This document shows, in pieces, positions 1-64,000 of a stretch of 64,000 nucleotides of DNA; position 1 is the stretch's first letter, and each line of letters starts with the position of its first letter. The notes beneath the pieces are model-generated. The model was given only the letters and a program-made list of their open reading frames with translations. It did no database searches and had not been told where the DNA came from. Both the position numbers and the translations under genes were made by a program. Source of the stretch: Peredibacter starrii (GTDB taxonomy: Bacteria; Bdellovibrionota; Bacteriovoracia; Bacteriovoracales; Bacteriovoracaceae); NCBI RefSeq assembly GCF_034259205.1, contig NZ_CP139487.1, positions 1-64,000 of the forward strand, given 5' to 3'.

Positions 1-605
1 AAGATGTATCAAACGGATTTCCACCTACAAGTAGTGAGTGAAAACTAAAGGCCTGTCTTAAATGAGGGTCCTTAATAAATTTTGAGACCTGAGCATATAC
101 AGATTTATGAGCTGAAAGCCTCGCCAGTTGAGGCGAAACTCTAATCATGCTCCACCAATTCAGAAATGGCACATGAACAAGCTTGGTATAACCTTCTTCA
201 AAGACTTCACGAGAATAATTTAGAAACTTCTTATATCCTTCGACATCTTGGGGACTCTTCTTCTGAATCTGGTCTAATGTTTCTTCAACACTCGAACCAT
301 AGTCAAAAACAAATTTATCTTCCCACATAAGGCGATAGAAAGGTTCAACCGGCATGAGCTCCACATAGTCAGAAAGCTTTCTGCCGCTTAATTCAAAGAG
401 TTCTTCCAAGCAATGTGGGGCCGTAATAACCGTTGGCCCTGCATCGAAAGTAAACCCATTGTCTTTGAAAACATAGGCCCTTCCACCTGGCTTATCTCTT
501 TTCTCAAAAATGGTTGTTTCATAACCAGCAGACTGTAAACGAATGGCAGCTGCCAGACCGCCTAGCCCACTACCAATAACTGCTGCCTTAAGTTTTTTTG
601 ACATA
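1..605 (-). CDS. crtI: Phytoene desaturase CrtI, N-terminal part (cut by window edge)
   Basis: About the first 201 residues of a FAD-dependent phytoene desaturase, which introduces double bases of conjugation into phytoene to give lycopene. The N-terminus carries the dinucleotide-binding motif GSGLGGLAAAIRL followed by an acidic strand end (FEKRDKPGGRAYVF), and then the family signature FTFDAGPTVITAP. The start is the ATG at 605, with GGAG eight bases upstream, and it lies inside the end of crtE (18-base overlap). It is the last visible gene of the carotenoid operon; the rest, and probably crtB, lies beyond base 1. The family assignment is firm; the exact number of desaturation steps cannot be read from this part. 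Confidence 0.93.
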
Positions 606-1616
606 TGATTTCTCCAAAAGACTACAAAGATCTAAAAGTGTTTCAAGGGCAAAAGGATGAGACAGGTGAAGCTGATTTCTCCACTCATCTCGGGCCCTAG
701 TTAAAGAGCCTCGGGCCTCAAGCCACATTAGGTTGATAAATTCATGCTGAAGAATCCATTGCTCGAGTTGGTCTTCATTAGGTAGTTGACGAATGGCCGA
801 GAGAAAATCTGAATAGGTATCCGAATCAAGCTTAGAGGCCTGCGCCCACGCCCAGGTTGGTCTTCGGTTATAGAGATCCTCATAACGCTTTGATGGAGAA
901 GACTTTTTTTCTTCAGCAAAGTTTCCAAAATCATCAAATAACTGAAGCATGAATCCAAGCTTGTTCCCTAGAGCATTCAAATCCATCGCAGGTTCACGAT
1001 TAGATACCGCCGCACCTAACTGCAAAGCAAGACAAAGGAGTGTTCCAGTTTTTAACTCCATTGAAGCGTAACAAGTCTTCTCCACATCACTCTGAGAAAT
1101 CTCATCAATCCTCGTTCCCAGATCCACTGCTTGACCAAAGTGGGCACGGATCATGAGACCGAGAATGATGTCTAAAAGTTTTTGAGTGGAATCATTTGAT
1201 AGCTTTAATTCTTTGATCTGACCTAAGGCCCAGAAATAAAGCCAGTTGCCGGCATTAAGAGCAACAGGAAGCCCATGTTGCAAATGGAAGGTCGGTGCAT
1301 TTCTTCTAACGTGACTTCCATCCTGAATATCATCCACGATCAAAGATCCACCATGAATGAGTTCAACAATGTGTCCCGCCAGCTTAAGTTTCTGAATGTC
1401 CTCTTCTGGTATCTCTACTGGATCAGAATCAAAGGCCAGACGATAACCCAGTTCAACCAGGCGAGGACGTATGTTCTTTCCGGGTTTTTGGAAAAAATCA
1501 TTAACTGGATCAATAAGGGACTTCCCCAGAACTGTATTCAGGTCGCATGGATTATTAAGGGCGAGAAGTTTCTCCCAGGCCCCTGTTTCAGGAAAGATCT
1601 TACTAATGTCATTCAT
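588..1616 (-). CDS. crtE: Geranylgeranyl diphosphate synthase-type polyprenyl synthase
   Basis: A 342-residue trans-isoprenyl diphosphate synthase that should condense IPP with allylic diphosphates to supply C20 precursor for carotenoids. The first aspartate-rich motif is DDIQD (residues 95-99). The second is DDFGN (228-232), so its last Asp is replaced by Asn. I chose ATG 1616 over an in-frame ATG at 1649 because it forms an ATGA overlap with the crtY stop and has AGAGGG upstream. It sits between crtY and crtI in a run of overlapping genes, which supports the carotenoid role. Product chain length (C15, C20 or longer) is inferred from context only. Confidence 0.88.
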   Translation of the reverse strand: MNDISKIFPETGAWEKLLALNNPCDLNTVLGKSLIDPVNDFFQKPGKNIRPRLVELGYRLAFDSDPVEIPEEDIQKLKLAGHIVELIHGGSLIVDDIQDGSHVRRNAPTFHLQHGLPVALNAGNWLYFWALGQIKELKLSNDSTQKLLDIILGLMIRAHFGQAVDLGTRIDEISQSDVEKTCYASMELKTGTLLCLALQLGAAVSNREPAMDLNALGNKLGFMLQLFDDFGNFAEEKKSSPSKRYEDLYNRRPTWAWAQASKLDSDTYSDFLSAIRQLPNEDQLEQWILQHEFINLMWLEARGSLTRARDEWRNQLHLSHPFALETLLDLCSLLEKSYVKKT

Positions 1617-2716
1617 GCGTTGACCCTCTTGTTTTGAGGGAGAAAACACTTGATGGCAGATAGTACAGGCACCGGCGGCTTACCTATGAAAATTTTAGCT
1701 CGATCAAGTCGAGTCAACTTGCCTTGATAGAAACGAGCGATGGTCGGCTCAGGTAAAAGATAAAAATGTTGAAACACGCGATAACGTTCATTGTCCTTGG
1801 CCGCTTCGAACATCAAGAGATTTAAAATGCGGAAGAAGCTGCGATCTTTCTCGCGATCCTCTCGGTATTTTTTCACACAGCTTTTGACTGCATTGAGAGA
1901 CAGATCAGTCTTCATCAAAAGATCAACCAAGCGAATGGCGTCTGGTAAAGAGTATCCGGTTGTATCGTGAAGGATACCTCCCAAATCTACGACACCTTCC
2001 TTCTCTTGATGATTTAACTTTGAAAGAGGAATAGGAAGGACGCCTTTCTCCTTTCGGATGACAGATTTTATTTTCCATCCTCTGCGTCTGATCTCGTAAA
2101 AGATTTCATTTTCCAGTTCGGCCTCGTTCAAATCCGGACGACTTGAGTATCGAGTGTCTTCAACTAAAACAGTATTAGAAGAAAAAGGAAGGTAATACAG
2201 GAATCGATATCCATCACTTTGAGAGACCTTTGCGTCCATCAGAATAGGGAAAATAAGATTATGTGATTCTTCTAATTCTACCTCAAGGCCCAAAAATTTC
2301 TGATAACCGGCCCTACCCTCTTCAAACTTCCCTCGGGCATCGATCACAAAGGAACCAAGCTTTTTTGCTTCTTCAAGCGAATAGTACTTATTGAAGTTGG
2401 TATTTTGTTTAAGACGTTCATTCAGGACTTCATGAAACTTATCCGAACAAATGGAATGATACGAACCTTTAATGTGGCGCGAATGATCAGGAAAATGAAC
2501 TGTGTAGCCTGTCCAGCTCTGTCTTATGATAGGAGCAAGCCACTTAAGCTGACTTATATCCACATCGGAACTATGAAAGGACCACGTATGATTTCCACCA
2601 AAGCGAGAATCTGCTTCGAGTACTAAAAACTTTTTATCCGGATGTACAAGACTCAACCTATAGCCAAGAAGCCCTCCCCACAGACCGCCACCAAGAATAA
2701 CAATTGGCCTATCCAT
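1613..2716 (-). CDS. crtY: Lycopene beta-cyclase CrtY
   Basis: A 367-residue CrtY-type lycopene cyclase, which closes the beta-ionone rings of lycopene using reduced FAD as a non-redox cofactor. Visible signatures are the N-terminal nucleotide-binding stretch VILGGGLWGGLLGYRL, GGNHTWSFH (residues 40-48), GYRFLYYLPF, VEDTRYS with Glu186, DTTGYSLPDA, and the C-terminal GKPPVPVLSA. From memory of Pantoea CrtY, Glu186 corresponds to the reported catalytic glutamate. The start overlaps the end of the upstream hydroxylase gene by eight bases, and the stop overlaps crtE as ATGA, so these genes are very likely translationally coupled. It is the canonical cyclase of this operon, in contrast to the paralog at 3949-5022. 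Confidence 0.92.
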   Translation of the reverse strand: MDRPIVILGGGLWGGLLGYRLSLVHPDKKFLVLEADSRFGGNHTWSFHSSDVDISQLKWLAPIIRQSWTGYTVHFPDHSRHIKGSYHSICSDKFHEVLNERLKQNTNFNKYYSLEEAKKLGSFVIDARGKFEEGRAGYQKFLGLEVELEESHNLIFPILMDAKVSQSDGYRFLYYLPFSSNTVLVEDTRYSSRPDLNEAELENEIFYEIRRRGWKIKSVIRKEKGVLPIPLSKLNHQEKEGVVDLGGILHDTTGYSLPDAIRLVDLLMKTDLSLNAVKSCVKKYREDREKDRSFFRILNLLMFEAAKDNERYRVFQHFYLLPEPTIARFYQGKLTRLDRAKIFIGKPPVPVLSAIKCFLPQNKRVNA

Positions 2717-3428
2717 GAGTCTCTCCTGCTTCAGTCTTCATCAGTTTGTCCCAAAAAGTGAAATACAGTCCGTAATTGACTGTTACTTGCTTATGATGGC
2801 GTTGGTGATGGGTGGCCGATATTAAGGAGAACTTCTTCTCTAAAAAAGTTGGATAAAAATCAAATCCAAGATGATTCAATAAACCACATAAACTCATAAT
2901 GACTAAAAAAGACACTAAGACCGTCCAATGAATAGGAATGAGTATGACTAAAACTGGTAAGATCAGGGCCTGAATCACGGCCTCAATTGGATGAAACGAA
3001 AATGAAGTCCAGGCAGTCGGGATTCGTGACTCATGATGAACGAAATGACATTTCTTAAACTGATAGACGTGGAGTAATCGATGAGTCCAATAAAAATACG
3101 TGTCGTGAATGAATAAATAAATTCCCAATGAAAAGACCAGATACCAAAGACCATATTGTTGGAAGTCGTAATAGATCTGAGTTTCCCCAGCTTGCCAGAG
3201 TTTAATCAGGACAGTTCCGGCCAAAGCAAAAATCAGTGAACTTTGAACTGACCAATAGATGTCTCTTTTAATCTGACGAGAAGAAATTGTGCCTTTATCA
3301 ATGGGTTCTTTGCGCGACCTCTCGCAGACAATTCGAAACATCCCCGCCAAAAGAAAGTAGCGAGTGAGCATCACTGCACTCAAAAGGAGAAACGTTACCT
3401 GAAAGGAGTAAACTGGGAGTTGTATCAT
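2709..3428 (-). CDS. Sterol desaturase/fatty acid hydroxylase-superfamily membrane protein
   Basis: A 239-residue integral membrane di-iron oxygenase of the fatty acid hydroxylase superfamily. Three histidine clusters are visible: HDTYFYWTHRLLH, HFVHHE and HHQRHH. Hydrophobic segments lie near residues 8-28, 62-80, 93-108 and 150-185. Its place in the carotenoid operon suggests hydroxylation or another oxygenation of the carotenoid ring or end group, as CrtZ does, but at 239 residues it looks more like the ERG3/sterol-desaturase branch than the shorter CrtZ. The substrate is therefore inferred. Its ATG shares one base with the DUF2141 stop (TAATG), and its 3' end overlaps crtY. Confidence 0.82.
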   Translation of the reverse strand: MIQLPVYSFQVTFLLLSAVMLTRYFLLAGMFRIVCERSRKEPIDKGTISSRQIKRDIYWSVQSSLIFALAGTVLIKLWQAGETQIYYDFQQYGLWYLVFSLGIYLFIHDTYFYWTHRLLHVYQFKKCHFVHHESRIPTAWTSFSFHPIEAVIQALILPVLVILIPIHWTVLVSFLVIMSLCGLLNHLGFDFYPTFLEKKFSLISATHHQRHHKQVTVNYGLYFTFWDKLMKTEAGETHG

Positions 3429-3847
3429 TAGAAGTATTTCATCCTTATAATGATTTCCTCAGCGCCACTGAGTTTAAATTTCACCCGACCGAAAGATGGA
3501 ACCCCAAAGAAGATTCGTGGATTATTGGAAAAACCCACCCCTTCATCTGGTAATCCAATTCCTTTCTTGTCTAACTTTTTATTGGAATTTTCGTCATGAA
3601 TAAAAGTCAGAGCAAGATTGCCAGAGGGAAGATCTTCTAATTTAAACCCTGCTTTCGCTTCGTTAGGCGTAATAGAACCCTGGCGAATGCTTTTTTTAGG
3701 TTGGTCAGGATAACCTTCTTTATTATCAAATACGAGATACTCAATCGTTCCTTTATCAGAACGAAGGTCTTTAATTTTTATATTCAAAGTATCCGCAGAT
3801 ACGATGCTCGAAAAACAGATCAAACAGAGAAATAACTTGGTCCGCAT
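3428..3847 (-). CDS. DUF2141 family secreted protein
   Basis: A 139-residue protein with a signal peptide (hydrophobic residues 4-18, likely cut after VSA). The mature part matches the DUF2141 pattern: an early strand-rich region, YLVFDNKEGYPDQP, then FIHDENSNKKLD and a late VKFKL strand. The HDENSNKKLD stretch resembles a calcium-type acidic loop. The function of DUF2141 is unknown, but the family often sits in carotenoid gene clusters, as it does here, one base away from the hydroxylase. I infer a periplasmic or outer-membrane role linked to the pigment. It follows the cyclase paralog after about 100 non-coding bases. Confidence 0.75.
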   Translation of the reverse strand: MRTKLFLCLICFSSIVSADTLNIKIKDLRSDKGTIEYLVFDNKEGYPDQPKKSIRQGSITPNEAKAGFKLEDLPSGNLALTFIHDENSNKKLDKKGIGLPDEGVGFSNNPRIFFGVPSFGRVKFKLSGAEEIIIRMKYF

Positions 3848-3948
3848 GGATGATCCTTAAAGTAGTAAGACCGGATACGATAGATAAATTCATACACGTT
3901 CGTAATTAGATAAATGTTGAACAAAAAATAGTCTTACTGGGGGCCAGA

Positions 3949-5022
3949 TCAGTTTAAGGACGAGAAATTGCGGACATATGTCATCCTTCCAAAGAGGATG
4001 CGCGATCTGTCTATGAACGAGAGCCTACCCCTCAAAAATCTCTCAATCAAGGGACGAGGCAATTGGTAGATGTCCTGGTAGAAGAAGTTTTGGTCTGCGG
4101 CAGAGTCGATAAAGGACTTATTAATGAATCTAAAAAATTTGCGATCTCCTTCCAGATCATTCCTGAAGTCACTAACAACTTGCTTCAATTCTCCCAATCT
4201 AAAACTAGTGGCCACCATTTTATCGATTAGACGAGTGGCAGTTGGGATTGAGCAACCTGTCGTATCGTGGAAGATACCAGCAAGATTGATGACTCTCCCC
4301 TCCTGACGAAACGACGGAGAAGAAATAGGCATGGCACAACATCCAGTTTCCTCCCGAATCACACGTTTGATCTTCCAGTCATAAAATTCGATCACCTTCA
4401 TAAGGTCATGCTTCATCTCCGGAAGATTAAGCTCTTTATTGGCCGAATAACGAAGATCTTTGATGAGAACCTTGTTCTCTGAAAGAGGAATATAATGAAG
4501 ACATCGAAATTTATCTCGTTGCGAGATGGTTGAATCCATCAGGATTGGTTCATTGATGTCATGAGGCTCTTCGAGTTCAAGTTCAAGAGTTAGAAACTTT
4601 TGATAACCACATTTTTTATAGCCACATATGTTTCTGGTATCGATGACAAAACTTCCTTCATCCAGGGCAAACCTTGCACTCATTTCGTTATTTAAGCAAA
4701 GAACATCAGGAGGAAGAGTAGAACTCACAATTGAGTGGATCTGATCTGGGTTGATCAAGTGAAAGCTGTTATCCATTTTCTTTTCGAATTTTGGAAAGCG
4801 AACCTTATGCGCCTCCCAGCTTTTTGAAATAAATGGTCGGAGCCACAGCATCGCTGATTGATTGATGTCGCTTCCATAGAAGGAATACGTTTCTTGCCCA
4901 CCTAACGAGGAGGTTCTCTCATAAAGTTTAAAAGGGATGTGAGGAAGTGTTGTTTTCAGCCGATAGGCCAGTAAACTTCCCCATAGGCCACCACCTAAGA
5001 TAATGACAGGTTTACTTTCCAT
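3949..5022 (-). CDS. Divergent lycopene cyclase paralog with altered signature residues
   Basis: A 357-residue homolog of the crtY product encoded three genes downstream. They share the N-terminal ILGGGLWGSLLAYRL, the GYQKFL-LELELEEPH region, ILMDSTISQ and the FHDTTG block. Key signatures differ: GGNHTWSFH became GGQETYSFY (41-49), VEDTRYS became IKDLRYS, with Lys188 where crtY has Glu186, and the C-terminal KPPVP motif is gone. The reading frame is intact and well conserved elsewhere, so it does not look like a pseudogene. It may act on another substrate, work as a partner of CrtY, or be an isomerase-like or binding protein. It is the first gene of the operon, divergent from apt. Confidence 0.75.
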   Translation of the reverse strand: MESKPVIILGGGLWGSLLAYRLKTTLPHIPFKLYERTSSLGGQETYSFYGSDINQSAMLWLRPFISKSWEAHKVRFPKFEKKMDNSFHLINPDQIHSIVSSTLPPDVLCLNNEMSARFALDEGSFVIDTRNICGYKKCGYQKFLTLELELEEPHDINEPILMDSTISQRDKFRCLHYIPLSENKVLIKDLRYSANKELNLPEMKHDLMKVIEFYDWKIKRVIREETGCCAMPISSPSFRQEGRVINLAGIFHDTTGCSIPTATRLIDKMVATSFRLGELKQVVSDFRNDLEGDRKFFRFINKSFIDSAADQNFFYQDIYQLPRPLIERFLRGRLSFIDRSRILFGRMTYVRNFSSLN

Positions 5023-5056
5023 AGGACCCTCATACTTAGAGAAATTCAGCTCGAAA

Positions 5057-5150
5057 AATATAAGGAAAGTCTGAAAAGTTAGGAATTAACTTTAAATTAC
5101 ACTTAGATTGATTTTTCCTAAAGAAACCTGATAAGTTGGAAAACTAACTT
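5057..5150. promoter_or_regulatory. Divergent crt/apt control region with two related inverted repeats
   Basis: Between the cyclase paralog and apt lie two inverted repeats of the form AAGTT-gap-AACTT. The first is AAAGTTA and TAACTTT around GGAAT (5075-5093, perfect 7-base arms). The second is AAGTT and AACTT around an eight-base centre (5133-5150). On the minus strand TATATT (5062-5057) is a plausible -10 for the carotenoid operon, and the first repeat covers the matching -35 position. The second repeat lies on a weak -10 region for apt. A repressor binding both sites is an inference; no regulator gene is adjacent. Confidence 0.45.
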
Positions 5151-5167
5151 TGCCCCGGAGCTCGAAA

Positions 5168-5668
5168 ATGCATCCTTTTGAATCTCACATTCGTAATGTC
5201 CCTGATTTCCCAAAAGCGGGAATCATGTTCAAAGACATCACTCCACTCCTTCAGGAACGTTTCCCAGAAGTAATTGAAGCTATGTCCCAAGGAATCGACT
5301 GGTCAAAAGTGGACTATGTAGTTGGAATTGAGTCTCGTGGCTTCATCCTTGGTGCTGCCATGGCGCAACTTAAAGGCAAAGGTTTCATACCGATGCGTAA
5401 GAAAGGCAAGCTTCCTCCGCCGGTGATCGCTGAAACTTACGCCCTTGAATACGGCACAGATACTCTAGAAATGATCAAAGAAGAGAAACCAGGACGTGTG
5501 GTTCTGGTAGACGACGTTCTTGCCACTGGTGGAACACTTAAAGCGGCGGCCGCTCTTTGTGAAAAGAACAAACTTCACGTTGAGGGTATGGCCCTTCTCA
5601 TTAACCTGACTTTTTTGAATAAGTTTAAAGAAGAGGGCAAGCCAGTTCATTCTGTCCTTAATTACTAA
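5168..5668 (+). CDS. apt: Adenine phosphoribosyltransferase
   Basis: A 166-residue purine salvage enzyme that converts adenine and PRPP to AMP in the cytoplasm. The PRPP-binding motif VVLVDDVLATGGTLKAA is clear, as are the N-terminal IRNVPDFPKAGIMFKDITPLL and the flexible-loop region RKKGKLPPPVIAETYALEYG typical of Apt. I chose the ATG at 5168, since GGAG stands nine bases before it; a TTG at 5150 in the same frame overlaps the second inverted repeat and has no ribosome site. Length and motifs match the family throughout. It is a single gene, divergent from the carotenoid operon, and followed after 38 bases by a barrel-like protein gene. Confidence 0.96.
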   Translation: MHPFESHIRNVPDFPKAGIMFKDITPLLQERFPEVIEAMSQGIDWSKVDYVVGIESRGFILGAAMAQLKGKGFIPMRKKGKLPPPVIAETYALEYGTDTLEMIKEEKPGRVVLVDDVLATGGTLKAAAALCEKNKLHVEGMALLINLTFLNKFKEEGKPVHSVLNY

Positions 5669-5706
5669 ACTCTTTTAATCCTCCCGAAATAGATTACACT
5701 TTTAAT

Positions 5707-6966
5707 ATGTGGATCATTTTGGGAGTTCTTTTATCTTTCTCGGCCCTCGCATTGGAGCCCTTCGAGAAAATCAAGAACGTTAAAATTTTACGAGTACTGC
5801 CTAATAACATTGTGATGCTCAATCGTGGGATTGAGGACGGAATCTTGCGTAATGATCACGCAAAACTGTCTAATGATACCGAAGGTTATAGCTCACGTGC
5901 GATTTGTATTCGTGTTGGTACAGATGTCTCTTACTGGCGTTTGTATCGCATTCCAAATTCAGAGGCCTTCTCATTGGATTACGTCTACACCATCTCAGGA
6001 ATGGCGGATAAAGAGATTCCCTTTCCTGAAGCGACTATTCGTGATCACCGAGCTGAGATCGCTGATTTAGATCAAAAGCCTAAAAAAGAAACTGGTCCAG
6101 ATCCTTTTGCGATTAAACGTGATCTTCCCGAAAAACTAACTGAGCGTGATTTGATTCATGCTACTGGTCCTGAGAAGAGAAAGCTTTTTGTTGAGAAGGC
6201 ACTTAATCAAGATCAGATGAAACGCGATCTTGAAGACTATAGAATTTCTCTCTATGCTTCGCCTTTCACTCGCCAATCGATCAATGAAGGAGAAAGCCTT
6301 CGTTATGGGTTCCGTGGTGGTAACGTTGCTTCAAAGTATCGTTTGCTTACTCAGTTTGAGCAGCAGCAGACAAAACTGAAAGATCCCCTGACTAAAGAAT
6401 CAGTTTCTACTCGTAGTACTTTTGGCCAAGCTCAGTTCATTATTCATCGTCTAACGAATTCAATTTCATCTTTGTCTCTGATTAACTATGGTTCGCAAAG
6501 ATTCAGTGAGCTCGCGACTCCGAAGTCGCACTGGCAAGTGGGACCAATTGGTTTTACTTGGCACATGTATGAATCGAAGACTTGGGAATATTTAGATCTT
6601 AGCTACGTTCCACTTTACGACATTCGTAACACTGAAGTCATGAATGCAGATGGTTCAACTTCAATTACAAAGAAAAATGGTCTTCGTCACGGTTTCCGAT
6701 TCGCGCTTAAGACAAGAATTAATGAACGAGTTGCTCTAGAGAATCTTCTTTGGGTACGCCCATTTCAGGAACTTGATTCTTGGGAGCTTAAGGGTGATGA
6801 CTTGAATATGGTGAATGATCTGAGACTTATTTTCAGTCTGACTGATAACTTCTTCTTTGATTACAACTTCATCTATCAAAAAGATAAACTCTGGAAGACT
6901 CTTAGTAACCTTCCTGAGACGAATACGATTAATTCATTGAATTTAAGATACGACTTCGACGTTTAA
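5707..6966 (+). CDS. Predicted outer-membrane protein, DUF481-like C-terminal half
   Basis: A 419-residue protein with a short signal peptide (residues 1-16, ending SALA). Residues 17-110 form a small strand-rich domain, followed by a charged helical linker (about 125-185). From about 200 to the end the sequence shows alternating amphipathic strands such as YLDLSYVPLYDI, HGFRFALKTRI, NDLRLIFSLTDNFFFDYNFIY and a final SLNLRYDFDV, which resembles DUF481 (YdiY-type) barrels. The C-terminus ends in Val rather than the usual aromatic residue. Role unknown. The gene runs into tlyA tail to tail with a four-base overlap. Confidence 0.6.
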   Translation: MWIILGVLLSFSALALEPFEKIKNVKILRVLPNNIVMLNRGIEDGILRNDHAKLSNDTEGYSSRAICIRVGTDVSYWRLYRIPNSEAFSLDYVYTISGMADKEIPFPEATIRDHRAEIADLDQKPKKETGPDPFAIKRDLPEKLTERDLIHATGPEKRKLFVEKALNQDQMKRDLEDYRISLYASPFTRQSINEGESLRYGFRGGNVASKYRLLTQFEQQQTKLKDPLTKESVSTRSTFGQAQFIIHRLTNSISSLSLINYGSQRFSELATPKSHWQVGPIGFTWHMYESKTWEYLDLSYVPLYDIRNTEVMNADGSTSITKKNGLRHGFRFALKTRINERVALENLLWVRPFQELDSWELKGDDLNMVNDLRLIFSLTDNFFFDYNFIYQKDKLWKTLSNLPETNTINSLNLRYDFDV

Positions 6967-7682
6967 ACGCGAACAAGCCAGCTAAGAAATTCTTTGTTCC
7001 CCGACTTGCCCTCAATTGGGGAATCGATGGTCTTTAGATGTTGCCATCCATTAGCGGTGGCGAAGTCTAAAACCTCTTTTAAAACCTGCTGCTGAAGCTT
7101 AGGGTCCTTAATCACGTTGTCCTTTGGCATGCGCTCTTTACCTGCTTCAAATTGAGGTTTCACAAGCACGATCAGAGGACTGCCAGGATTAAGTAACGTC
7201 TTAACGGCATCAAGTACTTTCGTGATAGAGATAAACGATAGGTCCATCACTGCCCCTTCCGCCATTTCTGGAAGCGAAGTCAGCTCGCGGATATTTGTGC
7301 CTTCCATATTCACGACACGTGAATCTTCACGAAGCTTGGGAGCAAGTTGATCATGACCCACGTCGATGGCGTAGACCTTTTTAGCACCATTTAAGAGCAA
7401 AACTTCCGTGAAGCCACCCGTGCTGGCACCAAGATCAAGAAAGACCTTATCTTTGATTTCGATTTTAAATTCTTCTAACGCCTTCTCTAGTTTAAAGGCA
7501 CCACGTCCCACATAGAGAGAGGTTGTGATTTCAATCTTAGATTCCGGATCGATCATCTCACCGGCCTTCTTAATGACAACGCCGTTAACAGTCACGTCGC
7601 CATTTTCAATAAGGCTTTTGGCCTGAGAGCGTGTGCTTGCGAGACCTTTATCAGCTAAAACTTTATCGGCCCGTTCTTTCAC
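6963..7682 (-). CDS. tlyA: TlyA family rRNA 2'-O-methyltransferase
   Basis: A 239-residue protein with an N-terminal S4 RNA-binding domain (about residues 1-60: RADKVLADKGLASTRSQAK, then VTVNGVVIKKAG) and a C-terminal FtsJ-like SAM-dependent methyltransferase domain. The SAM site is FLDLGASTGGFTEVLL, and later MDLSFISI and VKPQFEAGKE are typical of TlyA. TlyA proteins methylate ribose in 16S and/or 23S rRNA; older annotations call them haemolysins. The gene overlaps dapF by four bases (ATGA) and is probably co-transcribed with it. Which rRNA positions are modified cannot be read from the sequence. Confidence 0.92.
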   Translation of the reverse strand: MKERADKVLADKGLASTRSQAKSLIENGDVTVNGVVIKKAGEMIDPESKIEITTSLYVGRGAFKLEKALEEFKIEIKDKVFLDLGASTGGFTEVLLLNGAKKVYAIDVGHDQLAPKLREDSRVVNMEGTNIRELTSLPEMAEGAVMDLSFISITKVLDAVKTLLNPGSPLIVLVKPQFEAGKERMPKDNVIKDPKLQQQVLKEVLDFATANGWQHLKTIDSPIEGKSGNKEFLSWLVRV

Positions 7683-8461
7683 AGAGAGTACTCTCCAGAA
7701 AAACAGTGCTTCACTTCACCTGAATAGAAAACTTTGTCACCCACTAGAACTCTTTGAGTTCCACCCAGGGTTTTAAGCGTGATCATTTCCTTCCAGCCAT
7801 TCCAGTAATTAAGAGCAAGAGCGGTTGCAGTTAGACCAGTTCCACAAGAGTGAGTTTCATCTTCTACTCCACGCTCATAAGTCCGCACATATGCTGTTTG
7901 GTAATCTTTTTGGATTTCCACAAAACTCACATTGGTGCCATTTGGAAATGTTGAATGGTAGCGGTAACGAGCGGCCGTCGGTTTGATATCGATGGCCTTA
8001 GCGTCTTTTACCAGGAACACCAGGTGAGGAACACCAGTGTTGATAAAGAAACTGCGATCAAATTCATGAAAGTGTGAAAGATCATAAAGATTCTTGTCTT
8101 TGATCTCAGACATCTCAATGGCGAAAGCATTTTCCTGACGAATGACTTCGTAAGTCGCATTCATCGTTTTGATACGATATGCGTTCTTTGCGTGATTTAG
8201 TTTTTGATCAATGTAGGTGGCAAGACATCTTAGTCCGTTTCCACACATTTCGGCTTCACCGCCGTCCGCATTGAAGATGCGCATTTCACCGTCGGTGCCG
8301 GCGAATTCAGTCAGAGTAAGAATCCCATCGGCGCCCACACCAAAGTGTCGGTCGCACATTTTTTTAACAAAGGCAGGGGTCATTTCCACAGTTGGGTGAT
8401 CGAGGATGATGAAGTCGTTCCCGTTGCCTGAAAACTTGGTAAATTTGAGAGAGTTTTTCAT
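7679..8461 (-). CDS. dapF: Diaminopimelate epimerase
   Basis: A 260-residue enzyme converting LL- to meso-diaminopimelate for lysine and peptidoglycan synthesis. The two catalytic cysteines are in EMCGNGLRC (Cys73) and HSCGTG (Cys206), and the N-terminus FSGNGNDFIILD is characteristic. The family N-terminus requires the start at 8461, since there is no other start codon near. That ATG lies inside a perfect ten-base hairpin stem with no free ribosome-binding site before it (see the hairpin at 8459-8486). It overlaps tlyA downstream and sits 40 bases below a secreted-protein gene in the same direction. Confidence 0.95.
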   Translation of the reverse strand: MKNSLKFTKFSGNGNDFIILDHPTVEMTPAFVKKMCDRHFGVGADGILTLTEFAGTDGEMRIFNADGGEAEMCGNGLRCLATYIDQKLNHAKNAYRIKTMNATYEVIRQENAFAIEMSEIKDKNLYDLSHFHEFDRSFFINTGVPHLVFLVKDAKAIDIKPTAARYRYHSTFPNGTNVSFVEIQKDYQTAYVRTYERGVEDETHSCGTGLTATALALNYWNGWKEMITLKTLGGTQRVLVGDKVFYSGEVKHCFSGEYSL

Positions 8462-8486
8462 AGGACTGTTTTAGCACAGTCCTATG
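8459..8486 (-). promoter_or_regulatory. Perfect hairpin enclosing the dapF start codon
   Basis: CATAGGACTG and CAGTCCTATG form a perfect ten-base inverted repeat around an eight-base loop. In the dapF transcript the second arm ends in the ATG start codon itself. The only purine-rich ribosome-site candidate (AGGA) is in the first arm, so both would be paired. There is no U-tract after the stem on the minus strand, which argues against a simple terminator for the upstream gene. Control of dapF translation by this structure is an inference. Confidence 0.5.
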
Positions 8487-8501
8487 TTTTTGCCATGACT
8501 T

Positions 8502-9293
8502 CTAGTACTTAAATTCTGGAACTTTACCTACAACTTCTTGAAGTTTCAGGACTGGAACTTTGGAGAGCGCATCCAATTCCAAAGGTAATTCAATCGTGTC
8601 ACTTACCCCTCTATCCTGAATATAGGCCCGAAGCTTTAATACCTTAAGATTTGTAGAAGCAATCAGAAGATCCTTTACTGGAATAGTGAGTTTTTTGCCT
8701 GATCCAATTTCATTTAATTTGAATCTATAACCGCCGTCATTTTCAGTCCAACGGATTAGCTTTGGTTCAAATCGACTGATTGATGGGTCACTACCAATCC
8801 AAAGGTGAATATTGATAAAGTTTTCTTCATTCAAGTTATTAAGTGTTGATAGATCAACCGTAATGAAACCGCCTTCAACTTTTGTAATCATCACTGGTTT
8901 ATTAACGGCATCCATGGACTTCTTTGAAACAATTTTAAAACCAACTCCTCCTCGGTCTAATCCGTTCGCAGACCGCTCTCTATTTAGCTTGGCCCTAAAC
9001 CAGAAGTCCGTTCTATAAAAGAGAGGATTCCAAGAGGAAATACTATCGTTATAATTAAGTGTTTTAACTTGTGGAACATGTATGTGAGTTTCAGTTACCG
9101 GAACAGAAATTTCTTTGTTACCACAGTTCTCGAAAGCAGTTTTACAGTCCAGGGAAATAAAGGCTTCCATATCGTCTGCTTGAACACCTGGTCCATATAC
9201 CAAAGAAATGTCATTGCGATTGAACAACACTGCACCCATGGCACTGTTCATTACGAATAACGTTGCTAAAAGTTTTAATTTTAGATTTTTCAT
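8502..9293 (-). CDS. Secreted hypothetical protein
   Basis: A 263-residue protein that I do not recognise. It begins with a clear signal peptide (MKNLKLKLLATLFVMNSAMG, then AV). The mature part is predicted strand-rich, with three cysteines early (Cys50, Cys57 and one earlier region: SLDCKTAFENCGNKE), and stretches such as FKIVSKKS, VDLSTLNN and IHLWIGSD. The start codon is preceded by AAAGGCCTTT. It is 11 bases below another secreted-protein gene and 40 bases above dapF, all on the minus strand, so it may be part of one transcript. No catalytic motif is visible. Confidence 0.7.
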   Translation of the reverse strand: MKNLKLKLLATLFVMNSAMGAVLFNRNDISLVYGPGVQADDMEAFISLDCKTAFENCGNKEISVPVTETHIHVPQVKTLNYNDSISSWNPLFYRTDFWFRAKLNRERSANGLDRGGVGFKIVSKKSMDAVNKPVMITKVEGGFITVDLSTLNNLNEENFINIHLWIGSDPSISRFEPKLIRWTENDGGYRFKLNEIGSGKKLTIPVKDLLIASTNLKVLKLRAYIQDRGVSDTIELPLELDALSKVPVLKLQEVVGKVPEFKY

Positions 9294-9304
9294 AAAGGCC
9301 TTTA

Positions 9305-9751
9305 TTACTTATTTAATGGATAATTCAGAAGCTTAAGACCATTGATGGCCGATTCAGTATATTTACTAACCACATGATCTTCTTGCTCTTTCAAATAAAT
9401 GAGTTTTCCAAGAGAGTTGAATTTATAAACATAGCCAGTGTAGCCAGTGGCTTCGCCTTGATCGTTCTTTGGAGGATTACTGATTGAAACGCCCGTTTCA
9501 CTCACATTGTAATAAGATGCTTTAAGTTCGTTTACCAAAACCGACAAAGAGCCATCGGCTTCAAGTACATCGATCGCTTCTTCGTATTTCTCATCCACGC
9601 ATTTGTGATCGATAATTGTATAAGTCAGATCTTTATGAACAATTGGACATTCTGAGATACTTTGCAACGTTTGAATGGCGTGGTTGATGGCTTCTTTAGC
9701 AAATGAGGCCCGAGCGAAAAGAAGAGTCATTCCGAAAATTAAATACTTCAT
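9305..9751 (-). CDS. Secreted hypothetical protein
   Basis: A 148-residue protein with a signal peptide (residues 1-18, MKYLIFGMTLLFARASFA). The mature region has two cysteines close together (SECPIVHKDLTY and DHKCVDEKYEE), which may form a disulfide, and a C-terminal part with VYKFNSLGKLIYLKE. I do not recognise the family. A purine-rich ribosome site (AGGAG) precedes the ATG. It is followed after 11 bases by another secreted-protein gene in the same direction, suggesting co-expression in the periplasm or outside the cell. Confidence 0.65.
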   Translation of the reverse strand: MKYLIFGMTLLFARASFAKEAINHAIQTLQSISECPIVHKDLTYTIIDHKCVDEKYEEAIDVLEADGSLSVLVNELKASYYNVSETGVSISNPPKNDQGEATGYTGYVYKFNSLGKLIYLKEQEDHVVSKYTESAINGLKLLNYPLNK

Positions 9752-9910
9752 ACAAATCTCCTGAAAGTTTGAGTATTAATAACACGGCGAGAAATTTTTT
9801 TCGTTATGATGAATTTTTTACATCTAAATAGAGATGACCATGATCAGCAGGCAGAGGCGTGAGATGGAGTTTTTTTGCTCTGATTTCAGTAAATTGAAAT
9901 AGTGCGTCTT

Positions 9911-9940
9911 ACCCGAGAACGCTTGGCAAGCGTCCCGGGA
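9911..9940. other. Imperfect stem-loop upstream of tRNA-Met
   Basis: CCCG (9912-9915) and CGGG (9936-9939) enclose ACGCTTG (9919-9925) and CAAGCGT (9927-9933), giving a two-part stem. It lies 30 bases before the tRNA-Met gene. The inner loop TTGGCAA looks like a tRNA anticodon loop, but no acceptor or T arm fits around it. It could be part of the tRNA leader or a remnant. The remaining bases 9752-9910 hold nothing that I can identify beyond AT-rich promoter-like sequence. Confidence 0.3.
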
Positions 9941-9969
9941 TCAAGTAAATTAAGTACTTCTCTTGATGT

Positions 9970-10046
9970 GGGATCATAGCTCAATTGGTTAGAGCTCCCG
10001 GCTCATAACCGGGTGGTTACAGGTTCAAGTCCCGTTGGTCCCACCA
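9970..10046 (+). tRNA. tRNA-Met (CAT anticodon), elongator type
   Basis: A complete cloverleaf: acceptor arms GGGATCA and TGGTCCC, D arm GCTC/GAGC, anticodon stem CCCGG/CCGGG with loop CTCATAA, T arm with loop TTCAAGT, and an encoded CCA. The T stem ACAGG/CCCGT contains the same A-C mismatch as the E. coli elongator tRNA-Met, which favours methionine over the lysidine-modified isoleucine tRNA that also has a CAT anticodon. It is not an initiator, because the first acceptor pair is a normal G-C pair. Confidence 0.92.
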
Positions 10047-10053
10047 CTACCTT

Positions 10054-10629
10054 TCAATTGCTCACTAATTGTGAGTCCAAGAAGATCTTCCTCTGGGCCT
10101 CAATATATTTATAATCCTGACGAAATAAGCCCCGCAATTTAGAGATGAATCGATCTTGTTCCATTTCAGGCTCAATTCGGTCTCTTTCGTTTTCAATCGA
10201 CTCTCCATTCATGCGCGACAGTTCATTAAGGCTGTCTTCAAGAGAAACCTCTTGAGGAATTAAATATTCCCGCCTCTCTTTCAAATACAAATTATAAAGT
10301 TCGTCGGCATGTTCGCGATTAATGTACTGGATATGGGTGTAGATCTCTTTGTTCCAGGCCTCTTCAATTTCGTCACTTTCCTTTCTCCAAAGAAGATAGT
10401 CTCTGTCACTGTCCACGTCAGATACTTCTTCGTATTGTGTAGGATGAGCAGAGATGAGGTTCTCTGTGACCTTAGGGAAAAACTTAGATTTGGTTTCAGG
10501 ATGATAATGTTCTTTTTCTATTACGGGATTTGAAGCACGCTTAAGTTGAACTGCTTTATCTTGAGAAAAGAGATAGAAAGTAAGCGCTATGAAACAGAAT
10601 CCGCTAAATATAAGAAGCGACTTTGCCAT
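10054..10629 (-). CDS. Membrane-anchored hypothetical protein
   Basis: A 191-residue protein with one N-terminal hydrophobic segment (about residues 4-22, LLIFSGFCFIALTFYLFS) and no signal-peptidase site that I can see, so it is probably a single-pass inner-membrane protein with a periplasmic body. The rest is charged and rich in Glu, Arg and Tyr, with likely helices (WRKESDEIEEAWNKEIY, LYNLYLKERREYL). I do not recognise the family. It ends eight bases from the tRNA-Met gene on the opposite strand and has about 120 bases of upstream non-coding sequence. Confidence 0.6.
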   Translation of the reverse strand: MAKSLLIFSGFCFIALTFYLFSQDKAVQLKRASNPVIEKEHYHPETKSKFFPKVTENLISAHPTQYEEVSDVDSDRDYLLWRKESDEIEEAWNKEIYTHIQYINREHADELYNLYLKERREYLIPQEVSLEDSLNELSRMNGESIENERDRIEPEMEQDRFISKLRGLFRQDYKYIEAQRKIFLDSQLVSN

Positions 10630-10718
10630 GCGGACTATTTTAGCAGGTGTTTATTAGACCAATAGTAAATGTTCTATATGCTTGATTAGAGACAGCCTGA
10701 AGTCAGGAGCTTGCCAAT

Positions 10719-10742
10719 AAAAAAAGCCACCCGAAGGCGGCT
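10719..10742 (-). terminator. Rho-independent terminator of the Cys-repeat protein gene
   Basis: Read on the minus strand, AGCCGCC and GGTGGCT form a seven-pair stem (one G-U) around the stable loop TTCG, followed by TTTTTTT. It lies 11 bases after the stop codon of the gene at 10753-11313. Confidence 0.85.
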
Positions 10743-10752
10743 CAGCTTTAAT

Positions 10753-11313
10753 TTAGAGAAGATACAAGCAAGTATTCCTACTTTCACCCTTACTCATCGA
10801 CTCACATTCCTTCAACATGTCTCCAAAGAAGAATTTGTTTTTAATGATGTGAAGACAACTGTTTAATTCCGAGTCATCAGATTGCTGAGAACAAATTTTA
10901 AGCGCACTTGTATCAAATTCATTATTAGCAATAATAAACATGCATGAATTACGTGACTTATTGCTTTTAAGCGTATCGCATAACGTAATAGCTTCTAGAT
11001 TGAATCGATGTGTGGCAACTTGATGAAGACAAGAATTAACTTCCCCTTCTTTCGAATTCCCACCACAGAACAGGGCCGCTTCAGGCTGATAATTTTTATT
11101 CCTTATTAAGTACAAGCAAGAGTTTATTTTTTCCGGATCATTCAATGAAGCACAGACCTTTAGTGGAGCTTCTTCGTAAAAACCCTGCTTAATGATGGAA
11201 AGACAATTTTGTTTATCTAAATCTTTCGTTTGACCCAAACAAATATCGCGAGCACTCAGCGAAGCAAAAACCGATGTTGAAAACATCAGGCAAATCAAAA
11301 TTAGACCCTTCAT
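10753..11313 (-). CDS. Secreted protein made of six exact 29-residue double-cysteine repeats
   Basis: A 186-residue protein with a signal peptide (residues 1-17, ending VFA). The mature part is a solenoid-like repeat array. Cysteines fall at 25, 37, 54, 66, 83, 95, 112, 124, 141, 153, 170 and 182, alternating 12 and 17 residues without exception, which gives a 29-residue period. The second cysteine of each unit sits in a motif like NSCL-x2-I (QNCLSII, NSCLYLI, NSCLHQV, NSCMFII, NSCLHII, NTCLYLL) and the first follows a helix-like stretch such as PLKVC or ALKIC. The protein stops just after the twelfth cysteine. I infer a helical array pinned by disulfides outside the cytoplasm. Function is unknown; a terminator follows the gene. 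Confidence 0.8.
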   Translation of the reverse strand: MKGLILICLMFSTSVFASLSARDICLGQTKDLDKQNCLSIIKQGFYEEAPLKVCASLNDPEKINSCLYLIRNKNYQPEAALFCGGNSKEGEVNSCLHQVATHRFNLEAITLCDTLKSNKSRNSCMFIIANNEFDTSALKICSQQSDDSELNSCLHIIKNKFFFGDMLKECESMSKGESRNTCLYLL

Positions 11314-11503
11314 AAAACTCCTTACTTTTTTAAAAATTCTAGATCGGGCATAAAAAAAGGTGTCGAATTTTGAAGTTTTTACATGGCAATTTGTGAGGGC
11401 TACCAGCCAGCATCATTCCTCGGAGCACATTTTTTACAAGCTTTGTTGATAGTCATCCCTACTCCCTGGTACTAAGAGTGAAAACTTAATCGAGGACCCA
11501 AAT

Positions 11504-11869
11504 ATGAAACTTTTCACTTTAATCGCCGTTGCCCTTGTTTCTATCTCTGCCCTTGCCAATACCCCTGCTCAGGTGAATAAGGCCGTGGCAAGCCGAATGG
11601 ACGCAATTTTAAGCGATACTGTAAACGAAGGTGAAGGCTCGGCTTACGTACAGAACCTTAGATGTCAGGTGGCACCAAAAAAAGACAACGCCCGCGTGAG
11701 CGTTGCCAAGTGTGATATCAATTTTAAAGTGAGTTACGGGGATGCTAAATGCGTGACTAGCTGTTTTATGATCTATACCTATGAGAACAACGATCTAAGA
11801 ACCCTCAGAGCAAATGATAGGCTTGAGGGTGAATGTATTGAGTACCTTTCTGGGACTTATTGCGATTAA
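11504..11869 (+). CDS. Small secreted hypothetical protein
   Basis: A 121-residue protein with a signal peptide (residues 1-18, ending ALA). The mature part of about 100 residues contains six cysteines (LRCQV, AKCDI, AKCVTSC, GECIEY and a terminal YCD), so several disulfides are likely. I do not recognise it. A ribosome site GAGGA precedes the ATG. The 190 bases upstream hold its promoter and that of the divergent Cys-repeat gene; CTTGTT-like and TACTAAGA-like elements exist but I cannot fix them. It ends two bases from the convergent lipoprotein gene. Confidence 0.7.
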   Translation: MKLFTLIAVALVSISALANTPAQVNKAVASRMDAILSDTVNEGEGSAYVQNLRCQVAPKKDNARVSVAKCDINFKVSYGDAKCVTSCFMIYTYENNDLRTLRANDRLEGECIEYLSGTYCD

Positions 11870-11871
11870 GA

Positions 11872-12345
11872 TTACGGACATGTGTTAGGCATTGAGGAAA
11901 CATCTGGTCTTGAAAGTCCTGAAGTTGTTTCGAGTGTATATGTATGCGGAGCCATCGTAATCGTATCAGCTGTTTCAGTATATGGGATAGACACAACAAA
12001 TGAAGTTCCACAGGGAAGAACATCTCCAGTTCCTCCATTTGCGGCACCATTAAAATGTATATCTGTTGCATCTTTCGTGTAGGTACCTGCTATCTTATAC
12101 CAACCAGTCCAAGAGGTGACTCCATTAGTAGTTGTATAAGTTGTAGCAAACACCTCGAATGTCCCGTCATCAAATAAAGTAAATCCATCGTAATTGTTTG
12201 TACCGCTTAGAGAACCGACATTGGAATAGGTAAAGGCCTGCAAATCTCTGCCGATGCCAGCAACCGGAATTTCGGCCGCATTATGAGTAATTCCGTTACA
12301 ACCAACGGCTAACACAAGGACGAACAATATAAAGATTTTTTTCAT
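11872..12345 (-). CDS. Predicted lipoprotein, hypothetical
   Basis: A 157-residue protein with a lipoprotein signal: the hydrophobic stretch FILFVLVLAVGC ends in a lipobox LAVGC with Cys16 as the lipidated residue. The mature part is rich in Thr, Gly and aromatic residues and looks like an all-strand domain (DGFTLFDDGTFEVFATTY, SWTGWYKIAGTYT), similar in style to lipocalin-like or META-like folds. No family match can be claimed. It lies convergent with the preceding small secreted gene and probably sits in the outer or inner membrane. Confidence 0.7.
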   Translation of the reverse strand: MKKIFILFVLVLAVGCNGITHNAAEIPVAGIGRDLQAFTYSNVGSLSGTNNYDGFTLFDDGTFEVFATTYTTTNGVTSWTGWYKIAGTYTKDATDIHFNGAANGGTGDVLPCGTSFVVSIPYTETADTITMAPHTYTLETTSGLSRPDVSSMPNTCP

Positions 12346-12419
12346 GCCCCTTTTATCGGGACAAATAGATTCAGAATTTATTAATCATGTTAAGAATATG
12401 GGGCAGATATTAAATCTTC

Positions 12420-12439
12420 GCTCCAGCCTATGCTGGAGC
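12420..12439 (-). terminator. Hairpin downstream of the small secreted protein gene
   Basis: GCTCCAGC and GCTGGAGC pair around a four-base loop, about 20 bases after the stop of the gene at 12461. No strong U-tract follows, so it may be a weak or factor-dependent terminator or a 3' stabilising structure. Confidence 0.5.
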
Positions 12440-12460
12440 CAGAGCTTAGGGAGTTAGTTC

Positions 12461-12694
12461 TTAATAAGCATCTTCCAGGTGTGCTTCTTCCTGATTCTCG
12501 GCCTTCATAATGTTCGTCACCTGATCATTCAAAAGATCCGTAGAGTTGTCTTTCTCCTCTACCTTCGACGACTTCATCTCACCTAACATATCAGTATCGG
12601 CTTTAATAGCGCTCTTAGAGTGTTTATGGAGCTTCGCACTTGCAAAAACTTGCGCAGAAACAACCAAGGCCAAAAGAGTTAGAATCGTTTTCAT
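12461..12694 (-). CDS. Small secreted charged protein
   Basis: A 77-residue protein with a signal peptide (MKTILTLLALVVSAQVFA, then SA). The mature part of about 58 residues is very hydrophilic, with many Lys, Glu, Asp and Asn residues and no cysteines or aromatic residues except the final Tyr, so it is probably unfolded or a small helix in the periplasm. It starts 12 bases below the gene at 12707 and is likely co-transcribed. Its function is unknown; the clear signal peptide and ribosome site (AAAGGA) support a real gene. Confidence 0.6.
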   Translation of the reverse strand: MKTILTLLALVVSAQVFASAKLHKHSKSAIKADTDMLGEMKSSKVEEKDNSTDLLNDQVTNIMKAENQEEAHLEDAY

Positions 12695-12706
12695 AGATGT
12701 CCTTTA

Positions 12707-13213
12707 TTAAAGTACTGGCTTACAAGATAAAATAGTCGCAAGTCCGGTTTTGATGATTAAATCATCACTTCCATCAACCACCGAGTTAAGTTCTAGTGAA
12801 CCTGTATATTCTTCAAGTCTTTGCTTGAAGAAAGTGCGCTTAAACTTCGGTTGAATACTTAAGTTCGAAAGATAGTTTGAATTCTGAATACGAGCTCCGG
12901 CGTGAATTTCGTAACCAAATGAACTTGTTTCCTGGGTTGCACCAAGATCCTTCACATCAAGATTTCTCTCAACGCCCGTCTTATCTAAAAATTTAACTGA
13001 GATATCAGAATTAAGAATTTTGGCCAACCCAGAATCGTTCTTAGCGTCCAATTTATCTTTGAAACGAATGTACATTTTGAAGGCCTTCTCATGATCAGCT
13101 AAGCGGTCCGTGCTCTCGATCTTACAATCCAAAGCGGAGAAAGTCGTTTCGTCAGCGGCGAATGAAGAAAGAGAAAGCATCAGAAGAGAGACTGCCAAAA
13201 GTTGTTTTTTCAT
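12707..13213 (-). CDS. Secreted hypothetical protein
   Basis: A 168-residue protein with a signal peptide (residues 1-19, ending SSFA). The mature part has two cysteines, one near its start (LDCKIE) and one near its end (LSCKPVL), so a disulfide linking the termini is likely. The middle has strands such as FKMYIRFKDKL, ISVKFLDKTGV and FGYEIHAGARI, suggesting a small strand-rich domain. I do not recognise it. The 236 bases between this gene and the LamG gene form a divergent promoter region. Confidence 0.65.
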   Translation of the reverse strand: MKKQLLAVSLLMLSLSSFAADETTFSALDCKIESTDRLADHEKAFKMYIRFKDKLDAKNDSGLAKILNSDISVKFLDKTGVERNLDVKDLGATQETSSFGYEIHAGARIQNSNYLSNLSIQPKFKRTFFKQRLEEYTGSLELNSVVDGSDDLIIKTGLATILSCKPVL

Positions 13214-13449
13214 GATGGGATTATTTCACCAAAGTTTGCAAGGAGTGTGGACCGTTGAAATGATTTCTATCATGTCTAAAAAATAGACAGGCCTTCGACT
13301 TGAATCAAATCTCTCCGTGATAAAATTCTTTGCTTCATTAGTTTATCTACAGTTATGGGCCTTAAACACGAGGATTTTCATTGTCTAACTATCTAAATTC
13401 TATGGATTATCAAGTAAATTTTAACATTTAAAATACCGATAATTATTAA

Positions 13450-15978
13450 GTGAAATCCTTCATCTGGCTTGCCCTTCTATTTTTGGTTGGCTGTGAAAAT
13501 CCCATGTCTGGGGATATCAAGGTTTCAATTAACAATGATCCAACTGCGCCGACGACTGGTGGAAGTAGTGGTGGTGGCGGTGGTCCTGTCTTTCAACCAT
13601 TCACTCATCAAATTCCTTTCACCACCGGCACTGATGCAATCTACGTTCTAAGTGATCCAACTAAAATTGAAATAACAGGTGATCTCGTTCGATTAAAACC
13701 AAAATTTTTTGTGGATGACGATGCCACTGTCTCCGAATTTGGTGGCGGATTAATTCAAGGTCTCACATGGGATTCAACCAAGAATCTTCTGCGCATGTAT
13801 TCAACTACAAATATTTTTGAGCATGGGATTGACTGGTCTCCGCAAGTTGCGAATGCTCTAGTTTATTATAATTTAAATAGTCCCAGTTATAATGGAACTC
13901 CTGGAGAAGTACAGGACAGTGGACCTTACTCACTTCATGGGGTCGCATCAACTACCTTCACAAATTCCCAAGGTAAACTCAGAGGAGCTGCAGATTTTGA
14001 TGGTACTAAGTATCTAAGCGTTGCAGACAATGATGCATTAGAAGGGATGCAAAGATTAACCATCTCCGCGTGGGTGAGGCCAACTGATATCGCCGCAGGT
14101 AATGGTCAGGGCATCGTTGCCAAGAGAAATGATTACGGGGCGGACCATAGCTACGGTATGTTCTTCTGGGGCGATCAACTTCATGTTGATATCGATACTG
14201 GTAATAATCGCTTCGCCAGTAATTTCAGATTCACCAATGATAAATGGTACCACATTCTTGTGTCCTTCGACGGTACTCAAGCTGTTGGTAATCGAGTACG
14301 CCTTTATATCAACGGTCATCTAGATCAGATCGCCGCAGAGGATTCATCCGCCATTCCAAATTTGAATGCACCATTCACTATCGGAACCATGGGTGGGATG
14401 GGCCCATATAACTTCATTGGCCAGATTGACGAAGTTTCACTTTGGACCGCGGCCTTGGATTATGGCGAGGTCATGTATATCTATGCTAAACAAAGCCCGC
14501 GCTTTACTGGGGCCTTTGTTTCTCGCGTATTTGATTCACAAGAAACAAATCCAACATGGACCTTCCTCTCTCCCGTAACACCTTTGCCATTTAATAAAGA
14601 GATTCCAGGTCTAAATGGAAGTGAACTCACTTCTGATTATTCTGAAGTCAGTCCTAATTTGATGAATGGCCTTATGGCATATTGGAAACTGAATGAAACA
14701 ATAGATACTGGTGCTAATGCCATTAAAGACTCGGTCGGAACAAATCACGGTACAGTTTCCGGCACGATCGAGCTAGGTGACCTTCGAGGAATTTTCTCTC
14801 GCGGTTCTTTCTTTTCCGGCGGCAAAGTAACGATTAACAATTCATTTCTCAATAACACTCCGGCTTTCACCATATCGACTTGGGTTTCTCCTTCATTACT
14901 TACCGATGGTGCTGGAGGCGCAGAAGTTTCGATCATTGGTAAAAAAGATCTGATCGCCATCGGAATTCAATCCAACTACATCTGTGCACGGTCACACATT
15001 GATGGTGCTTATATTTGCGGTCCGACCTCCGCTTACACTGGGGAATGGACACATATCTTAGTGACCGGAGACGCCTCGACCTTTTCACTCTATATCAACG
15101 GGCAATTTGTTAACTCTGCCCCTCACTCTGGTCCAGACTATGGTTCTAGTGCTTTTGATTTCAATTTAGGTGCTGATGTATGGGACACAGTCGGCCAACA
15201 TTACATTGGTCTCATGGATGAAGTAGCAGTATGGAATCGAGCTTTAACCGCCCTTGAAGTAAAAAATCTCTATCGAAGAGGCGGTCAGCAACTCCTCTAT
15301 CAAGTAAGAAGCTGCGCGAATGCTGATTGCTCAGACCAAGATGCAACTTATGGACTTGGTTGGGCAGGTCCAGGAGGAGACAGTGTTATGCATTTCTCTG
15401 AAAATCATAACTACGCCTCTTTCTTGCCTGGTCCAATTGGAGTGGATAATACTAATGTTGGACCTCTGAGAATTCCGTTTTCAGCATTCCCGGCACTGAA
15501 TCTTCCACATCGCTATTTCCAGTATAAAGTATTGTTTACTTCAAATGATATAAACGATCTTTGCGATTACGGCTCAGGTCCCGCAATGTGTTCTCCTGAA
15601 TTAAAATCGGTAACGATTGGGCCGAGCTACTCAAAAGAACCTCAAACGATTACAACAACCATTGCTATTACTTCACCGTATGAAACTTTAAATCTCAATG
15701 GATTTCTACAAACATTGGGTGCTAACGGTTGCGCCAGCGAAGCACGCTATACCTTATCTGCAGACGGAACAAACTTTTACTACTATGACGGAGGCAATTG
15801 GCAGCCTTCAACCGCTCTTTGGACTGAGGCCAATGATGCAATCAATTTGGGTCTCGCATTGAATACATTCCCGACTGCAATAGGAATCGGAAACCTCTTT
15901 GTTAAGGCCCACCTCGTTTCAAATGGTTCTCAAGCATGCGAAATCGATAACATTCAAATCCAGGGAACAAAACCCTAG
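13450..15978 (+). CDS. Large lipoprotein with two LamG/concanavalin-like domains
   Basis: An 842-residue predicted lipoprotein. The lipobox LFLVGC puts the lipidated Cys at 15. It is followed by a Gly/Ser-rich linker (GGSSGGGGG near 37-45). Two jelly-roll LamG-type domains are visible at about 195-345 (ISAWVRPTD, WYHILVSFDG, RLYINGHLD, FIGQIDEVSLW) and 465-615 (ISTWVSPSL, WTHILVTGD, SLYINGQFV, YIGLMDEVAVWNRAL). The C-terminal third contains paired cysteines and strand-rich repeats. Such domains bind carbohydrate or protein ligands, so a surface adhesin role is plausible. The start is GTG without a clear ribosome site; the signal sequence decides it. Confidence 0.85.
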   Translation: MKSFIWLALLFLVGCENPMSGDIKVSINNDPTAPTTGGSSGGGGGPVFQPFTHQIPFTTGTDAIYVLSDPTKIEITGDLVRLKPKFFVDDDATVSEFGGGLIQGLTWDSTKNLLRMYSTTNIFEHGIDWSPQVANALVYYNLNSPSYNGTPGEVQDSGPYSLHGVASTTFTNSQGKLRGAADFDGTKYLSVADNDALEGMQRLTISAWVRPTDIAAGNGQGIVAKRNDYGADHSYGMFFWGDQLHVDIDTGNNRFASNFRFTNDKWYHILVSFDGTQAVGNRVRLYINGHLDQIAAEDSSAIPNLNAPFTIGTMGGMGPYNFIGQIDEVSLWTAALDYGEVMYIYAKQSPRFTGAFVSRVFDSQETNPTWTFLSPVTPLPFNKEIPGLNGSELTSDYSEVSPNLMNGLMAYWKLNETIDTGANAIKDSVGTNHGTVSGTIELGDLRGIFSRGSFFSGGKVTINNSFLNNTPAFTISTWVSPSLLTDGAGGAEVSIIGKKDLIAIGIQSNYICARSHIDGAYICGPTSAYTGEWTHILVTGDASTFSLYINGQFVNSAPHSGPDYGSSAFDFNLGADVWDTVGQHYIGLMDEVAVWNRALTALEVKNLYRRGGQQLLYQVRSCANADCSDQDATYGLGWAGPGGDSVMHFSENHNYASFLPGPIGVDNTNVGPLRIPFSAFPALNLPHRYFQYKVLFTSNDINDLCDYGSGPAMCSPELKSVTIGPSYSKEPQTITTTIAITSPYETLNLNGFLQTLGANGCASEARYTLSADGTNFYYYDGGNWQPSTALWTEANDAINLGLALNTFPTAIGIGNLFVKAHLVSNGSQACEIDNIQIQGTKP

Positions 15979-16040
15979 TCAAATACTCCGGATAACTTGC
16001 CCTACCTTCAAATTCCTATGGAATACGATAAAATTTCACT

Positions 16041-16535
16041 ATGAGTATTCTTCGGCCCAAATTTACAAGATTGATTCCCAGTCAGGAAAGCCGCGCTTTT
16101 CATATGGAAAGAAATCGCATCTATACGCCTGATAAGTTTCAATCTTATAACGACTGGTTTTATTTTATTCATGTTGATCCCTTCACGCGCTGGATTCATG
16201 CCATCGGCATGGTGCTAGGATTTATTCTTTATTACTTTTCGGCCTATGAATTATGGCTGACAGGTTTTAGTCTTTCTGTCGTCGTTAAATTCTTAATTGG
16301 TGTTTTCTTTTTCTACTTTCTTCCACTCATTAGCCATTATTTCTATGATGGAGGAAGCGCAAAATCGACTCCTGATAAATTCCATTCCACGCTTATTCCG
16401 GTTATCCACATTAATGTTCTGACCCTAACGGGTCGTTATGATAAATGGCTCAGAAACTTCATGGTGAAATACCCTTTCACCCGCGAGGCCTGGCTTCTGG
16501 AAGAAAAAGAAGGATCTGAACTTGTTCGAAGATAA
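16041..16535 (+). CDS. DUF962/Mpo1-like membrane protein A
   Basis: A 164-residue integral membrane protein. It has the DUF962 pattern: a histidine pair eight residues apart followed by glycine (YFIHVDPFTRWIHAIG), two hydrophobic hairpins, and then LPLISHYFYDGG. In the yeast member Mpo1 these histidines bind iron and the protein oxidises 2-hydroxy fatty acids. Here the substrate is unknown. An internal ATG at 16104 (MERNRIYTPDKF) is an alternative start. The end overlaps the Rieske oxygenase gene by 14 bases, and a second DUF962-like gene follows that one, so the three form an operon. Confidence 0.7.
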   Translation: MSILRPKFTRLIPSQESRAFHMERNRIYTPDKFQSYNDWFYFIHVDPFTRWIHAIGMVLGFILYYFSAYELWLTGFSLSVVVKFLIGVFFFYFLPLISHYFYDGGSAKSTPDKFHSTLIPVIHINVLTLTGRYDKWLRNFMVKYPFTREAWLLEEKEGSELVRR

Positions 16536-17511
16536 TAATCTCGAGACTCAACCAATTAAGGAGATGAACATTTTCAATAACTGGAACTCAGTTGTTGAGG
16601 CCTGGTATTGCGTGGGTGAAGAGTCTGCCTTGAAGAACAATATTCTTTCAACCCAAGTGGGAAAACAAAAGCTCGTCATCTTTAAAACGGAAACCGGAAA
16701 AGTTCATTGTCTGGATGCCTTTTGTTCTCATATGGGTCTGAATCTTAGTTTAGGCAAAGTTGTTAAAGAAGAGATTCGTTGTCACTTTCATCATTGGAGC
16801 TTTAAAGGTGATGGAACCTGCAGTAAGCAGAAAGACCTCAATTCTTATCCAGTTGAAGTTCGCTATGGGCTTATCTGGATTTGGGCGGGTAAAGAAGCGA
16901 AGTACCCTCTTCCTCTGCATCAGGATCTTCTCGAAAATTATACCTATAAGCGTGGTCCTGTTTATACTCGACCATCTCATCCTCATATCAGCTTATTAAA
17001 CGCTCTTGATATTCAACACGTGAATACAGTGCATGCTCTGGATTTGAATGTGTCGGCCAAACATTACGAGGCACCAGACCAGAGTTATATTCACTATGAT
17101 TTTGAAGGAAAGTTTCTTACCAAGGAAAAAATCTTTTTGACCGGTGGAGGCTATAAGTTTTCAGTTCGCTATGCTGGGGCCACAGTGGGTTTTTTAAAGG
17201 CACTGGAAGGCATTAAGATTTTTGGAAAGATCCCGTTCCCAACCATTTATGCAACTTTTGGGTATCGCCAGATCAATCAAAACCAAACAGTAATTCAACC
17301 GATTTTCCTGACTCCGAAACGCACGGGAGTTCTGGGCTGGATCAAGTCTCAACTTCATCTATTCGTAACGGAGATGATTTACAATCGTCTCAAAGGCGAA
17401 GATGGTGAGATTTATGAAAATATTCGCTTCACGCCCAACTTCACGCCGGACGATTCGAATATTGTGAGTTTCATCGCTCACGTTAACCGACTTCCCAAAT
17501 CGAAGTTTTAA
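16522..17511 (+). CDS. Rieske non-heme iron oxygenase A
   Basis: A 329-residue oxygenase. The N-terminal Rieske [2Fe-2S] site is Cys68/His70 (CSHMG) and Cys87/His90 (CHFHHW). The mononuclear iron site is Asp163, His166 and His171 in LDIQHVNTVH. The architecture resembles KshA, cholesterol 7-desaturase and chlorophyllide oxygenase relatives, which act on large hydrophobic substrates. The start is TTG at 16522, with AAGGA seven bases upstream; this places FNNW near residue 18, matching the paralog at 19833-20948. A later ATG at 16564 lacks ribosome-site spacing. No ferredoxin or reductase gene is nearby, so electrons must come from elsewhere. Confidence 0.88.
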   Translation: MFEDNNLETQPIKEMNIFNNWNSVVEAWYCVGEESALKNNILSTQVGKQKLVIFKTETGKVHCLDAFCSHMGLNLSLGKVVKEEIRCHFHHWSFKGDGTCSKQKDLNSYPVEVRYGLIWIWAGKEAKYPLPLHQDLLENYTYKRGPVYTRPSHPHISLLNALDIQHVNTVHALDLNVSAKHYEAPDQSYIHYDFEGKFLTKEKIFLTGGGYKFSVRYAGATVGFLKALEGIKIFGKIPFPTIYATFGYRQINQNQTVIQPIFLTPKRTGVLGWIKSQLHLFVTEMIYNRLKGEDGEIYENIRFTPNFTPDDSNIVSFIAHVNRLPKSKF

Positions 17512-17513
17512 AA

Positions 17514-17921
17514 ATGAAAGTTACCAACACTCGGGGCGAACGAAGTAAAAATATTTTGACTCTGCCACCAGAGAAGTTTGATTCGTATTTTGATTACTAT
17601 GTTTATATCCATCTAAATACTGACGTGGTGATCCTCCATTGCGTAGGCATGCTCCTTGGTTTCTTCTTCCTGGCCTTGGCGATTATCAAGATGAGTTGGG
17701 TCTACCTTCTACTTCATCTTCTGACGTTCAATATCATCCCCTTGGTCTCACATTGGATTTACGATGGCATCATGACTCCAACTGCCAGTGGCGCTCCATT
17801 TATCAGTATCTGGTACGCCATTCGAATTAATATGTGGTATTTAACGGGCAAACAGAAAAAGATTGAACAGAAGTTTATTGAAAAGTACCCATTCACTGAA
17901 GCTTACTTCAGAAAGAAGTAA
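17514..17921 (+). CDS. DUF962/Mpo1-like membrane protein B
   Basis: A 135-residue paralog of the protein encoded at 16041-16535. It repeats the signature: YVYIHLNTDVVILHCVG (two His eight residues apart, then Gly), two hydrophobic segments (about 45-65 and 67-85), and IPLVSHWIYDG. Both paralogs end in a KYPFT-E/R-A motif, and the N-terminal EKFDSYFDYY matches DKFQSYNDWF of the first copy. It lies two bases after the Rieske gene. Its last 14 bases overlap the end of the convergent TauD-like gene. A duplication of the iron-dioxygenase-like unit around one Rieske enzyme is inferred. Confidence 0.68.
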   Translation: MKVTNTRGERSKNILTLPPEKFDSYFDYYVYIHLNTDVVILHCVGMLLGFFFLALAIIKMSWVYLLLHLLTFNIIPLVSHWIYDGIMTPTASGAPFISIWYAIRINMWYLTGKQKKIEQKFIEKYPFTEAYFRKK

Positions 17922-18870
17922 ACTCACCCTCTTCTGCTAAGGACACCAAAATCTTTCTTTTACCTAAGTATGGGTTTCGACCATGAGCGGTCCGTGTATT
18001 GTCGAGAAAGAGTAAATCGCCTTTTTGCCAATCAAACTGCACTTGATTTTTCTCATAGGCATCAACTATCTTGGAAATTTCATCGCTGGAAAGACGCTGC
18101 TTATTTCCGGTTGTGGCACTCATATCAAGTCCCCGAGAAATAAAACGAATAAACTTGAAGACTGGTGTAATCAGGCGGCCCCAGATTCGATGATGGACCT
18201 GAAAGAAATGAAACGAGTTAAACCACACACCTTTTTCATTCAGGGCCGGCAAATGAGTTGTCAGAATGACAGAACCATCTTTAAGCCATTCAGACTGGTA
18301 ATGATTTTGACGGCAGTATTCATTCACGACTTCTGGATCTTGTGTCTTAAACACAAACTGCCAGGTGCCCATTTTAATCATGGGATTAATCAGGCTTAAA
18401 ACTTTACTCGTCGGGGTGTAATTTTTTAAATGGCGGTAATAAATTATGCCCTCATTCAAAAGCTTATTTCGAATAACCTCAGGAACATCTAGATAGACTT
18501 TTTGAATATCTGCAATAGGTGTCTGTCCACCCATTAAAGGTGCGGTCTCGCAATAGAAGAAAATCTTCTTAGGAAATCGCTTTCGGTAGGCCATTTCCGA
18601 ATGCATGGGTATTTTCAGAAAGAATGGCATTTCAGTTGAAGAATAAATGCTGGTGCCCAATTTCTTACGAGGAGAAGTTCCACCGGTGTAATCCAGAAAA
18701 CTTTGTTCCGGCGCTATGGTCTTTACGTATTCTTCCAACAGCTCCCGAGAATGAATGGGAAAGTTTCTAAGAAGAACTGCTGCATGTTCTTTGAAAATAT
18801 GTTCGTTCTCTTTAATCCAACTCTTATGATTTTTAATGGCAGAGCCATCAACAATTAGTGGGAAGGTCAT
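17908..18870 (-). CDS. TauD/TfdA-family Fe(II)/2-oxoglutarate-dependent oxygenase
   Basis: A 320-residue enzyme of the TauD/TfdA superfamily, in the branch that includes SyrP and clavaminate-synthase-like hydroxylases. The iron ligands are His90 and Glu92 (PMHSEMAY) and His296 (TAHGRNPYLGKRK); the nearby Arg is placed to bind 2-oxoglutarate. The N-terminal GAVLLRNF-like strand (AAVLLRNFPI) is also typical. The substrate cannot be read; branch members hydroxylate amino acids or side chains of larger molecules. It is the last gene of the minus-strand operon and overlaps the flippase gene by four bases (ATGA). Confidence 0.82.
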   Translation of the reverse strand: MTFPLIVDGSAIKNHKSWIKENEHIFKEHAAVLLRNFPIHSRELLEEYVKTIAPEQSFLDYTGGTSPRKKLGTSIYSSTEMPFFLKIPMHSEMAYRKRFPKKIFFYCETAPLMGGQTPIADIQKVYLDVPEVIRNKLLNEGIIYYRHLKNYTPTSKVLSLINPMIKMGTWQFVFKTQDPEVVNEYCRQNHYQSEWLKDGSVILTTHLPALNEKGVWFNSFHFFQVHHRIWGRLITPVFKFIRFISRGLDMSATTGNKQRLSSDEISKIVDAYEKNQVQFDWQKGDLLFLDNTRTAHGRNPYLGKRKILVSLAEEGEFTSF

Positions 18871-19832
18871 TTGGACTTCTTCTTAAATTGTTTGATCTCC
18901 TCAATGGTTAGGCTCTGCTTGAAAACAAAAAGCATGAACACTACTCCCAAGGTCACTTGAAGACCAATGGTAGACACTCTCATGGCCGTCACAATCGAGA
19001 TCATGTCATTAAGTGGAATTTCTCCACTAAAAATGAGTGGTGCACCTACTTCGGCGAGCCCCGAAGCTCCTGGAGTAGGCATGAGTAGCATATATGAGAG
19101 GAACAACATCACCTGACCCAACAAAAAATTCGGGACTGAATAATAGCGATAACCTTCATACATAATGAAAGACACTAAAAGAAAATTCATTACTAGCGTA
19201 ATGAGCATAATTGGTAGCATTAAAACTTTGCCATTAGTCAGGAGCGTTCTTATTTGGCCGGTGAGCTTATCCAGGAATTTCACTTCTTTGATAAATTTAA
19301 AAGGGAGGTACGACAGTATAATAAGACCGGCAAAGTAAATCGCGATTCCCGTTAAGACCTGAAAGACCTTTTCCTGCAAAAGAACATTTTGAATTGGCCC
19401 TTGAATATTTAGAGCATAGATTGTGATCGTCGTGATTGCCGAAGTGAGAATGATGGCAAATGATCGTACAAACGAGACCGAAAAAGATTCAACCAGCGGA
19501 TGACCCTTCTTATAGTAATACCAGGCCATGGCGGGCGCTCCAAGGATGGCCATGGGTGAAACCCAACCAAACAAAAGATTAAGGGCAACACCACCGAAGC
19601 ATTCTTCCCAGCTAAAATTCAATTTAAAGATCTTTCCAATGAGCTTCATTCGAAGCATATCAAAGGCGTACAGCAGAAGATTCACGAATAGGATGAAGAG
19701 CACATTATCTTTAATAAGATGGAAACTCTGAGTGTATGAATGTCCCTGATACTGATAGATAGTTCCGCTGATCTTGTCTCCAAGCATGGTCAGAACCAGC
19801 ATCATGAGGATCAGGAAAAAGATCTTTTTCAT
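18867..19832 (-). CDS. UPF0104/LPG-synthase-transmembrane-domain flippase-like protein
   Basis: A 321-residue polytopic membrane protein with about eight hydrophobic segments. It matches the transmembrane part of lysylphosphatidylglycerol synthase (UPF0104, AglD-like): early GGVALNLLFGWVSP-AILG and the signature PTPGASGLAEVGAP near the end. There is no C-terminal synthase domain. Proteins of this type flip or help assemble lipid-linked molecules. It stands directly between Rieske oxygenase B and the TauD-like enzyme with no intergenic gap, so it probably handles the lipid product or substrate of those enzymes, which is an inference. Confidence 0.8.
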   Translation of the reverse strand: MKKIFFLILMMLVLTMLGDKISGTIYQYQGHSYTQSFHLIKDNVLFILFVNLLLYAFDMLRMKLIGKIFKLNFSWEECFGGVALNLLFGWVSPMAILGAPAMAWYYYKKGHPLVESFSVSFVRSFAIILTSAITTITIYALNIQGPIQNVLLQEKVFQVLTGIAIYFAGLIILSYLPFKFIKEVKFLDKLTGQIRTLLTNGKVLMLPIMLITLVMNFLLVSFIMYEGYRYYSVPNFLLGQVMLFLSYMLLMPTPGASGLAEVGAPLIFSGEIPLNDMISIVTAMRVSTIGLQVTLGVVFMLFVFKQSLTIEEIKQFKKKSK

Positions 19833-20948
19833 CTAGGCGTTTACTGCTTCGTCTTCCTGGACCACTTCTTTTTGTTCGCCAATACGGCTACGGGACCAAA
19901 TCGAAGGCTTAATTACGCGATTAACAAATGAGATCCAGCGAGCAGAAGCATTGTCAATTTCAGGTAATAGCCCGCTGTGATTAAAACGAAGATTCTTATA
20001 AATCACTCGCCCATCCTGGAAGGCCAGGAACCACATGAGTACTTTATGGACACGAATGAGTGCCCAGGAAAACAAGAATCCATGAAGTCCCTTTCGCTTC
20101 TCTGTCACCATGATCGGCCAAACCACAGTTTCGCCTTTCTGAGAGAAGGTCTGTGAAAAAATGAAATAACCGCAAGGAAGCGGAAACTTTTTGAATAATT
20201 TTAAATCAATCATGATGGTCAATAAACCAAGGCAACCATCTACAAAAAGAACAGAACTTTTCCATTTATCTCCAAGGAAAAACTTCTGGATTTTTCCGGA
20301 AAGTGACTGATCTAACACCTTACCTGTGAACGTCACCTTGAAGCGAGTTCCCTCTTCCTGAATCGCAACATCCAGATCAAGAGGCAGTTTATGGACTGAG
20401 CGCATGTGCTGCTCATCAATTGAATTCATCATCGTAATGTGAGGGTGAGCAATTCGACGAAAAGGTTTCAAATCAGTGAAAAGGATTTCCTTCCCTTTCA
20501 ATTCATCTATCTCAAAGACCTGACCAGAAGCTTCTTTATCTGAATATACCCAGATAAAGCCATACTTCTCTTCCACTGGATACGAGTTAACAGACTTCCC
20601 ATTTTCCACTTTCTTTTTAAGACACGGAATATCAACGCACTTACCTTCTGAATTGAACTGCCACTCGTGGAAGATACAAGTGAGGTTTTCACCTTGAACT
20701 TTTCCTTCCGCAAGACTCATTCCCATATGAGGACAAAACTTGTCCAGCGCGTGTGCCTTTCCACTTTCAGTTCGGTAAAGAGCAAGCTCATGACCACAAA
20801 TTTTGATCGGCAGGGCCTTTCCCTTTTTCAGGTCCTTACTTTTACAAACGACATACCATCCTTTCGCAACAACATCCCAGTTGTTGAACACCTTATGTGG
20901 ACGGATTGGTTGGGTCGTTTGATTGATTTCAAAAAGCATTTCTTTCAT
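19833..20948 (-). CDS. Rieske non-heme iron oxygenase B
   Basis: A 371-residue paralog of Rieske oxygenase A. The Rieske site is Cys72/His74 (CPHMGM) and Cys91/His94 (CIFHEW), and the catalytic iron site is Asp178, His181 and His186 (DEQHMRSVH). It is longer than A at the C-terminus by a charged tail after KPSIWSR. It shares FNNW, AHPHITMMN and the late VTEKRKGLHGF block with A, so the two come from one ancestor and probably act on related substrates. The start codon at 20948 lies in a palindrome (20945-20968); a second ATG at 20939 is possible. It is the middle gene of the five-gene minus operon. Confidence 0.88.
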   Translation of the reverse strand: MKEMLFEINQTTQPIRPHKVFNNWDVVAKGWYVVCKSKDLKKGKALPIKICGHELALYRTESGKAHALDKFCPHMGMSLAEGKVQGENLTCIFHEWQFNSEGKCVDIPCLKKKVENGKSVNSYPVEEKYGFIWVYSDKEASGQVFEIDELKGKEILFTDLKPFRRIAHPHITMMNSIDEQHMRSVHKLPLDLDVAIQEEGTRFKVTFTGKVLDQSLSGKIQKFFLGDKWKSSVLFVDGCLGLLTIMIDLKLFKKFPLPCGYFIFSQTFSQKGETVVWPIMVTEKRKGLHGFLFSWALIRVHKVLMWFLAFQDGRVIYKNLRFNHSGLLPEIDNASARWISFVNRVIKPSIWSRSRIGEQKEVVQEDEAVNA

Positions 20949-20968
20949 GTGATAAGTCTATCACGTGA
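20945..20968 (-). promoter_or_regulatory. Palindrome over the Rieske B start codon
   Basis: Arms TCATGTGATA and TATCACGTGA flank AGTC and are complementary except at one position, where G-U pairing in RNA or a single DNA mismatch occurs. The arm includes the start codon at 20948-20946. It could be an operator for a dimeric regulator or an RNA hairpin that hides the start. It lies in the 56-base gap between the transporter and Rieske B genes, so it may set the relative expression of the two halves of the operon. Confidence 0.45.
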
Positions 20969-21004
20969 CTAAATTCGCAAGGAGGCGGAAGGAAATACCT
21001 ATGT

Positions 21005-23152
21005 CTATTGATCGGCTTTTCTAGTCAGCAGTCCCTTTAAACCAAAAAGGTCACCGACTAAGTTAATAAAAAAGCCCAGAACAAAGAGGGTCCCCAAAAT
21101 TTTCATCGGCTTAAGTGTCTGAAGCAGGAACATGGAACTCGCGAGGATCATTACAATAGTCACCATGATACTAGCACGGGCGCGGCCTTCGATTCCTCTC
21201 GCTAGATTTTCATCATCCGTCAGCATGTACTGAATGGCATTGTCACCGGCGAGTCCCACCATGACCGCCAGGAAGATTGAGGTAATGAGAGTCACAGGAA
21301 TTTGAAAAATACTTATGATGGTAAGAATCACTAATGGTCCCATAAGGGAAGATAGGACGACTGCCCAGAAATGCTGAAGCTTGTTCACAGTCCAGAGAAG
21401 ATACACAAGTATTCCAACCACCAGTAAAATACTTACGGCAAAGCTTTCAATCATAGTACGAGAGATTTTTTCCCCATACTCCAGATACACTACTCGCTGA
21501 CCTGCCAGACGACATTGGTCCTGACAAATCGGTAAAATCTCATCACGAAATTTTCTGAGTGAATGAAGATCCTGCTCTTTTAAGTAGAGAGGAATTCTCA
21601 GAGTGTCTTCACTTGAGTAGTACTTTTCCCATAATGGCGTCATACTCAGTTCCCGACGAATAAGTTCCTGCTTTAAAGGTGGGAAATCCTTGGTCCACTC
21701 TTGTGCCATTTCCTCTGGATCTTCTACGCGAGTCACCATCTCAGAAGCTTTGATCTTGCTCAGAATAGACTCTTGTTCAGCAATCGAAGGCTTAGTTGGA
21801 AAATAAAGATAGACCTGACCCTGCCAACCAAATTTCTTCTGAAAATCCTCGTATCCCACACGCATAACATGATCTTTCGGAAGATTCAGCACCGGTGAAT
21901 CCTGATCATTCAAGAAAAAGAAAGCGGGCACTGAAAGCACCATCAGAACCATCAAGAGCTTTAAACACCAATCTGGCAGGCTAAATTCTTCAATCTTTTG
22001 GGCCCATTTCCCACTAATGCCCTTCTGAGAATTGACCCATACTTTCTCTTTGTTGATCACTTTTAGAACCGCAGGCAACAAAAGAAACAACATCAGCCAT
22101 TCCGCTGCTGCACCAATAGCGGCCCCATTTCCAAAGCGCTGAATAAGAGAAAGGTCTGAGGTATTTAAAGAAAGAAAACCAACAATGGTTGTAAGCGAAG
22201 TGAAAAAACTAGGTCTGATTAATTTCTTAAAACTGTCGTGATAGTTACCAGTCATCTGGTGCTGAGTTACAAATATAAAGTCTGCAGTTCCCGAAACTGC
22301 CGTCATCAAAAAGAGATTATTTGTGAGAATATCAATCGGCATTCCGAGCAAGGCCATTAATCCATAAAGGATTATGCCTGAGCCCATCAAAGTCAGAATG
22401 AGGTATCCCCCACTCTTCCATGTTCCGTACACTGCGCGCATAAAAATTAAAATCACGAGCAGAACCAGCATGCTGTAAATGCTATCTCTCTGCATGATTT
22501 TTCTAAAATAGTATCGAGAAGTCGCAAGTCCTAGATATCGAACCTTGGCACTTTTGAATTCTTTTTTAGTGAATGAATCCGTGTGATCCATTAAAGATTG
22601 AATCTCTTTGAGATTGGCCCCGGTCTTTGTAAAAGACACATCAAAGACCAGATCCTTACTCCCACTTCGGGAAACGAGGTGACGAAAGAAGGAGGCCTTA
22701 AAAACTTCTGAAAGTTGAAATTCAGAATGAGGATCAAGCACACAAGGATCATTTAGGGTTTTTGGATACCAAAGCTTCCCATCCTGCATTTTCGGCGCAC
22801 GGAGGGACCAAAGAGAAGTAACGTTTTTGATATCTTCCAGACGATTTAAATCTCGGCTCCAATTCAGGAGCTTACAAACATCTCCCGCCTTCGGAATACT
22901 CTCGAAGCTAAAGGCCACCAGAACCTGGGCCTGATCTCCGTAATATTCCTTCATCTCGAAAAGATCTGAACTACTTTGAAAATGCGAATCATAGACGTCA
23001 TAGATATCAAGTTCGAGCTTTGTGAACTTAAGTCCCCAGGCGCAAATAGCGATCAGAACTGCAAAGAAGGTAACAGTTAGGCCCGCTCTTTTTTGCACAA
23101 AGAGGAGGACACTTTGGAAAAGCGATGAGCTATCAGGGAATGATTTTTTCAC
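21005..23152 (-). CDS. RND/MMPL-superfamily membrane transporter
   Basis: A 715-residue protein with the RND layout: one N-terminal membrane helix (about 24-42), a large periplasmic loop, five or six helices (about 218-360), a second single helix (near 395), a second periplasmic loop, and a final helix bundle (about 570-700). Segments such as SGTADFIFVTQHQM and GLAGDNAIQYMLTDDEN correspond to the helix-4/helix-10 regions that carry proton-relay residues. Size and shape fit the MMPL and hopanoid-transporter HpnN group, which move lipids to the outer membrane. The start is GTG at 23152 with GGGAG upstream. It presumably exports the product of the oxygenases around it. Confidence 0.85.
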   Translation of the reverse strand: MKKSFPDSSSLFQSVLLFVQKRAGLTVTFFAVLIAICAWGLKFTKLELDIYDVYDSHFQSSSDLFEMKEYYGDQAQVLVAFSFESIPKAGDVCKLLNWSRDLNRLEDIKNVTSLWSLRAPKMQDGKLWYPKTLNDPCVLDPHSEFQLSEVFKASFFRHLVSRSGSKDLVFDVSFTKTGANLKEIQSLMDHTDSFTKKEFKSAKVRYLGLATSRYYFRKIMQRDSIYSMLVLLVILIFMRAVYGTWKSGGYLILTLMGSGIILYGLMALLGMPIDILTNNLFLMTAVSGTADFIFVTQHQMTGNYHDSFKKLIRPSFFTSLTTIVGFLSLNTSDLSLIQRFGNGAAIGAAAEWLMLFLLLPAVLKVINKEKVWVNSQKGISGKWAQKIEEFSLPDWCLKLLMVLMVLSVPAFFFLNDQDSPVLNLPKDHVMRVGYEDFQKKFGWQGQVYLYFPTKPSIAEQESILSKIKASEMVTRVEDPEEMAQEWTKDFPPLKQELIRRELSMTPLWEKYYSSEDTLRIPLYLKEQDLHSLRKFRDEILPICQDQCRLAGQRVVYLEYGEKISRTMIESFAVSILLVVGILVYLLWTVNKLQHFWAVVLSSLMGPLVILTIISIFQIPVTLITSIFLAVMVGLAGDNAIQYMLTDDENLARGIEGRARASIMVTIVMILASSMFLLQTLKPMKILGTLFVLGFFINLVGDLFGLKGLLTRKADQ

Positions 23153-23173
23153 TCCCTAAATTATCAACTGGAT

Positions 23174-24448
23174 TCAGTGCCAATGCCAGTTCTTTTGATG
23201 GTCCTCATGGGTATGAAGATATGAACCAGGTTTGTAGTACTTGTCGTAAAAATCAAGATCCAGGTGATGCGCCTGAAGATAGGTAAGGCAGTAAGTTGAA
23301 GGCAAGGTCGCCGGAAACTTTCCAAACTTTTGGTGAATGTATTGTGCTTGGAGGGCCACACATTCAATGAATTCCTCTGAATGAATTTTGGCACTTTTTC
23401 TCACTAGTGGTGATTCCTTCCAGGGACCAGGAGTCTCTTCATTAAAAGGTCCATTCGGACCAAACTTTCTTTCAACCACCGCTCTCACTGCCGCTTTCAT
23501 ATCGGGAAAATACGGAGGACAAAAAGCTTCAAATACTCCGGGAATGCCGACCGGGTTTGGAAACACCCAATCATTTCTAGTGACTGAACTAAAACCTAGC
23601 CCTTTATTACGTGGATCACCACTAACTCCAAAAACTGAATGGCGATCGATCCCGTCATACATCCATCCTCCGAGCCCCATTGCCTGAAGAATGAGTGATC
23701 CGGCGTAGCAAGAAGTCGATACTTCCACGGTTCCTTCACCTAAAACAATCTGCTCAACGTATGAGAGAGGAAAAGGATTTTGTAAATCAACAATATGTTT
23801 AAACTTATCCAGACCTGGAATCTGTTCATGATGAAAATCGTTGTAGATCCCATAACCATTCTGAGCGAGATAACAAAGCATTAAGACCATATGCTGGGCC
23901 AAATCAACCACCGGCACAGCAAACAAACTTCCCGGACAATTAGCGATCCAAAGATTGTGACTTTCAATGTGAGGTTCCTCGACCGGTATTTGAATTCGTT
24001 TATCAGATAGCTGTTTAATTTGACTCCGATTATGGTCGAGCCAATCATCAACATTCAATTCATTCGCCATCGCTTTAGTTTTGGCCGCCGGGGCATTCCG
24101 ATTACTCAAGAAGAAGACTCCTGAATCATCTGAGAAGAACAACGAGCTCGTATGAAAACCAGCTGATGAAGGAAAAGTTCTGCCCCCTGCACTCCCAGCG
24201 TAATTAGGAAACTCTGGGGCGTACTTCTGATTAAAGGGAATAAGATGACTCCAACCAGTATTACCGGCCATCGCAGAAATAATCAGTGTTCGTTCAATTT
24301 CATTTAATGGTTGTGGAGGTTTTTGAGATTGAAAGGCCAATGGTCCTGACTCGATTGAAGATCCAACCGCAAATCTTCGAGATCTTCTTCCCATAATTGC
24401 ATGCATGAGGGGAAAACTTGCAATTTGCTCCATCGCCTTCTTAGACAT
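23174..24448 (-). CDS. Nitroreductase-like protein of unknown function
   Basis: A 424-residue protein, first gene of the minus operon. Residues 10-25 (FPLMHAIMGRRSRRFAVG) resemble the FMN-phosphate-binding R-R-S-x-R motif at the start of nitroreductases. The later VSTSCYAGSLILQAMGLGGWMYDG resembles the second flavin region, where nitroreductases have an alanine-rich helix ending in a G-L-G turn. The family is longer than standard nitroreductases (about 200 residues) and ends in a His-rich tail (HTHEDHQKNWHWH). I infer a flavin-dependent oxidoreductase, which might feed or follow the oxygenases. This is a weak assignment from local motifs only. Confidence 0.5.
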   Translation of the reverse strand: MSKKAMEQIASFPLMHAIMGRRSRRFAVGSSIESGPLAFQSQKPPQPLNEIERTLIISAMAGNTGWSHLIPFNQKYAPEFPNYAGSAGGRTFPSSAGFHTSSLFFSDDSGVFFLSNRNAPAAKTKAMANELNVDDWLDHNRSQIKQLSDKRIQIPVEEPHIESHNLWIANCPGSLFAVPVVDLAQHMVLMLCYLAQNGYGIYNDFHHEQIPGLDKFKHIVDLQNPFPLSYVEQIVLGEGTVEVSTSCYAGSLILQAMGLGGWMYDGIDRHSVFGVSGDPRNKGLGFSSVTRNDWVFPNPVGIPGVFEAFCPPYFPDMKAAVRAVVERKFGPNGPFNEETPGPWKESPLVRKSAKIHSEEFIECVALQAQYIHQKFGKFPATLPSTYCLTYLQAHHLDLDFYDKYYKPGSYLHTHEDHQKNWHWH

Positions 24449-24621
24449 ACACGTCCTCCTGATAGTGACATTGAAAACTGGATGATCAATATCAACAAGA
24501 CGAGCTGCTAGTTTTGCTGTTGAGAGAAACAGTTGTTCTACTGAATAGGCAGTTTTTTCCTCCGAACAATTACGTACTTAGATCATTAATCATTAATTTA
24601 AAAAGTTAAAAAAATGTTCAT

Positions 24622-24648
24622 TAAGCTTTGGTTAAGGTTTCCCGATAT
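24622..24648 (+). promoter_or_regulatory. FliA (sigma-28)-like promoter for porin and chemoreceptor
   Basis: TAAGCTTT, eleven bases, then CCCGATAT. This fits the sigma-28 consensus (TAAAGTTT, eleven bases, GCCGATAA) at six of eight positions in each half with exact spacing. The predicted transcript start would be about 20 bases before the ATG at 24676. Chemoreceptor genes are classic targets of this sigma factor, which supports the call. It is read by eye and not scored. Confidence 0.5.
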
Positions 24649-24675
24649 TTTTCTAAATTTTTTTACAAGGAAGTT

Positions 24676-25401
24676 ATGAAAATTATTTGGACACTTTTGC
24701 TACTTTTATCTATTGCTGGAGAACTTCGCGCAGCAGATTGGTCGGAAACAAACATTCAGTATCTTCAAGGAAGTAACTATCTTCGCCCCAATACGGATCG
24801 CTACTCCCAATCTCTCATCACTGTCGAACACATCAGTGGTTGGGCGTACGGAAATAACTTTTTCTTCTTCGATATTCAAAGTCCGGATACTCAAGACAAG
24901 ACAGTGACGTACGGAGAGATCTCGCCTGCTTTCAGCTTGGGCAAAATGGATCTGGTGAGAATCAAAGATCGCTTCGTAAAAGATATTTTACTTCAACTTA
25001 ACCTGGAGTTCCCGACAGGTCCTGCAAGAAGAGCGAATCTTTCAGGTGTAACGATTGAGTGGCAAAATCTTTGGTTCGATTATCTGGCCACACAATTTCT
25101 TTATCGAGATGTTTTAGGAGTTGAAGGCACCAGCCAACAATTAACAATAGTCTGGAGCAAAGTCTTTGGACCATCTAATTGGCCAATTCGTTTCAACGGT
25201 TTTTTAGACTGGGCCGGAGCTGAAGGACACATGCGTGAAAACCTTCAAATGCAACCCTCATTACTTCTTGATCTTGCCAAGAAGACCAACAACAAAGTCC
25301 CTCTTAGAATCGGGATGGAGTACAACTTCTGGCAAAACAAATACGGTATTAAAGGTCTTAACCAAAGTGTTCCTCAATTCAAAGCAGTTTGGATTTTTTA
25401 A
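24676..25401 (+). CDS. Tsx-like/DUF5020-like outer-membrane channel
   Basis: A 241-residue predicted beta-barrel with a signal peptide (residues 1-19, ending LRA). Alternating strands run through the mature part, and it ends in VPQFKAVWIF with a terminal Phe, the normal barrel-assembly signal. The blocks FNGFLDWAGAEGH, QPSLLLDL and GMEYNFWQNKYGI match the pattern of the nucleoside channel Tsx and the related DUF5020 family. I chose the ATG at 24676 (AAGGAAG before it) over an in-frame GTG at 24628, which would sit in the promoter and spoil the signal peptide. It is followed after 12 bases by a chemoreceptor gene. Confidence 0.65.
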   Translation: MKIIWTLLLLLSIAGELRAADWSETNIQYLQGSNYLRPNTDRYSQSLITVEHISGWAYGNNFFFFDIQSPDTQDKTVTYGEISPAFSLGKMDLVRIKDRFVKDILLQLNLEFPTGPARRANLSGVTIEWQNLWFDYLATQFLYRDVLGVEGTSQQLTIVWSKVFGPSNWPIRFNGFLDWAGAEGHMRENLQMQPSLLLDLAKKTNNKVPLRIGMEYNFWQNKYGIKGLNQSVPQFKAVWIF

Positions 25402-25413
25402 GCGAGAATCAAT

Positions 25414-26871
25414 ATGAATAAAATGTTTGAAGGTCTACGTGGTAAATTACTGATCTTGGCCGTTCTTCCTCTGGTTGCACTGGCCATCACGACAATCATC
25501 AGTCTGAGAGGTTTCTCAAAAATTGGTGGGATGTTGAACGAGTCGTATGAGGTCTACGTTCCCAATATTCGCCTCCTCGGGCAAATTAACTTGAACCGAG
25601 CTAATATCGGTTACTTTACCTTCGCGGCCCTAAGTAACAAAGACGATTTTGAAAATAGAAAAAAATTCGTTGATCTCCTGGATCGTTCCATTGGGGCCTA
25701 CAAGTCAGCGGTTGAAGAATACATGAAGCAGAAGTATATCGAGGGTGAAATGGCCGCATTTCAAGACATGAAAGACCATTATCCCAAATACCTTGAGTAC
25801 ACATCGCAAGTGCGAGAGGCACTTCTTCGTGGTGAAGCCGATGATTTTGCAAAGGTCTTATCTTTGGTTGATAAAGGTGGCCCTTGGCAGGTGCTTCAAA
25901 TCGAAGTGGACTCAACCATCACAAAGATTTATGAGATGTATACGGCCGTAAGTAAGGCCAACAACGTCATTCAAGCCGAAGAAAGAGAAAGCAAGGCCAT
26001 GCTTATTCTTTTGGTTGCTCTCGTTTCGTCCGGAATTCTTTTTACTGTGGTTTTCATGCTTTCAAATCGAGTTTCAAACTCAGTTGGTGGAGTGGCAAAA
26101 GCACTGACGACTGTAAGCCATAACGTTTCGGGTGCCATTACTCAACTTTCGGCCGCTGGACAATCGCTTTCGAGTGCTTCGACTGAGTCGGCCGCTTCAC
26201 TAGAAGAAACAGTGGCCTCAATTGAAGAACTTACTTCTATGGTGACGAGAAACTCTGAACACGCCAAAGAAGCTTCCGATCTTGCCAATGAATCATCAAA
26301 TATCGCTCGTGAAGGGGAACAAGAGATCAATGATCTCATCAATTCAATGCATGAAGTGGCGAATGATTCTAAGAAAATCGAAGAAATCATTAAAGTCATC
26401 GATGATATCGCATTTCAAACCAACCTCCTTGCCTTAAACGCGGCAGTTGAAGCTGCCCGAGCAGGTGAGCAAGGAAAAGGTTTTGCCGTGGTTGCAGACG
26501 CCGTGAGAAATCTCGCCGGACGTTCGGCCACAGCTGCCAAAGAGATCAATGCTCTCATTAAAGAAAGTGTGACCAGAACGGAAGAAAGCCGTCAGCGTGC
26601 TGATAATTCAGGAAACGTTCTGATGAGAATTGTGGCATCAGTTGAAAAGGTGGCGGTTCTTAATAAAGAAATAGCGGCCGCGAGCAACGAACAAACTATT
26701 GGTCTTGGTCAGATCAGTAAGGCCATGAACCAGTTGGATCAGGCCTCACAATTAAATGCGCAGTCGACGCAAGAAATTGCGACTACTGCAGGCGACATTG
26801 AACAACGCTCAGAAGAAATGAAAGAACAGGTTCAGATTTTAAGCCGTGAAGTCTTAGGTAGTGTGGCTTGA
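25414..26871 (+). CDS. Methyl-accepting chemotaxis protein without an obvious HAMP domain
   Basis: A 485-residue chemoreceptor: membrane helix at about 10-30, a periplasmic four-helix-bundle-type sensor region (about 31-190), a second membrane helix (about 193-213), and a cytoplasmic signalling coiled coil with the conserved hairpin tip [33 protein letters not shown] cited here only by its core [20 protein letters not shown]. Between the second helix and the coiled coil I see no P-x-E or D-E-x-G HAMP markers. It is co-transcribed with a Tsx-like channel behind a FliA-like promoter, so it may sense solutes entering through that channel. A strong terminator follows. Confidence 0.92.
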
Positions 26872-26875
26872 TAAT

Positions 26876-26906
26876 AAAAGGGGAGGCCAGACCTCCCCTT
26901 TTTATT
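26876..26906. terminator. Bidirectional terminator after the chemoreceptor gene
   Basis: AAAGGGGAGG and CCTCCCCTTT form a ten-pair stem with loop CCAGA, followed by a T-run on the plus strand and preceded by A residues that serve the minus strand. It separates the chemoreceptor gene from the convergent gene ending at 26907. Confidence 0.88.
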
Positions 26907-29291
26907 TTAAGCAATTTTGAAAAGTTCGTTTAAAGCATTTTCCCAGAAGCTTAATGTCGGATCAATGCGCGTGCGACGAAGATAATTCGGAATCGACTCG
27001 CCTGGAAGACGAAGTCCATTCTGTTTTAGCTTATTAATCAAAACATTTACGTCTTGATTGTGTTCAGGCACAAGACCCGAACGCTGCTGCCAGGCCCATG
27101 CTGGTGCCACTTCAGCGAACGCTAATCCGCGAAACTTATCTTCAGCAGCAAGTACACGGTCTCCCGAAGTTCCTTCCCACGTACGTGCGTAATAAGAAAG
27201 ATGGCTTCGAGGAATATTCATCAAATTCGCACGAATTGAAGCGGTTTTAAACTGCGGTAGAGCTTTAAAGTCATTTGCTGCGGCCAGGATGTCGGCCTGA
27301 TCAGTACCACCAGCTCGACCAATGTGGACCACTGGAATACGACTATTTCCAAGAATGCGTCTCACTTCAAGCTTCGCGGCCGGACCATCAGTGATGATAA
27401 GTTCAGGTCCACCATTACTTAAAAGTTTACCAAGAAGAGCATTACGATAATTCTCAGTCGCCGAGAGGACATACTTCCAATCTTCGGCAGTCGCCCCATC
27501 CATTCCAAAAGGAACAGTCTTGATAACAAGATAGTTTTCATCTTGAATCCCAAGATCTCTCATAAGGCCTTGAAGGTGTTGACCACGAGTTCCTGTTAGC
27601 GCGCGAGCAGTAATAAGATCGTCATATCCACGAGGGTCCGCCACGATAATCACGCGAGGCTTATCTAAGTTACCGCGGTAGTGACCGAAGTCACCGATCT
27701 CTGGATGATTTTTCACATAATAAGCATCAATCCCATTAGACTGGAAAGACTTCCCCGGCTTGGTTTTGAAAATCTCTTTCATGTTGAGATTTTCTTTCAT
27801 AATTCGAGCGTACATCTCGCCCGGACCAGCATCGAATACATAACGAAGACGAGCACTACGTGGACGAGAAACAAACAATTCTTCGTTTGAAAACCCTTCA
27901 CCTGGACGAGCATTAGTCATGGCACTAATGGTATTCCTATCAAAGCGGGCCTGATCGCGTGTTCCGAATACGATGACATGTGGATTACTTCCCATACGAG
28001 AAGCAGTTGAAACCGGAACCATTCGAGTCCCTGGTGTACCAAAATCATAATACTCAGGTCCGATATCAGCTCTCGAATAACGGTATGGCTGACCAGAAGA
28101 ATATCGGTTTGTCATTCCTGGATCTGGATTGATTCTCCAGCCGGCACTTACATAAGGTTTAAGAACACTGAGGTCCTGGCCTACAGCTTTTGAGGCCTGA
28201 TCATTTGTAAGGTTACTTAAATAAGTTGGATGTGGAAGTTCAACCACGAGAACATCAGTTCCAATTGTTGAGCCATCACTTAATCTAAGACCTTTGAGGG
28301 AACGAGTGTAAGCATTACGAATTTTGATTTTATTTAAATCATAACCACCAAGCTGTGCTGGGTGAAGAAGACCGTTTTTCATTGGACCGGCCTTCGAGAA
28401 GACCATCTCACTTTTATACTTCTCTACATTGGCCTGCAATTCTTCAACTGCTGCCTTTTGAACTGGCTCTTTTGTATAATCGAGGCGACGAGCGGCCATA
28501 CGCGAGTAAAGGTCATTTCCTTCCTGGTCGACCACAACTGGGAATTCATTATTTCCGCCGGCGTATTCTAACTTTGTTTCTGCAACTTGAATTTGATCGA
28601 TGATTTTCTCAACACGCGATTCGACCTTACCGCCCTTACTTTCAACATAAGACCCCATGGCATCGCGGGCAGCACCACCAAAAGTTACGATAAGTTTGAT
28701 TGAATCTTTATTGTTGCGAATGATCCAATCAATAAGGTTATTACGCCATTTAGCAACTGGACTATCTACGTCTTGAGTCAGAAGCCAGAGCTGATTATCA
28801 ACGAGGTTTGATAGATTGAAAGAATCTTTGCCTTTGTTATCACGGAAAATAAATGGAGTGTTGTAAGCTCCATACTGACCTTTAATCGTGTAAGCATAAG
28901 TATTAATGAAGGCCGCACCTTCATTCACTCCGAAGTAAGCAGCAAGATCTTGAGCACGACCACCGAAACCTGCAGTTGCGGGACGACCTGCAGCTTCAGC
29001 AATGTGAGTAGCGTCCTGCCCAATAAATAGAATTTTTACTTTGTTCGGCGCTTGAAGCATTCGCCAGGGCACCGGCCCAAATGCTGGACGAAATTTTTGA
29101 TCACCCATCAGCTGATTAGAGATCTCAGGCATGTTGGGTATATTTGCTGTAAGGTCGATTAGTTCCTTACCCATTTTTGTGCGAGGATTTGGTCCTGGGT
29201 CATATGACCAGATCGGCATGGCCGCATTGGCCACCTGAGAAGTCAAAACCACAAGATTTAATGAATAGAAAAAACCGGTTAGCTTCTTCAT
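26907..29291 (-). CDS. Secreted protein with two uracil-DNA-glycosylase-like domains
   Basis: A 794-residue protein with a signal peptide (residues 1-23, ending VANA). Residues 85-360 follow the uracil-DNA glycosylase layout: ILFIGQDATH (88-96 region, compare GQDPYH, with the catalytic Asp kept), GRPATAGFGGRAQDL, FINTYAYTI (compare LLNT-LTV), LIVTFGGAA, and PHPTYLS (354-359, compare HPSPLS). Residues 545-700 repeat the layout in family-4 style: VIIVADPRGYDDL, GTRGQHLQGLMRDLGI, ENYLVIKTVPF and ELIITDGPAA. The start at 29291 has AAAGGA upstream; the longer frame lacks a signal peptide. Export of a DNA-glycosylase fold is unusual; catalysis is unproven. Single gene, unknown partners. Confidence 0.7.
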   Translation of the reverse strand: MKKLTGFFYSLNLVVLTSQVANAAMPIWSYDPGPNPRTKMGKELIDLTANIPNMPEISNQLMGDQKFRPAFGPVPWRMLQAPNKVKILFIGQDATHIAEAAGRPATAGFGGRAQDLAAYFGVNEGAAFINTYAYTIKGQYGAYNTPFIFRDNKGKDSFNLSNLVDNQLWLLTQDVDSPVAKWRNNLIDWIIRNNKDSIKLIVTFGGAARDAMGSYVESKGGKVESRVEKIIDQIQVAETKLEYAGGNNEFPVVVDQEGNDLYSRMAARRLDYTKEPVQKAAVEELQANVEKYKSEMVFSKAGPMKNGLLHPAQLGGYDLNKIKIRNAYTRSLKGLRLSDGSTIGTDVLVVELPHPTYLSNLTNDQASKAVGQDLSVLKPYVSAGWRINPDPGMTNRYSSGQPYRYSRADIGPEYYDFGTPGTRMVPVSTASRMGSNPHVIVFGTRDQARFDRNTISAMTNARPGEGFSNEELFVSRPRSARLRYVFDAGPGEMYARIMKENLNMKEIFKTKPGKSFQSNGIDAYYVKNHPEIGDFGHYRGNLDKPRVIIVADPRGYDDLITARALTGTRGQHLQGLMRDLGIQDENYLVIKTVPFGMDGATAEDWKYVLSATENYRNALLGKLLSNGGPELIITDGPAAKLEVRRILGNSRIPVVHIGRAGGTDQADILAAANDFKALPQFKTASIRANLMNIPRSHLSYYARTWEGTSGDRVLAAEDKFRGLAFAEVAPAWAWQQRSGLVPEHNQDVNVLINKLKQNGLRLPGESIPNYLRRTRIDPTLSFWENALNELFKIA

Positions 29292-29531
29292 AAACGCATC
29301 CTTTAAAAATGATGGCCGCATCCTAAATCTCCTCAGGATTGACTTCAAATCAAGTTTGTCCTGACAGAAAGAATTACACTGTAAGAAATTCCTGATTGAT
29401 TGAGGTCTGAAACGGGCCAACGATTTCTTAAGGTGATTTAGAGTTCAAAAACTAACCATGTCACTGATTAGATGAATGAAGTTTCATTCTGGCAGATGCC
29501 AGGCAATTTAAGCCCTTAACAGGAGGTCAAC

Positions 29532-29831
29532 ATGAAACGACTACTTTGTGGAACAGTGACAGCACTATTAATCTCAATGCCATTGTTTGCTCAAACTTCA
29601 AGCAGCAGCTCAATGCCTTCTTCAGGCTCAATGGATGAGACGAAGACAACAACTGAAGAAGTGAGACGTACAACGACTCCTTCTGGTGAGACAACTGAAC
29701 AAGTGGAAAGAATGGAAGATTCTTCTATGTCTCCATCTCACTCTGATAGTACTCACTCTCCAGGCAGCATGGATTCTAGCTCGCCTTCTTCTTCGAAACC
29801 TAAGAGTTCAACAACTCCATCTGGTAACTAA
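29532..29831 (+). CDS. Secreted Ser/Thr-rich low-complexity protein
   Basis: A 99-residue protein with a signal peptide (residues 1-20, ending LFA) and a mature part made almost entirely of Ser, Thr, Pro, Met, Glu and Lys (SSSSSMPSSGSMDETKTTT, then SSPSSSKPKSSTTPSGN). There are no cysteines and hardly any hydrophobic residues, so it should be unfolded. A strong ribosome site (AGGAGG) precedes the ATG and a clear terminator follows, which supports real expression. It could be a spacer, a surface mucin-like protein or a stress protein; I cannot tell. Confidence 0.65.
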   Translation: MKRLLCGTVTALLISMPLFAQTSSSSSMPSSGSMDETKTTTEEVRRTTTPSGETTEQVERMEDSSMSPSHSDSTHSPGSMDSSSPSSSKPKSSTTPSGN

Positions 29832-29860
29832 AAAAAAGGGGCCTTTTGGGCCCCTTCTTT
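29831..29860. terminator. Bidirectional terminator
   Basis: AAGGGGCC and GGCCCCTT form a stem around TTTTG, with an A-run on the left and CTTTATTTCTT on the right. It serves the Ser/Thr-rich gene and, in the other direction, the FecR-like gene whose stop codon it touches. Confidence 0.82.
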
Positions 29861-30530
29861 ATTTCTTCGTTTTCTTAGAAAATTTTTTCTTAATCTTATC
29901 CCAACTTTTTCGAACCACTTTGTCGGCCATAAATGATGGTTCATTTCCTAAATTCGATTTGGCCTCACGTCTTGAGAACGCCTTGTCCTTAGACACGAAG
30001 GTCAATCCTTCTTTGGCCTTTACAACTTCAGGAACGAAGCTTTGGATGAATGGTGATGAAACGATCAGCTGACCCTGAAAAACATCTACATCAACATTTT
30101 TAGAGTCTGAAAGCGCCATTTCAAATTCGCCCTGAGTAGCAGCGGCAGATGCACCTTCAGTCTCCCAACGCTGTTCGATGACTTGAGTCTTTCGAGATGG
30201 TGTATGGGCCTTAAAAGAACCCTTTTGAAGTTTAAGAACTGAGAAGGCCCTCTCTTCTTTTTTAGTGACCTCAAGATCGGACTGCTCAATAAGTAATTCA
30301 GAGCTTTTAGTCAGGATTACTTGAGTTTCAGGATAAAGCTGAAGTAGCAGATTTGAGTTACCGGCGACAACGACGTCCCCTACTTCTAGTTTAGAATCTG
30401 ACTTAAGTTCAATCTTACTTTTATTTCTGATGATGTGTGCTTCAGATTTATCAGTTAGTTTTAGTACTTTACCGATATCAGCAAAAGCAGTTGAAAGAGT
30501 CATCATAAAACAGAGAAGCCACAGACCCAT
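29859..30530 (-). CDS. FecR-domain secreted protein
   Basis: A 223-residue protein with a signal peptide (residues 1-17, ending AFA). The mature part fits the FecR domain: KIELKSDSKLEVGDVVVAG followed by LLLQLYPETQVILTKSSELLI, then LKLQKGSFKAHT and VFQGQLIV, the strands of a right-handed FecR sheet. The tail after 200 is strongly basic (KSWDKIKKKFSKKTKK). FecR-type proteins of this secreted kind occur as surface or peptidoglycan-linked proteins apart from the sigma-factor regulators. There is no sigma factor gene here, so a regulatory role is unlikely. Confidence 0.7.
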   Translation of the reverse strand: MGLWLLCFMMTLSTAFADIGKVLKLTDKSEAHIIRNKSKIELKSDSKLEVGDVVVAGNSNLLLQLYPETQVILTKSSELLIEQSDLEVTKKEERAFSVLKLQKGSFKAHTPSRKTQVIEQRWETEGASAAATQGEFEMALSDSKNVDVDVFQGQLIVSSPFIQSFVPEVVKAKEGLTFVSKDKAFSRREAKSNLGNEPSFMADKVVRKSWDKIKKKFSKKTKK

Positions 30531-30596
30531 GTTAATTCCTTGATGAGGTTCATGGAATTATTCTCACGTGAAAGATATCTGATGGCAATGAAGGAC

Positions 30597-31841
30597 CTAG
30601 TGAACCAACTGTAAAAAATCCTCTCCGTCCCAAGGGAAAATCGAGATTTTCTCATAGACCAGTGGCGTCGGAGTGCCCAATTGATTGAACATTCTATCAA
30701 CAAAGTTATCTTGAAGTTTTCTGGCCAGAGCAGGTGTCGACGTATGATTCAAGATGGCAAAAGGCACTTCTCCAGAAATGAGGAGAACTCCCGCCAGGGT
30801 TGAAGTATGCTTCAGAGTTCCGGTCTTCGAAAGAACCGCTTCATGAGTCTCTGGATATCCTTCAAAACGATCACGGAATGAGCCAAGGTCTTTCCCGCCG
30901 TTAACTGCAACGATGTCACTTAACTCAAAGTGCTGTTTGCGAGCACTTTCAGATAAAAGAGCAATTGATTTTAGAATCATGCGGCAAGTAGCAAGGTTAT
31001 CAAAACGATTTTTACCATTGATGATTGGCAGGCCCGATCCGTTAGCAATGGAGAAGGTCGAAGCCACAATTTTCTTCTCACTCATGAGCGCCTGAAAGGT
31101 CTTCTTCTTTTGAGCAAGCGTATAAAGGTTCTCCGCCACAACGTTTTTCGACATCACATTCATCGCCTTAATAATGGCATGAAGAGGTTTAGAGCGATGG
31201 ATATATTCAACCGGATTTTCATCCAGTAATGGATTTACATTATTAAGAACGACAGTCGTAGCACTTAAGTTTGGTGCAGTTCCGGTTATATCAAGACCTT
31301 CTTCACGAGCAAATTTCTGAACCGTTTTCCAGGTCGTATTAATTGTTTTTTGATTCTTCGAACTGAGATAGTAAGCAATTCTAAGTCGGATCTGTTCGGT
31401 TGTGATGACCCTATAATCCTCAAGTCCTAAATCATAGAAACGAAAATTAGAATTAAAGCTCACCTGTTTAAACTTGGTGTACCCCAAATCATTGAGGGCC
31501 TTCATCATCAAAAGAAATTTCTCTTCTTCAAAATAAGGATCAAGACCACCTTCAATATGAAGACTATCTTTCCCAATATAAAGCTTAGTTTGAAAAGTTT
31601 GGTTAAGGTCTAATACTTCGGAGGCCAGGAGTGTCGTAAGGAGTTTTGTAACTGAGGCAATTCTTTGCTTCTTATCGACCTGATAACCACCAACTTGTCC
31701 CTGCTGTTCATAGCAATAAGTTTGTTCGGTAATGGTACCGACCTTATACTTAGAATTAAGGGTCTTAAAATCCTGAGTCAGGACCGGATTGGCCCTGACC
31801 GAGGTAGAGATAATGGCTATAGCAAATAAGAGTTTTTTCAT
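30597..31841 (-). CDS. dacB: PBP4-type D-Ala-D-Ala carboxypeptidase/endopeptidase, short form
   Basis: A 414-residue periplasmic penicillin-binding protein of peptidase family S13, with a signal peptide ending near residue 17. The three active-site motifs are Ser63-Val-Thr-Lys66, Ser231-Lys-Asn233 (MSKNVVAENL) and Lys339-Thr-Gly341. The gap between the first two motifs is 168 residues, clearly less than in E. coli PBP4 (about 244 by my recall), so part of the accessory domains II/III is missing. Predatory DacB proteins of Bdellovibrio also lack domain III. I chose ATG 31841, one base after the stop of the L,D-transpeptidase gene, so the pair forms an operon. Confidence 0.88.
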   Translation of the reverse strand: MKKLLFAIAIISTSVRANPVLTQDFKTLNSKYKVGTITEQTYCYEQQGQVGGYQVDKKQRIASVTKLLTTLLASEVLDLNQTFQTKLYIGKDSLHIEGGLDPYFEEEKFLLMMKALNDLGYTKFKQVSFNSNFRFYDLGLEDYRVITTEQIRLRIAYYLSSKNQKTINTTWKTVQKFAREEGLDITGTAPNLSATTVVLNNVNPLLDENPVEYIHRSKPLHAIIKAMNVMSKNVVAENLYTLAQKKKTFQALMSEKKIVASTFSIANGSGLPIINGKNRFDNLATCRMILKSIALLSESARKQHFELSDIVAVNGGKDLGSFRDRFEGYPETHEAVLSKTGTLKHTSTLAGVLLISGEVPFAILNHTSTPALARKLQDNFVDRMFNQLGTPTPLVYEKISIFPWDGEDFLQLVH

Positions 31842-31842
31842 T

Positions 31843-32583
31843 CTATTCTTCGTAAACAACGATCACTGTGTCCCAAGAGCTGACCTTAGCGGCCAACAGG
31901 TCACCAGTGTTGCGGTTAAGTTGGTTCACAGAAACTGAGTTGTTCGCAATACGGTTACGACCCTTGGCCTCGTTAACAATCTTGAACTGTCCTGGAGCAC
32001 TACCAAGACCGGTCTCCATTACTTTTTCACGAATCATTTGAGACGTTTCATGAACTAAACGAACACATCCACCTGAAGCGCGAGTACCAAGTTCCTTATA
32101 GTGTGATTTCGTGGTTGCGTGCAGAGCAATCCCACCGATGAAGAAAACAGCGTTCGGCATTGGAGCGTTCCATGTATAAGACAAGTAATCGCGATAGATT
32201 TTAGTAGGACGGAAAAAGCCCTTAGGAGTCGTAGAAAAGTAAATCCTACCAGATTTGGCCTTCTCTTCTTTCTCGCGACCGGTAGAGATTTTCTCTTTCA
32301 AGATTTCGATTCCGTTCTCATACATGGTTAATGTCTGAGCACCATCACCTTTAGAGGCCTTATTTACAGCAATTACTAAACGATTATTTCTAACTGCTTC
32401 AGCAACGCCTTCACTATTTAAACCAGGGGTAAGAACGGCCTTCATTTCTGCCATTGCATATTCTTCGATAGGCATCATCCCATCTTCCATTGCTTCTTCA
32501 TCTGTTAATGCGTAGGCCCCTTGTGCCCCAAGTAGAGTAACCGCAGATAAAAGCAAAAGTGCTTTTAATGAGAAAGACTTCAT
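31843..32583 (-). CDS. L,D-transpeptidase (YkuD domain)
   Basis: A 246-residue secreted protein with a signal peptide (residues 1-25, ending AYA). The YkuD catalytic motif is clear: His155 in IALHATTK and then Cys173 in ASGGCVRL. These enzymes make 3-3 cross-links in peptidoglycan, attach lipoproteins or amino acids, or reverse those links. It is followed by dacB after one base, so a D,D-peptidase and an L,D-transpeptidase are made together; this suits wall remodelling, either of the cell itself or of prey. A good ribosome site (AGGAG) precedes the ATG. Confidence 0.9.
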   Translation of the reverse strand: MKSFSLKALLLLSAVTLLGAQGAYALTDEEAMEDGMMPIEEYAMAEMKAVLTPGLNSEGVAEAVRNNRLVIAVNKASKGDGAQTLTMYENGIEILKEKISTGREKEEKAKSGRIYFSTTPKGFFRPTKIYRDYLSYTWNAPMPNAVFFIGGIALHATTKSHYKELGTRASGGCVRLVHETSQMIREKVMETGLGSAPGQFKIVNEAKGRNRIANNSVSVNQLNRNTGDLLAAKVSSWDTVIVVYEE

Positions 32584-32771
32584 AAGTTCTCCTTTTTCTC
32601 GCTTTTTTTCTGGGATTCTAAGTTGATTAAAGAATGTTTAGGGGAAAGTCTGAAAAAATGACCATACTTTTGCGCTCCAAAAGTCATGGCCAAATCCTGG
32701 CCTGTGTAATTTCTATACAATTCAGCGATTTATCAACACTTCACTTGGGAAAGGCATACTCTATCACCCAT

Positions 32772-33581
32772 ATGGCGAACGTATTTACCTATAAACAGTC
32801 TTACGATTTCTTTCGTGACATTCTAGAGGCGAAGAAAGCTAAGAACCCGTCATTCTCTCTAAGGGCAGCGGCCCGTAGCTGTGGTCTTTCACCAGCAGCT
32901 CTTTCAATGTTCCTCAATGGCAAAAAGAAGATCTCGGTCCAGGTAGCAAGACAGCTGGCGGTTTGGACCAAACTAAGAGTTAAAGAACAAGAATATTTCA
33001 TTACGATGGTTGAGCATGAGCTTGCCCGTAGTGCCAGCATTAAGCAGGTTCTAGAAAACCGCATGGAAGAGCTTGCCCGTGAAGAGGCAAACCGACGTAT
33101 CAAAAAGAGTAAACTCGATTATGATTTCGTCTTCTCAAATTGGTTCCACCTTCCGTTACTCGTGATGCTGAAAACCCCTGAGCTTTGCCAGAAGGGCCCT
33201 CAGGAACTTGCTAATTTTCTCAATGTAGACGTTAAAGACATTTCAAATGCTCTTAAGCAATTCCAGAAAATTGGAATCGCCGAATATCAAATGGATGGTT
33301 GGAAGATTAACGATGAACTTCTGTTTGCAGCAGAAGGTCCTCATTTAGGTCTTAGAAATTTCCACCGTCTTATGCTTGGGAAGGCCCAAGATTCATTGGA
33401 AACTCAAAATAACTCTGAAAAGTTCGTGGGCTCAGAAACCATGCTTTTTGATGAAGAAAGTCTTCAAGAAGCAAATGAGGCCATCGAGGAATGTTTTAGT
33501 AAAGTTCTTGCTATCGCAGCGAAATCGAAGAAGCAGAAATTGTATCACTTCGGTATCCAGTTGTTTAAGCTCAGCAAGTAA
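32772..33581 (+). CDS. TIGR02147-family regulator-like protein
   Basis: A 269-residue protein of the TIGR02147 family, common in Bdellovibrionota and Fibrobacter. The N-terminus (FTYKQSYDFFRDILEAKKAK, then FSLRAAARSCGLSPAALSMFLNGKKKIS) contains a helix-turn-helix of the Cro/CI type. The C-terminal half has the DUF4423-type pattern with HLPLLVMLKTPE and a second winged-helix-like block (ANFLNVDVKDISNALKQFQKIG). I chose the ATG at 32772, which matches the family N-terminus, over an in-frame ATG at 32634. It is divergent from the ldt-dacB operon and may regulate it or the secreted gene 10 bases downstream. Confidence 0.8.
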   Translation: MANVFTYKQSYDFFRDILEAKKAKNPSFSLRAAARSCGLSPAALSMFLNGKKKISVQVARQLAVWTKLRVKEQEYFITMVEHELARSASIKQVLENRMEELAREEANRRIKKSKLDYDFVFSNWFHLPLLVMLKTPELCQKGPQELANFLNVDVKDISNALKQFQKIGIAEYQMDGWKINDELLFAAEGPHLGLRNFHRLMLGKAQDSLETQNNSEKFVGSETMLFDEESLQEANEAIEECFSKVLAIAAKSKKQKLYHFGIQLFKLSK

Positions 33582-33591
33582 AAGGATTCTT

Positions 33592-34374
33592 ATGCGAAAT
33601 CTTCTTGTAGTTCTAGCACTAACCTCATCATCAGTTTTTGCGTTTGAAGGCGGCGGCAGTATCAGTGGTGGTACTCGCGGCGGTGGTAACTCTTGCGGTT
33701 CTGATTTTGCTTTCATCGGTAAAATGGTTTACCAGCGCATTCTTCACAACGAGTATTTCAAAAAGAACATTAACCTGATCGCTCTAAAAGATGCCATCAC
33801 ACAGACTTCGGTACGTGAAACAACTCAGCCCATCACTGACGCTGAAAATGTTCGTTATGAAGCTGTTAACTATCCAGAAGAGAAAATCATTCTCGTCCAC
33901 CAGGACTATTGTAACAACCGTCTAGCGAAGCCAAATGCGAAGCTGGTTTTCCATGAATACCTTGGGATTGCTTCGCCTGGCCTGGATGCTGGATTCAATA
34001 TCAGCGGCAAACTCTTTTCAGAGACTGGTCTAACTGACAAAAACTTCCAAAATCTTCTAGAGACTAACGGAACAGATGCATCTGTTCTAAATCTTCGTAA
34101 TAAAGAACTCGTTGCTAAAAACCTTGAGAGCAACTCGGTTGAGCTTGAAGCGAAAAATGGTCAATTCCGTTTGGTTGTTAAGTGCGATATCAAGAGACCT
34201 GAACTTGTTTATCACAAGCTTAGTAGTGGAAAGGTTTCGTACCAATCAACTTTCAAGTTTAAGAGTGCCACTCAATGCCAGGAAGTTTTTGGCAAGGCCC
34301 TATTAAGCGACAAGATTGATGATCTGGATCTGGTTCTGGGACTTGAAAGCTACACTGTAGTTTCTAACAAATAA
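33592..34374 (+). CDS. Secreted hypothetical protein
   Basis: A 260-residue protein with a signal peptide (residues 1-17, ending VFA), starting at an ATG with AAAGGA before it. The first mature part is Gly-rich (EGGGSISGGTRGGGNSCGSD), followed by a helical region with YCNNRLAKPNAKLVFHEYLGIASPG. The VFHEYLG segment resembles a metal-site helix, but a full HExxH motif is absent. Cysteines occur at SCGSD, DYCNN, VKCDI and TQCQE. I do not recognise the family. It is likely co-transcribed with the TIGR02147 gene and overlaps convergent aroA by 11 bases. Confidence 0.7.
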   Translation: MRNLLVVLALTSSSVFAFEGGGSISGGTRGGGNSCGSDFAFIGKMVYQRILHNEYFKKNINLIALKDAITQTSVRETTQPITDAENVRYEAVNYPEEKIILVHQDYCNNRLAKPNAKLVFHEYLGIASPGLDAGFNISGKLFSETGLTDKNFQNLLETNGTDASVLNLRNKELVAKNLESNSVELEAKNGQFRLVVKCDIKRPELVYHKLSSGKVSYQSTFKFKSATQCQEVFGKALLSDKIDDLDLVLGLESYTVVSNK

Positions 34375-35554
34375 ATAAATCGAAAAATTCAGGATATGAC
34401 TTTGTCACTGCTTCCGGAGGAGTAACACTCCCTCCGGAATGCTGACGAAGAAACAATGCACCTACCATCACCATTCGGTGATCATTTGGTAGAACAAGAT
34501 CTTTCGCTTCATTGATTTTTAAATCGCTGCCTTCAATCAACAATGTCTCACCTTCAAGCCAGGTCTTGCGCCCAAAGGCCTTAATGAGATTCATGACTTC
34601 CGTCAGACGATCACTCTCTTTGAAAGTGAGATTTTTAGTGCCATGAAGCTCATGGACACCTTTAATATGAGAAAGGAAATAGCCGAGAGTCGGAACAAGA
34701 TCCAAACAATCAGTCACATCAAAAGAGATAGGTTCATGATGAGTGATGGGTTTAATGACCATCCCTTTATCATTTTCCGTGACTGAACCCAGCTTGCGGA
34801 GAATTTTTATAAACTTGGAATCGGCCTGAAAAGAATCATCGAATAGACCAGGAAAGGTAATTTCATGGTTCAGGGCCGCAAACGCCAATGGATAACTCGC
34901 GCTACTCCAATCAAGCGGAACAGGATAAACATCGTTTTGTTTTAGGTCCTGAATCACTTTTTCTGTCATGGCCCAATAACTTTGTGAGGTCGTGAGGTTC
35001 ACCGGAATGATCTTCGTTCCAAAGTCAGAGAGGCCTAATTCAAAAGCTGTCGCGTATTGAGTTGTTCGGGTGCAATCAACTTCTAAAGTTTTCGGGGCAG
35101 TGATTGGTCCTTGAAGCGTCAAAACCGCATCATTGAGTTCGGCCTTCGCTCCAAGCATTCGCGCTTGATCAATAAATTCCTGCCAAGGCCGTTCTTTCAA
35201 ACGCTCCCCTAGCACCAATTCATATTTCTTTTTTCCCTTTAACAACAGACCCGCCAGGAAGCGCGCAGTCGTTCCCCCTTCACCTACATCAAGCTTCTTA
35301 TCAGAACTCTCGCAGGCAGGAAAAGAACCCTCGATAACAACATTCTTGCCAGATGTTTTAACTTTAAGACCCAGCTCTTTTAAGCAGGCCAGAAGAATTG
35401 TTACATCTGTTGATTCAGGAAGATTTTCTAGGGTGACAGGAGACTTTTTAATGGCAGCAAGAATCAACGCACGATTAGCATATGACTTCGATGAAGGCAC
35501 ATGTACTTCTTTAATCATTGAACCGTGTTTAAGATTTAAACTCGCCATATGCAT
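34364..35554 (-). CDS. aroA: 5-enolpyruvylshikimate-3-phosphate synthase
   Basis: A 396-residue EPSP synthase of the shikimate pathway, which joins shikimate-3-phosphate and PEP. Motifs seen: VPSSKSYANRALILAA at the N-terminus, GEGGTTARFLAGLLL, GERLKERPW, LTTSQSYWAM, KESDRLTEV and NDHRMVMVGALFL. The length is a little below the usual 420-440 residues, but all blocks are present. It has GEGGTTARF where plant-type enzymes have GNAGTAMR, as in class II-like or divergent forms. The start overlaps the end of aroB by about 26 bases, so the two steps of the pathway are coupled. Confidence 0.9.
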   Translation of the reverse strand: MHMASLNLKHGSMIKEVHVPSSKSYANRALILAAIKKSPVTLENLPESTDVTILLACLKELGLKVKTSGKNVVIEGSFPACESSDKKLDVGEGGTTARFLAGLLLKGKKKYELVLGERLKERPWQEFIDQARMLGAKAELNDAVLTLQGPITAPKTLEVDCTRTTQYATAFELGLSDFGTKIIPVNLTTSQSYWAMTEKVIQDLKQNDVYPVPLDWSSASYPLAFAALNHEITFPGLFDDSFQADSKFIKILRKLGSVTENDKGMVIKPITHHEPISFDVTDCLDLVPTLGYFLSHIKGVHELHGTKNLTFKESDRLTEVMNLIKAFGRKTWLEGETLLIEGSDLKINEAKDLVLPNDHRMVMVGALFLRQHSGGSVTPPEAVTKSYPEFFDLFIC

Positions 35555-36524
35555 GAATCTTTGCCTTAAAGTCTTTCAGAGCGACTTCTTCAACATAACA
35601 GATTCCAATATTCTTGACGAGAACTAAGCGTAGACGCGAATCAAGCTTCTTCTTATCCTGTTCCAGATAATCAGAGAACGTATTGATATCAAACTTTGAG
35701 AAGTAGCTGATCTCAAACTTCTCGGCCGGCAGGGCAAGTGCCTTGACCATGACTTCCCACTGACTATGGGCCTCATGAAGACCCATAATTTTGAACATAT
35801 ACTTAAGTCCCATAGCAACTGCGTGTCCATGAGGAATTTTAAGAGTGTATTCGAAAGCGTGGCCAAGTGTATGACCAAGGTTCAGGTAAATGCGCTCACC
35901 ATTTTCTTTAAAGTCTCGTTCCACCACGATGTTTTTAAAGTTAGCACAGGCCATCGCAATATCTTCGATCGATGTCTTACTAACAATGAGCTTATGAATT
36001 TCTTCAGAGAGAAACCCGTACTTCAGAACTTCACCCTTGCCGGACATCCATTCTTTTTCAGGCAGCGAAGTTAGAAAATCTCCGCAAATAAAAACTTTCT
36101 CTGGCATGTGGAAAGAGCCAACAAGGTTTTTACCTTGAGGCATATTCACAGCAACTTTCCCACCAATAGAGCCATCAATCATGGCCAGAAGCGTGGTAGG
36201 AACTGCCACCCATTTAATCCCACGAAGAATGGTAGCGGCCACATAGCCTGCGAAATCCGTAGTTGCTCCTCCACCAAAAGCGTAAAGAGTTGAACCACGA
36301 CTGATGCCTTGTCTCAAAAAGAACTCTAGGGCCTGTCCGTAAGTTTCAAGATTCTTTTCCTCTTCTGGATTCTTCAACCAAAATACATGCGGAGAAAATT
36401 GAATCCACTGCGGAAGATGATTCTTCGCCTTTACATCAACAATGGCAAAAAATTGTCCATCTTTGAAGTTATCCAGTTCCTTGAATAGTTCGAGCTTTTT
36501 GAGGTAAGTTAGATTGGATTTCAT
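35529..36524 (-). CDS. aroB: 3-dehydroquinate synthase
   Basis: A 331-residue NAD- and metal-dependent enzyme of the shikimate pathway. Motifs seen: YAFGGGATTDFAGYVAA, WVAVPTTLLAMIDGSIGGKVAVN, KGEVLKYGFL, and the metal-binding GHTLGHAFEY and HGHAVAMGL. I chose the ATG at 36524 (MKSNLTYLKK) because the longer frame up to 36803 lies inside the divergent zinc-ribbon gene and has no homology. It is followed by aroA with an overlap. Its start is 37 bases from the start of the divergent gene. Confidence 0.94.
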   Translation of the reverse strand: MKSNLTYLKKLELFKELDNFKDGQFFAIVDVKAKNHLPQWIQFSPHVFWLKNPEEEKNLETYGQALEFFLRQGISRGSTLYAFGGGATTDFAGYVAATILRGIKWVAVPTTLLAMIDGSIGGKVAVNMPQGKNLVGSFHMPEKVFICGDFLTSLPEKEWMSGKGEVLKYGFLSEEIHKLIVSKTSIEDIAMACANFKNIVVERDFKENGERIYLNLGHTLGHAFEYTLKIPHGHAVAMGLKYMFKIMGLHEAHSQWEVMVKALALPAEKFEISYFSKFDINTFSDYLEQDKKKLDSRLRLVLVKNIGICYVEEVALKDFKAKIHAYGEFKS

Positions 36525-36561
36525 GATGTCCCTATTATCGTCAAAATCGAAGGAAATAGAA

Positions 36562-37245
36562 GTGAGTGTAGAGTGGTTTTTTAAATTAAAAGAGATCGAT
36601 TCACTGACGAAGATGAAAAATGGCCATTTAAAGGCCAAGAGTGAGCAGGAAGATCGGCTATCTAAGCTAAATAACAGGCGGCTAGAAGCTGTTTCGCAAA
36701 GTGCAAAGCTCAAGCAAGATTTGATTTCCCTCCATGATGAACTTGCCCAAGTTGAGAAGAAGCTCAAAATTGCCTCTGAGCAACGCCAACGTCTCATCGA
36801 CATAGGTGGTGACGAGAAAAAGATTCAACAGTTTGAAACTGAAATTGAAGGACATGAAGAAGCAGGGCTTACTTTCCTCTCGCGCGAAGAAGAAATTGAA
36901 GCGGAGATAAAAGATAATCGTGAATTCATGCAAGGCCTTGAGAAAACCATCAAAGAAATTGAAGATGAAGTTTCTCAGGACGTATCTAAGCTTGATGCCG
37001 AGATCACAAATCTCGATTTACGAGTGAATTTGTTAATGGACGAACTTCCTGCAGACTATAAGGCCACGCTTCAAAAAGTAACGGCGAAGAAACTTGCCCA
37101 TGGTCCCTTCACAAGAGTGGACCAGGGGAGTTGTTATTTTTGTCGTTATAAGATTTCTAGAATTGATGAATCGGAGATCGATATGCAGAAACAGTTGAAG
37201 CAGTGTCCGCAATGCTCGCGGATTTTTCTTCCTTACGGTGCTTAG
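36562..37245 (+). CDS. Coiled-coil protein with C-terminal C4 zinc ribbon
   Basis: A 227-residue cytoplasmic protein. Residues 5-165 are a long coiled coil rich in Glu, Lys and Leu. The C-terminus has a zinc ribbon: SCYFCRYKISRIDES and QCPQCSRIFLPYG, with two CxxC pairs 32 residues apart. This matches the zf-RING_7/CdsZ-type family found widely in bacteria, whose role is linked to RNA or translation in some members. I chose GTG 36562, with AAGGAA six bases upstream, over ATG 36514, which would overlap the start of divergent aroB. It ends with a four-base overlap with the convergent lipoprotein gene. Confidence 0.8.
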   Translation: MSVEWFFKLKEIDSLTKMKNGHLKAKSEQEDRLSKLNNRRLEAVSQSAKLKQDLISLHDELAQVEKKLKIASEQRQRLIDIGGDEKKIQQFETEIEGHEEAGLTFLSREEEIEAEIKDNREFMQGLEKTIKEIEDEVSQDVSKLDAEITNLDLRVNLLMDELPADYKATLQKVTAKKLAHGPFTRVDQGSCYFCRYKISRIDESEIDMQKQLKQCPQCSRIFLPYGA

Positions 37246-37640
37246 TAGAATTGAACTGAAGTCAATTGCAGGATGTTTTGACCTGCATAACTACCGCCAG
37301 TATAAGCTCCGTAGTTTCCATTAGTAGTTGCATAAGGATTATAAAGTTGGCCGGTAAAACGCGCGCGGTATTTCCAGACGCCATTTACATTCAGAGGTTG
37401 AATTCCCTGCATTTGCGCCTGTTGAAGGGCCTGTCGAATAAGAGCATCGTTTTGGGACGTCGAAACTGGATATGCCTTTCCACCAACTTCAATCGGTGTC
37501 TGACTGTTAGTATTCAAATAACCTGTTTGGGTTGAAAGAGCGTTCGAGAAAGAACTTGAACTACTCCCTCCGCCGTCTTTACCACCACAGGACACTGCCG
37601 TTAGGGTAAGGGCCAGAAGGATCAATAAGAGGGTTTTCAT
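37242..37640 (-). CDS. Predicted lipoprotein, hypothetical
   Basis: A 132-residue protein with a lipoprotein signal: hydrophobic residues 3-14 and a lipobox TAVSC with Cys18. A Gly/Ser linker (GGKDGGGSSSSS) follows. The mature part is rich in Asn, Gln, Tyr and Gly (YNPYATTNGNYGAYTGG) with one possible helix (DALIRQALQQAQMQG). I do not recognise the family. A ribosome site (AGGAG) precedes the ATG. It is convergent with the zinc-ribbon gene. The bases between its start and 37785 are AT-rich with no clear gene. Confidence 0.65.
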   Translation of the reverse strand: MKTLLLILLALTLTAVSCGGKDGGGSSSSSFSNALSTQTGYLNTNSQTPIEVGGKAYPVSTSQNDALIRQALQQAQMQGIQPLNVNGVWKYRARFTGQLYNPYATTNGNYGAYTGGSYAGQNILQLTSVQFY

Positions 37641-37785
37641 AACTTCTCCTTAAACTTTTCTATCTAATTCATCGGTATTTATTGACCCCACCCTTAACTT
37701 AATTCCTGAGCACCTCTATTCAGCTATTTACCCTCAACAAAGCTAGGCTTGATAAGGCACCTCTCCCCCGCTAATATGGCGCCTC

Positions 37786-38093
37786 ACCGAGATCAGGGGA
37801 CTATCGCCGCCGTAACAGGGGGAGGAAAGTCCGGACACCATAGAGCATCGTAGCGGGTAATGCCCGTCCGCCGTGAGGCGAGGACAAGTGCAACAGAAAG
37901 TATGTATGGCCTAAGCTTCGGCTTAGGTGCGTAGTGAAACCAGGTAAACTCTACGAGGTGCAAGCCCAAATAGGTGAGCGTTGATTCTGCTCGCGGAGCT
38001 CACGGGTTGGGTGCTGGAGCTTTGGAGTAATCCACGGCCTAGAGGAATGATAGTTTAATACAGAATCCGGCTTATTCCTGATCTCGGTTTTTT
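37786..38093 (+). ncRNA. rnpB: RNase P RNA (class A)
   Basis: The catalytic RNA of RNase P, which trims tRNA 5' leaders. Conserved blocks are present in order: GAGGAAAGTCCGGACACCATAG written here by its core GGAAAGTCCGGAC (near 37832), GTGCAACAGAAAGTA, GTAAACTCTACGAGGTGCAAG represented by TAAACTC, AAATAGG, and AGAGGAATGATAG before CAGAATCCGGCTTAT. The P1 helix pairs ACCGAGATCAGG (37786-37797) with CCTGATCTCGG (38077-38087) and is followed by six T residues, so P1 also ends the transcript. At about 308 bases it is compact compared with the 377-base E. coli RNA. It lies alone between a lipoprotein gene and a secreted-protein gene. Confidence 0.96.
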
Positions 38094-38169
38094 AGACACC
38101 TTTGTATTTCTTTCACTCAGACCCCACTCTCACTCCTCCCCATTGTATGCTGCTGTAAAAGGACGACTT

Positions 38170-38679
38170 ATGAACAAATATCTATTGGTACTTGCCACTC
38201 TTTCGCTATTTTCTTTATCTGCCTTTTCAGCAGACCTCGTGAAAAGATGTGAAGTGAATCTTCCAGCAATGGAAGCAGGTGATATTGATATTAAGATGGA
38301 CATCAAAGTCTTTAAGCAAGATGGCGTTTTGAGTTCAACCATCGTTCAGACCGTCGATGGTGTAAGTGTCCCTCTTGATTCAAGTGCTGAGATGATTAGC
38401 TACGAGATCCGCGAGGGTCTAAAGGCGAATCTTGAATCAGAAGATTTAAACCAAGGTGAAAAGCTGATTGTTCACGCCATGACAGTTGAAGCGGACAAAG
38501 ATCTTAGTAAAATTTTTAGCTCTGGGATTAAGAGTTTAAAACTCATTCGCAAAGTGAATACATACGTAATCGATGAAGAAACCAATATGGGTTCTGCCAC
38601 GATTGTTGAGGCGATGGATAAGAAAGGAAAAATCATTGGATCATTCTTAGGAGGATTCGTGGTTCGACCTTGCCGCTAA
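38170..38679 (+). CDS. Secreted hypothetical protein
   Basis: A 169-residue protein with a signal peptide (residues 1-20, ending AFS-A). The mature part has a cysteine near each end (KRCEVNL and RPCR), probably joined as a disulfide. Strands such as DIDIKMDIKVFKQDG and STIVQTVDG suggest a compact strand-rich domain. I do not recognise it. The ATG at 38170 follows AAAGGA; an in-frame upstream ATG at 38143 would break the signal peptide. It ends one base before the convergent phosphoesterase gene. Confidence 0.7.
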   Translation: MNKYLLVLATLSLFSLSAFSADLVKRCEVNLPAMEAGDIDIKMDIKVFKQDGVLSSTIVQTVDGVSVPLDSSAEMISYEIREGLKANLESEDLNQGEKLIVHAMTVEADKDLSKIFSSGIKSLKLIRKVNTYVIDEETNMGSATIVEAMDKKGKIIGSFLGGFVVRPCR

Positions 38680-39327
38680 TTATCTCTCGAAAACATCCAG
38701 CCCTTCATCCAGTAAGACAAAAGCACTCTGTCCCTTCTCAAGCTTAATATCCTGGCCGCCAGTCAAATGACTGAAGGCCGGGAGTAAACAGAACTCTTTA
38801 TCCAAAATAAAACTCGGAAGTCTTAATTCATCAACGCCCGCTCGAAGTCTCATCATAGGATGAATGTGGCCGGAAAATTGGAAACCAGTGAGCTGCGGAT
38901 TGTGTTCGTGTAAAAATGAGAAATGACCAATCTTGAAGTCCTTCTCTTCAACTATGCCCCAGCTCTCGGGGAAATCCGTGTAACGATCATGATTGCCTTT
39001 GACTAAGACCAACTCGCAAGGATTTTCCTCACGAAAATTTGCGACTTTCGCAATCAGTCCTCGGCTTAGACTCTTCTCATGATGAATGAGATCTCCCAGG
39101 ACAATTAAAGATGTCGTTTCGTAATCCGCAAGGCAATGAGACAAACGATTAAGATCTGCCTCAAAGACTTTATCGGTGATGGCGATTCCATGATTACGTA
39201 AATAGTTCGTTTTTCCCCAATGAAGATCTGCGGCTAGCATGATTTTTCGACGGGGCCAATAAATGATCCTCCGGCAGTCGAAGATGAATTCTTCTTCATG
39301 AATGGTTCTTACGAGACTTGTTTCCAT
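38680..39327 (-). CDS. pdeM: Ligase-associated metallophosphoesterase
   Basis: A 215-residue calcineurin-like phosphoesterase of the TIGR04123 type. The metal motifs are visible in order: AADLHWGKT, GDLIHHEKS, KGNHD and SGHIHPMMRL. Its family is found with a DNA ligase, an Lhr-type helicase and an exonuclease, exactly as here, and it is thought to process DNA or RNA ends. It is the last gene of that operon and overlaps the helicase gene by 19 bases. Substrate specificity is unknown in detail, so the role is taken from the gene set. Confidence 0.9.
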   Translation of the reverse strand: METSLVRTIHEEEFIFDCRRIIYWPRRKIMLAADLHWGKTNYLRNHGIAITDKVFEADLNRLSHCLADYETTSLIVLGDLIHHEKSLSRGLIAKVANFREENPCELVLVKGNHDRYTDFPESWGIVEEKDFKIGHFSFLHEHNPQLTGFQFSGHIHPMMRLRAGVDELRLPSFILDKEFCLLPAFSHLTGGQDIKLEKGQSAFVLLDEGLDVFER

Positions 39328-41744
39328 TTTTCTTTCATCCGTTGCAAACGATCTTGTAAAGACTCGGAAGATACTAGGGATCCAATTCTTTCAATGATCA
39401 AAGGAAAGGCCAGAGGCGAAGGCCGGGAAGTCTTATATAACTCAAACGGCATTTCTTTAATTTTTCGGAGTACAGAGACGAGGCGACTTTCCTGAAACTG
39501 AAAAAACCGCACTTCATCAAAGGACTGATTATAAAGTGGTTGCTCGGGTTCGTATTTAGAGAAGACCTCAAACAAGAGCGAGGAACTCATCTGCAGGTTC
39601 TTCATGGTTCTCTTCTCACCCATGCGGTTTTGATAAACTAGCCCTGAGACCTGAGCAATGTCCCTAAACTGTTTCTTCGCGAGTTGGGTCATATTAAGAC
39701 TGCGTTGAATATCGTTTGTGAGATTATCCAGAGAAAGACATTCCTTAATCACTTCTAGATCAAATTTATAATCAGAGGGTGCAAGAATTTCTAGGCCATA
39801 CTCTGAAACGGCGAAGCTGAATGTGACCTTGGTTCTAAGGGAAAGTCGGACAGAGAGTAAGGCCGCCAGGGCCTCATGCACGAGTCTTCCCTCAAATGGA
39901 AAAATGAACAAATGCCTCCCTTCTCGCGTAAGTGTCTCTTCCAATAATAAATAATTTCTTCCAGGAAGACGTGAAAGTGCTTTCTGAACTTCAATAATAG
40001 GAGAAAGGAATTCAATCAGGGGATGTTGATAGCGACCTTGTTCGATTAATTCAAATATCTCTTTCAAATGACTTGTGAGAAGAGAGGAGAGAGGCAAACG
40101 ACTTCCCCACCAGATTGGCACCACGGCGGCCTTGGGCGGAGCAAGCCTCACAAAGACCGTCATGTCCTTGATCATCATGAACTCTAAAACTTTTCCAGAA
40201 AAAACAAACCGGTCCCCTTTTTTAAGCTTACTCACAAAAGATTCTTCCACCGACCCCAGACTTCCCCCCTTGGCAAACTTAATTCGCATGGATGGATCAG
40301 AGGTAATGGTTCCGACATTCATGAGATGCTGCTGAATCATTTTTTTGTCGTGGACCAGGTATCTACCGTTTAATTCTTTCAGACGATGATAATAAGGATA
40401 CGCACTTAAGCTTCTTCCTCCTTGAGTAAGAAATAGAAGAAGATTATCAAATTGATAGCGCTCTATTTTTTGGTAAGCATAGGTGTGGCGAATTTCCTCG
40501 AAGGCCTCAGAAGGAATAAGTCCTTCTCCCGAAGCAAGAGTCACCATATGCTGGGCCAAAACATCAAAACTAAGTTCAGGAGGAATAATGTCTTCTTTAA
40601 GACCTCGATCAATAGCGAGTTCAGTTGCCATATATTCAAAGAGCTCAAGAGCGTGAGTCGGCACAAAGTAAATTCGAGGCACCCCTGTAGGCGTGTGACC
40701 AGAGCGTCCGGCACGTTGAATGAAGCGAGAAATACTTTTAGGGGATCCAACCTGATAGACTCGTTCAACCATGGGAAAATCTACTCCTAGATCCAGACTT
40801 GAGGTACAGATCACGAGTTTTAATTCTCCGGTCTTTATTTTATTTTCAACCTCTTCTCTTCGCTCTCGATCAATTGAAGAGTGGTGAATGGCCATGATGG
40901 GTTCCCACTCGGGTTTTCGAAGAAGGATTTCGTTGTACCAACGCTCTGATTGAGAGCGGACATTGGTAAAGAGAAGACAGGACTGCTTGATATCCACGTG
41001 ATTAATCACCTTCTCAAGCATCGCGAGTCCTAAGTGCCCTGACCAAGGGAATGAATCGATCTCATCGGGAAGAAGGGTTTGGACTTCAATTTCTTTTGAG
41101 ACCTTCTCTGTGATGAAAACAAAGTTCTTCAAAACGTTCCCATTTAAAACTCGTCCCGCGAGTTCGGGATTTCCAACCGTCGCAGAAAGTCCCCAGATTC
41201 GAAGATTAGGAGCGAGCTTTTTTAAATGAGCGAGACATAGTTGAACCTGCACTCCTCGCTTGTTCCCCATGAGTTCATGCCACTCATCTATGACAACTAA
41301 TCGGCATTTTTTCAGGGCCTCACGGTACTCCTCAGATGCGAGCAGAAGATTGAATGATTCGGGGGTAGTAACAAGAATAGAAGGTGGATTCTTTTTTTGT
41401 TTTGCTCTTTGAGAAGCACTGGTGTCCCCTGTTCTTCCTTCCACCGTATAGGGAAGTTTCATTTCATCGATGGGTTGTTGAATAGATTTGATGATATCAG
41501 CGCTGAGAGCACGCAGAGGAGAAATGTAGAGGATGTGGATGCCGGGTGCCTTTTGTTCTTCGAGGGTCAAATCAGCAAGAGCGGCCAGCACTCCTGCATA
41601 GGTCTTTCCGAAGCCAGTTGAAACGTGAATGAGTCCATTTTCTCCACGCAGATACGCCTTCCAGGCCTCCAGCTGAAATTCCCGGGCCTTCCAACCCTTG
41701 GTCTCAAACCATTTTTCAATCCAGTCTAATCTGCTACTGCTCAT
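39309..41744 (-). CDS. Ligase-associated Lhr-type DEXH helicase
   Basis: An 811-residue superfamily-2 helicase of the TIGR04121 (Lhr-core) type. Motif I is STGFGKTYAG, motif II is DEWH, motif III is SAT (GLSATVGNPE), and motif VI is QRAGRSGHTPTG. The C-terminal half carries the winged-helix and beta-barrel modules of Lhr-core proteins. Helicases of this type translocate 3' to 5' and open DNA-RNA or DNA-DNA duplexes. It lies between the ligase (11-base overlap) and the phosphoesterase (19-base overlap), so the operon is translationally coupled. Confidence 0.92.
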   Translation of the reverse strand: MSSSRLDWIEKWFETKGWKAREFQLEAWKAYLRGENGLIHVSTGFGKTYAGVLAALADLTLEEQKAPGIHILYISPLRALSADIIKSIQQPIDEMKLPYTVEGRTGDTSASQRAKQKKNPPSILVTTPESFNLLLASEEYREALKKCRLVVIDEWHELMGNKRGVQVQLCLAHLKKLAPNLRIWGLSATVGNPELAGRVLNGNVLKNFVFITEKVSKEIEVQTLLPDEIDSFPWSGHLGLAMLEKVINHVDIKQSCLLFTNVRSQSERWYNEILLRKPEWEPIMAIHHSSIDRERREEVENKIKTGELKLVICTSSLDLGVDFPMVERVYQVGSPKSISRFIQRAGRSGHTPTGVPRIYFVPTHALELFEYMATELAIDRGLKEDIIPPELSFDVLAQHMVTLASGEGLIPSEAFEEIRHTYAYQKIERYQFDNLLLFLTQGGRSLSAYPYYHRLKELNGRYLVHDKKMIQQHLMNVGTITSDPSMRIKFAKGGSLGSVEESFVSKLKKGDRFVFSGKVLEFMMIKDMTVFVRLAPPKAAVVPIWWGSRLPLSSLLTSHLKEIFELIEQGRYQHPLIEFLSPIIEVQKALSRLPGRNYLLLEETLTREGRHLFIFPFEGRLVHEALAALLSVRLSLRTKVTFSFAVSEYGLEILAPSDYKFDLEVIKECLSLDNLTNDIQRSLNMTQLAKKQFRDIAQVSGLVYQNRMGEKRTMKNLQMSSSLLFEVFSKYEPEQPLYNQSFDEVRFFQFQESRLVSVLRKIKEMPFELYKTSRPSPLAFPLIIERIGSLVSSESLQDRLQRMKEKWKQVS

Positions 41745-43308
41745 TTAATAGTTTTTTTACCTCTTCCAGAGTGTCCGCTTCCTCTGGTTTTTTATCCTTT
41801 CTCCAACGCGAGATACGAGGAAATCGCAATGCCACTCCGGCCTTATGGCGACTTGATTCTTGAATTCCTTCAAACGCAATTTCAAAAACGTGCTGAGGCC
41901 TCACAGAACGAACTGGCCCAAATTTTTCAACGGTGTTTTTCTTGATCCAATTATCCATGCTTGCTAGTTCCTCATCTGATAAACCTGAATAGGCCTTAGT
42001 CACCGGAATGAGTTCCTTATCTTTCCATACTGCAAGCGTGTAATCGGTATAAAGATTTGAGCGTCTTCCCGTACCGGATTGTGCGTAAAGAAGAACACAG
42101 TCAATGGTGTGAGGATCAATCTTCCACTTCCACCAATCTCCGCGTTTTCTTCCGGTTTGATAGGTTGAGTTCCAGCGCTTAAGCATGAAGCCTTCTACAC
42201 CCCGATCCCGGCTCTCCAGACGAAGTTCTTTCGCTTCATCAATATTTTTGACCTTCACAAGTTTTGAGAGAGGAAACACCTTGATGCTTTCCAGAATTTC
42301 TCTACGCTCTCTGAGTGGTTTCTCACGAATATCTTCGCCTTCCCATTCCAGCACATCATAGGCCATGACTGAGATAGGAGTTTTCTCGAGATCTTTTTTA
42401 GAGATTTTTTTCCGATTAAGCCTTGTCTGAAGTTCATTGAAGGACAGAACCTTTCCTTCTCTAAAAGGCAGAAGCTCGCCATCAATCACAGTTCCATCCG
42501 GAAGATTCTGGGCCTGATGAAGTACATCTGGAAAACTTTCATTGATGAGCTCTTCACCCCGGGACCAAAGAAAAACCTCTCCATCACGTTTTATGACCTG
42601 AACTCGAATGCCGTCCCATTTCCATTCCACACACCATTCTTTCCAGTTGCTAAAAACTTCTTCCGCGTCTTCCACGGGAGATGCAAGAAAGTATGGATAG
42701 GGTTTTGATTTTCTTTCAATGGTCACATCTTGAACGAGAAGATTGTCATAGAACTCAGGAGTGGACTCATAATCACCCATCAAGCGGAAACTCATGGTCT
42801 CTTTATCAATTCCCGCCACAATTGCCATGGCCTGAATCAACAAGTTTTTAGAAACACCCATACGAAGGTTTCCCGAGAAACACTTATGAATCAAAAATAG
42901 AACCGATTCATCATAGCTCGCCCACCAGCTGTGAAGCTTTGCTTTTATTTCTTCGGGAGTGAGTTTCTTTAAGGTCAAAAGTTCTTCTTTAATGAATTTT
43001 CCCAGGGCGGGAGGATGCTTAGGATGTTCAATCGGTCCTCGTAAAAGGGCCATTGTTTCTGATGAATCGCCTACGTGATAGGCCGACTCTTTAAAAAGCC
43101 ACATAGGCATCTTCATATACTCGCAAAACGCTTCTTGAAGAAAGGTGCGATTGATTTTGGTATTAATCTTATTGCCTGAAATAATGTAAAGACCCCAACA
43201 CGCATCTTCTGAAGGCACTTCTTCAAAATAATTTCTAAGGCCGTCCACTTTGTTCAAGGTTGAGGTGGTCTGATCTAATTGGCGAAGGAGTTCTACAAAT
43301 CGTTCCAT
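41734..43308 (-). CDS. ATP-dependent DNA ligase
   Basis: A 524-residue ATP-dependent DNA ligase of the TIGR04120 (LigB/LigC-like bacterial) type. The adenylation lysine is in EWKWDGIRVQV, followed by RGEELINESFPD, VIDGELLPF, EGFMLKRW and WWKWK, the usual nucleotidyltransferase motifs I, III, IV and V. The N-terminal 200 residues form the DNA-binding domain. This is separate from the essential NAD-dependent ligase and serves repair. It shares one base with the exonuclease gene upstream and overlaps the helicase gene downstream. Confidence 0.93.
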   Translation of the reverse strand: MERFVELLRQLDQTTSTLNKVDGLRNYFEEVPSEDACWGLYIISGNKINTKINRTFLQEAFCEYMKMPMWLFKESAYHVGDSSETMALLRGPIEHPKHPPALGKFIKEELLTLKKLTPEEIKAKLHSWWASYDESVLFLIHKCFSGNLRMGVSKNLLIQAMAIVAGIDKETMSFRLMGDYESTPEFYDNLLVQDVTIERKSKPYPYFLASPVEDAEEVFSNWKEWCVEWKWDGIRVQVIKRDGEVFLWSRGEELINESFPDVLHQAQNLPDGTVIDGELLPFREGKVLSFNELQTRLNRKKISKKDLEKTPISVMAYDVLEWEGEDIREKPLRERREILESIKVFPLSKLVKVKNIDEAKELRLESRDRGVEGFMLKRWNSTYQTGRKRGDWWKWKIDPHTIDCVLLYAQSGTGRRSNLYTDYTLAVWKDKELIPVTKAYSGLSDEELASMDNWIKKNTVEKFGPVRSVRPQHVFEIAFEGIQESSRHKAGVALRFPRISRWRKDKKPEEADTLEEVKKLLNEQ

Positions 43309-44297
43309 CAGGACTCTCCCTCGGTGTCGTAAGGCATTTTTAAATCGTAAGCATCAAGACCTTCATCTTTTAGATACCTCACGATGGCGTCTGTATTTCC
43401 GTGAGTAAAATAGACTTTCTTGCATCCCGTTTCTTTGACCGTTCTAAGAAGCGAGGGCCAGTCAGCGTGATCGGAAATGACGAATCCTCTTTCATAACCT
43501 TTTCTTCTGCGATTTCCCCGAAGCCGCATCCATCCTGAAGCGAATGCTACTTTCTTGGGAGAAAGACGTTTATTCCAACTTGAACCAAGTGCAGATGGAG
43601 GACAGAGAATCATCGCTCCTTCAAACTTCTCTTTACTCTCCAGGGGAACTTTTTTTACATTCGGCCAAATAAGTCCCGTCTTTTCATAACAGTGATTAAG
43701 TTCATCGACGGTTCCATGCACCCAGATCGTTTCATCAGTGAGCTCCCGAAGGCCCGCAATAATTCTTTGCGCCTTCCCCAAAGCATAACAACAAAGGACC
43801 GAGTTAAAGCCTTCCTCGCGGTTTTTCATCCACCAGGCAAGGATCTCCTTCATTTCATTTTGAAAATCGGGCCAGCGATAAACCGGAAGTGCAAAGGTTG
43901 CCTCAGAAATAAAAACATCACAGGGAAGAACTTCGAAAGGTTCACAGGTTGGATCATAGTCACGCTTAAAATCTCCCGTGAAGACCCAAACCTCATCTTC
44001 GTACTGAATCCGTACTTGCGAAGAACCAAGAATGTGACCTGCTGGATGAAGACTTACATCAACATCTCCCATCCGAAAGGTCTCGCCATAAGGATGAGTT
44101 TCAATGGGAACTTCGCCCATGCGCTTTCTTAAAATGTGTTCTGATTCATTGACGGCAATATAGCGATTCATGCCCCAATGTGCGTGATCGCCATGAGCAT
44201 GAGTAATGAGGGCGGTCTCCACTTTTTCCCATGGATCAATGTAGAAGTCTCCGAGAGCGCAATAAAGACCTTTATTGGTCAGTTGCAAGAGTTCCAT
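43308..44297 (-). CDS. Ligase-associated metallo-beta-lactamase-fold exonuclease
   Basis: A 329-residue beta-CASP/metallo-beta-lactamase nuclease of the TIGR04122 type, related to Artemis and SNM1. The metal motif is THAHGDHAHWG, followed by HPAGHILGSSQV, VFTGDF and, near the end, ISDHADW and YFTHGN. It is the first gene of the four-gene repair operon, which also encodes ligase, helicase and phosphoesterase. I infer that it trims DNA ends before sealing. Its start has no long leader, and about 59 bases separate it from the next minus-strand gene upstream. Confidence 0.92.
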   Translation of the reverse strand: MELLQLTNKGLYCALGDFYIDPWEKVETALITHAHGDHAHWGMNRYIAVNESEHILRKRMGEVPIETHPYGETFRMGDVDVSLHPAGHILGSSQVRIQYEDEVWVFTGDFKRDYDPTCEPFEVLPCDVFISEATFALPVYRWPDFQNEMKEILAWWMKNREEGFNSVLCCYALGKAQRIIAGLRELTDETIWVHGTVDELNHCYEKTGLIWPNVKKVPLESKEKFEGAMILCPPSALGSSWNKRLSPKKVAFASGWMRLRGNRRRKGYERGFVISDHADWPSLLRTVKETGCKKVYFTHGNTDAIVRYLKDEGLDAYDLKMPYDTEGES

Positions 44298-44356
44298 TCA
44301 CTCATTTTATCAACGAGTAAATTACTTCACGAGAAACGAGAGTTGGGCAAAGCGAG

Positions 44357-44959
44357 TTACTTGGTCTTCAAGCGATAAGGCATTTTGGTTTGTGGATCAA
44401 TCGCACTAGAAGTTGGCGAGATTGGTAATCTTTGACCGTCTGCAGTCATCCAAATGTTGACCTGACTTGCTGCAGGTACATATAAGAAATCCACCAAACG
44501 ATTGGCAATTTGAGCTTCTAACTTTGAGATATCGAGAACCGAGTCACCAGCGCGGTAGAAGTGACCATCTTTCAATGCAAACGTAATTGGACGATTCATT
44601 TGTCCCGCCCACCCTACTGCGTACTGAGCGTCAGTAAATGTGAGTCGAAGTTCAGACATACAGCCAGGATTAGAACGAAATCTTCCATCTAGCTTCATCG
44701 AAGAGGTTTTAGAGTGTGAGATCTTGATTTGATTTTTTTTAATCGCGATTGGCAGAGAAATAACTTCGTCTTTTACATGAAACTCTGAGGAATCTCCCCA
44801 AACCAGCTTCTCGTAACGGCAGCTTAACAACAATTCTGCCTTTAAGTTGAAACGATTCTCGGGTGCTGAAAACTCTAACTCAAAGGGATGAACAAGAGTT
44901 GATTCCGAAAATGCGTTAAAAGAAAGAAGTAGGCAAAAGATTAAAAAGAATTTTCTCAT
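44357..44959 (-). CDS. Secreted hypothetical protein
   Basis: A 200-residue protein with a signal peptide (residues 1-18, ending AFS). The mature part has strands (FELEFSAPENRFNLKAEL), two cysteines (LSCRYEK and PGCMSEL) that may pair, and a C-terminal VNIWMTADGQRLPISP. I do not recognise it. It is encoded ten bases below mutY and may be co-transcribed with it. It probably works in the periplasm. Nothing points to a DNA repair function despite the neighbours. Confidence 0.65.
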   Translation of the reverse strand: MRKFFLIFCLLLSFNAFSESTLVHPFELEFSAPENRFNLKAELLLSCRYEKLVWGDSSEFHVKDEVISLPIAIKKNQIKISHSKTSSMKLDGRFRSNPGCMSELRLTFTDAQYAVGWAGQMNRPITFALKDGHFYRAGDSVLDISKLEAQIANRLVDFLYVPAASQVNIWMTADGQRLPISPTSSAIDPQTKMPYRLKTK

Positions 44960-44968
44960 TCTTTATTT

Positions 44969-46018
44969 TTATCTCGAGGCGTTTAATTTCGCCAAGGCCT
45001 TCAGCGTTGCTGTTGAGAAATTGGATTCCGCATCCCCTGTGGAGCGCCATTCTGATTTGTTGGCAAATGCGAGAGCTTTAAATTCTTTCTCACCCATCAG
45101 CAGAACACTGTTCTGAATTTTGTATTTAGTAATACCAGTTTTAAAAGTGAATAAAGGATCGGCCTTCGCTCCCTTCGGGAAACTTGGATACTGCTTCAAA
45201 GTTTTATCAGTGGTCGAGAGAATGAAAGTGGGAACTTCATACTGTCCTGAAAGCCACTCTTTCTCGCCCTTCTGATAAACCAGGACCTTATCTTTTTTCA
45301 TCACAAAAACTCTAAGAAGATGAAGTTCATGCTCTACAGCTTTTTTCTTTTCTTCGCCTTTCATCATGGGAATTGAAAGTGGCGTGCCTTCTTTAAACGC
45401 GAGACAATCTTTCTTAAGTGGACACAACTCACATGAGGCCTTGCGGGCCTGGCAGTAAGTGCGACCTAGATCCATCAACGCTTCATTCAGTTCTCTGAAA
45501 GAGAGCTTTTCGTTGAAGATCTTTTTATTCACAAACAGCGTCTGAATTTCTTTTTGAAGTTTTAGACCCTTTTCTGTTTTTAGATTCAAGAGACGAGCAA
45601 TCACGCGCTCAAGATTGGCATCAACTGCCAGAGCACGTTTGTCCATCCCAATTCCCACTAAAGCGTTTGCGGTATAAGGACCAATTCCCGGAATCTCCAT
45701 CAGGGCCTCAAGGTCATGGGGAAACTCTCCGCCATGATCTTTTGCGAGTGCTTCTGCAATTTTTTTCAAATTGCGTGCACGACGGTAATAACCCAGACCT
45801 TTCCACGCCACCAAGAGCTCATCCTCAGATGCGGATGCAAGACTCTTTAATGTAGGGAAACGAACGAGAAAGCGCTCAAAATGATTCTTCACAGTTCCCA
45901 CTGTCGTTTGCTGAAGCATGATCTCCGAAACCAGAGTGCGATACAACGAGCGATTTTGGCGCCAAGGTAATTGCGAGAACTCGGTCTTAGACCAAGAAAG
46001 AAGATTTTTGAGACTCAT
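44969..46018 (-). CDS. mutY: A/G-specific adenine glycosylase
   Basis: A 349-residue base-excision repair enzyme that removes A paired with 8-oxoG. Visible: SEIMLQQTTVGTV, the helix-hairpin-helix IPGIGPYTANALVGIG and the catalytic Asp in AVDANLERV. The iron-sulfur cluster site is C-x6-C-x2-C-x5-C in TYCQARKASCELCPLKKDC. The C-terminal domain is NUDIX/MutT-like (VFVMKKDKVLVYQKGEKEWLSGQYEVP). Length and domain order are normal. It lies 15 bases after a VWA protein gene, which looks like a chance neighbour. Confidence 0.95.
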   Translation of the reverse strand: MSLKNLLSWSKTEFSQLPWRQNRSLYRTLVSEIMLQQTTVGTVKNHFERFLVRFPTLKSLASASEDELLVAWKGLGYYRRARNLKKIAEALAKDHGGEFPHDLEALMEIPGIGPYTANALVGIGMDKRALAVDANLERVIARLLNLKTEKGLKLQKEIQTLFVNKKIFNEKLSFRELNEALMDLGRTYCQARKASCELCPLKKDCLAFKEGTPLSIPMMKGEEKKKAVEHELHLLRVFVMKKDKVLVYQKGEKEWLSGQYEVPTFILSTTDKTLKQYPSFPKGAKADPLFTFKTGITKYKIQNSVLLMGEKEFKALAFANKSEWRSTGDAESNFSTATLKALAKLNASR

Positions 46019-46033
46019 GTGGGGATTTTGGTA

Positions 46034-46813
46034 TTACTTACAGCTTTTGGCAAGAGAGTCAGCGAGCTCTACCATCTGCTTGGCAGTCAGAGGATCTTTA
46101 TCTCCACGAAGTTTCCCATGCTTACTCTCAATGTAGTCAGAGAATTCTTTGTGGAATTCGTAGATGTCTGTGATGATCACCAGTTTTTTTGCGTCCGAGC
46201 GCTCAATCCAATCCATCAGACGTTTATAATCATTCAGACCCTGATTGAGGCAGAGTGAATCCATACCACCAGCTTGCTTAATGGTGGTATCAAACATCAT
46301 GACGTTTACCTTCTGATTAAAACCACAAGATTCATCCAGCGCACGCACCAGACTCTTACGATGGCAACCACCACTGGCGTCCGAGAAATCAAATTCTCTC
46401 ATCGAAGAACTAGTATCGATCCAGAGATCAAGTTTTGCGACTTCAGGTTTGGCCTCTTTTTTGGCCTTGCCACAGAACACATCGAAATAATTTTTCGGAT
46501 CGCAATCAATCAATTCACGTTCTACAGATTTCCCTGCAGGAATAGACGGTCCTTCAGTCTCAATCTTCTTCGTCTCGACTGCTTCCTCTAAACCATTTTC
46601 TTTCTTATACAAACCAAATTGCGGATCGAAACAATAGTCACCCATCTCCTGGCATTCGAGAGCGGCGGTTGGGGCTCGGTAAACATATTGCGGACGATTC
46701 AAGAGATCTTCCAGAAGCGTGACTTTGGAATTTGAAACAAACCACACCTCAATGTCCTTAGGTGCGGCCATAACATTCATAGAGATTAGAAACAGAACCA
46801 GTAGGCGAATCAA
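46034..46813 (-). CDS. Secreted von Willebrand A-like protein
   Basis: A 259-residue protein with a signal peptide (residues 1-16, ending VMA). From about 125 it has a VWA-type domain: LWIDTSSSMREFDF carries the D-x-S-x-S metal site, then VNVMMFDTTIKQAG and KKLVIITDIYEF form the later strands. Cysteines are frequent (ALECQEMGDYC, DVFCGK, GGCHRK, SCGFN, SLCLN, SCK), so several disulfides are likely. The gene overlaps the XRE-regulator gene by four bases (ATGA), so both are made from one message. I infer a periplasmic adhesion or sensing module. Confidence 0.72.
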   Translation of the reverse strand: MIRLLVLFLISMNVMAAPKDIEVWFVSNSKVTLLEDLLNRPQYVYRAPTAALECQEMGDYCFDPQFGLYKKENGLEEAVETKKIETEGPSIPAGKSVERELIDCDPKNYFDVFCGKAKKEAKPEVAKLDLWIDTSSSMREFDFSDASGGCHRKSLVRALDESCGFNQKVNVMMFDTTIKQAGGMDSLCLNQGLNDYKRLMDWIERSDAKKLVIITDIYEFHKEFSDYIESKHGKLRGDKDPLTAKQMVELADSLAKSCK

Positions 46814-47385
46814 AATTCCATATTCCTTTGACGAATATATCTGAAAATCGCGTCCCCTAAATCCACAATCAGATCTCGATCGTTGGCATCCAGGTTCAGA
46901 AAGTCATTTAAGTAACCCTTCTGACGTGGAGACAAGGTCTCAAGCTTTTCCTTCATTGTGAGGTCAGTTCTTGTATTAGAAACTGATGAGCCCTCACCGA
47001 AAGGCATCTGCTGCTTCTTTCCGCCCACATTGATCGTCGCACTTGTCTTGCGGGTCTCATGAGCTTTCGGAGCTTCTTCACCGGCATTCTGATCGGAAGT
47101 TTTTTGATCTTTATAAAATTGAACCAGACGCTTGAACGTCTCAGTCGACTCCTCTTCCACTCCATCAATGATTTCGTGCAAAGGAATTCCAAGAGTCGCG
47201 ATGATATTGGCAACCAATTGCTCATCGACACTGCTGGTTTTGAGATTCAAGAAACGACTCATGGTGGAGATTCCCACGTTCATCATTTCTGATAGGTCTT
47301 TTTGAGTAAGTCCTCCGCGCAATTGCATATATTTACGAACAACAGCGAGGAAATTTTCTAAGAACTCTGGTGTAAAGCGGATCAT
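46810..47385 (-). CDS. XRE-family helix-turn-helix protein
   Basis: A 191-residue cytoplasmic protein. Residues 15-70 form a Cro/CI-type DNA-binding domain (LTQKDLSEMMNVGISTMSRFLNLKTSSVD). The middle is charged and probably flexible (about 90-140), and the C-terminal 40 residues look helical (LSPRQKGYLNDFLNLDANDRDLIVDLGDAI). The gene overlaps the secreted VWA gene downstream and is divergent from the pentapeptide-repeat gene, with 125 bases between them holding both promoters. It may control itself and both neighbours. Confidence 0.82.
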   Translation of the reverse strand: MIRFTPEFLENFLAVVRKYMQLRGGLTQKDLSEMMNVGISTMSRFLNLKTSSVDEQLVANIIATLGIPLHEIIDGVEEESTETFKRLVQFYKDQKTSDQNAGEEAPKAHETRKTSATINVGGKKQQMPFGEGSSVSNTRTDLTMKEKLETLSPRQKGYLNDFLNLDANDRDLIVDLGDAIFRYIRQRNMEF

Positions 47386-47510
47386 GGTCCACCCCCTTGA
47401 ATTCCTTATCGGTTTGCAAAATAGTTCCTTGATGCAATTTTATTGCTTGACGCAAATAGTCAATTGGCATATCATTGCACTCAGGAACAAAGCACCAAAT
47501 CGGAGGAGCC

Positions 47511-47948
47511 ATGTTCACACAAACTATTGAAATGACTCAATTAGTATCAAATGACAGCTACCAGCTGATTACGGACGAACAGCTAGCTGCCTCTGTGATC
47601 ACCTCCCAAATCCTGGCCGGCTCACGCATCCACATGAGCACCTACCGGCAAGTGGTTTTCTCCGAGTGCGTGTTCTATGCCTGCGAATTTCAAGGGGTTG
47701 TGTTCGAAAACTGTGTGTTTGAGAATTGCAGCTTCGAATTTTCACACCTTCGCAAGTGCAAGTTCAAGAATTGCAATTTCACAAATTGCACTTTTAAAGC
47801 CACTAGCTCAATAAATTCTAATTATGAAGACTGTGACCTAGATAAGGATATGTCTGATATGACTCAAACCGGCCGTAACCTGATTAGCTTCAGCCGCAAA
47901 GATGATTACACGACAGATATCTATATCGAATTGGCCATGGCCGCATAA
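47511..47948 (+). CDS. Cysteine-rich pentapeptide-repeat protein
   Basis: A 145-residue protein without a signal peptide. Residues 35-105 form pentapeptide repeats with Phe at the central position and very often Cys two residues before it, as in FSECVFYACEFQGVVFENC and KCKFKNCNFTNCTF, giving a ladder of cysteines on one face of a right-handed beta helix. The ends are not repetitive. Pentapeptide proteins can mimic DNA or serve as scaffolds; the role here is unknown. The ATG at 47511 follows GGAGG. A 26-residue membrane peptide gene follows after 17 bases. Confidence 0.8.
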   Translation: MFTQTIEMTQLVSNDSYQLITDEQLAASVITSQILAGSRIHMSTYRQVVFSECVFYACEFQGVVFENCVFENCSFEFSHLRKCKFKNCNFTNCTFKATSSINSNYEDCDLDKDMSDMTQTGRNLISFSRKDDYTTDIYIELAMAA

Positions 47949-47965
47949 ATAACAAGGAGACAGCA

Positions 47966-48046
47966 ATGAACCTGAGTTTTTACGGCCTAACTCTAATGAT
48001 TAACGTGTTTGGTTTGGCGGTTCTGATTAAGGCCTACGGAATTTAG
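47966..48046 (+). CDS. 26-residue hydrophobic membrane peptide
   Basis: A short gene starting at ATG 47966 with an excellent ribosome site (AAGGAG, seven bases before). The product is nearly all one membrane helix, with NLSFYGLTLMINVFGLAVLI at its core and KAYGI at the end. It lies 17 bases after the pentapeptide gene and before a strong terminator, so the two genes form an operon. No family is known to me. It could be a small membrane partner of its neighbour, or a toxin-like peptide. It is below the size that most annotation pipelines report. Confidence 0.6.
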   Translation: MNLSFYGLTLMINVFGLAVLIKAYGI

Positions 48047-48076
48047 CCAACCAATGTTCGAGATTCCTACCCAAAG

Positions 48077-48110
48077 AACCCTGAGGTGTGCGCGACACCT
48101 CGGGGTTTTT
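48077..48110 (+). terminator. Rho-independent terminator of the pentapeptide operon
   Basis: CCCTGAGGTGT and ACACCTCGGGG form an eleven-position stem (one T-G pair) with loop GCGCG, followed by TTTTTACTTTT. It ends the message of the pentapeptide and small-peptide genes. Confidence 0.9.
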
Positions 48111-48121
48111 ACTTTTAGGAC

Positions 48122-48142
48122 TAGTGATTAGTGATTAGTGAT
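48122..48142. repeat. Three tandem copies of a seven-base repeat at the lolA end
   Basis: TAGTGAT occurs three times in a row. On the minus strand it includes the last codons and the stop of lolA (ACT-AAT-CAC-TAA). A change in copy number would shift the frame and alter the last residues. Confidence 0.75.
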
Positions 48143-48736
48143 CTTAGCGTTTGCTGACGGCTTGTATTCGAAATTCCCTGGAGGAAAAGAAACATTCTCT
48201 TTGATATCGATCAGACGAATATTGGTCTTTGAACCATCCACTTTCGTAAGAATGATTTTCTCAAAGCCCTTCAATTCTTTAATCGACTTAGCGTCTTTAG
48301 CAGCTTGAAGCACAACTTCAGTAAAACCCATTTCTTTCTGGATCGTTTTCACGAAAGTCAGAGTCACTTCATTCTTATTGTACTTAGTTGTGAATAGCTT
48401 AGATTGCTCTACCCCATCTTTAACTGAATCAAGGAATTTGATGATCGGAAGGTTAGATGACTTCTGAATCGTCACTTGGTCCTTCTCTCCTTTCACAAAT
48501 GCCGGTTGGAACAGCCAGCTCTTCTGAGGATTAACCACAAACAGAGTCGGGTTCGGCTGAGTCACTTCAAAACGAAGGTGGCCCGGAAACTTGTAATCAA
48601 TTTTACCGAAGCTCTTACGCTCTTTTCCAGTCACTGACTTAAGAGTTTCTTCGTAATTAGCGCTGAATGAAGTGGGAACAAAGCTAGAGGCAAAAGAGAG
48701 AGTTGGGAGAAGTAATAGACCTAGAAGTAGTTTCAT
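48128..48736 (-). CDS. lolA: Outer-membrane lipoprotein carrier LolA
   Basis: A 202-residue periplasmic chaperone that takes lipoproteins from LolCDE to the outer membrane. It has a signal peptide (residues 1-17, ending SFA), the FSANYEETLKSVTGK-type start of the mature protein, GKIDYKFPGHLRFEVTQP, and LFVVNPQKSWLFQPAF, typical of LolA. The later LTFVKTIQ and ILTKVDGSKTNIRLIDI blocks also fit. I chose the ATG at 48736; another at 48742 is possible. It is 69 bases below smc. Its C-terminus is encoded by a seven-base tandem repeat. Several lipoproteins in this window need such a carrier. Confidence 0.82.
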   Translation of the reverse strand: MKLLLGLLLLPTLSFASSFVPTSFSANYEETLKSVTGKERKSFGKIDYKFPGHLRFEVTQPNPTLFVVNPQKSWLFQPAFVKGEKDQVTIQKSSNLPIIKFLDSVKDGVEQSKLFTTKYNKNEVTLTFVKTIQKEMGFTEVVLQAAKDAKSIKELKGFEKIILTKVDGSKTNIRLIDIKENVSFPPGNFEYKPSANAKITNH

Positions 48737-48805
48737 AATCATTCCATTGAAAAAAAGGGGAAAGCTTCCTCTTACTGAAGTCACTTTTCCCCTGTCCACA
48801 AACCT

Positions 48806-51800
48806 CTAATGGAGTTGAACTGAGACGGCCTTAGACACGCCTGGTTCCTGCATGGTCACCCCGTAAAGAGTGTCATTCAGTTCCATGGTTTTCTTATTAT
48901 GTGTAATCAAAATAAATTGTGATTCAGAACTCATCTCACGAAGAAGCTCGTTGAATCGACCAACGTTTGCATCATCAAGTGGAGCATCAACCTCATCAAG
49001 TAGACAGAATGGTGATGGCTTCACAAGGAAGATAGAGAAGATCAGAGACACTGCTGTCATCGCCTTCTCACCACCTGACATAAGAGTGATCGAAGTCATC
49101 TTCTTACCAGGAGGTTTTGCAGTAATTTCAACACCGCAGTCGATTGAATCAAGGTCACCAGTTACTTCAAGACGTGCTTCACCACCACCGAAGATGATAG
49201 GGAATACTTTCGAGAAGCGCTCGTTAACTTCGTTAAATGCTTCTTTGAAACGCTCTTTCGATTTTTCATCGATGTGTGCGATCGCAGTTTGTAGATCAAC
49301 CAATGACTTCTTCAGTTCTTCTTCCTGAGCTTTCAGGAAGTCATAACGAAGCTTCTGACGGTCGTAATCTTCGATTGCGGCCCAGTTGATTTCGCCAAGA
49401 CGGTTGAATTCAGATTTATAATCTTTGAATTTTTCTTTCGCTTCTTTGATCTGACCAGGGAAACGTTTTTCGAATTCGTATTCGATCGCTTCGATTTCCT
49501 TCGGACCATCTTCTGTTTCCATTATGTACATAGAAGATAGATCTTTAAGATCTGTGATCTTGTCTGATGTGATTTCAAGATGCTTCATCATAGTTGAACG
49601 AAGGTCGATCTTGTAACGCTCGAAGATGTCTTTCGCAAGAAGCTCTTCTTCCTGGATGATCTGAGAAGTCTTAAGTTCAAGCTCAACGTTCTCTTTCTCA
49701 ATCTTGTTGATACGAGAGTTGATTTCTTTAAGCTCTGATTCTTTTTCCTGCATAGAAAGAAGGATCTGTGCGATCTGATCTTTCAGAAGGTTAAGATAAG
49801 TTTCTTTTTCAGCAAGAACTTCGGCCTGATCGCGGTTAGAAGCTTCAACATTCTCCACTTCAACCTGAGCATTTTCGATTTCTGACTGGAAGTTATTAAG
49901 AAGCTCAAGGTTCGCTTCCTGCTTCTCACGGTAACGGTCAATTTGAGCGTTAACGTCTTCAATCTGAGATTTAAGAGAAGTTAGCTGCTGCTGGTAACTC
50001 TGAGCTTTCACTTTGAGTTCCATCATTTCATCGCGCTCATTCTCGAAGCTTACTTTAAGCTCAGAGTAACGATCTTCAATGTCTGCCACTTCAGAGGCAA
50101 GTTCTTTAACTTTGCCTTCGAACTCTTCCTTAGCATTAAGGATCTTCTCGTCCGCCTCGATGAGATCAAGACGAAGTTTAGAAGTCTCAGACTTACGATT
50201 CTGAAGAATCTGAAGTCTTTGTGAGTTAGAAGATTGGTTCGCCTCTTTAGACTCTAGGGCCGCTTTAGTAGCAGCGTATAGAGTGTTAATTTCGTTGAAC
50301 TCTTTGTTCTTTTCTTCAAGAGCTACACGCTTCTCAGCAAGTGTAGTTTCAAGTTGCATGATGTTGGTTTCAAGAATTGCAAGCTCAGCTTGTTTTTCTT
50401 CCAGCTCAACACCCATCTCCTGAATAAGGTTGTTACGTTGAACGATACCTTGAGCTTCAGAAGCTGAATCGTGGCGAACTCCGTAAACTACTGAGTTACC
50501 AACTTTTTTGATGAGAACTTTTCCATCCTTAGAAACAAGACCTTTAAATTGAATCTCGGGGTTAATGCGAGATGCAAGCTCCGTAGTTAAGTTCTCGACA
50601 ACAAAGAAACCATTAAGGATCTTTGATAATTTTTCAGCGTATTCTTGATTGTTGATACGAACGATATCAACCAGGGCCTTCATGTTCTGGCAGCCTTGAG
50701 TTTCTAAACGTCCGATTGACTCTTGAGAAATCGTCGCTTCCTGTGGCCATAGAAGGTCAACAGTCGCGTTGAAATCTGTCATAAGATTAGCGAATGCTTC
50801 TTTACCAGATGTAGCAAGAACCACGTCCAGAGATTCGCCAATAAGTTGCTCAACCGCTACCGCGTACTCAGGATCACACTCGATAAGTTTACCAAGTACT
50901 TCCAGAGAACCATCGTTAACTTTTTGAACTAGTTCTACAGCACCAGCACGACGGCCTTCTGCTGAGTTATTGATCTCGATAAGAGAGTTACGTTTTGACT
51001 CAAGCTGAATAACGGCGCGAGATAGCTCACGGAATTTTACGTCACTTGCTTTAAGTTCATTATTGATTGTTTCAACTTCTTCTTTAAGGGCCGGAAGGGC
51101 CGCTTTAAGTTCTTCAACTTTTGCGCCTGAAGATTTAACAGTCGCGCGATCTTTCATAAGATCATCAGTGAAGTTTGAAGTGCTCTTTTCGAGCGTTTCA
51201 ATTTCTGATGTTAAGTCTTGAAGAAGACGTGAGTATTCTTCAAGTTTAGAAGAGTTCTTGAAGGCCTCGTTATCAAGGCTTTGGAACTTTTCTTTCGAAG
51301 CGTTCAGGTCACGGCGCTTTTCATTAAGTTCTTCTTCAAGGTCGAACATTTGAGACTTAAGAATCTCAACTTTTTCCTCAAGGGAAGAGAAGTCCATCTG
51401 CTCGTAGTTGTTTGCTTCAAGATCAGCAAGCTGAGCAGTAAGAGCTTCAAGGCGCTCTGAACGTTTCTCAATATCAACGTTAAGCTCTTCGTTCTCACGA
51501 TTTGCGCGGTCGATTTGTTTTTCTTTATCGATAAGAGACTTCTTAAGGTGCTTCACTCTTTCTTCAGAAGCAGCAAGTTGCTTCGAGTGATCGTTGAAAT
51601 CGTCCTGAGCGACATCGATTTTTTCCATCATGTCGGTCTTCTGGATTTTTTCATCTTCTAGAAGAAGATCAACCTGAGACTTACGAAGAGTAAGGTTCTC
51701 ATGCTCAACCTGACGAGAGGCAAGCATAGAGTCTGCGTTGACGAAGTCTTGAAGGTAGTCGTGCTCACGGTGAGATTCAACGATAAGCTCATACTTCTTG

Positions 51801-52483
51801 ATACGGTCGCGAAGAGTTTTGGCTTTTTCAGCTTTCTCTGCCTGCTGCTCAAGTTTCTTCAAGTTCTTATAAATTTCGTTCTGAAGGTCTTCCAGACGAG
51901 TAAGATTCAATTGAGTTTGCTCGATCTTTTTAAGTGACTCACGCTTACGAAGTTTGAACTTCGTAATACCTGCCACTTCTTCAATCATCACACGGCGCTC
52001 TTCCGGCTTCTGCTGAACGAGCTTGTTAATTTCACCTTGAGCGATAATTGAGTAAGACTTGGCCCCTGCTCCTGTATCCATGAATACTTCGTGGATGTCT
52101 TTCAGACGAGCTGGCTCATTATTAATGCGGTATTCAGTTTCACCATTACGATAAAGCTTACGAGTAAGGTGAATTTCAGCCGGCTTACCAATTGTTCCGT
52201 TGATGTTGATGTGCTTGCCATTAACGTTATCAAGAACAAGTGTCACTTCAGCGAATGCAGCTGGTTGATACTTAGATGAACCTGCGAAAATAAGATCTTT
52301 CATTGAAGTACCACGAAGGTGCTTCGCCGATTGCTCTCCCATTACCCAGAAAAGTGCATCTACGATATTTGATTTACCACAACCGTTTGGACCAACGATC
52401 CCTGTGATACCCTCGTCAAAAATGACGGTAGTTTTGTCTTTGAAGGATTTGAAACCCTGAATGATGAGCCTGTTAAGTCTCAT
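48806..52483 (-). CDS. smc: Chromosome segregation protein SMC
   Basis: A 1225-residue condensin ATPase. The N-terminal head has the Walker A motif GPNGCGKSNIVDALFWVMGE. Long coiled coils (about 170-500 and 670-1010) flank a hinge (about 510-660, with a Gly-rich ESLDVVLATSGKEAF region). The C-terminal head has the signature MSGGEKAMTAVSLIF and Walker B FCLLDEVDAPLDD. I chose the ATG at 52483, which starts MRLNRLIIQGFKSF and has AGAGG nine bases upstream; the longer frame has no family match. It is divergent from a secreted-protein gene, with 250 bases of promoter sequence between them. Confidence 0.97.
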   Translation of the reverse strand: MRLNRLIIQGFKSFKDKTTVIFDEGITGIVGPNGCGKSNIVDALFWVMGEQSAKHLRGTSMKDLIFAGSSKYQPAAFAEVTLVLDNVNGKHININGTIGKPAEIHLTRKLYRNGETEYRINNEPARLKDIHEVFMDTGAGAKSYSIIAQGEINKLVQQKPEERRVMIEEVAGITKFKLRKRESLKKIEQTQLNLTRLEDLQNEIYKNLKKLEQQAEKAEKAKTLRDRIKKYELIVESHREHDYLQDFVNADSMLASRQVEHENLTLRKSQVDLLLEDEKIQKTDMMEKIDVAQDDFNDHSKQLAASEERVKHLKKSLIDKEKQIDRANRENEELNVDIEKRSERLEALTAQLADLEANNYEQMDFSSLEEKVEILKSQMFDLEEELNEKRRDLNASKEKFQSLDNEAFKNSSKLEEYSRLLQDLTSEIETLEKSTSNFTDDLMKDRATVKSSGAKVEELKAALPALKEEVETINNELKASDVKFRELSRAVIQLESKRNSLIEINNSAEGRRAGAVELVQKVNDGSLEVLGKLIECDPEYAVAVEQLIGESLDVVLATSGKEAFANLMTDFNATVDLLWPQEATISQESIGRLETQGCQNMKALVDIVRINNQEYAEKLSKILNGFFVVENLTTELASRINPEIQFKGLVSKDGKVLIKKVGNSVVYGVRHDSASEAQGIVQRNNLIQEMGVELEEKQAELAILETNIMQLETTLAEKRVALEEKNKEFNEINTLYAATKAALESKEANQSSNSQRLQILQNRKSETSKLRLDLIEADEKILNAKEEFEGKVKELASEVADIEDRYSELKVSFENERDEMMELKVKAQSYQQQLTSLKSQIEDVNAQIDRYREKQEANLELLNNFQSEIENAQVEVENVEASNRDQAEVLAEKETYLNLLKDQIAQILLSMQEKESELKEINSRINKIEKENVELELKTSQIIQEEELLAKDIFERYKIDLRSTMMKHLEITSDKITDLKDLSSMYIMETEDGPKEIEAIEYEFEKRFPGQIKEAKEKFKDYKSEFNRLGEINWAAIEDYDRQKLRYDFLKAQEEELKKSLVDLQTAIAHIDEKSKERFKEAFNEVNERFSKVFPIIFGGGEARLEVTGDLDSIDCGVEITAKPPGKKMTSITLMSGGEKAMTAVSLIFSIFLVKPSPFCLLDEVDAPLDDANVGRFNELLREMSSESQFILITHNKKTMELNDTLYGVTMQEPGVSKAVSVQLH

Positions 52484-52733
52484 TGTGCTGACCTCTCGCA
52501 AAGTGTTTGTGTGTATCACTAAAAACTGACTGAAGCTTCTGCCTCTTGCATCCATTCCATACAGCTGAATTTAATGATAGGGGCATCATCCCTTAAACTT
52601 GAGTGGCCTGTCTAGATTATTTGGGCTTACTTTCCCTCACAAATGGTGTCAATGACTCAACACTCAAAAACAAGATTTGGTGGACTTTAATAAAAACTAT
52701 ACTGAGAATAGTAGGTATTTTCAGGAGGATCCT

Positions 52734-53270
52734 ATGATCAGAAAATCACTTTTCTCTCTCACCTTAGGACTCGTTTTCGCCTCTTCTGCTTTCGCGATTG
52801 CTTTCGCGAACAACAAGTTTCAGGAATCGTTCCGCATGCTTTGTGTGACGGAATTCCCAACTACTTCCATCATTGCTGAAAAGGTCGGTACTGAGTTGGT
52901 GGTTAACGTCATCCATCACCATGGGATGAAGTTCATGCCACTACATTCGGGAATTATCACTCCCAATGACCTGAACACTTTGGCAAAGAAGGCCAATGAC
53001 TTCGGGAAAATTGGCGATCGCTATGAGTTCCGTTGGGACATGTCGAAATGCGAACGCATGGACAACGAGATTTTCTCTTGTCACGGCGGCAAAGACACTG
53101 TGATTGAAGGCACACCCGTAAACCCATTCTCAATTTACACGCAACGAGTGACTTCAGAATCCGATGCGGGCAAATTTGAAAAACTCCACGTGGGCTTTTT
53201 GATTTCCATCGATAAAGACTCACATAGCTTTTCCATGGGCTATGAGAAGTATGAATGTGCTTTTGAATAA
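52734..53270 (+). CDS. Secreted hypothetical protein
   Basis: A 178-residue protein with a signal peptide (residues 1-20, ending AFA). The mature part contains a His cluster (VNVIHHHGMKFMPLH) and cysteines at MLCVTEF, SKCERM, FSCHGG and YECAFE, so two disulfides are likely. I do not recognise it. The start at 52734 has AGGAGG upstream, which decides it over an in-frame ATG at 52677 without a signal peptide. It is alone between smc and a small charged-protein gene. Confidence 0.7.
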   Translation: MIRKSLFSLTLGLVFASSAFAIAFANNKFQESFRMLCVTEFPTTSIIAEKVGTELVVNVIHHHGMKFMPLHSGIITPNDLNTLAKKANDFGKIGDRYEFRWDMSKCERMDNEIFSCHGGKDTVIEGTPVNPFSIYTQRVTSESDAGKFEKLHVGFLISIDKDSHSFSMGYEKYECAFE

Positions 53271-53339
53271 CCAATTAACTCTTATGCCTTTCGTGGCATG
53301 AACCCTGCACCCTCTTTGGTTAAGAGCTAAGGAGGGTCC

Positions 53340-53543
53340 ATGCGATCAAAATCCTTTTTAAAGCGAATTAAGGCCTTCAAGAATAACATTAAAGAACGCT
53401 TTGATGACCGTCGTAAGTTCGAAGACACTTATCGACCACTTAATCGCGATGACGTGACTGAAGAGTATGAATACGAGCATCGGAAAGATCGGGACGAAAG
53501 GGTCTTAAAAGAGTCAGGTGGGCAAGACATCTCGGCCATCTAA
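53340..53543 (+). CDS. Small highly charged protein
   Basis: A 67-residue cytoplasmic protein with a basic first half (KSFLKRIKAFKNNIKERF) and an acidic-basic second half (EEYEYEHRKDRDERVL). There is no signal peptide or cysteine. It has a very strong ribosome site (AAGGAGGG) before the ATG. It might bind nucleic acid or ribosomes, but this is only a guess from charge. I do not recognise the family. Confidence 0.55.
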   Translation: MRSKSFLKRIKAFKNNIKERFDDRRKFEDTYRPLNRDDVTEEYEYEHRKDRDERVLKESGGQDISAI

Positions 53544-53651
53544 CTTGAATCAATTACTTCCCTCACCCATTTCATGAGTCTTCTTGACCCACTAATTGCT
53601 CATGTCCGAAAACTGCCAGACTTCAGGTCTTTACTAAGTTAAGATGGGGGC

Positions 53652-55040
53652 ATGAAGACGGACAATGAACTCACCTTAAAAAAGATCATTGAAAGAAGAG
53701 ACCCTCGCTATGATGGGCGCTTCTATTACGGGGTTAAAACCACCAAGATCTATTGCCGTCCCGTTTGCCCGGCCAGACCAAAGCCTGAGAACATTATTAT
53801 CCTAAAAAGCACGACAGAGGCCGAGAACGCAGGGTTTAGACCTTGTAAGCGCTGTCGTCCGGATCTAGCTCCTGGAACCAAATTCTTTGAAGGAACGGCC
53901 AATACAGTTTCGCGCGCTCTACGTTTAATAGATGAAGAAAAAGAAATCGCATTGAACGTGGAGAAGCTCTCAGATACTTTGGGAGTTTCAGATCGTCATT
54001 TGCGTCGTTTGTTTCAAGAACATCTAGGTGCTTCTCCGATTGAAGTCATGATTTCAAAACGCCTACATTTAGCGCAACAACTCGTGCGAGAAACTTCGGC
54101 ACCGTTGTCTGAGATCGCCTTAGCAGTTGGTTTCCAATCCATACGTCGATTCAATGAAGCGTTTAAGAATCTCTATCACTCTCCCCCTTCTGCCTTTAGA
54201 AAAGAGAAAGCTGTTCCAGATAATCAGATTGAACTTGAACTCATGGTGAGACAACCCTTTGATTGGAAGACCATGCTGGAATACTTCGCTCGTCATGAAA
54301 ATTTCGGAATTGAGCGAGTGACGGAAACTTCCTATCAGCGGTTTATCACTTTTGGGGACAAGTACGGTTCTTATACGATTACTTACTCTCCAGATAAATC
54401 ACTTTTAAAAGTTAAACTTATCAACATTCCGATGACTGAAATTAAATCGGTAATTTTAAGGATTAAGCGTCACTTAGATTTAGATCATAACCCCGAGCAT
54501 TTACCGAAGGATAAAAAATTTAAAGGAAAAGGCATTCGCATACCTGGCTCCTTTGATCCATTTGAAATCGCCGTGACGATTATTTTGGGTCAGTTGGTCT
54601 CCACAAAGCAGGCCAAAGCAAAACAAAAAGAACTCATTCTTAAATACGGCAGTAAGATTGATGAGGACGTTTGGGCCTTTCCAGAGGCCAAAGATCTAAT
54701 GGATGCAGAAATTGAAACGATTGGTATCACCAAAGTTAAAGCGGGTGCCATTCGTGAAATGGCCCGAAGGTATCATGCAGGTGAATTAAATCTCGCCCCA
54801 AGTGCTGATATTGAAAAAACCAAGGCAGAGCTCCATTCCATTCATGGGATTGGACCTTGGACAGTTGAAATTATATGTATGAGATGCCTCGGGGACTCAG
54901 ATGCATTCCCTAAATCAGATCTCATTATCAATAAAGCTCTTAAGGCCCATATGGTGAATGAAGAGCTCTGGACTTCATCCAGGGCCTATCTCACTCACAT
55001 TCTTTGGAGGGACTATGCAACAGTACTATCAAAAAATTAA
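53652..55040 (+). CDS. Ada-AlkA fusion: methylphosphotriester-sensing regulator and 3-methyladenine glycosylase
   Basis: A 462-residue fusion. Residues 10-75 are the Ada zinc domain, with four cysteines (IYCRPVCPARP and RPCKRCRPDL) where the first serves as methyl acceptor from phosphotriesters in DNA. Residues 85-190 are an AraC-type helix-turn-helix (LNVEKLSDTLGVSDRHLRRLF, IALAVGFQSIRRFNEAF). Residues 200-460 are an AlkA glycosylase with helix-hairpin-helix IHGIGPWTVEIICMR and the catalytic Asp in FPKSDLII. Such fusions sense and repair alkylated DNA. The end overlaps ogt by 26 bases, so both repair functions are made together. Confidence 0.93.
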   Translation: MKTDNELTLKKIIERRDPRYDGRFYYGVKTTKIYCRPVCPARPKPENIIILKSTTEAENAGFRPCKRCRPDLAPGTKFFEGTANTVSRALRLIDEEKEIALNVEKLSDTLGVSDRHLRRLFQEHLGASPIEVMISKRLHLAQQLVRETSAPLSEIALAVGFQSIRRFNEAFKNLYHSPPSAFRKEKAVPDNQIELELMVRQPFDWKTMLEYFARHENFGIERVTETSYQRFITFGDKYGSYTITYSPDKSLLKVKLINIPMTEIKSVILRIKRHLDLDHNPEHLPKDKKFKGKGIRIPGSFDPFEIAVTIILGQLVSTKQAKAKQKELILKYGSKIDEDVWAFPEAKDLMDAEIETIGITKVKAGAIREMARRYHAGELNLAPSADIEKTKAELHSIHGIGPWTVEIICMRCLGDSDAFPKSDLIINKALKAHMVNEELWTSSRAYLTHILWRDYATVLSKN

Positions 55041-55485
55041 ATCACCCATTGGGGAACTTCACCTCGTGGCAAATGATAAAGCGTTGATGTACCTCGGTTT
55101 TAAAAATCTTGGTTGGGACGCGGTTAAAAAATCTAATCCCATCATCGAGCTGACTAAAACTCAACTCCAAGAATACTTTGAAGGTAAGAGAAAAAAATTT
55201 GATGTCCCTTTTTCACTAGCAGGGACTGAATTTCAAAACACTGTTTGGAACACTCTCGCTAAAATTCCCTTTGGTAAAACCTGGAGTTATCAACAAATGG
55301 CAGAAGCAGTGAAAAAACCAGCGGCCATGCGAGCAGTGGGAAGAACTAATGGTCTTAATCCCATTAGTATTATTCTTCCTTGTCACCGAGTGATTGGGAA
55401 ATCTGGGAGCCTCACAGGATATGCAGGCGGACTTCCGGCGAAGGAATTTCTCCTCCGTCTAGAAGGTCTAACTCCTCAAAAATAA
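55015..55485 (+). CDS. ogt: Methylated-DNA-protein cysteine methyltransferase
   Basis: A 156-residue suicide repair protein that removes O6-alkyl groups from guanine. The acceptor motif is ILPCHRVIG, with FQNTVWNTLAKIPFGKTWSYQQMA and AMRAVGRTNGLNP before it, as expected. The start is ATG 55015 with GGAGG upstream, inside the end of the Ada-AlkA gene; a longer frame from 54958 lacks family similarity. The length is normal for Ogt. Coupled with Ada-AlkA it forms a complete adaptive response to alkylation. Confidence 0.95.
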   Translation: MQQYYQKIKSPIGELHLVANDKALMYLGFKNLGWDAVKKSNPIIELTKTQLQEYFEGKRKKFDVPFSLAGTEFQNTVWNTLAKIPFGKTWSYQQMAEAVKKPAAMRAVGRTNGLNPISIILPCHRVIGKSGSLTGYAGGLPAKEFLLRLEGLTPQK

Positions 55486-55535
55486 AGCATTAATTAATAC
55501 TTTAGTAATTCCATCAACTTACCGATAAGGAGGGT

Positions 55536-56558
55536 ATGTGGCGCTCTCTCATTGCCCTCCTATTCATAGCTCCTGCCTACTCGCAGGTTTTTACGGAAGA
55601 CATTTCCAAGATCGCTCATGTTATCGCAGAACAGGAAGTTGAGGCCTACGCTAAAAATCCTACGAAGGAAGGAATTCCTGTAGAGTTTCTCGATTCACTT
55701 ATTTCACGTGAATATATTGAACCAGCTGCAAACTGTATCGAAGATAAATATAAGTACAAGCCTTTGAAGCTTCGTTATGAGGTTCTTGCCATCACTGAAG
55801 ATGTAGCAACTGCGCCTGCTGTACCTCAACTCAATTTCATTGTGGCGAAATACGAATTCAAAGAAGAAGAAAATCCGATCGTTTCAAAATTAAAAGGCGT
55901 GATGAATGAGCAGGCCAGTAATCCAGGAGTGTTCCAGTTAAAACAAGCTCAGGGGACTGGAAAAAAGATTGTACACTTTGCGAGTTCAGGAACCACTATC
56001 GACCTCAACTCAAACGTGAATGCCGAAAATGCCGTATCGATGAGTATAGATAAAGCTACTGCCAGAGCAACACCTGGTGCGACTCTTCAAGTGGATCTTA
56101 TTAACCGTCTTGATATTAAACAAGTTGTCACCAATGATACGCAAATTAAGGGTGCCGTTGAGTCGATCCATTCAACCGGTGCGGCCAATTTAGTGAACTT
56201 TAGTGGGATGAAAATGAACCTCAGCACCGTCAAGGCCGAGGCCAGAGTTGATACTAAAGTCGACACGGACACAAAGTCCTACGCTGAAGTTACTTACAGT
56301 GGTAACGACCTTGAAAGAAACGTTCGAATTAACACCGGCTTTGAAGTTAAGGCAGCCGGAAATGCAGAAATTTTGGTCTTCAGTGGTGTTAACACGAAGT
56401 TCCTTGGCTCCGATACCTTCGCCAACAAGAAGCAAGAGCTAGAATTTGGAGTTAAGTATAAAAATAAAAATGGTATTCGCATTTTTAGCCGGATTCGTAA
56501 CGGCAGCGAAAAGCGCGATACCACTTACGAAACCGGCATTGAGATTGATTTAAAATAA
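55536..56558 (+). CDS. Secreted hypothetical protein, possibly surface-exposed
   Basis: A 340-residue protein with a short signal peptide (residues 1-16, ending AYS). The N-terminal 100 residues contain helices (DISKIAHVIAEQEVEAYAKN) and one cysteine, and the rest is a series of alternating strands (LDLINRLDIKQVVTND, VNFSGMKMNLSTVKAEAR, YAEVTYSGNDLE). The C-terminus KRDTTYETGIEIDLK is strand-like. A beta-sandwich or small barrel is possible. I do not recognise it. AAGGAGGGT stands before the ATG. Confidence 0.65.
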   Translation: MWRSLIALLFIAPAYSQVFTEDISKIAHVIAEQEVEAYAKNPTKEGIPVEFLDSLISREYIEPAANCIEDKYKYKPLKLRYEVLAITEDVATAPAVPQLNFIVAKYEFKEEENPIVSKLKGVMNEQASNPGVFQLKQAQGTGKKIVHFASSGTTIDLNSNVNAENAVSMSIDKATARATPGATLQVDLINRLDIKQVVTNDTQIKGAVESIHSTGAANLVNFSGMKMNLSTVKAEARVDTKVDTDTKSYAEVTYSGNDLERNVRINTGFEVKAAGNAEILVFSGVNTKFLGSDTFANKKQELEFGVKYKNKNGIRIFSRIRNGSEKRDTTYETGIEIDLK

Positions 56559-57191
56559 TTAGATGTGATCTTTCGCTTCGAAATCTTCCTTCATGGCCCC
56601 CGCATACCATTCTTTTAAGGCCGGCAAATTCATAATGGCCTCACAATAATTCTTAACAAGTCCATCCACAGGCACACCGTAAGTCACAAAACGACCTACA
56701 ACCGGTGCATACATGGCATCTGCGATCGAGAACTCTCCAAATAAAAAGGGACCTTTGGATACTTTCAACTGTTCTGTCCAAAGCACCTTTACTCGATCAA
56801 TGTCTGATTGGGCCGAACCGAAATCAAAATTCTGGTAACTCTTCTTCACATTGAAAGAAAGGCGCTCACGCATCTTTCCAAATCCCGCATGCATCTCCAT
56901 AGATAGAGAACGCGCCAGCGCTCTTTGCTTCAGATCAGTTGGGTACATTTTTTTCTCTGGATATTTCTCGTTGAGGTATTCCATGATGGCGGCCGATTCC
57001 CAGATCGAAAGGTCCCCATCAATCAAGGCCGGCACTTTTCCCGAGGGAGAATACTTGGCGATCTCCGCTTTCGTTTCCGGCATATCCAATTTCACCAGGA
57101 TTTCCTCAAAAGGAATGTTGAAGTGTTTCATCAACACCCAGGGACGCAGTGACCAGGAAGAATATGTTTTATTACCAATAATAAGTTTCAT
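56559..57191 (-). CDS. Glutathione S-transferase family protein
   Basis: A 210-residue GST. The thioredoxin-like N-terminal domain starts LIIGNKTYSSWSLRPWVLMKH, with Ser at the place of the catalytic residue, and has PSGKVPALIDGDLSIWESAAIMEYL, the glutathione-binding region. The C-terminal domain is helical, with PFLFGEFSIADAMYAPVVGRF near the end. This resembles the YfcF/zeta-like group. The substrate is unknown. It is convergent with the secreted-protein gene ending at 56558, with no bases between them. Confidence 0.9.
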   Translation of the reverse strand: MKLIIGNKTYSSWSLRPWVLMKHFNIPFEEILVKLDMPETKAEIAKYSPSGKVPALIDGDLSIWESAAIMEYLNEKYPEKKMYPTDLKQRALARSLSMEMHAGFGKMRERLSFNVKKSYQNFDFGSAQSDIDRVKVLWTEQLKVSKGPFLFGEFSIADAMYAPVVGRFVTYGVPVDGLVKNYCEAIMNLPALKEWYAGAMKEDFEAKDHI

Positions 57192-57285
57192 GAAAGCTCC
57201 TTAATAAAATAAGGCTAGCTTCGGAAGAAAATCATGTCGATGGAAGAACGAAGGTGGGGCCAAAATTTGAATATTATAAAGCAAA

Positions 57286-57307
57286 AGGCCCCAATTGCTT
57301 GGGGCCT
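57286..57307 (-). terminator. Rho-independent terminator of the small secreted paralogs
   Basis: On the minus strand AGGCCCCAA and TTGGGGCCT pair around GCAA, followed by TTTGC and TTTATAA. It lies after a second inverted repeat (GCTGATGAA at 57311-57319 and TTCATCAGC at 57347-57355), so the gene at 57378 has two 3' hairpins in series. Confidence 0.75.
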
Positions 57308-57377
57308 GTCGCTGATGAACTGCAGTAACACCTGAAGAAACATTGTTTCATCAGCATTCTGAATTCTTATTTTCTAA

Positions 57378-57692
57378 TTAACGAGCAAGAAATTTACAAG
57401 ATTCAGCAATTAGAGCTCTTGTAGCGTTTGAAGAAACAGTTAGTGTTTCACCAGCAGCTAGAACAGTGTGAACGTTCTTAGTTTCAACAACTTCACGTGA
57501 CTTACCAACACGACGCTCGAAATTGAATTCAACGCGCTTAAGGTTAAGATCTGAACCAGTTCTGTTAGTAAGAGTACAAGCATATTTGCCAGATACTACA
57601 GACATTTTTCCGTAGTGAGACTCAAGGAACCAACGACCAGCGAAAGCCTGAACTGAAACAGCAAGAAGAGCAACAGTAAATAGTGATTTCAT
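57378..57692 (-). CDS. Small secreted protein, copy A of tandem pair
   Basis: A 104-residue protein with a signal peptide (residues 1-18, ending AFA). The mature part shares with copy B the blocks FLESHYGKMSVVSGKYACTL, then LKRVEFNFERR and a C-terminal SCKFLAR. Two cysteines (KYACTL and ESCKF) probably pair. The pattern of alternating strands suggests a small beta-sandwich. The family is unknown to me. It is 31 bases below copy B, and is followed by two hairpins, so it is the end of an operon. High similarity with conserved spacing of all motifs shows that the pair arose by duplication. Confidence 0.75.
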   Translation of the reverse strand: MKSLFTVALLAVSVQAFAGRWFLESHYGKMSVVSGKYACTLTNRTGSDLNLKRVEFNFERRVGKSREVVETKNVHTVLAAGETLTVSSNATRALIAESCKFLAR

Positions 57693-57723
57693 TTTATATC
57701 TCCAATTTTTTTAAAGTTTAAAA

Positions 57724-58050
57724 TTAACGAGCAAGAAATTTACAAGAGTGAGCAATGAAGGCCTGAGAAGCGTTCGATACAACAGTTGTTGTTTCGTTAG
57801 CGTAAACTACAGAGTTAACAGATTTTGTAGAAACTAAATCACGGTTCTTACCAGCGCGACGCTCAAGAGCGAATTCAACACGCTTAACATCTAGATCAGC
57901 ACCAGTTGTGTTTGTAAGAGTACAAGCATACTTACCACCAACAACAGAAAGTTTGCCGTAGTAAGACTCTAGGAAAAGTGAAGAACCTTTAGAAGCAGCA
58001 AAAGAAGTAGCAGAAAGAGCGATCATAGCAACAGCGAAAATTGTTTTCAT
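57724..58050 (-). CDS. Small secreted protein, copy B of tandem pair
   Basis: A 108-residue paralog of the next gene. It has a signal peptide (residues 1-18, ending FAA) and the same mature blocks: FLESYYGKLSVVGGKYACTL, VKRVEFALERRAGK and HSCKFLAR. It has four extra residues after the signal (SKGSS). It is first in the operon and the 219 bases upstream hold its promoter and that of the divergent ClC gene. Small paired secreted proteins like these may be abundant envelope proteins; nothing in the sequence proves a role. Confidence 0.75.
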   Translation of the reverse strand: MKTIFAVAMIALSATSFAASKGSSLFLESYYGKLSVVGGKYACTLTNTTGADLDVKRVEFALERRAGKNRDLVSTKSVNSVVYANETTTVVSNASQAFIAHSCKFLAR

Positions 58051-58269
58051 TTTTTTCTCCAGGGTAAATTGTGTTTTCGTTGGAGCGGTTTTTAAGCCCA
58101 GTTCAGATTTTTTTCAATTGCGATGAAACGCGACGCTTTCTTACTGTTTACGACTTTGAACACCGTGTAAAAAGGTACAAATCACCATGAAAAAATTACT
58201 TTTTCCCTCTGGGAGATGAAAATTCTTTAAGTTCTTCACATGCGTGCCTCTCTGTATTACAGTGAATGA

Positions 58270-59580
58270 ATGGATCGCAGTTTTCTCTCTCAAAAAATCA
58301 AAAATTCCGTCTCAATTGATGACATTCTCTACTGGACCGCTGCCATAGTTCTTGGTGGTGTGGCCGTGCTTTATGCCAAGCTATTTATGTTGGCCGAGCA
58401 TTTTGCCTTCAATCTCCTCAAAGAGTACGGTTGGTATTTCGGAGCCACAGTTCCTGTCCTTTTCGCTATCTCCTGGTGGATCGTGTATAAGTTTGCTCCT
58501 GAGGCGGGAGGAAGTGGAATTCCTCAGGTCATGTGTGCACTTCAATGCGAAGAAGAGAAGAACTTCCCTTATAAAGCAAAAGCGCTGGTCAAAATTAGAA
58601 CTGCGATGGTGAAGATTATCTCTTCATTGGTTGGTGTAGTCGGTGGAGCGGCGGTTGGACGAGAAGGTCCGACCATCCAAATCGGTGCGGCATTATTCTT
58701 TCGCGTTCGCGATTTGGCGATGAAAGTTTCGGGAAAAACATTTGGCGCAGATGTCTGGATGATCACAGGAAGTGCAGCAGGTGTAGCGGCCGCTTTCAAT
58801 ACTCCACTCGGCGGTCTTGTGTTTGCCATCGAAGAACTCGCAAAGTCCCACTTCAATCGATTCAAATCGTCTCTTTTAGTGGCCGTGATTCTAGCAGGTC
58901 TCTCATCTCAGGTTTTTCAAGGTAGTTATCTCTATTTAGGAATTCCGAAAGTTAATCCATTCGATTTTAAACTCATGCCATGGGTGATTTTAATTGGAAT
59001 TCTATGTGGCTCGCTTTCAACTCTTTTTGCTGAGATCTTATTCAAGCTCACTACTTTTCGTTCCAAAGTGACCTCTGTTTCTAAACACCTTGTCTTATCA
59101 GTGATTGGCGGGCTCCTTGTTGTTTGCCTTGCCATGTATGTTCATCCGATGGCCTTTGGTGGCGGGAAAGAAGCGATTACATCACTTCTCTTTGAGACAT
59201 CAGATGAGAGTTCATGGACTCTGGCCTTAGTGCGTTTTGTTTCGCCCCTAATCTCTTATTTTTCAGTTGGTGCAGGCGGAATATTTGCTCCGTCACTTGC
59301 GGCCGGTGGAACAATTGGCTCATTGTTCAGCTCATTTGTTCTTCCCCATAATCACAATCTGGTTGTGCTTCTTGGAATGATTGCTTTCTTAACCGGGGTC
59401 ACTCGAGCACCTTTTACCAGCTTCGTCCTGGTGCTGGAAATGACGGATCGTCACTCCGCCATCTTCCCAATGATGTTGGTAGCAGTGATAGCTCAAGCGA
59501 CTGCCCATTTGATTAATCCAATTTCGTTTTATGAAAGAGTCACCGAAAATTGGCACCACAAAGTCAGCCCACAATCTTAA
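58270..59580 (+). CDS. ClC-family chloride channel or chloride/proton antiporter
   Basis: A 436-residue polytopic membrane protein. The ClC selectivity motifs are present: GSGIPQV (about 79-85), GREGPTIQ with the gating glutamate (about 131-138), and the late GAGGIFAPSLAAGG (about 335-348). The gating Glu is typical both of channels and of antiporters; the internal proton glutamate cannot be placed by eye. It handles chloride or a similar anion at the inner membrane, perhaps for acid or salt stress. It is monocistronic and divergent from the small secreted paralogs. Confidence 0.94.
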   Translation: MDRSFLSQKIKNSVSIDDILYWTAAIVLGGVAVLYAKLFMLAEHFAFNLLKEYGWYFGATVPVLFAISWWIVYKFAPEAGGSGIPQVMCALQCEEEKNFPYKAKALVKIRTAMVKIISSLVGVVGGAAVGREGPTIQIGAALFFRVRDLAMKVSGKTFGADVWMITGSAAGVAAAFNTPLGGLVFAIEELAKSHFNRFKSSLLVAVILAGLSSQVFQGSYLYLGIPKVNPFDFKLMPWVILIGILCGSLSTLFAEILFKLTTFRSKVTSVSKHLVLSVIGGLLVVCLAMYVHPMAFGGGKEAITSLLFETSDESSWTLALVRFVSPLISYFSVGAGGIFAPSLAAGGTIGSLFSSFVLPHNHNLVVLLGMIAFLTGVTRAPFTSFVLVLEMTDRHSAIFPMMLVAVIAQATAHLINPISFYERVTENWHHKVSPQS

Positions 59581-59643
59581 TTAGTCTTATTTAAATCCGG
59601 CACTCCTCTTGCATCACAATCATTGATCCATGAGGAGGCCACT

Positions 59644-60165
59644 ATGCCACGTAGAAGTAAAAAGAAAGAGGCCGAAGCACTCGAGCAAGACACTGTTCAT
59701 ACCTACAATGAATATAAGGAATTCGAAGGACAACGATATACGGGTGTGAAGATCGGACGTGGCCATAAGTGGAATTATGATTCTGGAGTCTGGAAAGAAA
59801 GAAAAATTACCCCAGATGAGTGGGAGATTAATTACAACGTCACAAAGAGAAGGGCCGGTAAAGCACCAGAAGGCTCTGGCGTTCCTGTTGGTACTCAATA
59901 TCACTGGTACATTATTGCTCACCAAAATGTGACCAAGTTAAATGCTAACGACTACTCTACTTCAATGACCGGGGTAAAATTTAAGATCGCCCACAAACGT
60001 GCGGACAAAGAAACTTGGAGTGCAACGACCAAGACGCAGAAGAAGCGTACATTGAAATTTTTGAAACAGTTGGTGGCAGATTTGGAAGAACAGTTAGAGG
60101 CCGAAGAGGAATCTAACGTAATACCTCTTAAGCCCAAGAAGGCCCCAAAAAAGAAGGCAGCGTAA
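59644..60165 (+). CDS. Basic-tailed cytoplasmic hypothetical protein
   Basis: A 173-residue protein without signal peptide. It begins basic (MPRRSKKKEAEALEQD), has a folded middle with aromatic residues (YTGVKIGRGHKWNYDSGVW, GTQYHWYIIAHQNVTKLN), then a helix (RTLKFLKQLVADLEEQLEAEEE) and a lysine/proline-rich tail (PLKPKKAPKKKAA) like that of some histone-like proteins. Nucleic-acid binding is an inference from composition. The ATG at 59644 has GAGGAGG upstream, which decides it over an in-frame ATG at 59623. Confidence 0.6.
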   Translation: MPRRSKKKEAEALEQDTVHTYNEYKEFEGQRYTGVKIGRGHKWNYDSGVWKERKITPDEWEINYNVTKRRAGKAPEGSGVPVGTQYHWYIIAHQNVTKLNANDYSTSMTGVKFKIAHKRADKETWSATTKTQKKRTLKFLKQLVADLEEQLEAEEESNVIPLKPKKAPKKKAA

Positions 60166-60221
60166 TCTAAATTTTCGCTCCCCCTTTATCTCGAAACATC
60201 CTTTCGTGCTAACCTTTTCCT

Positions 60222-61121
60222 ATGAAAATAAAATTACAAGAATCTGGCTTCTCCATTGTTGAGGTCTTAGTCACAATTGGTCTTCTTGGTGCGGCCGCCT
60301 TAGGTGTCATGCAACTCATGAAGAACATCGGACAGGGACAAAACTTCGCCAAGTCCTCTGCAGATGAAATTGAACTTCGAACAGAAATTCGGTTGCTCTT
60401 GGATGAAGAACGTTTTTGTCGTCTGAGTTTTGCCGGAAACGGACCATTTGGTTCTCCAGCAACTCCTGTGACTTTTCAAAAAACCAATATTGATGAGAAT
60501 CACGAAGGTCTTGATGTTGAGCTGTGGCTCGGTAATGCTCAAGGCACAGCACGGACGAATAAAAAATTCAGCGCGACTGACACTTCGAAAAATACCTACG
60601 GCAAACTTCGTATTACTTCGATGAAACTCATCATGAACAATGGAACAGGAACTAATTATCCTGAAAATCCATTTCTGGTAGATTTCGGAGAATTAAGAGT
60701 GACAGTCGAGAAATCCGTATCGGAAACACAAAAGCGTTCTGTTCCAATGAAGTTTCCGATTATGATGGGTCTTTCAACTGATTCTAGCGGAAACACAACT
60801 ATCATTTCTTGTTCTCGCGATACTACGCCACAGTTGAGAGCAGCTTCAGGACAAAATGTTGTGGGCCCGGATAGTGCTTCCAATCAAGCAGTTGTTGATC
60901 TCGCACTTTATGGCTTTAATCCTGCAGGTAAAGATCCTCATATTATCGTTTCAGAACATGATTATAACTATGGGGATGCCGAGGGCAATACAATGGATGC
61001 CAGCTACTGCGGCTTCACTAAAATTTCAAAACTTGTTTTTCAAGTAACATGTTGGGCATCAACTAACAGCTCAAGTGGTTCAGTTCAGTCTTCATTTGAT
61101 TGGATGGCGATTCAAAATTAG
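60222..61121 (+). CDS. Type IV pilin-like (pseudopilin) protein
   Basis: A 299-residue prepilin. The N-terminus ESGFSIVEVLVTIGLLGAAA is the class III/type IV signal: cleavage after Gly, then Phe, with Glu at mature position 5 and a long hydrophobic helix. The body is much larger than most pilins and carries four to five cysteines (ERFCRLS, IISCSRD, ASYCGFT, VTCWAS). It might be a minor pilin (PilV/PilW-like) or a pseudopilin of a type II system. No other pilus genes are near. A terminator follows. Confidence 0.82.
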   Translation: MKIKLQESGFSIVEVLVTIGLLGAAALGVMQLMKNIGQGQNFAKSSADEIELRTEIRLLLDEERFCRLSFAGNGPFGSPATPVTFQKTNIDENHEGLDVELWLGNAQGTARTNKKFSATDTSKNTYGKLRITSMKLIMNNGTGTNYPENPFLVDFGELRVTVEKSVSETQKRSVPMKFPIMMGLSTDSSGNTTIISCSRDTTPQLRAASGQNVVGPDSASNQAVVDLALYGFNPAGKDPHIIVSEHDYNYGDAEGNTMDASYCGFTKISKLVFQVTCWASTNSSSGSVQSSFDWMAIQN

Positions 61122-61157
61122 ACAAAAAAAAAGCCACCTAAAAGGTGGCTTTTTTTA
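61122..61157. terminator. Bidirectional terminator
   Basis: AGCCACCT and AGGTGGCT pair around AAA, with an A-run on the left and a T-run on the right. It ends the pilin-like gene on the plus strand and, on the minus strand, can end the transcript that carries tRNA-Pro. Confidence 0.9.
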
Positions 61158-61167
61158 AAACTCAAAA

Positions 61168-61244
61168 TGGTCGGGGTGATTGGATTCGAACCAACGACCA
61201 CCTGCTCCCAAAGCAGATACGCTACCAGGCTGCGCTACACCCCG
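61168..61244 (-). tRNA. tRNA-Pro (TGG anticodon)
   Basis: A complete minus-strand cloverleaf: acceptor arms CGGGGTG and CACCCCG, D arm GCGC-type, anticodon stem CTGC/GCAG with loop TTTGGGA (anticodon TGG), T arm with TTCGAAT, and an encoded CCA. The starting C-G pair is typical of proline tRNAs. Confidence 0.95.
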
Positions 61245-61266
61245 ATCGATGATGAGAGCAATATTT

Positions 61267-61869
61267 TTAAAGCTTCTTACGTGTTTTGTCTATTGATTCT
61301 TTAAAGAACTGTAAGGCCGCCTGGCTTGCCTTGGCCCTGTGCGAAAACTCATTCTTCCATTCAGGTAACTGAGCAAGGGTCAAACCATCGTTCTCCCTTC
61401 TCTCTGGAATAAAAATCGGATCATAGCCAAAGCCCTGATCGCCTTTTAGCTCAAAACCGATCTCACCATGGACTCGACCTTCAAAGAAGTAGACCTCATC
61501 CGGGGATAAATAAAAACACAATACACAGACAAAATAGGCACGGCGGTTATCTTTATCTTTTAAAAGTTCAATGACCTTTAAACCTTTGTCTGCATAGTTT
61601 GGAAGCTCAGGAGCAAAACGAGCGCTCTGAACGCCTAGGATGTCCGGTAAAGATTCAATATTTAGACCTGAATCATCCGCCAAGGCCGGAACGCCATAGG
61701 TTTCAAAATAGGCCTTAGCTTTTAGGAAAGCGTTCTCAGTATAGGTCTTCCCAGTCTCATCCACTTCCAACGTTTTAGGAGCGGCGGTAACGGTTAAAAC
61801 ACCTGAGAAAAGGTCACGAAACTCTTCGGCCTTATGTGCATTTCCGGAAGCGAGAATAAATGAGGTCAT
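61267..61869 (-). CDS. rdgB: XTP/dITP pyrophosphatase (RdgB/HAM1)
   Basis: A 200-residue house-cleaning enzyme that hydrolyses ITP, dITP and XTP to keep damaged purines out of DNA and RNA. Motifs: [13 protein letters not shown] at the N-terminus, [30 protein letters not shown], and [10 protein letters not shown]. It overlaps rph by four bases (ATGA), as the two often occur together in bacteria. The length is normal. tRNA-Pro lies 22 bases downstream on the same strand. Confidence 0.95.
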
Positions 61870-62576
61870 AGATTTTCCAGAACGGCTTTTTGCTCTTTCA
61901 TCACAACTTTAAGAGCAGTTTGAGCACAACCCAGAAGTGCTTGTAAGTGATCCATTGAGAATGGCTCACCTTCAGCAGTCCCTTGAACTTCAACGAACTT
62001 ACCTGAACCTGTCATCACGATGTTCATATCAGTGCCGCAGCTAGAATCTTCTTCATAGTTAAGATCTGCGATCACTTCATCATTTTTATTAATTCCAATT
62101 GAGATAGCAGCAAGGCTGTCCTTGATTGGATTTTCTTTTAGAAGACCGGCCTTCATCAGTTTTTTCACTGCCATCTCAAGGGCGATGTAAGCACCTGAAA
62201 TAGAAGTCGTGCGCGTTCCACCATCGGCCACGATCACATCACAGTCGATCATGATTGAGCGCTCACCTAGCTTCTGCATGTCCACAATTGAACGAAGAGA
62301 GCGACCAATCAAACGTTGAATTTCCTGAGTTCTACCTGAGGCTCCTTTTCTTTCTCTCTCAGAGCGAGTATGAGTAGAAGAAGGCAACATCGCGTACTCT
62401 GCAGTTACCCAACCCTGGCCCTTTCCTTTAAGGAACGGAGGAACTGATTCTTGTACGTTGGCGGTAATGTGAACTTTGGTATTACCAAATTCGGCCATCA
62501 CTGAACCAGCAGCATAAGGATTAATTCCAGGAGTAAATTTAATTGGGCGCGGAGTATCTCTTTTGATTAGTGACAT
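61866..62576 (-). CDS. rph: Ribonuclease PH
   Basis: A 236-residue phosphorolytic 3'-5' exonuclease that trims tRNA 3' ends. Motifs: [65 protein letters not shown] and [20 protein letters not shown]. It is coupled to rdgB by an ATGA overlap. Its start codon is only 11 bases from that of divergent birA. GAGG is placed five bases before the ATG. Confidence 0.96.
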
Positions 62577-62587
62577 GGGGACCTCAG
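62577..62587. promoter_or_regulatory. Shared ribosome-site box between rph and birA
   Basis: The 11 bases between the two start codons read GGGGACCTC within TGGGGACCTCAG. On the plus strand GGGGA serves birA; on the minus strand GAGG serves rph. No room is left for a promoter, so each gene must be transcribed from a promoter inside the other gene. Confidence 0.5.
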
Positions 62588-63262
62588 ATGATGATTAGAC
62601 ATATACATGTAGATGAGTGTGATTCTACACAAGATATTCTCAAAGAACAATTGAGCACCCAGACACACTTCGCTCAGTTTTTGGTAAGTTGTGAGAATCA
62701 AGTCATGGGACGTGGAAGAGGTTCTAACGTTTGGAAGGCCATGCCCGGCACCGTGTGTTTTTCGACTAATCTCGCTGCTCATCCGACGTTGAGTTTCACA
62801 GCACTTGAACTATCAGTTTTAGTCGCCAGATTCTTTGAGGCCCGTGGCAGAAAACTTCTTCTGAAGTGGCCCAATGATCTTTGGGATGAATCAAGAAGAA
62901 AGTGTGTGGGTATTCTTGTTCAAGGGACTCAGAACGCACTTCTCGCTGGAATCGGTTTAAATCTTTTCTCTGATGATGAAAATTTCGGTGGGATTTTTGA
63001 AGAGGCCTTTGCTCTTGATAAGAAGCATGCGGCCCGAGAAATTTTCGATTTTATTAATTCACATCGCTACACCAACAAAGAAGATCTCATTCGGGATTGG
63101 GAAGCACGTTGCGGCCATATGAATGAAATGGTGACTGTCACTGAAGGCAGTGAAGTTCATCGTGGTTCGTTTGTTGGTATTGGTGAGTACGGTGAATGTC
63201 TTCTTAAAGACGGAGATAAGAGCTACCGTCTTTACAACGGTAGCCTACGACTTATTCGTTAA
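62588..63262 (+). CDS. birA: Biotin-[acetyl-CoA carboxylase] ligase, without DNA-binding domain
   Basis: A 224-residue class I biotin protein ligase that charges the biotin carboxyl carrier of acetyl-CoA carboxylase. The biotin-binding motif is [19 protein letters not shown] and the later LKWPNDLW and [17 protein letters not shown] blocks are typical. It has no N-terminal helix-turn-helix, so it should not act as a repressor. The start is ATG 62588 (an adjacent ATG at 62591 is also possible). It converges with the coiled-coil gene, overlapping by 11 bases. Confidence 0.9.
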
Positions 63263-64000
63263 TAATTTTATTCGAAATTTTTGAAAGTTCCTGGCGGATT
63301 AGATTTTCAGCAAGATCAGGAATGACTTCCCATGCCACTTTCTCAGTGTTCTTCTTGAACATCTCATCCATATATTCTTTCACGTATTCTTTAACATACT
63401 TCTTAACCAGATCTTCCATCTCTTGCTTCATTTGAGACATATCTACTTGAGGAGCAGCAGCTGGAGTTGCGAAAGATTCAGACTTAAAGAGATCGTTTGA
63501 ATTTACCCAATCAATTGATTCTTTCTCATCAAGCGGCTTGAAAAGAGATTCATCAAAATCATTCCGGCTTGGTTGAAACGTATTTTTTGCTTCTTCAATT
63601 TTTTGGGAAACTTCACGCTTAAGATCTTCAAACTCGTCTGCTTGCCAAAGGTTCTCTTCAACTTCATCACGAATTTGCGCTTCAATGCTCTTAACATCTG
63701 ATTCGTCAGGAACGTAGTTCCCTTCCAGTTCCATTTCAAATGGCTTGTTATTCAAAGTCTCAAGCGAAATAAGCTTAGATGCTGGCTTCGCCTCTGGAGC
63801 CGGAGTTGCAATCGGCTCAGGTTTAGCAAAGTCATTCATGTCTGGGTAGTCAAGATCCTCAGATTGAGGGAACTTGGCAGAATAGTCTGGTGCTGGTTCC
63901 GCTTTCTTCTCACGATGAGCATCCAAAGACTTCACTTCACCAATGATTGGTGGAAGATCGATGGTCTTCTCATGAGATTCTGTATCATTGATTACATTGG
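63252..64000 (-). CDS. Coiled-coil cytoplasmic protein, N-terminus beyond window
   Basis: At least 249 residues; the frame stays open to the window edge (beginning NVINDTESHEKTIDLPP), so the true start is outside. A GTG near 63935 is not needed as start. The visible part is acidic and low in complexity (AEPAPDYSAKFPQ, KPEPIATPAPEAKP), then helical (DEVEENLWQADEFEDLKREVSQKIEEA). The C-terminus has YVKEYVKEYMDEMF followed by VAWEVIPDLAENLIRQELSKI, a block seen at the end of some delta-type response-regulator and motility proteins, by my recall. The function is not known. It is convergent with birA. Confidence 0.6.
   Translation of the reverse strand, partial: NVINDTESHEKTIDLPPIIGEVKSLDAHREKKAEPAPDYSAKFPQSEDLDYPDMNDFAKPEPIATPAPEAKPASKLISLETLNNKPFEMELEGNYVPDESDVKSIEAQIRDEVEENLWQADEFEDLKREVSQKIEEAKNTFQPSRNDFDESLFKPLDEKESIDWVNSNDLFKSESFATPAAAPQVDMSQMKQEMEDLVKKYVKEYVKEYMDEMFKKNTEKVAWEVIPDLAENLIRQELSKISNKIINE

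Follow-up and report, generated by a model that had tools for sequence, protein, structure and literature searches.

The oxygenase genes found in two facing operons at positions 16041-24448 of the window (the whole 64,000-nucleotide stretch that was analysed) probably form a satellite, supplying tailoring and export functions, of a larger gene cluster located elsewhere in the same genome (C1:4116473-4127951). Judging from the sequences, the two together would constitute a pathway that makes and exports an oxidised acyl product. An earlier note on this DNA had proposed an undescribed pathway of lipid oxidation and export encoded by the eight genes of the two operons. The direction of that proposal holds; the eight-gene unit does not, since its components belong to the larger cluster.

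Genes and enzyme families of the window

All eight reported ORFs were confirmed with their strands and positions, as was the 14-base overlap (17908-17921) of the convergent operon ends, and gene families were assigned using Pfam and NCBIfam. The plus-strand operon encodes, in reading order, an Mpo1/DUF962-like membrane dioxygenase, copy a (Mpo1a, 16041-16535; its own Pfam score is weak, 0.35), a Rieske oxygenase of a divergent subfamily (Rieske A, 16522-17511, with a TTG start and overlapping Mpo1a; Pfam Rieske 2.7e-20) and an Mpo1/DUF962-like copy b of another subtype (Mpo1b, 17514-17921; Pfam 9e-8). The minus-strand operon starts with the gene of a 424-aa protein resembling nitroreductases in fold (23174-24448), followed by an HpnN-like RND/MMPL transporter (21005-23152; NCBIfam HpnN 6.3e-10; Pfam MMPL 0.0052, which falls short of the cut-off), a second Rieske oxygenase (Rieske B, 19833-20948; Pfam Rieske 1.1e-27), a flippase-like membrane protein of the LPG_synthase_TM/UPF0104 type (18867-19832; Pfam 7.1e-11) and a TauD/TfdA-type Fe(II)/2-oxoglutarate oxygenase (17908-18870; Pfam TauD 5.6e-27). 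The G+C content of these genes (0.40-0.44) is in line with that of the window (0.425). Promoter and terminator scans of the operons gave matches no more numerous than in shuffled sequences, so that operon boundaries are set here by spacing only.

The iron ligands of the Rieske and TauD enzymes and the histidines of the Mpo1 proteins, previously read from the sequence, were confirmed. Both window Rieskes possess the CxH...CxxH cluster site and the 2-His-1-Asp iron site that define Rieske non-haem iron oxygenases, and the residues concerned (CxH/CxxH, DxxH-x4-H and the C-terminal Asp) show no variation among A, B and seven relatives. The HxE...HGR signature of the TauD enzyme, whose closest solved relative is At3g21360 (4.8e-29), is kept across family members, and so are the Mpo1 histidines. 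The window Mpo1 proteins share this histidine pattern with the yeast 2-hydroxy fatty acid dioxygenase Mpo1 (PF06127, curated cut-off of 24 bits), and Mpo1b passes the cut-off with 32.6 bits, whereas Mpo1a stays below it (11.5 bits); the dioxygenase activity of both window proteins is a prediction.

The two Rieske enzymes and the two DUF962 proteins had been regarded as duplicated pairs. Local duplication was ruled out in both cases: Rieskes A and B belong to different, old subfamilies in the tree, where Rieske A forms a long branch among the cluster Rieskes, and Mpo1a and Mpo1b match different subtypes in relatives. Both Mpo1 proteins also match the same Mpo1 copies in the clusters of relatives.

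Sterols, hopanoids or other polycyclic isoprenoids were considered as substrates to be oxidised and exported, as in 4-methylsterol demethylation by the SdmA Rieske and in HpnN-type transport. SdmA is indeed the best NCBIfam match of the window Rieskes (2.6e-26 and 8.6e-16, far below the 600-bit cut-off), and the RND transporter has a match to HpnN and a weak one to the sterol-sensing domain. The window RND nevertheless lacks both marks of an HpnN hopanoid transporter: it scores 37.7 bits for a cut-off of 751.85, and it lies in a genome in which a search for squalene/hopene cyclase domains was negative (the control search being positive in Bacillus subtilis). It shares with the HpnN/HAE3 transporters the RND family and a proposed role in lipid export, and HpnN is its best NCBIfam match. 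The absence of a squalene cyclase rules against such a pathway and disfavours the isoprenoid or sterol substrate suggested earlier, and the enzymes of the larger cluster are of acyl type, with fatty-acid desaturases in related clusters (see below); this explanation is considered highly improbable. Among solved structures, Rieske B comes closest to the SxtT/SxtDIOX Rieskes (5.9e-20); this match reflects the Rieske superfamily, and on that ground saxitoxin-type enzymes were rejected as candidates.

The larger cluster and its links to the window

The larger cluster comprises 12 genes; on a circular contig, its distance from the window genes would be about 41 kb. By Pfam, these genes encode three Rieske oxygenases (one of VanA type), an AurF-like diiron protein (F1), a fatty-acid hydroxylase, a 2Fe-2S ferredoxin, a ferritin-like protein, a GH3 amide synthetase (profile match 8.6e-18), a hexapeptide acyltransferase, a weakly GNAT-like protein (F6), a short-chain dehydrogenase and a secreted-looking protein of no known family (F10). 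The ferredoxin partly answers the lack of an electron donor that had been remarked on for the window operons. When the sequenced plasmids were searched with the ferritin-like protein, one weak match was obtained.

A third place in the same genome (G000:C1:300567-302388, L050:7568-9389) carries a Rieske gene paired with a CAT-like acyltransferase gene (F13). When the single 4.15-Mb contig of this genome and 94 relatives were searched with Rieske B, the genome proved to contain six related Rieske genes, distributed over three places: two are in the window, C1:300624-301631 holds one, and the remaining three lie in the larger cluster at C1:4118166-4127939. In G027 (L117) the Rieske-F13 pair stands beside TauD and Mpo1 genes, and clusters elsewhere contain it as well.

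The same core was found in 14 clusters of the family, and F1 in 30 of the 369 genomes of the phylum; full clusters that include RND, F10 and F13 genes occur in other families of the phylum (L123, L124, L128). No published description of the cluster in this lineage was found in the literature. An APH-type kinase gene, possibly a further tailoring or resistance gene, stands beside the cluster in G053, and the same gene family is present in G007 (L055:3449-4477 and L051:7144-8184).

The neighbourhood of eight genes is conserved in no relative examined, and it is the individual components that connect the window to the core: clusters of relatives contain orthologues or family members of the window RND, Rieske B and Mpo1, and in one case a TauD gene as neighbour. 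G007 and G036 have orthologues of Rieske B (58-63% identity) that adjoin the RND and F10 genes within the cluster, and with these two Rieske B forms a clade of three rows supported at 100/100; G020 has a third orthologue, likewise within this range of identity. Strong relatives of Rieske B (E < 1e-40) were detected in 17 of the 95 family genomes. F1 is present in 16 of these 17, and none of the F1-bearing genomes among the 95 is devoid of such a relative (Fisher p 3e-17, a value inflated by shared ancestry). The window RND belongs to a supported clade (96/93) with seven members, each from an F1-bearing genome and four of them located inside the cluster; at the equivalent position, G007 and G036 have RNDs of another, divergent type. 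In many genomes Mpo1 relatives are found in the cluster or next to it, Mpo1a being 40-47% identical to copies inside the cluster in G007, G036, G053 and G069, and Mpo1b 38-40% identical to those in G044, G056 and G076. The TauD enzyme has relatives next to the cluster in G053 and, in G027, next to Mpo1, Rieske and F13 genes.

In two genomes of the same genus, an Mpo1 gene (60-62% identity to Mpo1a) and the RND gene are direct neighbours at the same locus, where the flanking genes are shared as well; the core clusters of these two genomes lie about 19 and 54 kb away. The five genes that separate Mpo1a from the RND gene in the window stand between the two only in its own genome among the relatives examined, which indicates that the intervening genes are either a lineage-specific insertion or were lost in relatives.

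These five genes, the distance of about 41 kb and the presence of a flippase and a 424-aa protein with no link to the core could also be expected from an independent pathway that shares enzyme families with the core, for example one that remodels the membrane lipids of the cell itself (2-hydroxy fatty acids via Mpo1, a flippase and an HpnN-like pump). This explanation is rather unlikely: the window RND and Rieske B are orthologous to genes inside the core cluster in other genomes, Mpo1 is found inside that cluster in several genomes, and the close Rieske relatives track the presence of the halogenase homologue F1.

Two window genes are probably not core components. The label of nitroreductase given earlier to the 424-aa protein has no sequence support, since no nitroreductase match was obtained by sequence in Pfam, NCBIfam or PDB; the resemblance is one of fold only, the top fold matches of a low-confidence AlphaFold model (pLDDT 64.5) being nitroreductases with E values of 0.02-0.07 (best 0.024). 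Its gene is present in 1 of the 95 family genomes, while its relatives (mostly 38-57% identity) come from Pontibacter, Myxococcus and assorted MAGs, and searches for F1 in the genomes of these relatives (Pontibacter, Myxococcus and others) found none. On this distribution it was rejected as a pathway member, and it is probably a passenger. Its very patchy occurrence (Pontibacter, Myxococcus, an Actinomycetota MAG and an archaeal-labelled MAG) suggests horizontal transfer; its C-terminal HHLD...YDK and HxxHxxxWH motifs are conserved. The flippase gene is present in 3 of 59 family genomes, its own among them, and lies away from the cluster in the other two, as the 424-aa gene does in relatives; being rare and unlinked to the cluster, the flippase was rejected as a core part and is probably accessory.

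The halogenase homologue and known Rieske-containing clusters

The F1 protein carries two motifs, ExxQExxH (E146-H153 in the protein of this genome) and HxxDExxH (residues H261, D264, E265 and H268), both invariant in 13/13 sequences; the two patterns were found in 8/8 sequences checked, four of them cyanobacterial. These motifs are the marks of dimetal-carboxylate halogenases, which are set apart from AurF by the Gln of ExxQExxH, AurF having Asp (PMC12101540, PMC12871659). All 13 members of the F1 family match AurF (best 2.4e-5), and the F1 profile had no match in PDB. Among sequenced plasmids, the only tblastn matches of F1 were four cyanobacterial genes, three of them with annotated surroundings: fatty acyl-AMP ligase, ACP and PKS genes adjoin two of these, and sulfotransferase and P450 genes the third, both being contexts listed for CylC homologues (PMC8406957).

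F1 thus resembles the CylC/NocO halogenases (PMC12101540) in both motifs and in an invariant Glu of the first helix, and can be aligned with the cyanobacterial FAAL/PKS-associated members. It differs from them in having neither an ACP nor a fatty acyl-AMP ligase nearby, and in the residue aligned with the likely position of NocO E252, which is Gln in F1 and Glu in the four cyanobacterial relatives; this Glu, which most characterised enzymes have, is needed for activity in NocO, and Gln occurs in a small subset of homologues (PMC12101540). Taking both the likeness and the differences, halogenation by F1 is plausible. To our knowledge, none of the halogenase homologues of Rieske clusters has been assayed.

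Cyanobacterial «Rieske-containing» clusters are orphan clusters in which a single CylC homologue is accompanied by 2-4 Rieskes, a sterol-desaturase protein and acyltransferases, with no carrier protein and no known product, and a few deltaproteobacterial members are part of the same network cluster (PMC8406957). The core has the content that defines them, namely a CylC homologue, 2-4 Rieskes and a protein of the sterol-desaturase/fatty-acid-hydroxylase type without carrier proteins, and is therefore like them by published description (PMC8406957). The earlier view of the pathway as undescribed has to be amended for the existence of these orphan clusters. A ferritin-like protein, as in the core, is found in the related PriA type (PMC8406957). 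Compared with the Rieske-containing CylC clusters, a GH3 synthetase, an RND and F10 export pair, Mpo1, TauD and up to six Rieskes are present here, and the genes are split over three chromosomal places. Plasmid p2 of Planktothrix agardhii (NZ_LR882940.1, L107) carries genes for a squalene-oxidase-repeat protein, a squalene synthase, four P450, three Rieskes and an emopamil-binding protein. It was rejected as a Rieske/CylC relative, being a triterpene/P450-type locus in which no halogenase homologue was found.

Proposed pathway and its distribution in the phylum

In the proposed pathway, an acyl group would be activated and joined to an amine without carrier proteins by the GH3-type synthetase and the GNAT-like and hexapeptide acyltransferases, a step in which the CAT-like acyltransferase of the third place may also take part. 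The acyl chain would then be oxidised repeatedly by the fatty-acid hydroxylase, the ferritin-like protein, the Rieskes (with the 2Fe-2S ferredoxin of the cluster as electron donor) and the CylC-type diiron enzyme, the last of which may chlorinate it. The window Rieskes and the TauD enzyme would carry out later oxidations, and Mpo1 a chain shortening or oxidation, before the RND pump exports the product across the inner membrane with the presumed help of the secreted protein F10. Any carbon skeleton is a guess, the cluster having no obvious scaffold enzyme; the product would be a heavily oxidised, possibly chlorinated, lipid-like or acyl molecule.

A sister type of cluster without the CylC-type enzyme was observed at L131-L138 (G017, G080, G087, G045, G034, G016, G086 and G043). 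These clusters hold varying combinations of genes for GNAT-like F6, GH3, Rieske, F10, RND, fatty-acid desaturases, a 370-400-aa protein of no known family and a 930-aa FG-GAP/UnbV protein that includes an NQR2/RnfD-like stretch, some also with B12-radical SAM proteins. Sister clusters of the family carry PAP2 and another AurF-like protein as well. Fatty-acid desaturases and PAP2 in sister clusters point to acyl lipids and, together with the fatty-acid hydroxylase, GH3 and acyltransferases of the core, support acyl chemistry.

Catabolism often involves oxygenases of the Rieske and TauD families, and an SBF (bile-acid symporter-like) gene is present in the clusters of some relatives, as could be the case if the enzymes degraded lipids or xenobiotics from prey or from the environment. 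The GH3 synthetase, the several acyltransferases, the halogenase-type enzyme and the exporter-type RND point to synthesis instead, and ring-cleavage or beta-oxidation genes are absent among the recurrent cluster families, which makes such a degradative role quite improbable.

Tentatively, the synthetic pathway proposed here may represent an undescribed class that is widespread in the phylum, namely acyl amides or esters made by GH3 synthetases and acyltransferases without carrier proteins, with up to a dozen iron sites for their oxidation and chlorination in some cases, exported by a dedicated pair of RND and F10, and encoded by no fewer than two sister types of cluster, which differ in the presence of the CylC-type enzyme. 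CylC-type clusters are rare outside cyanobacteria, and no product is known for their Rieske type. The clusters described here are complete and conserved, an exporter matches them, and relatives show a natural series of gains and losses, which makes for a tractable set in product discovery. If F1 does chlorinate, it would be a diiron halogenase that works independently of a carrier protein, of interest for biocatalysis.
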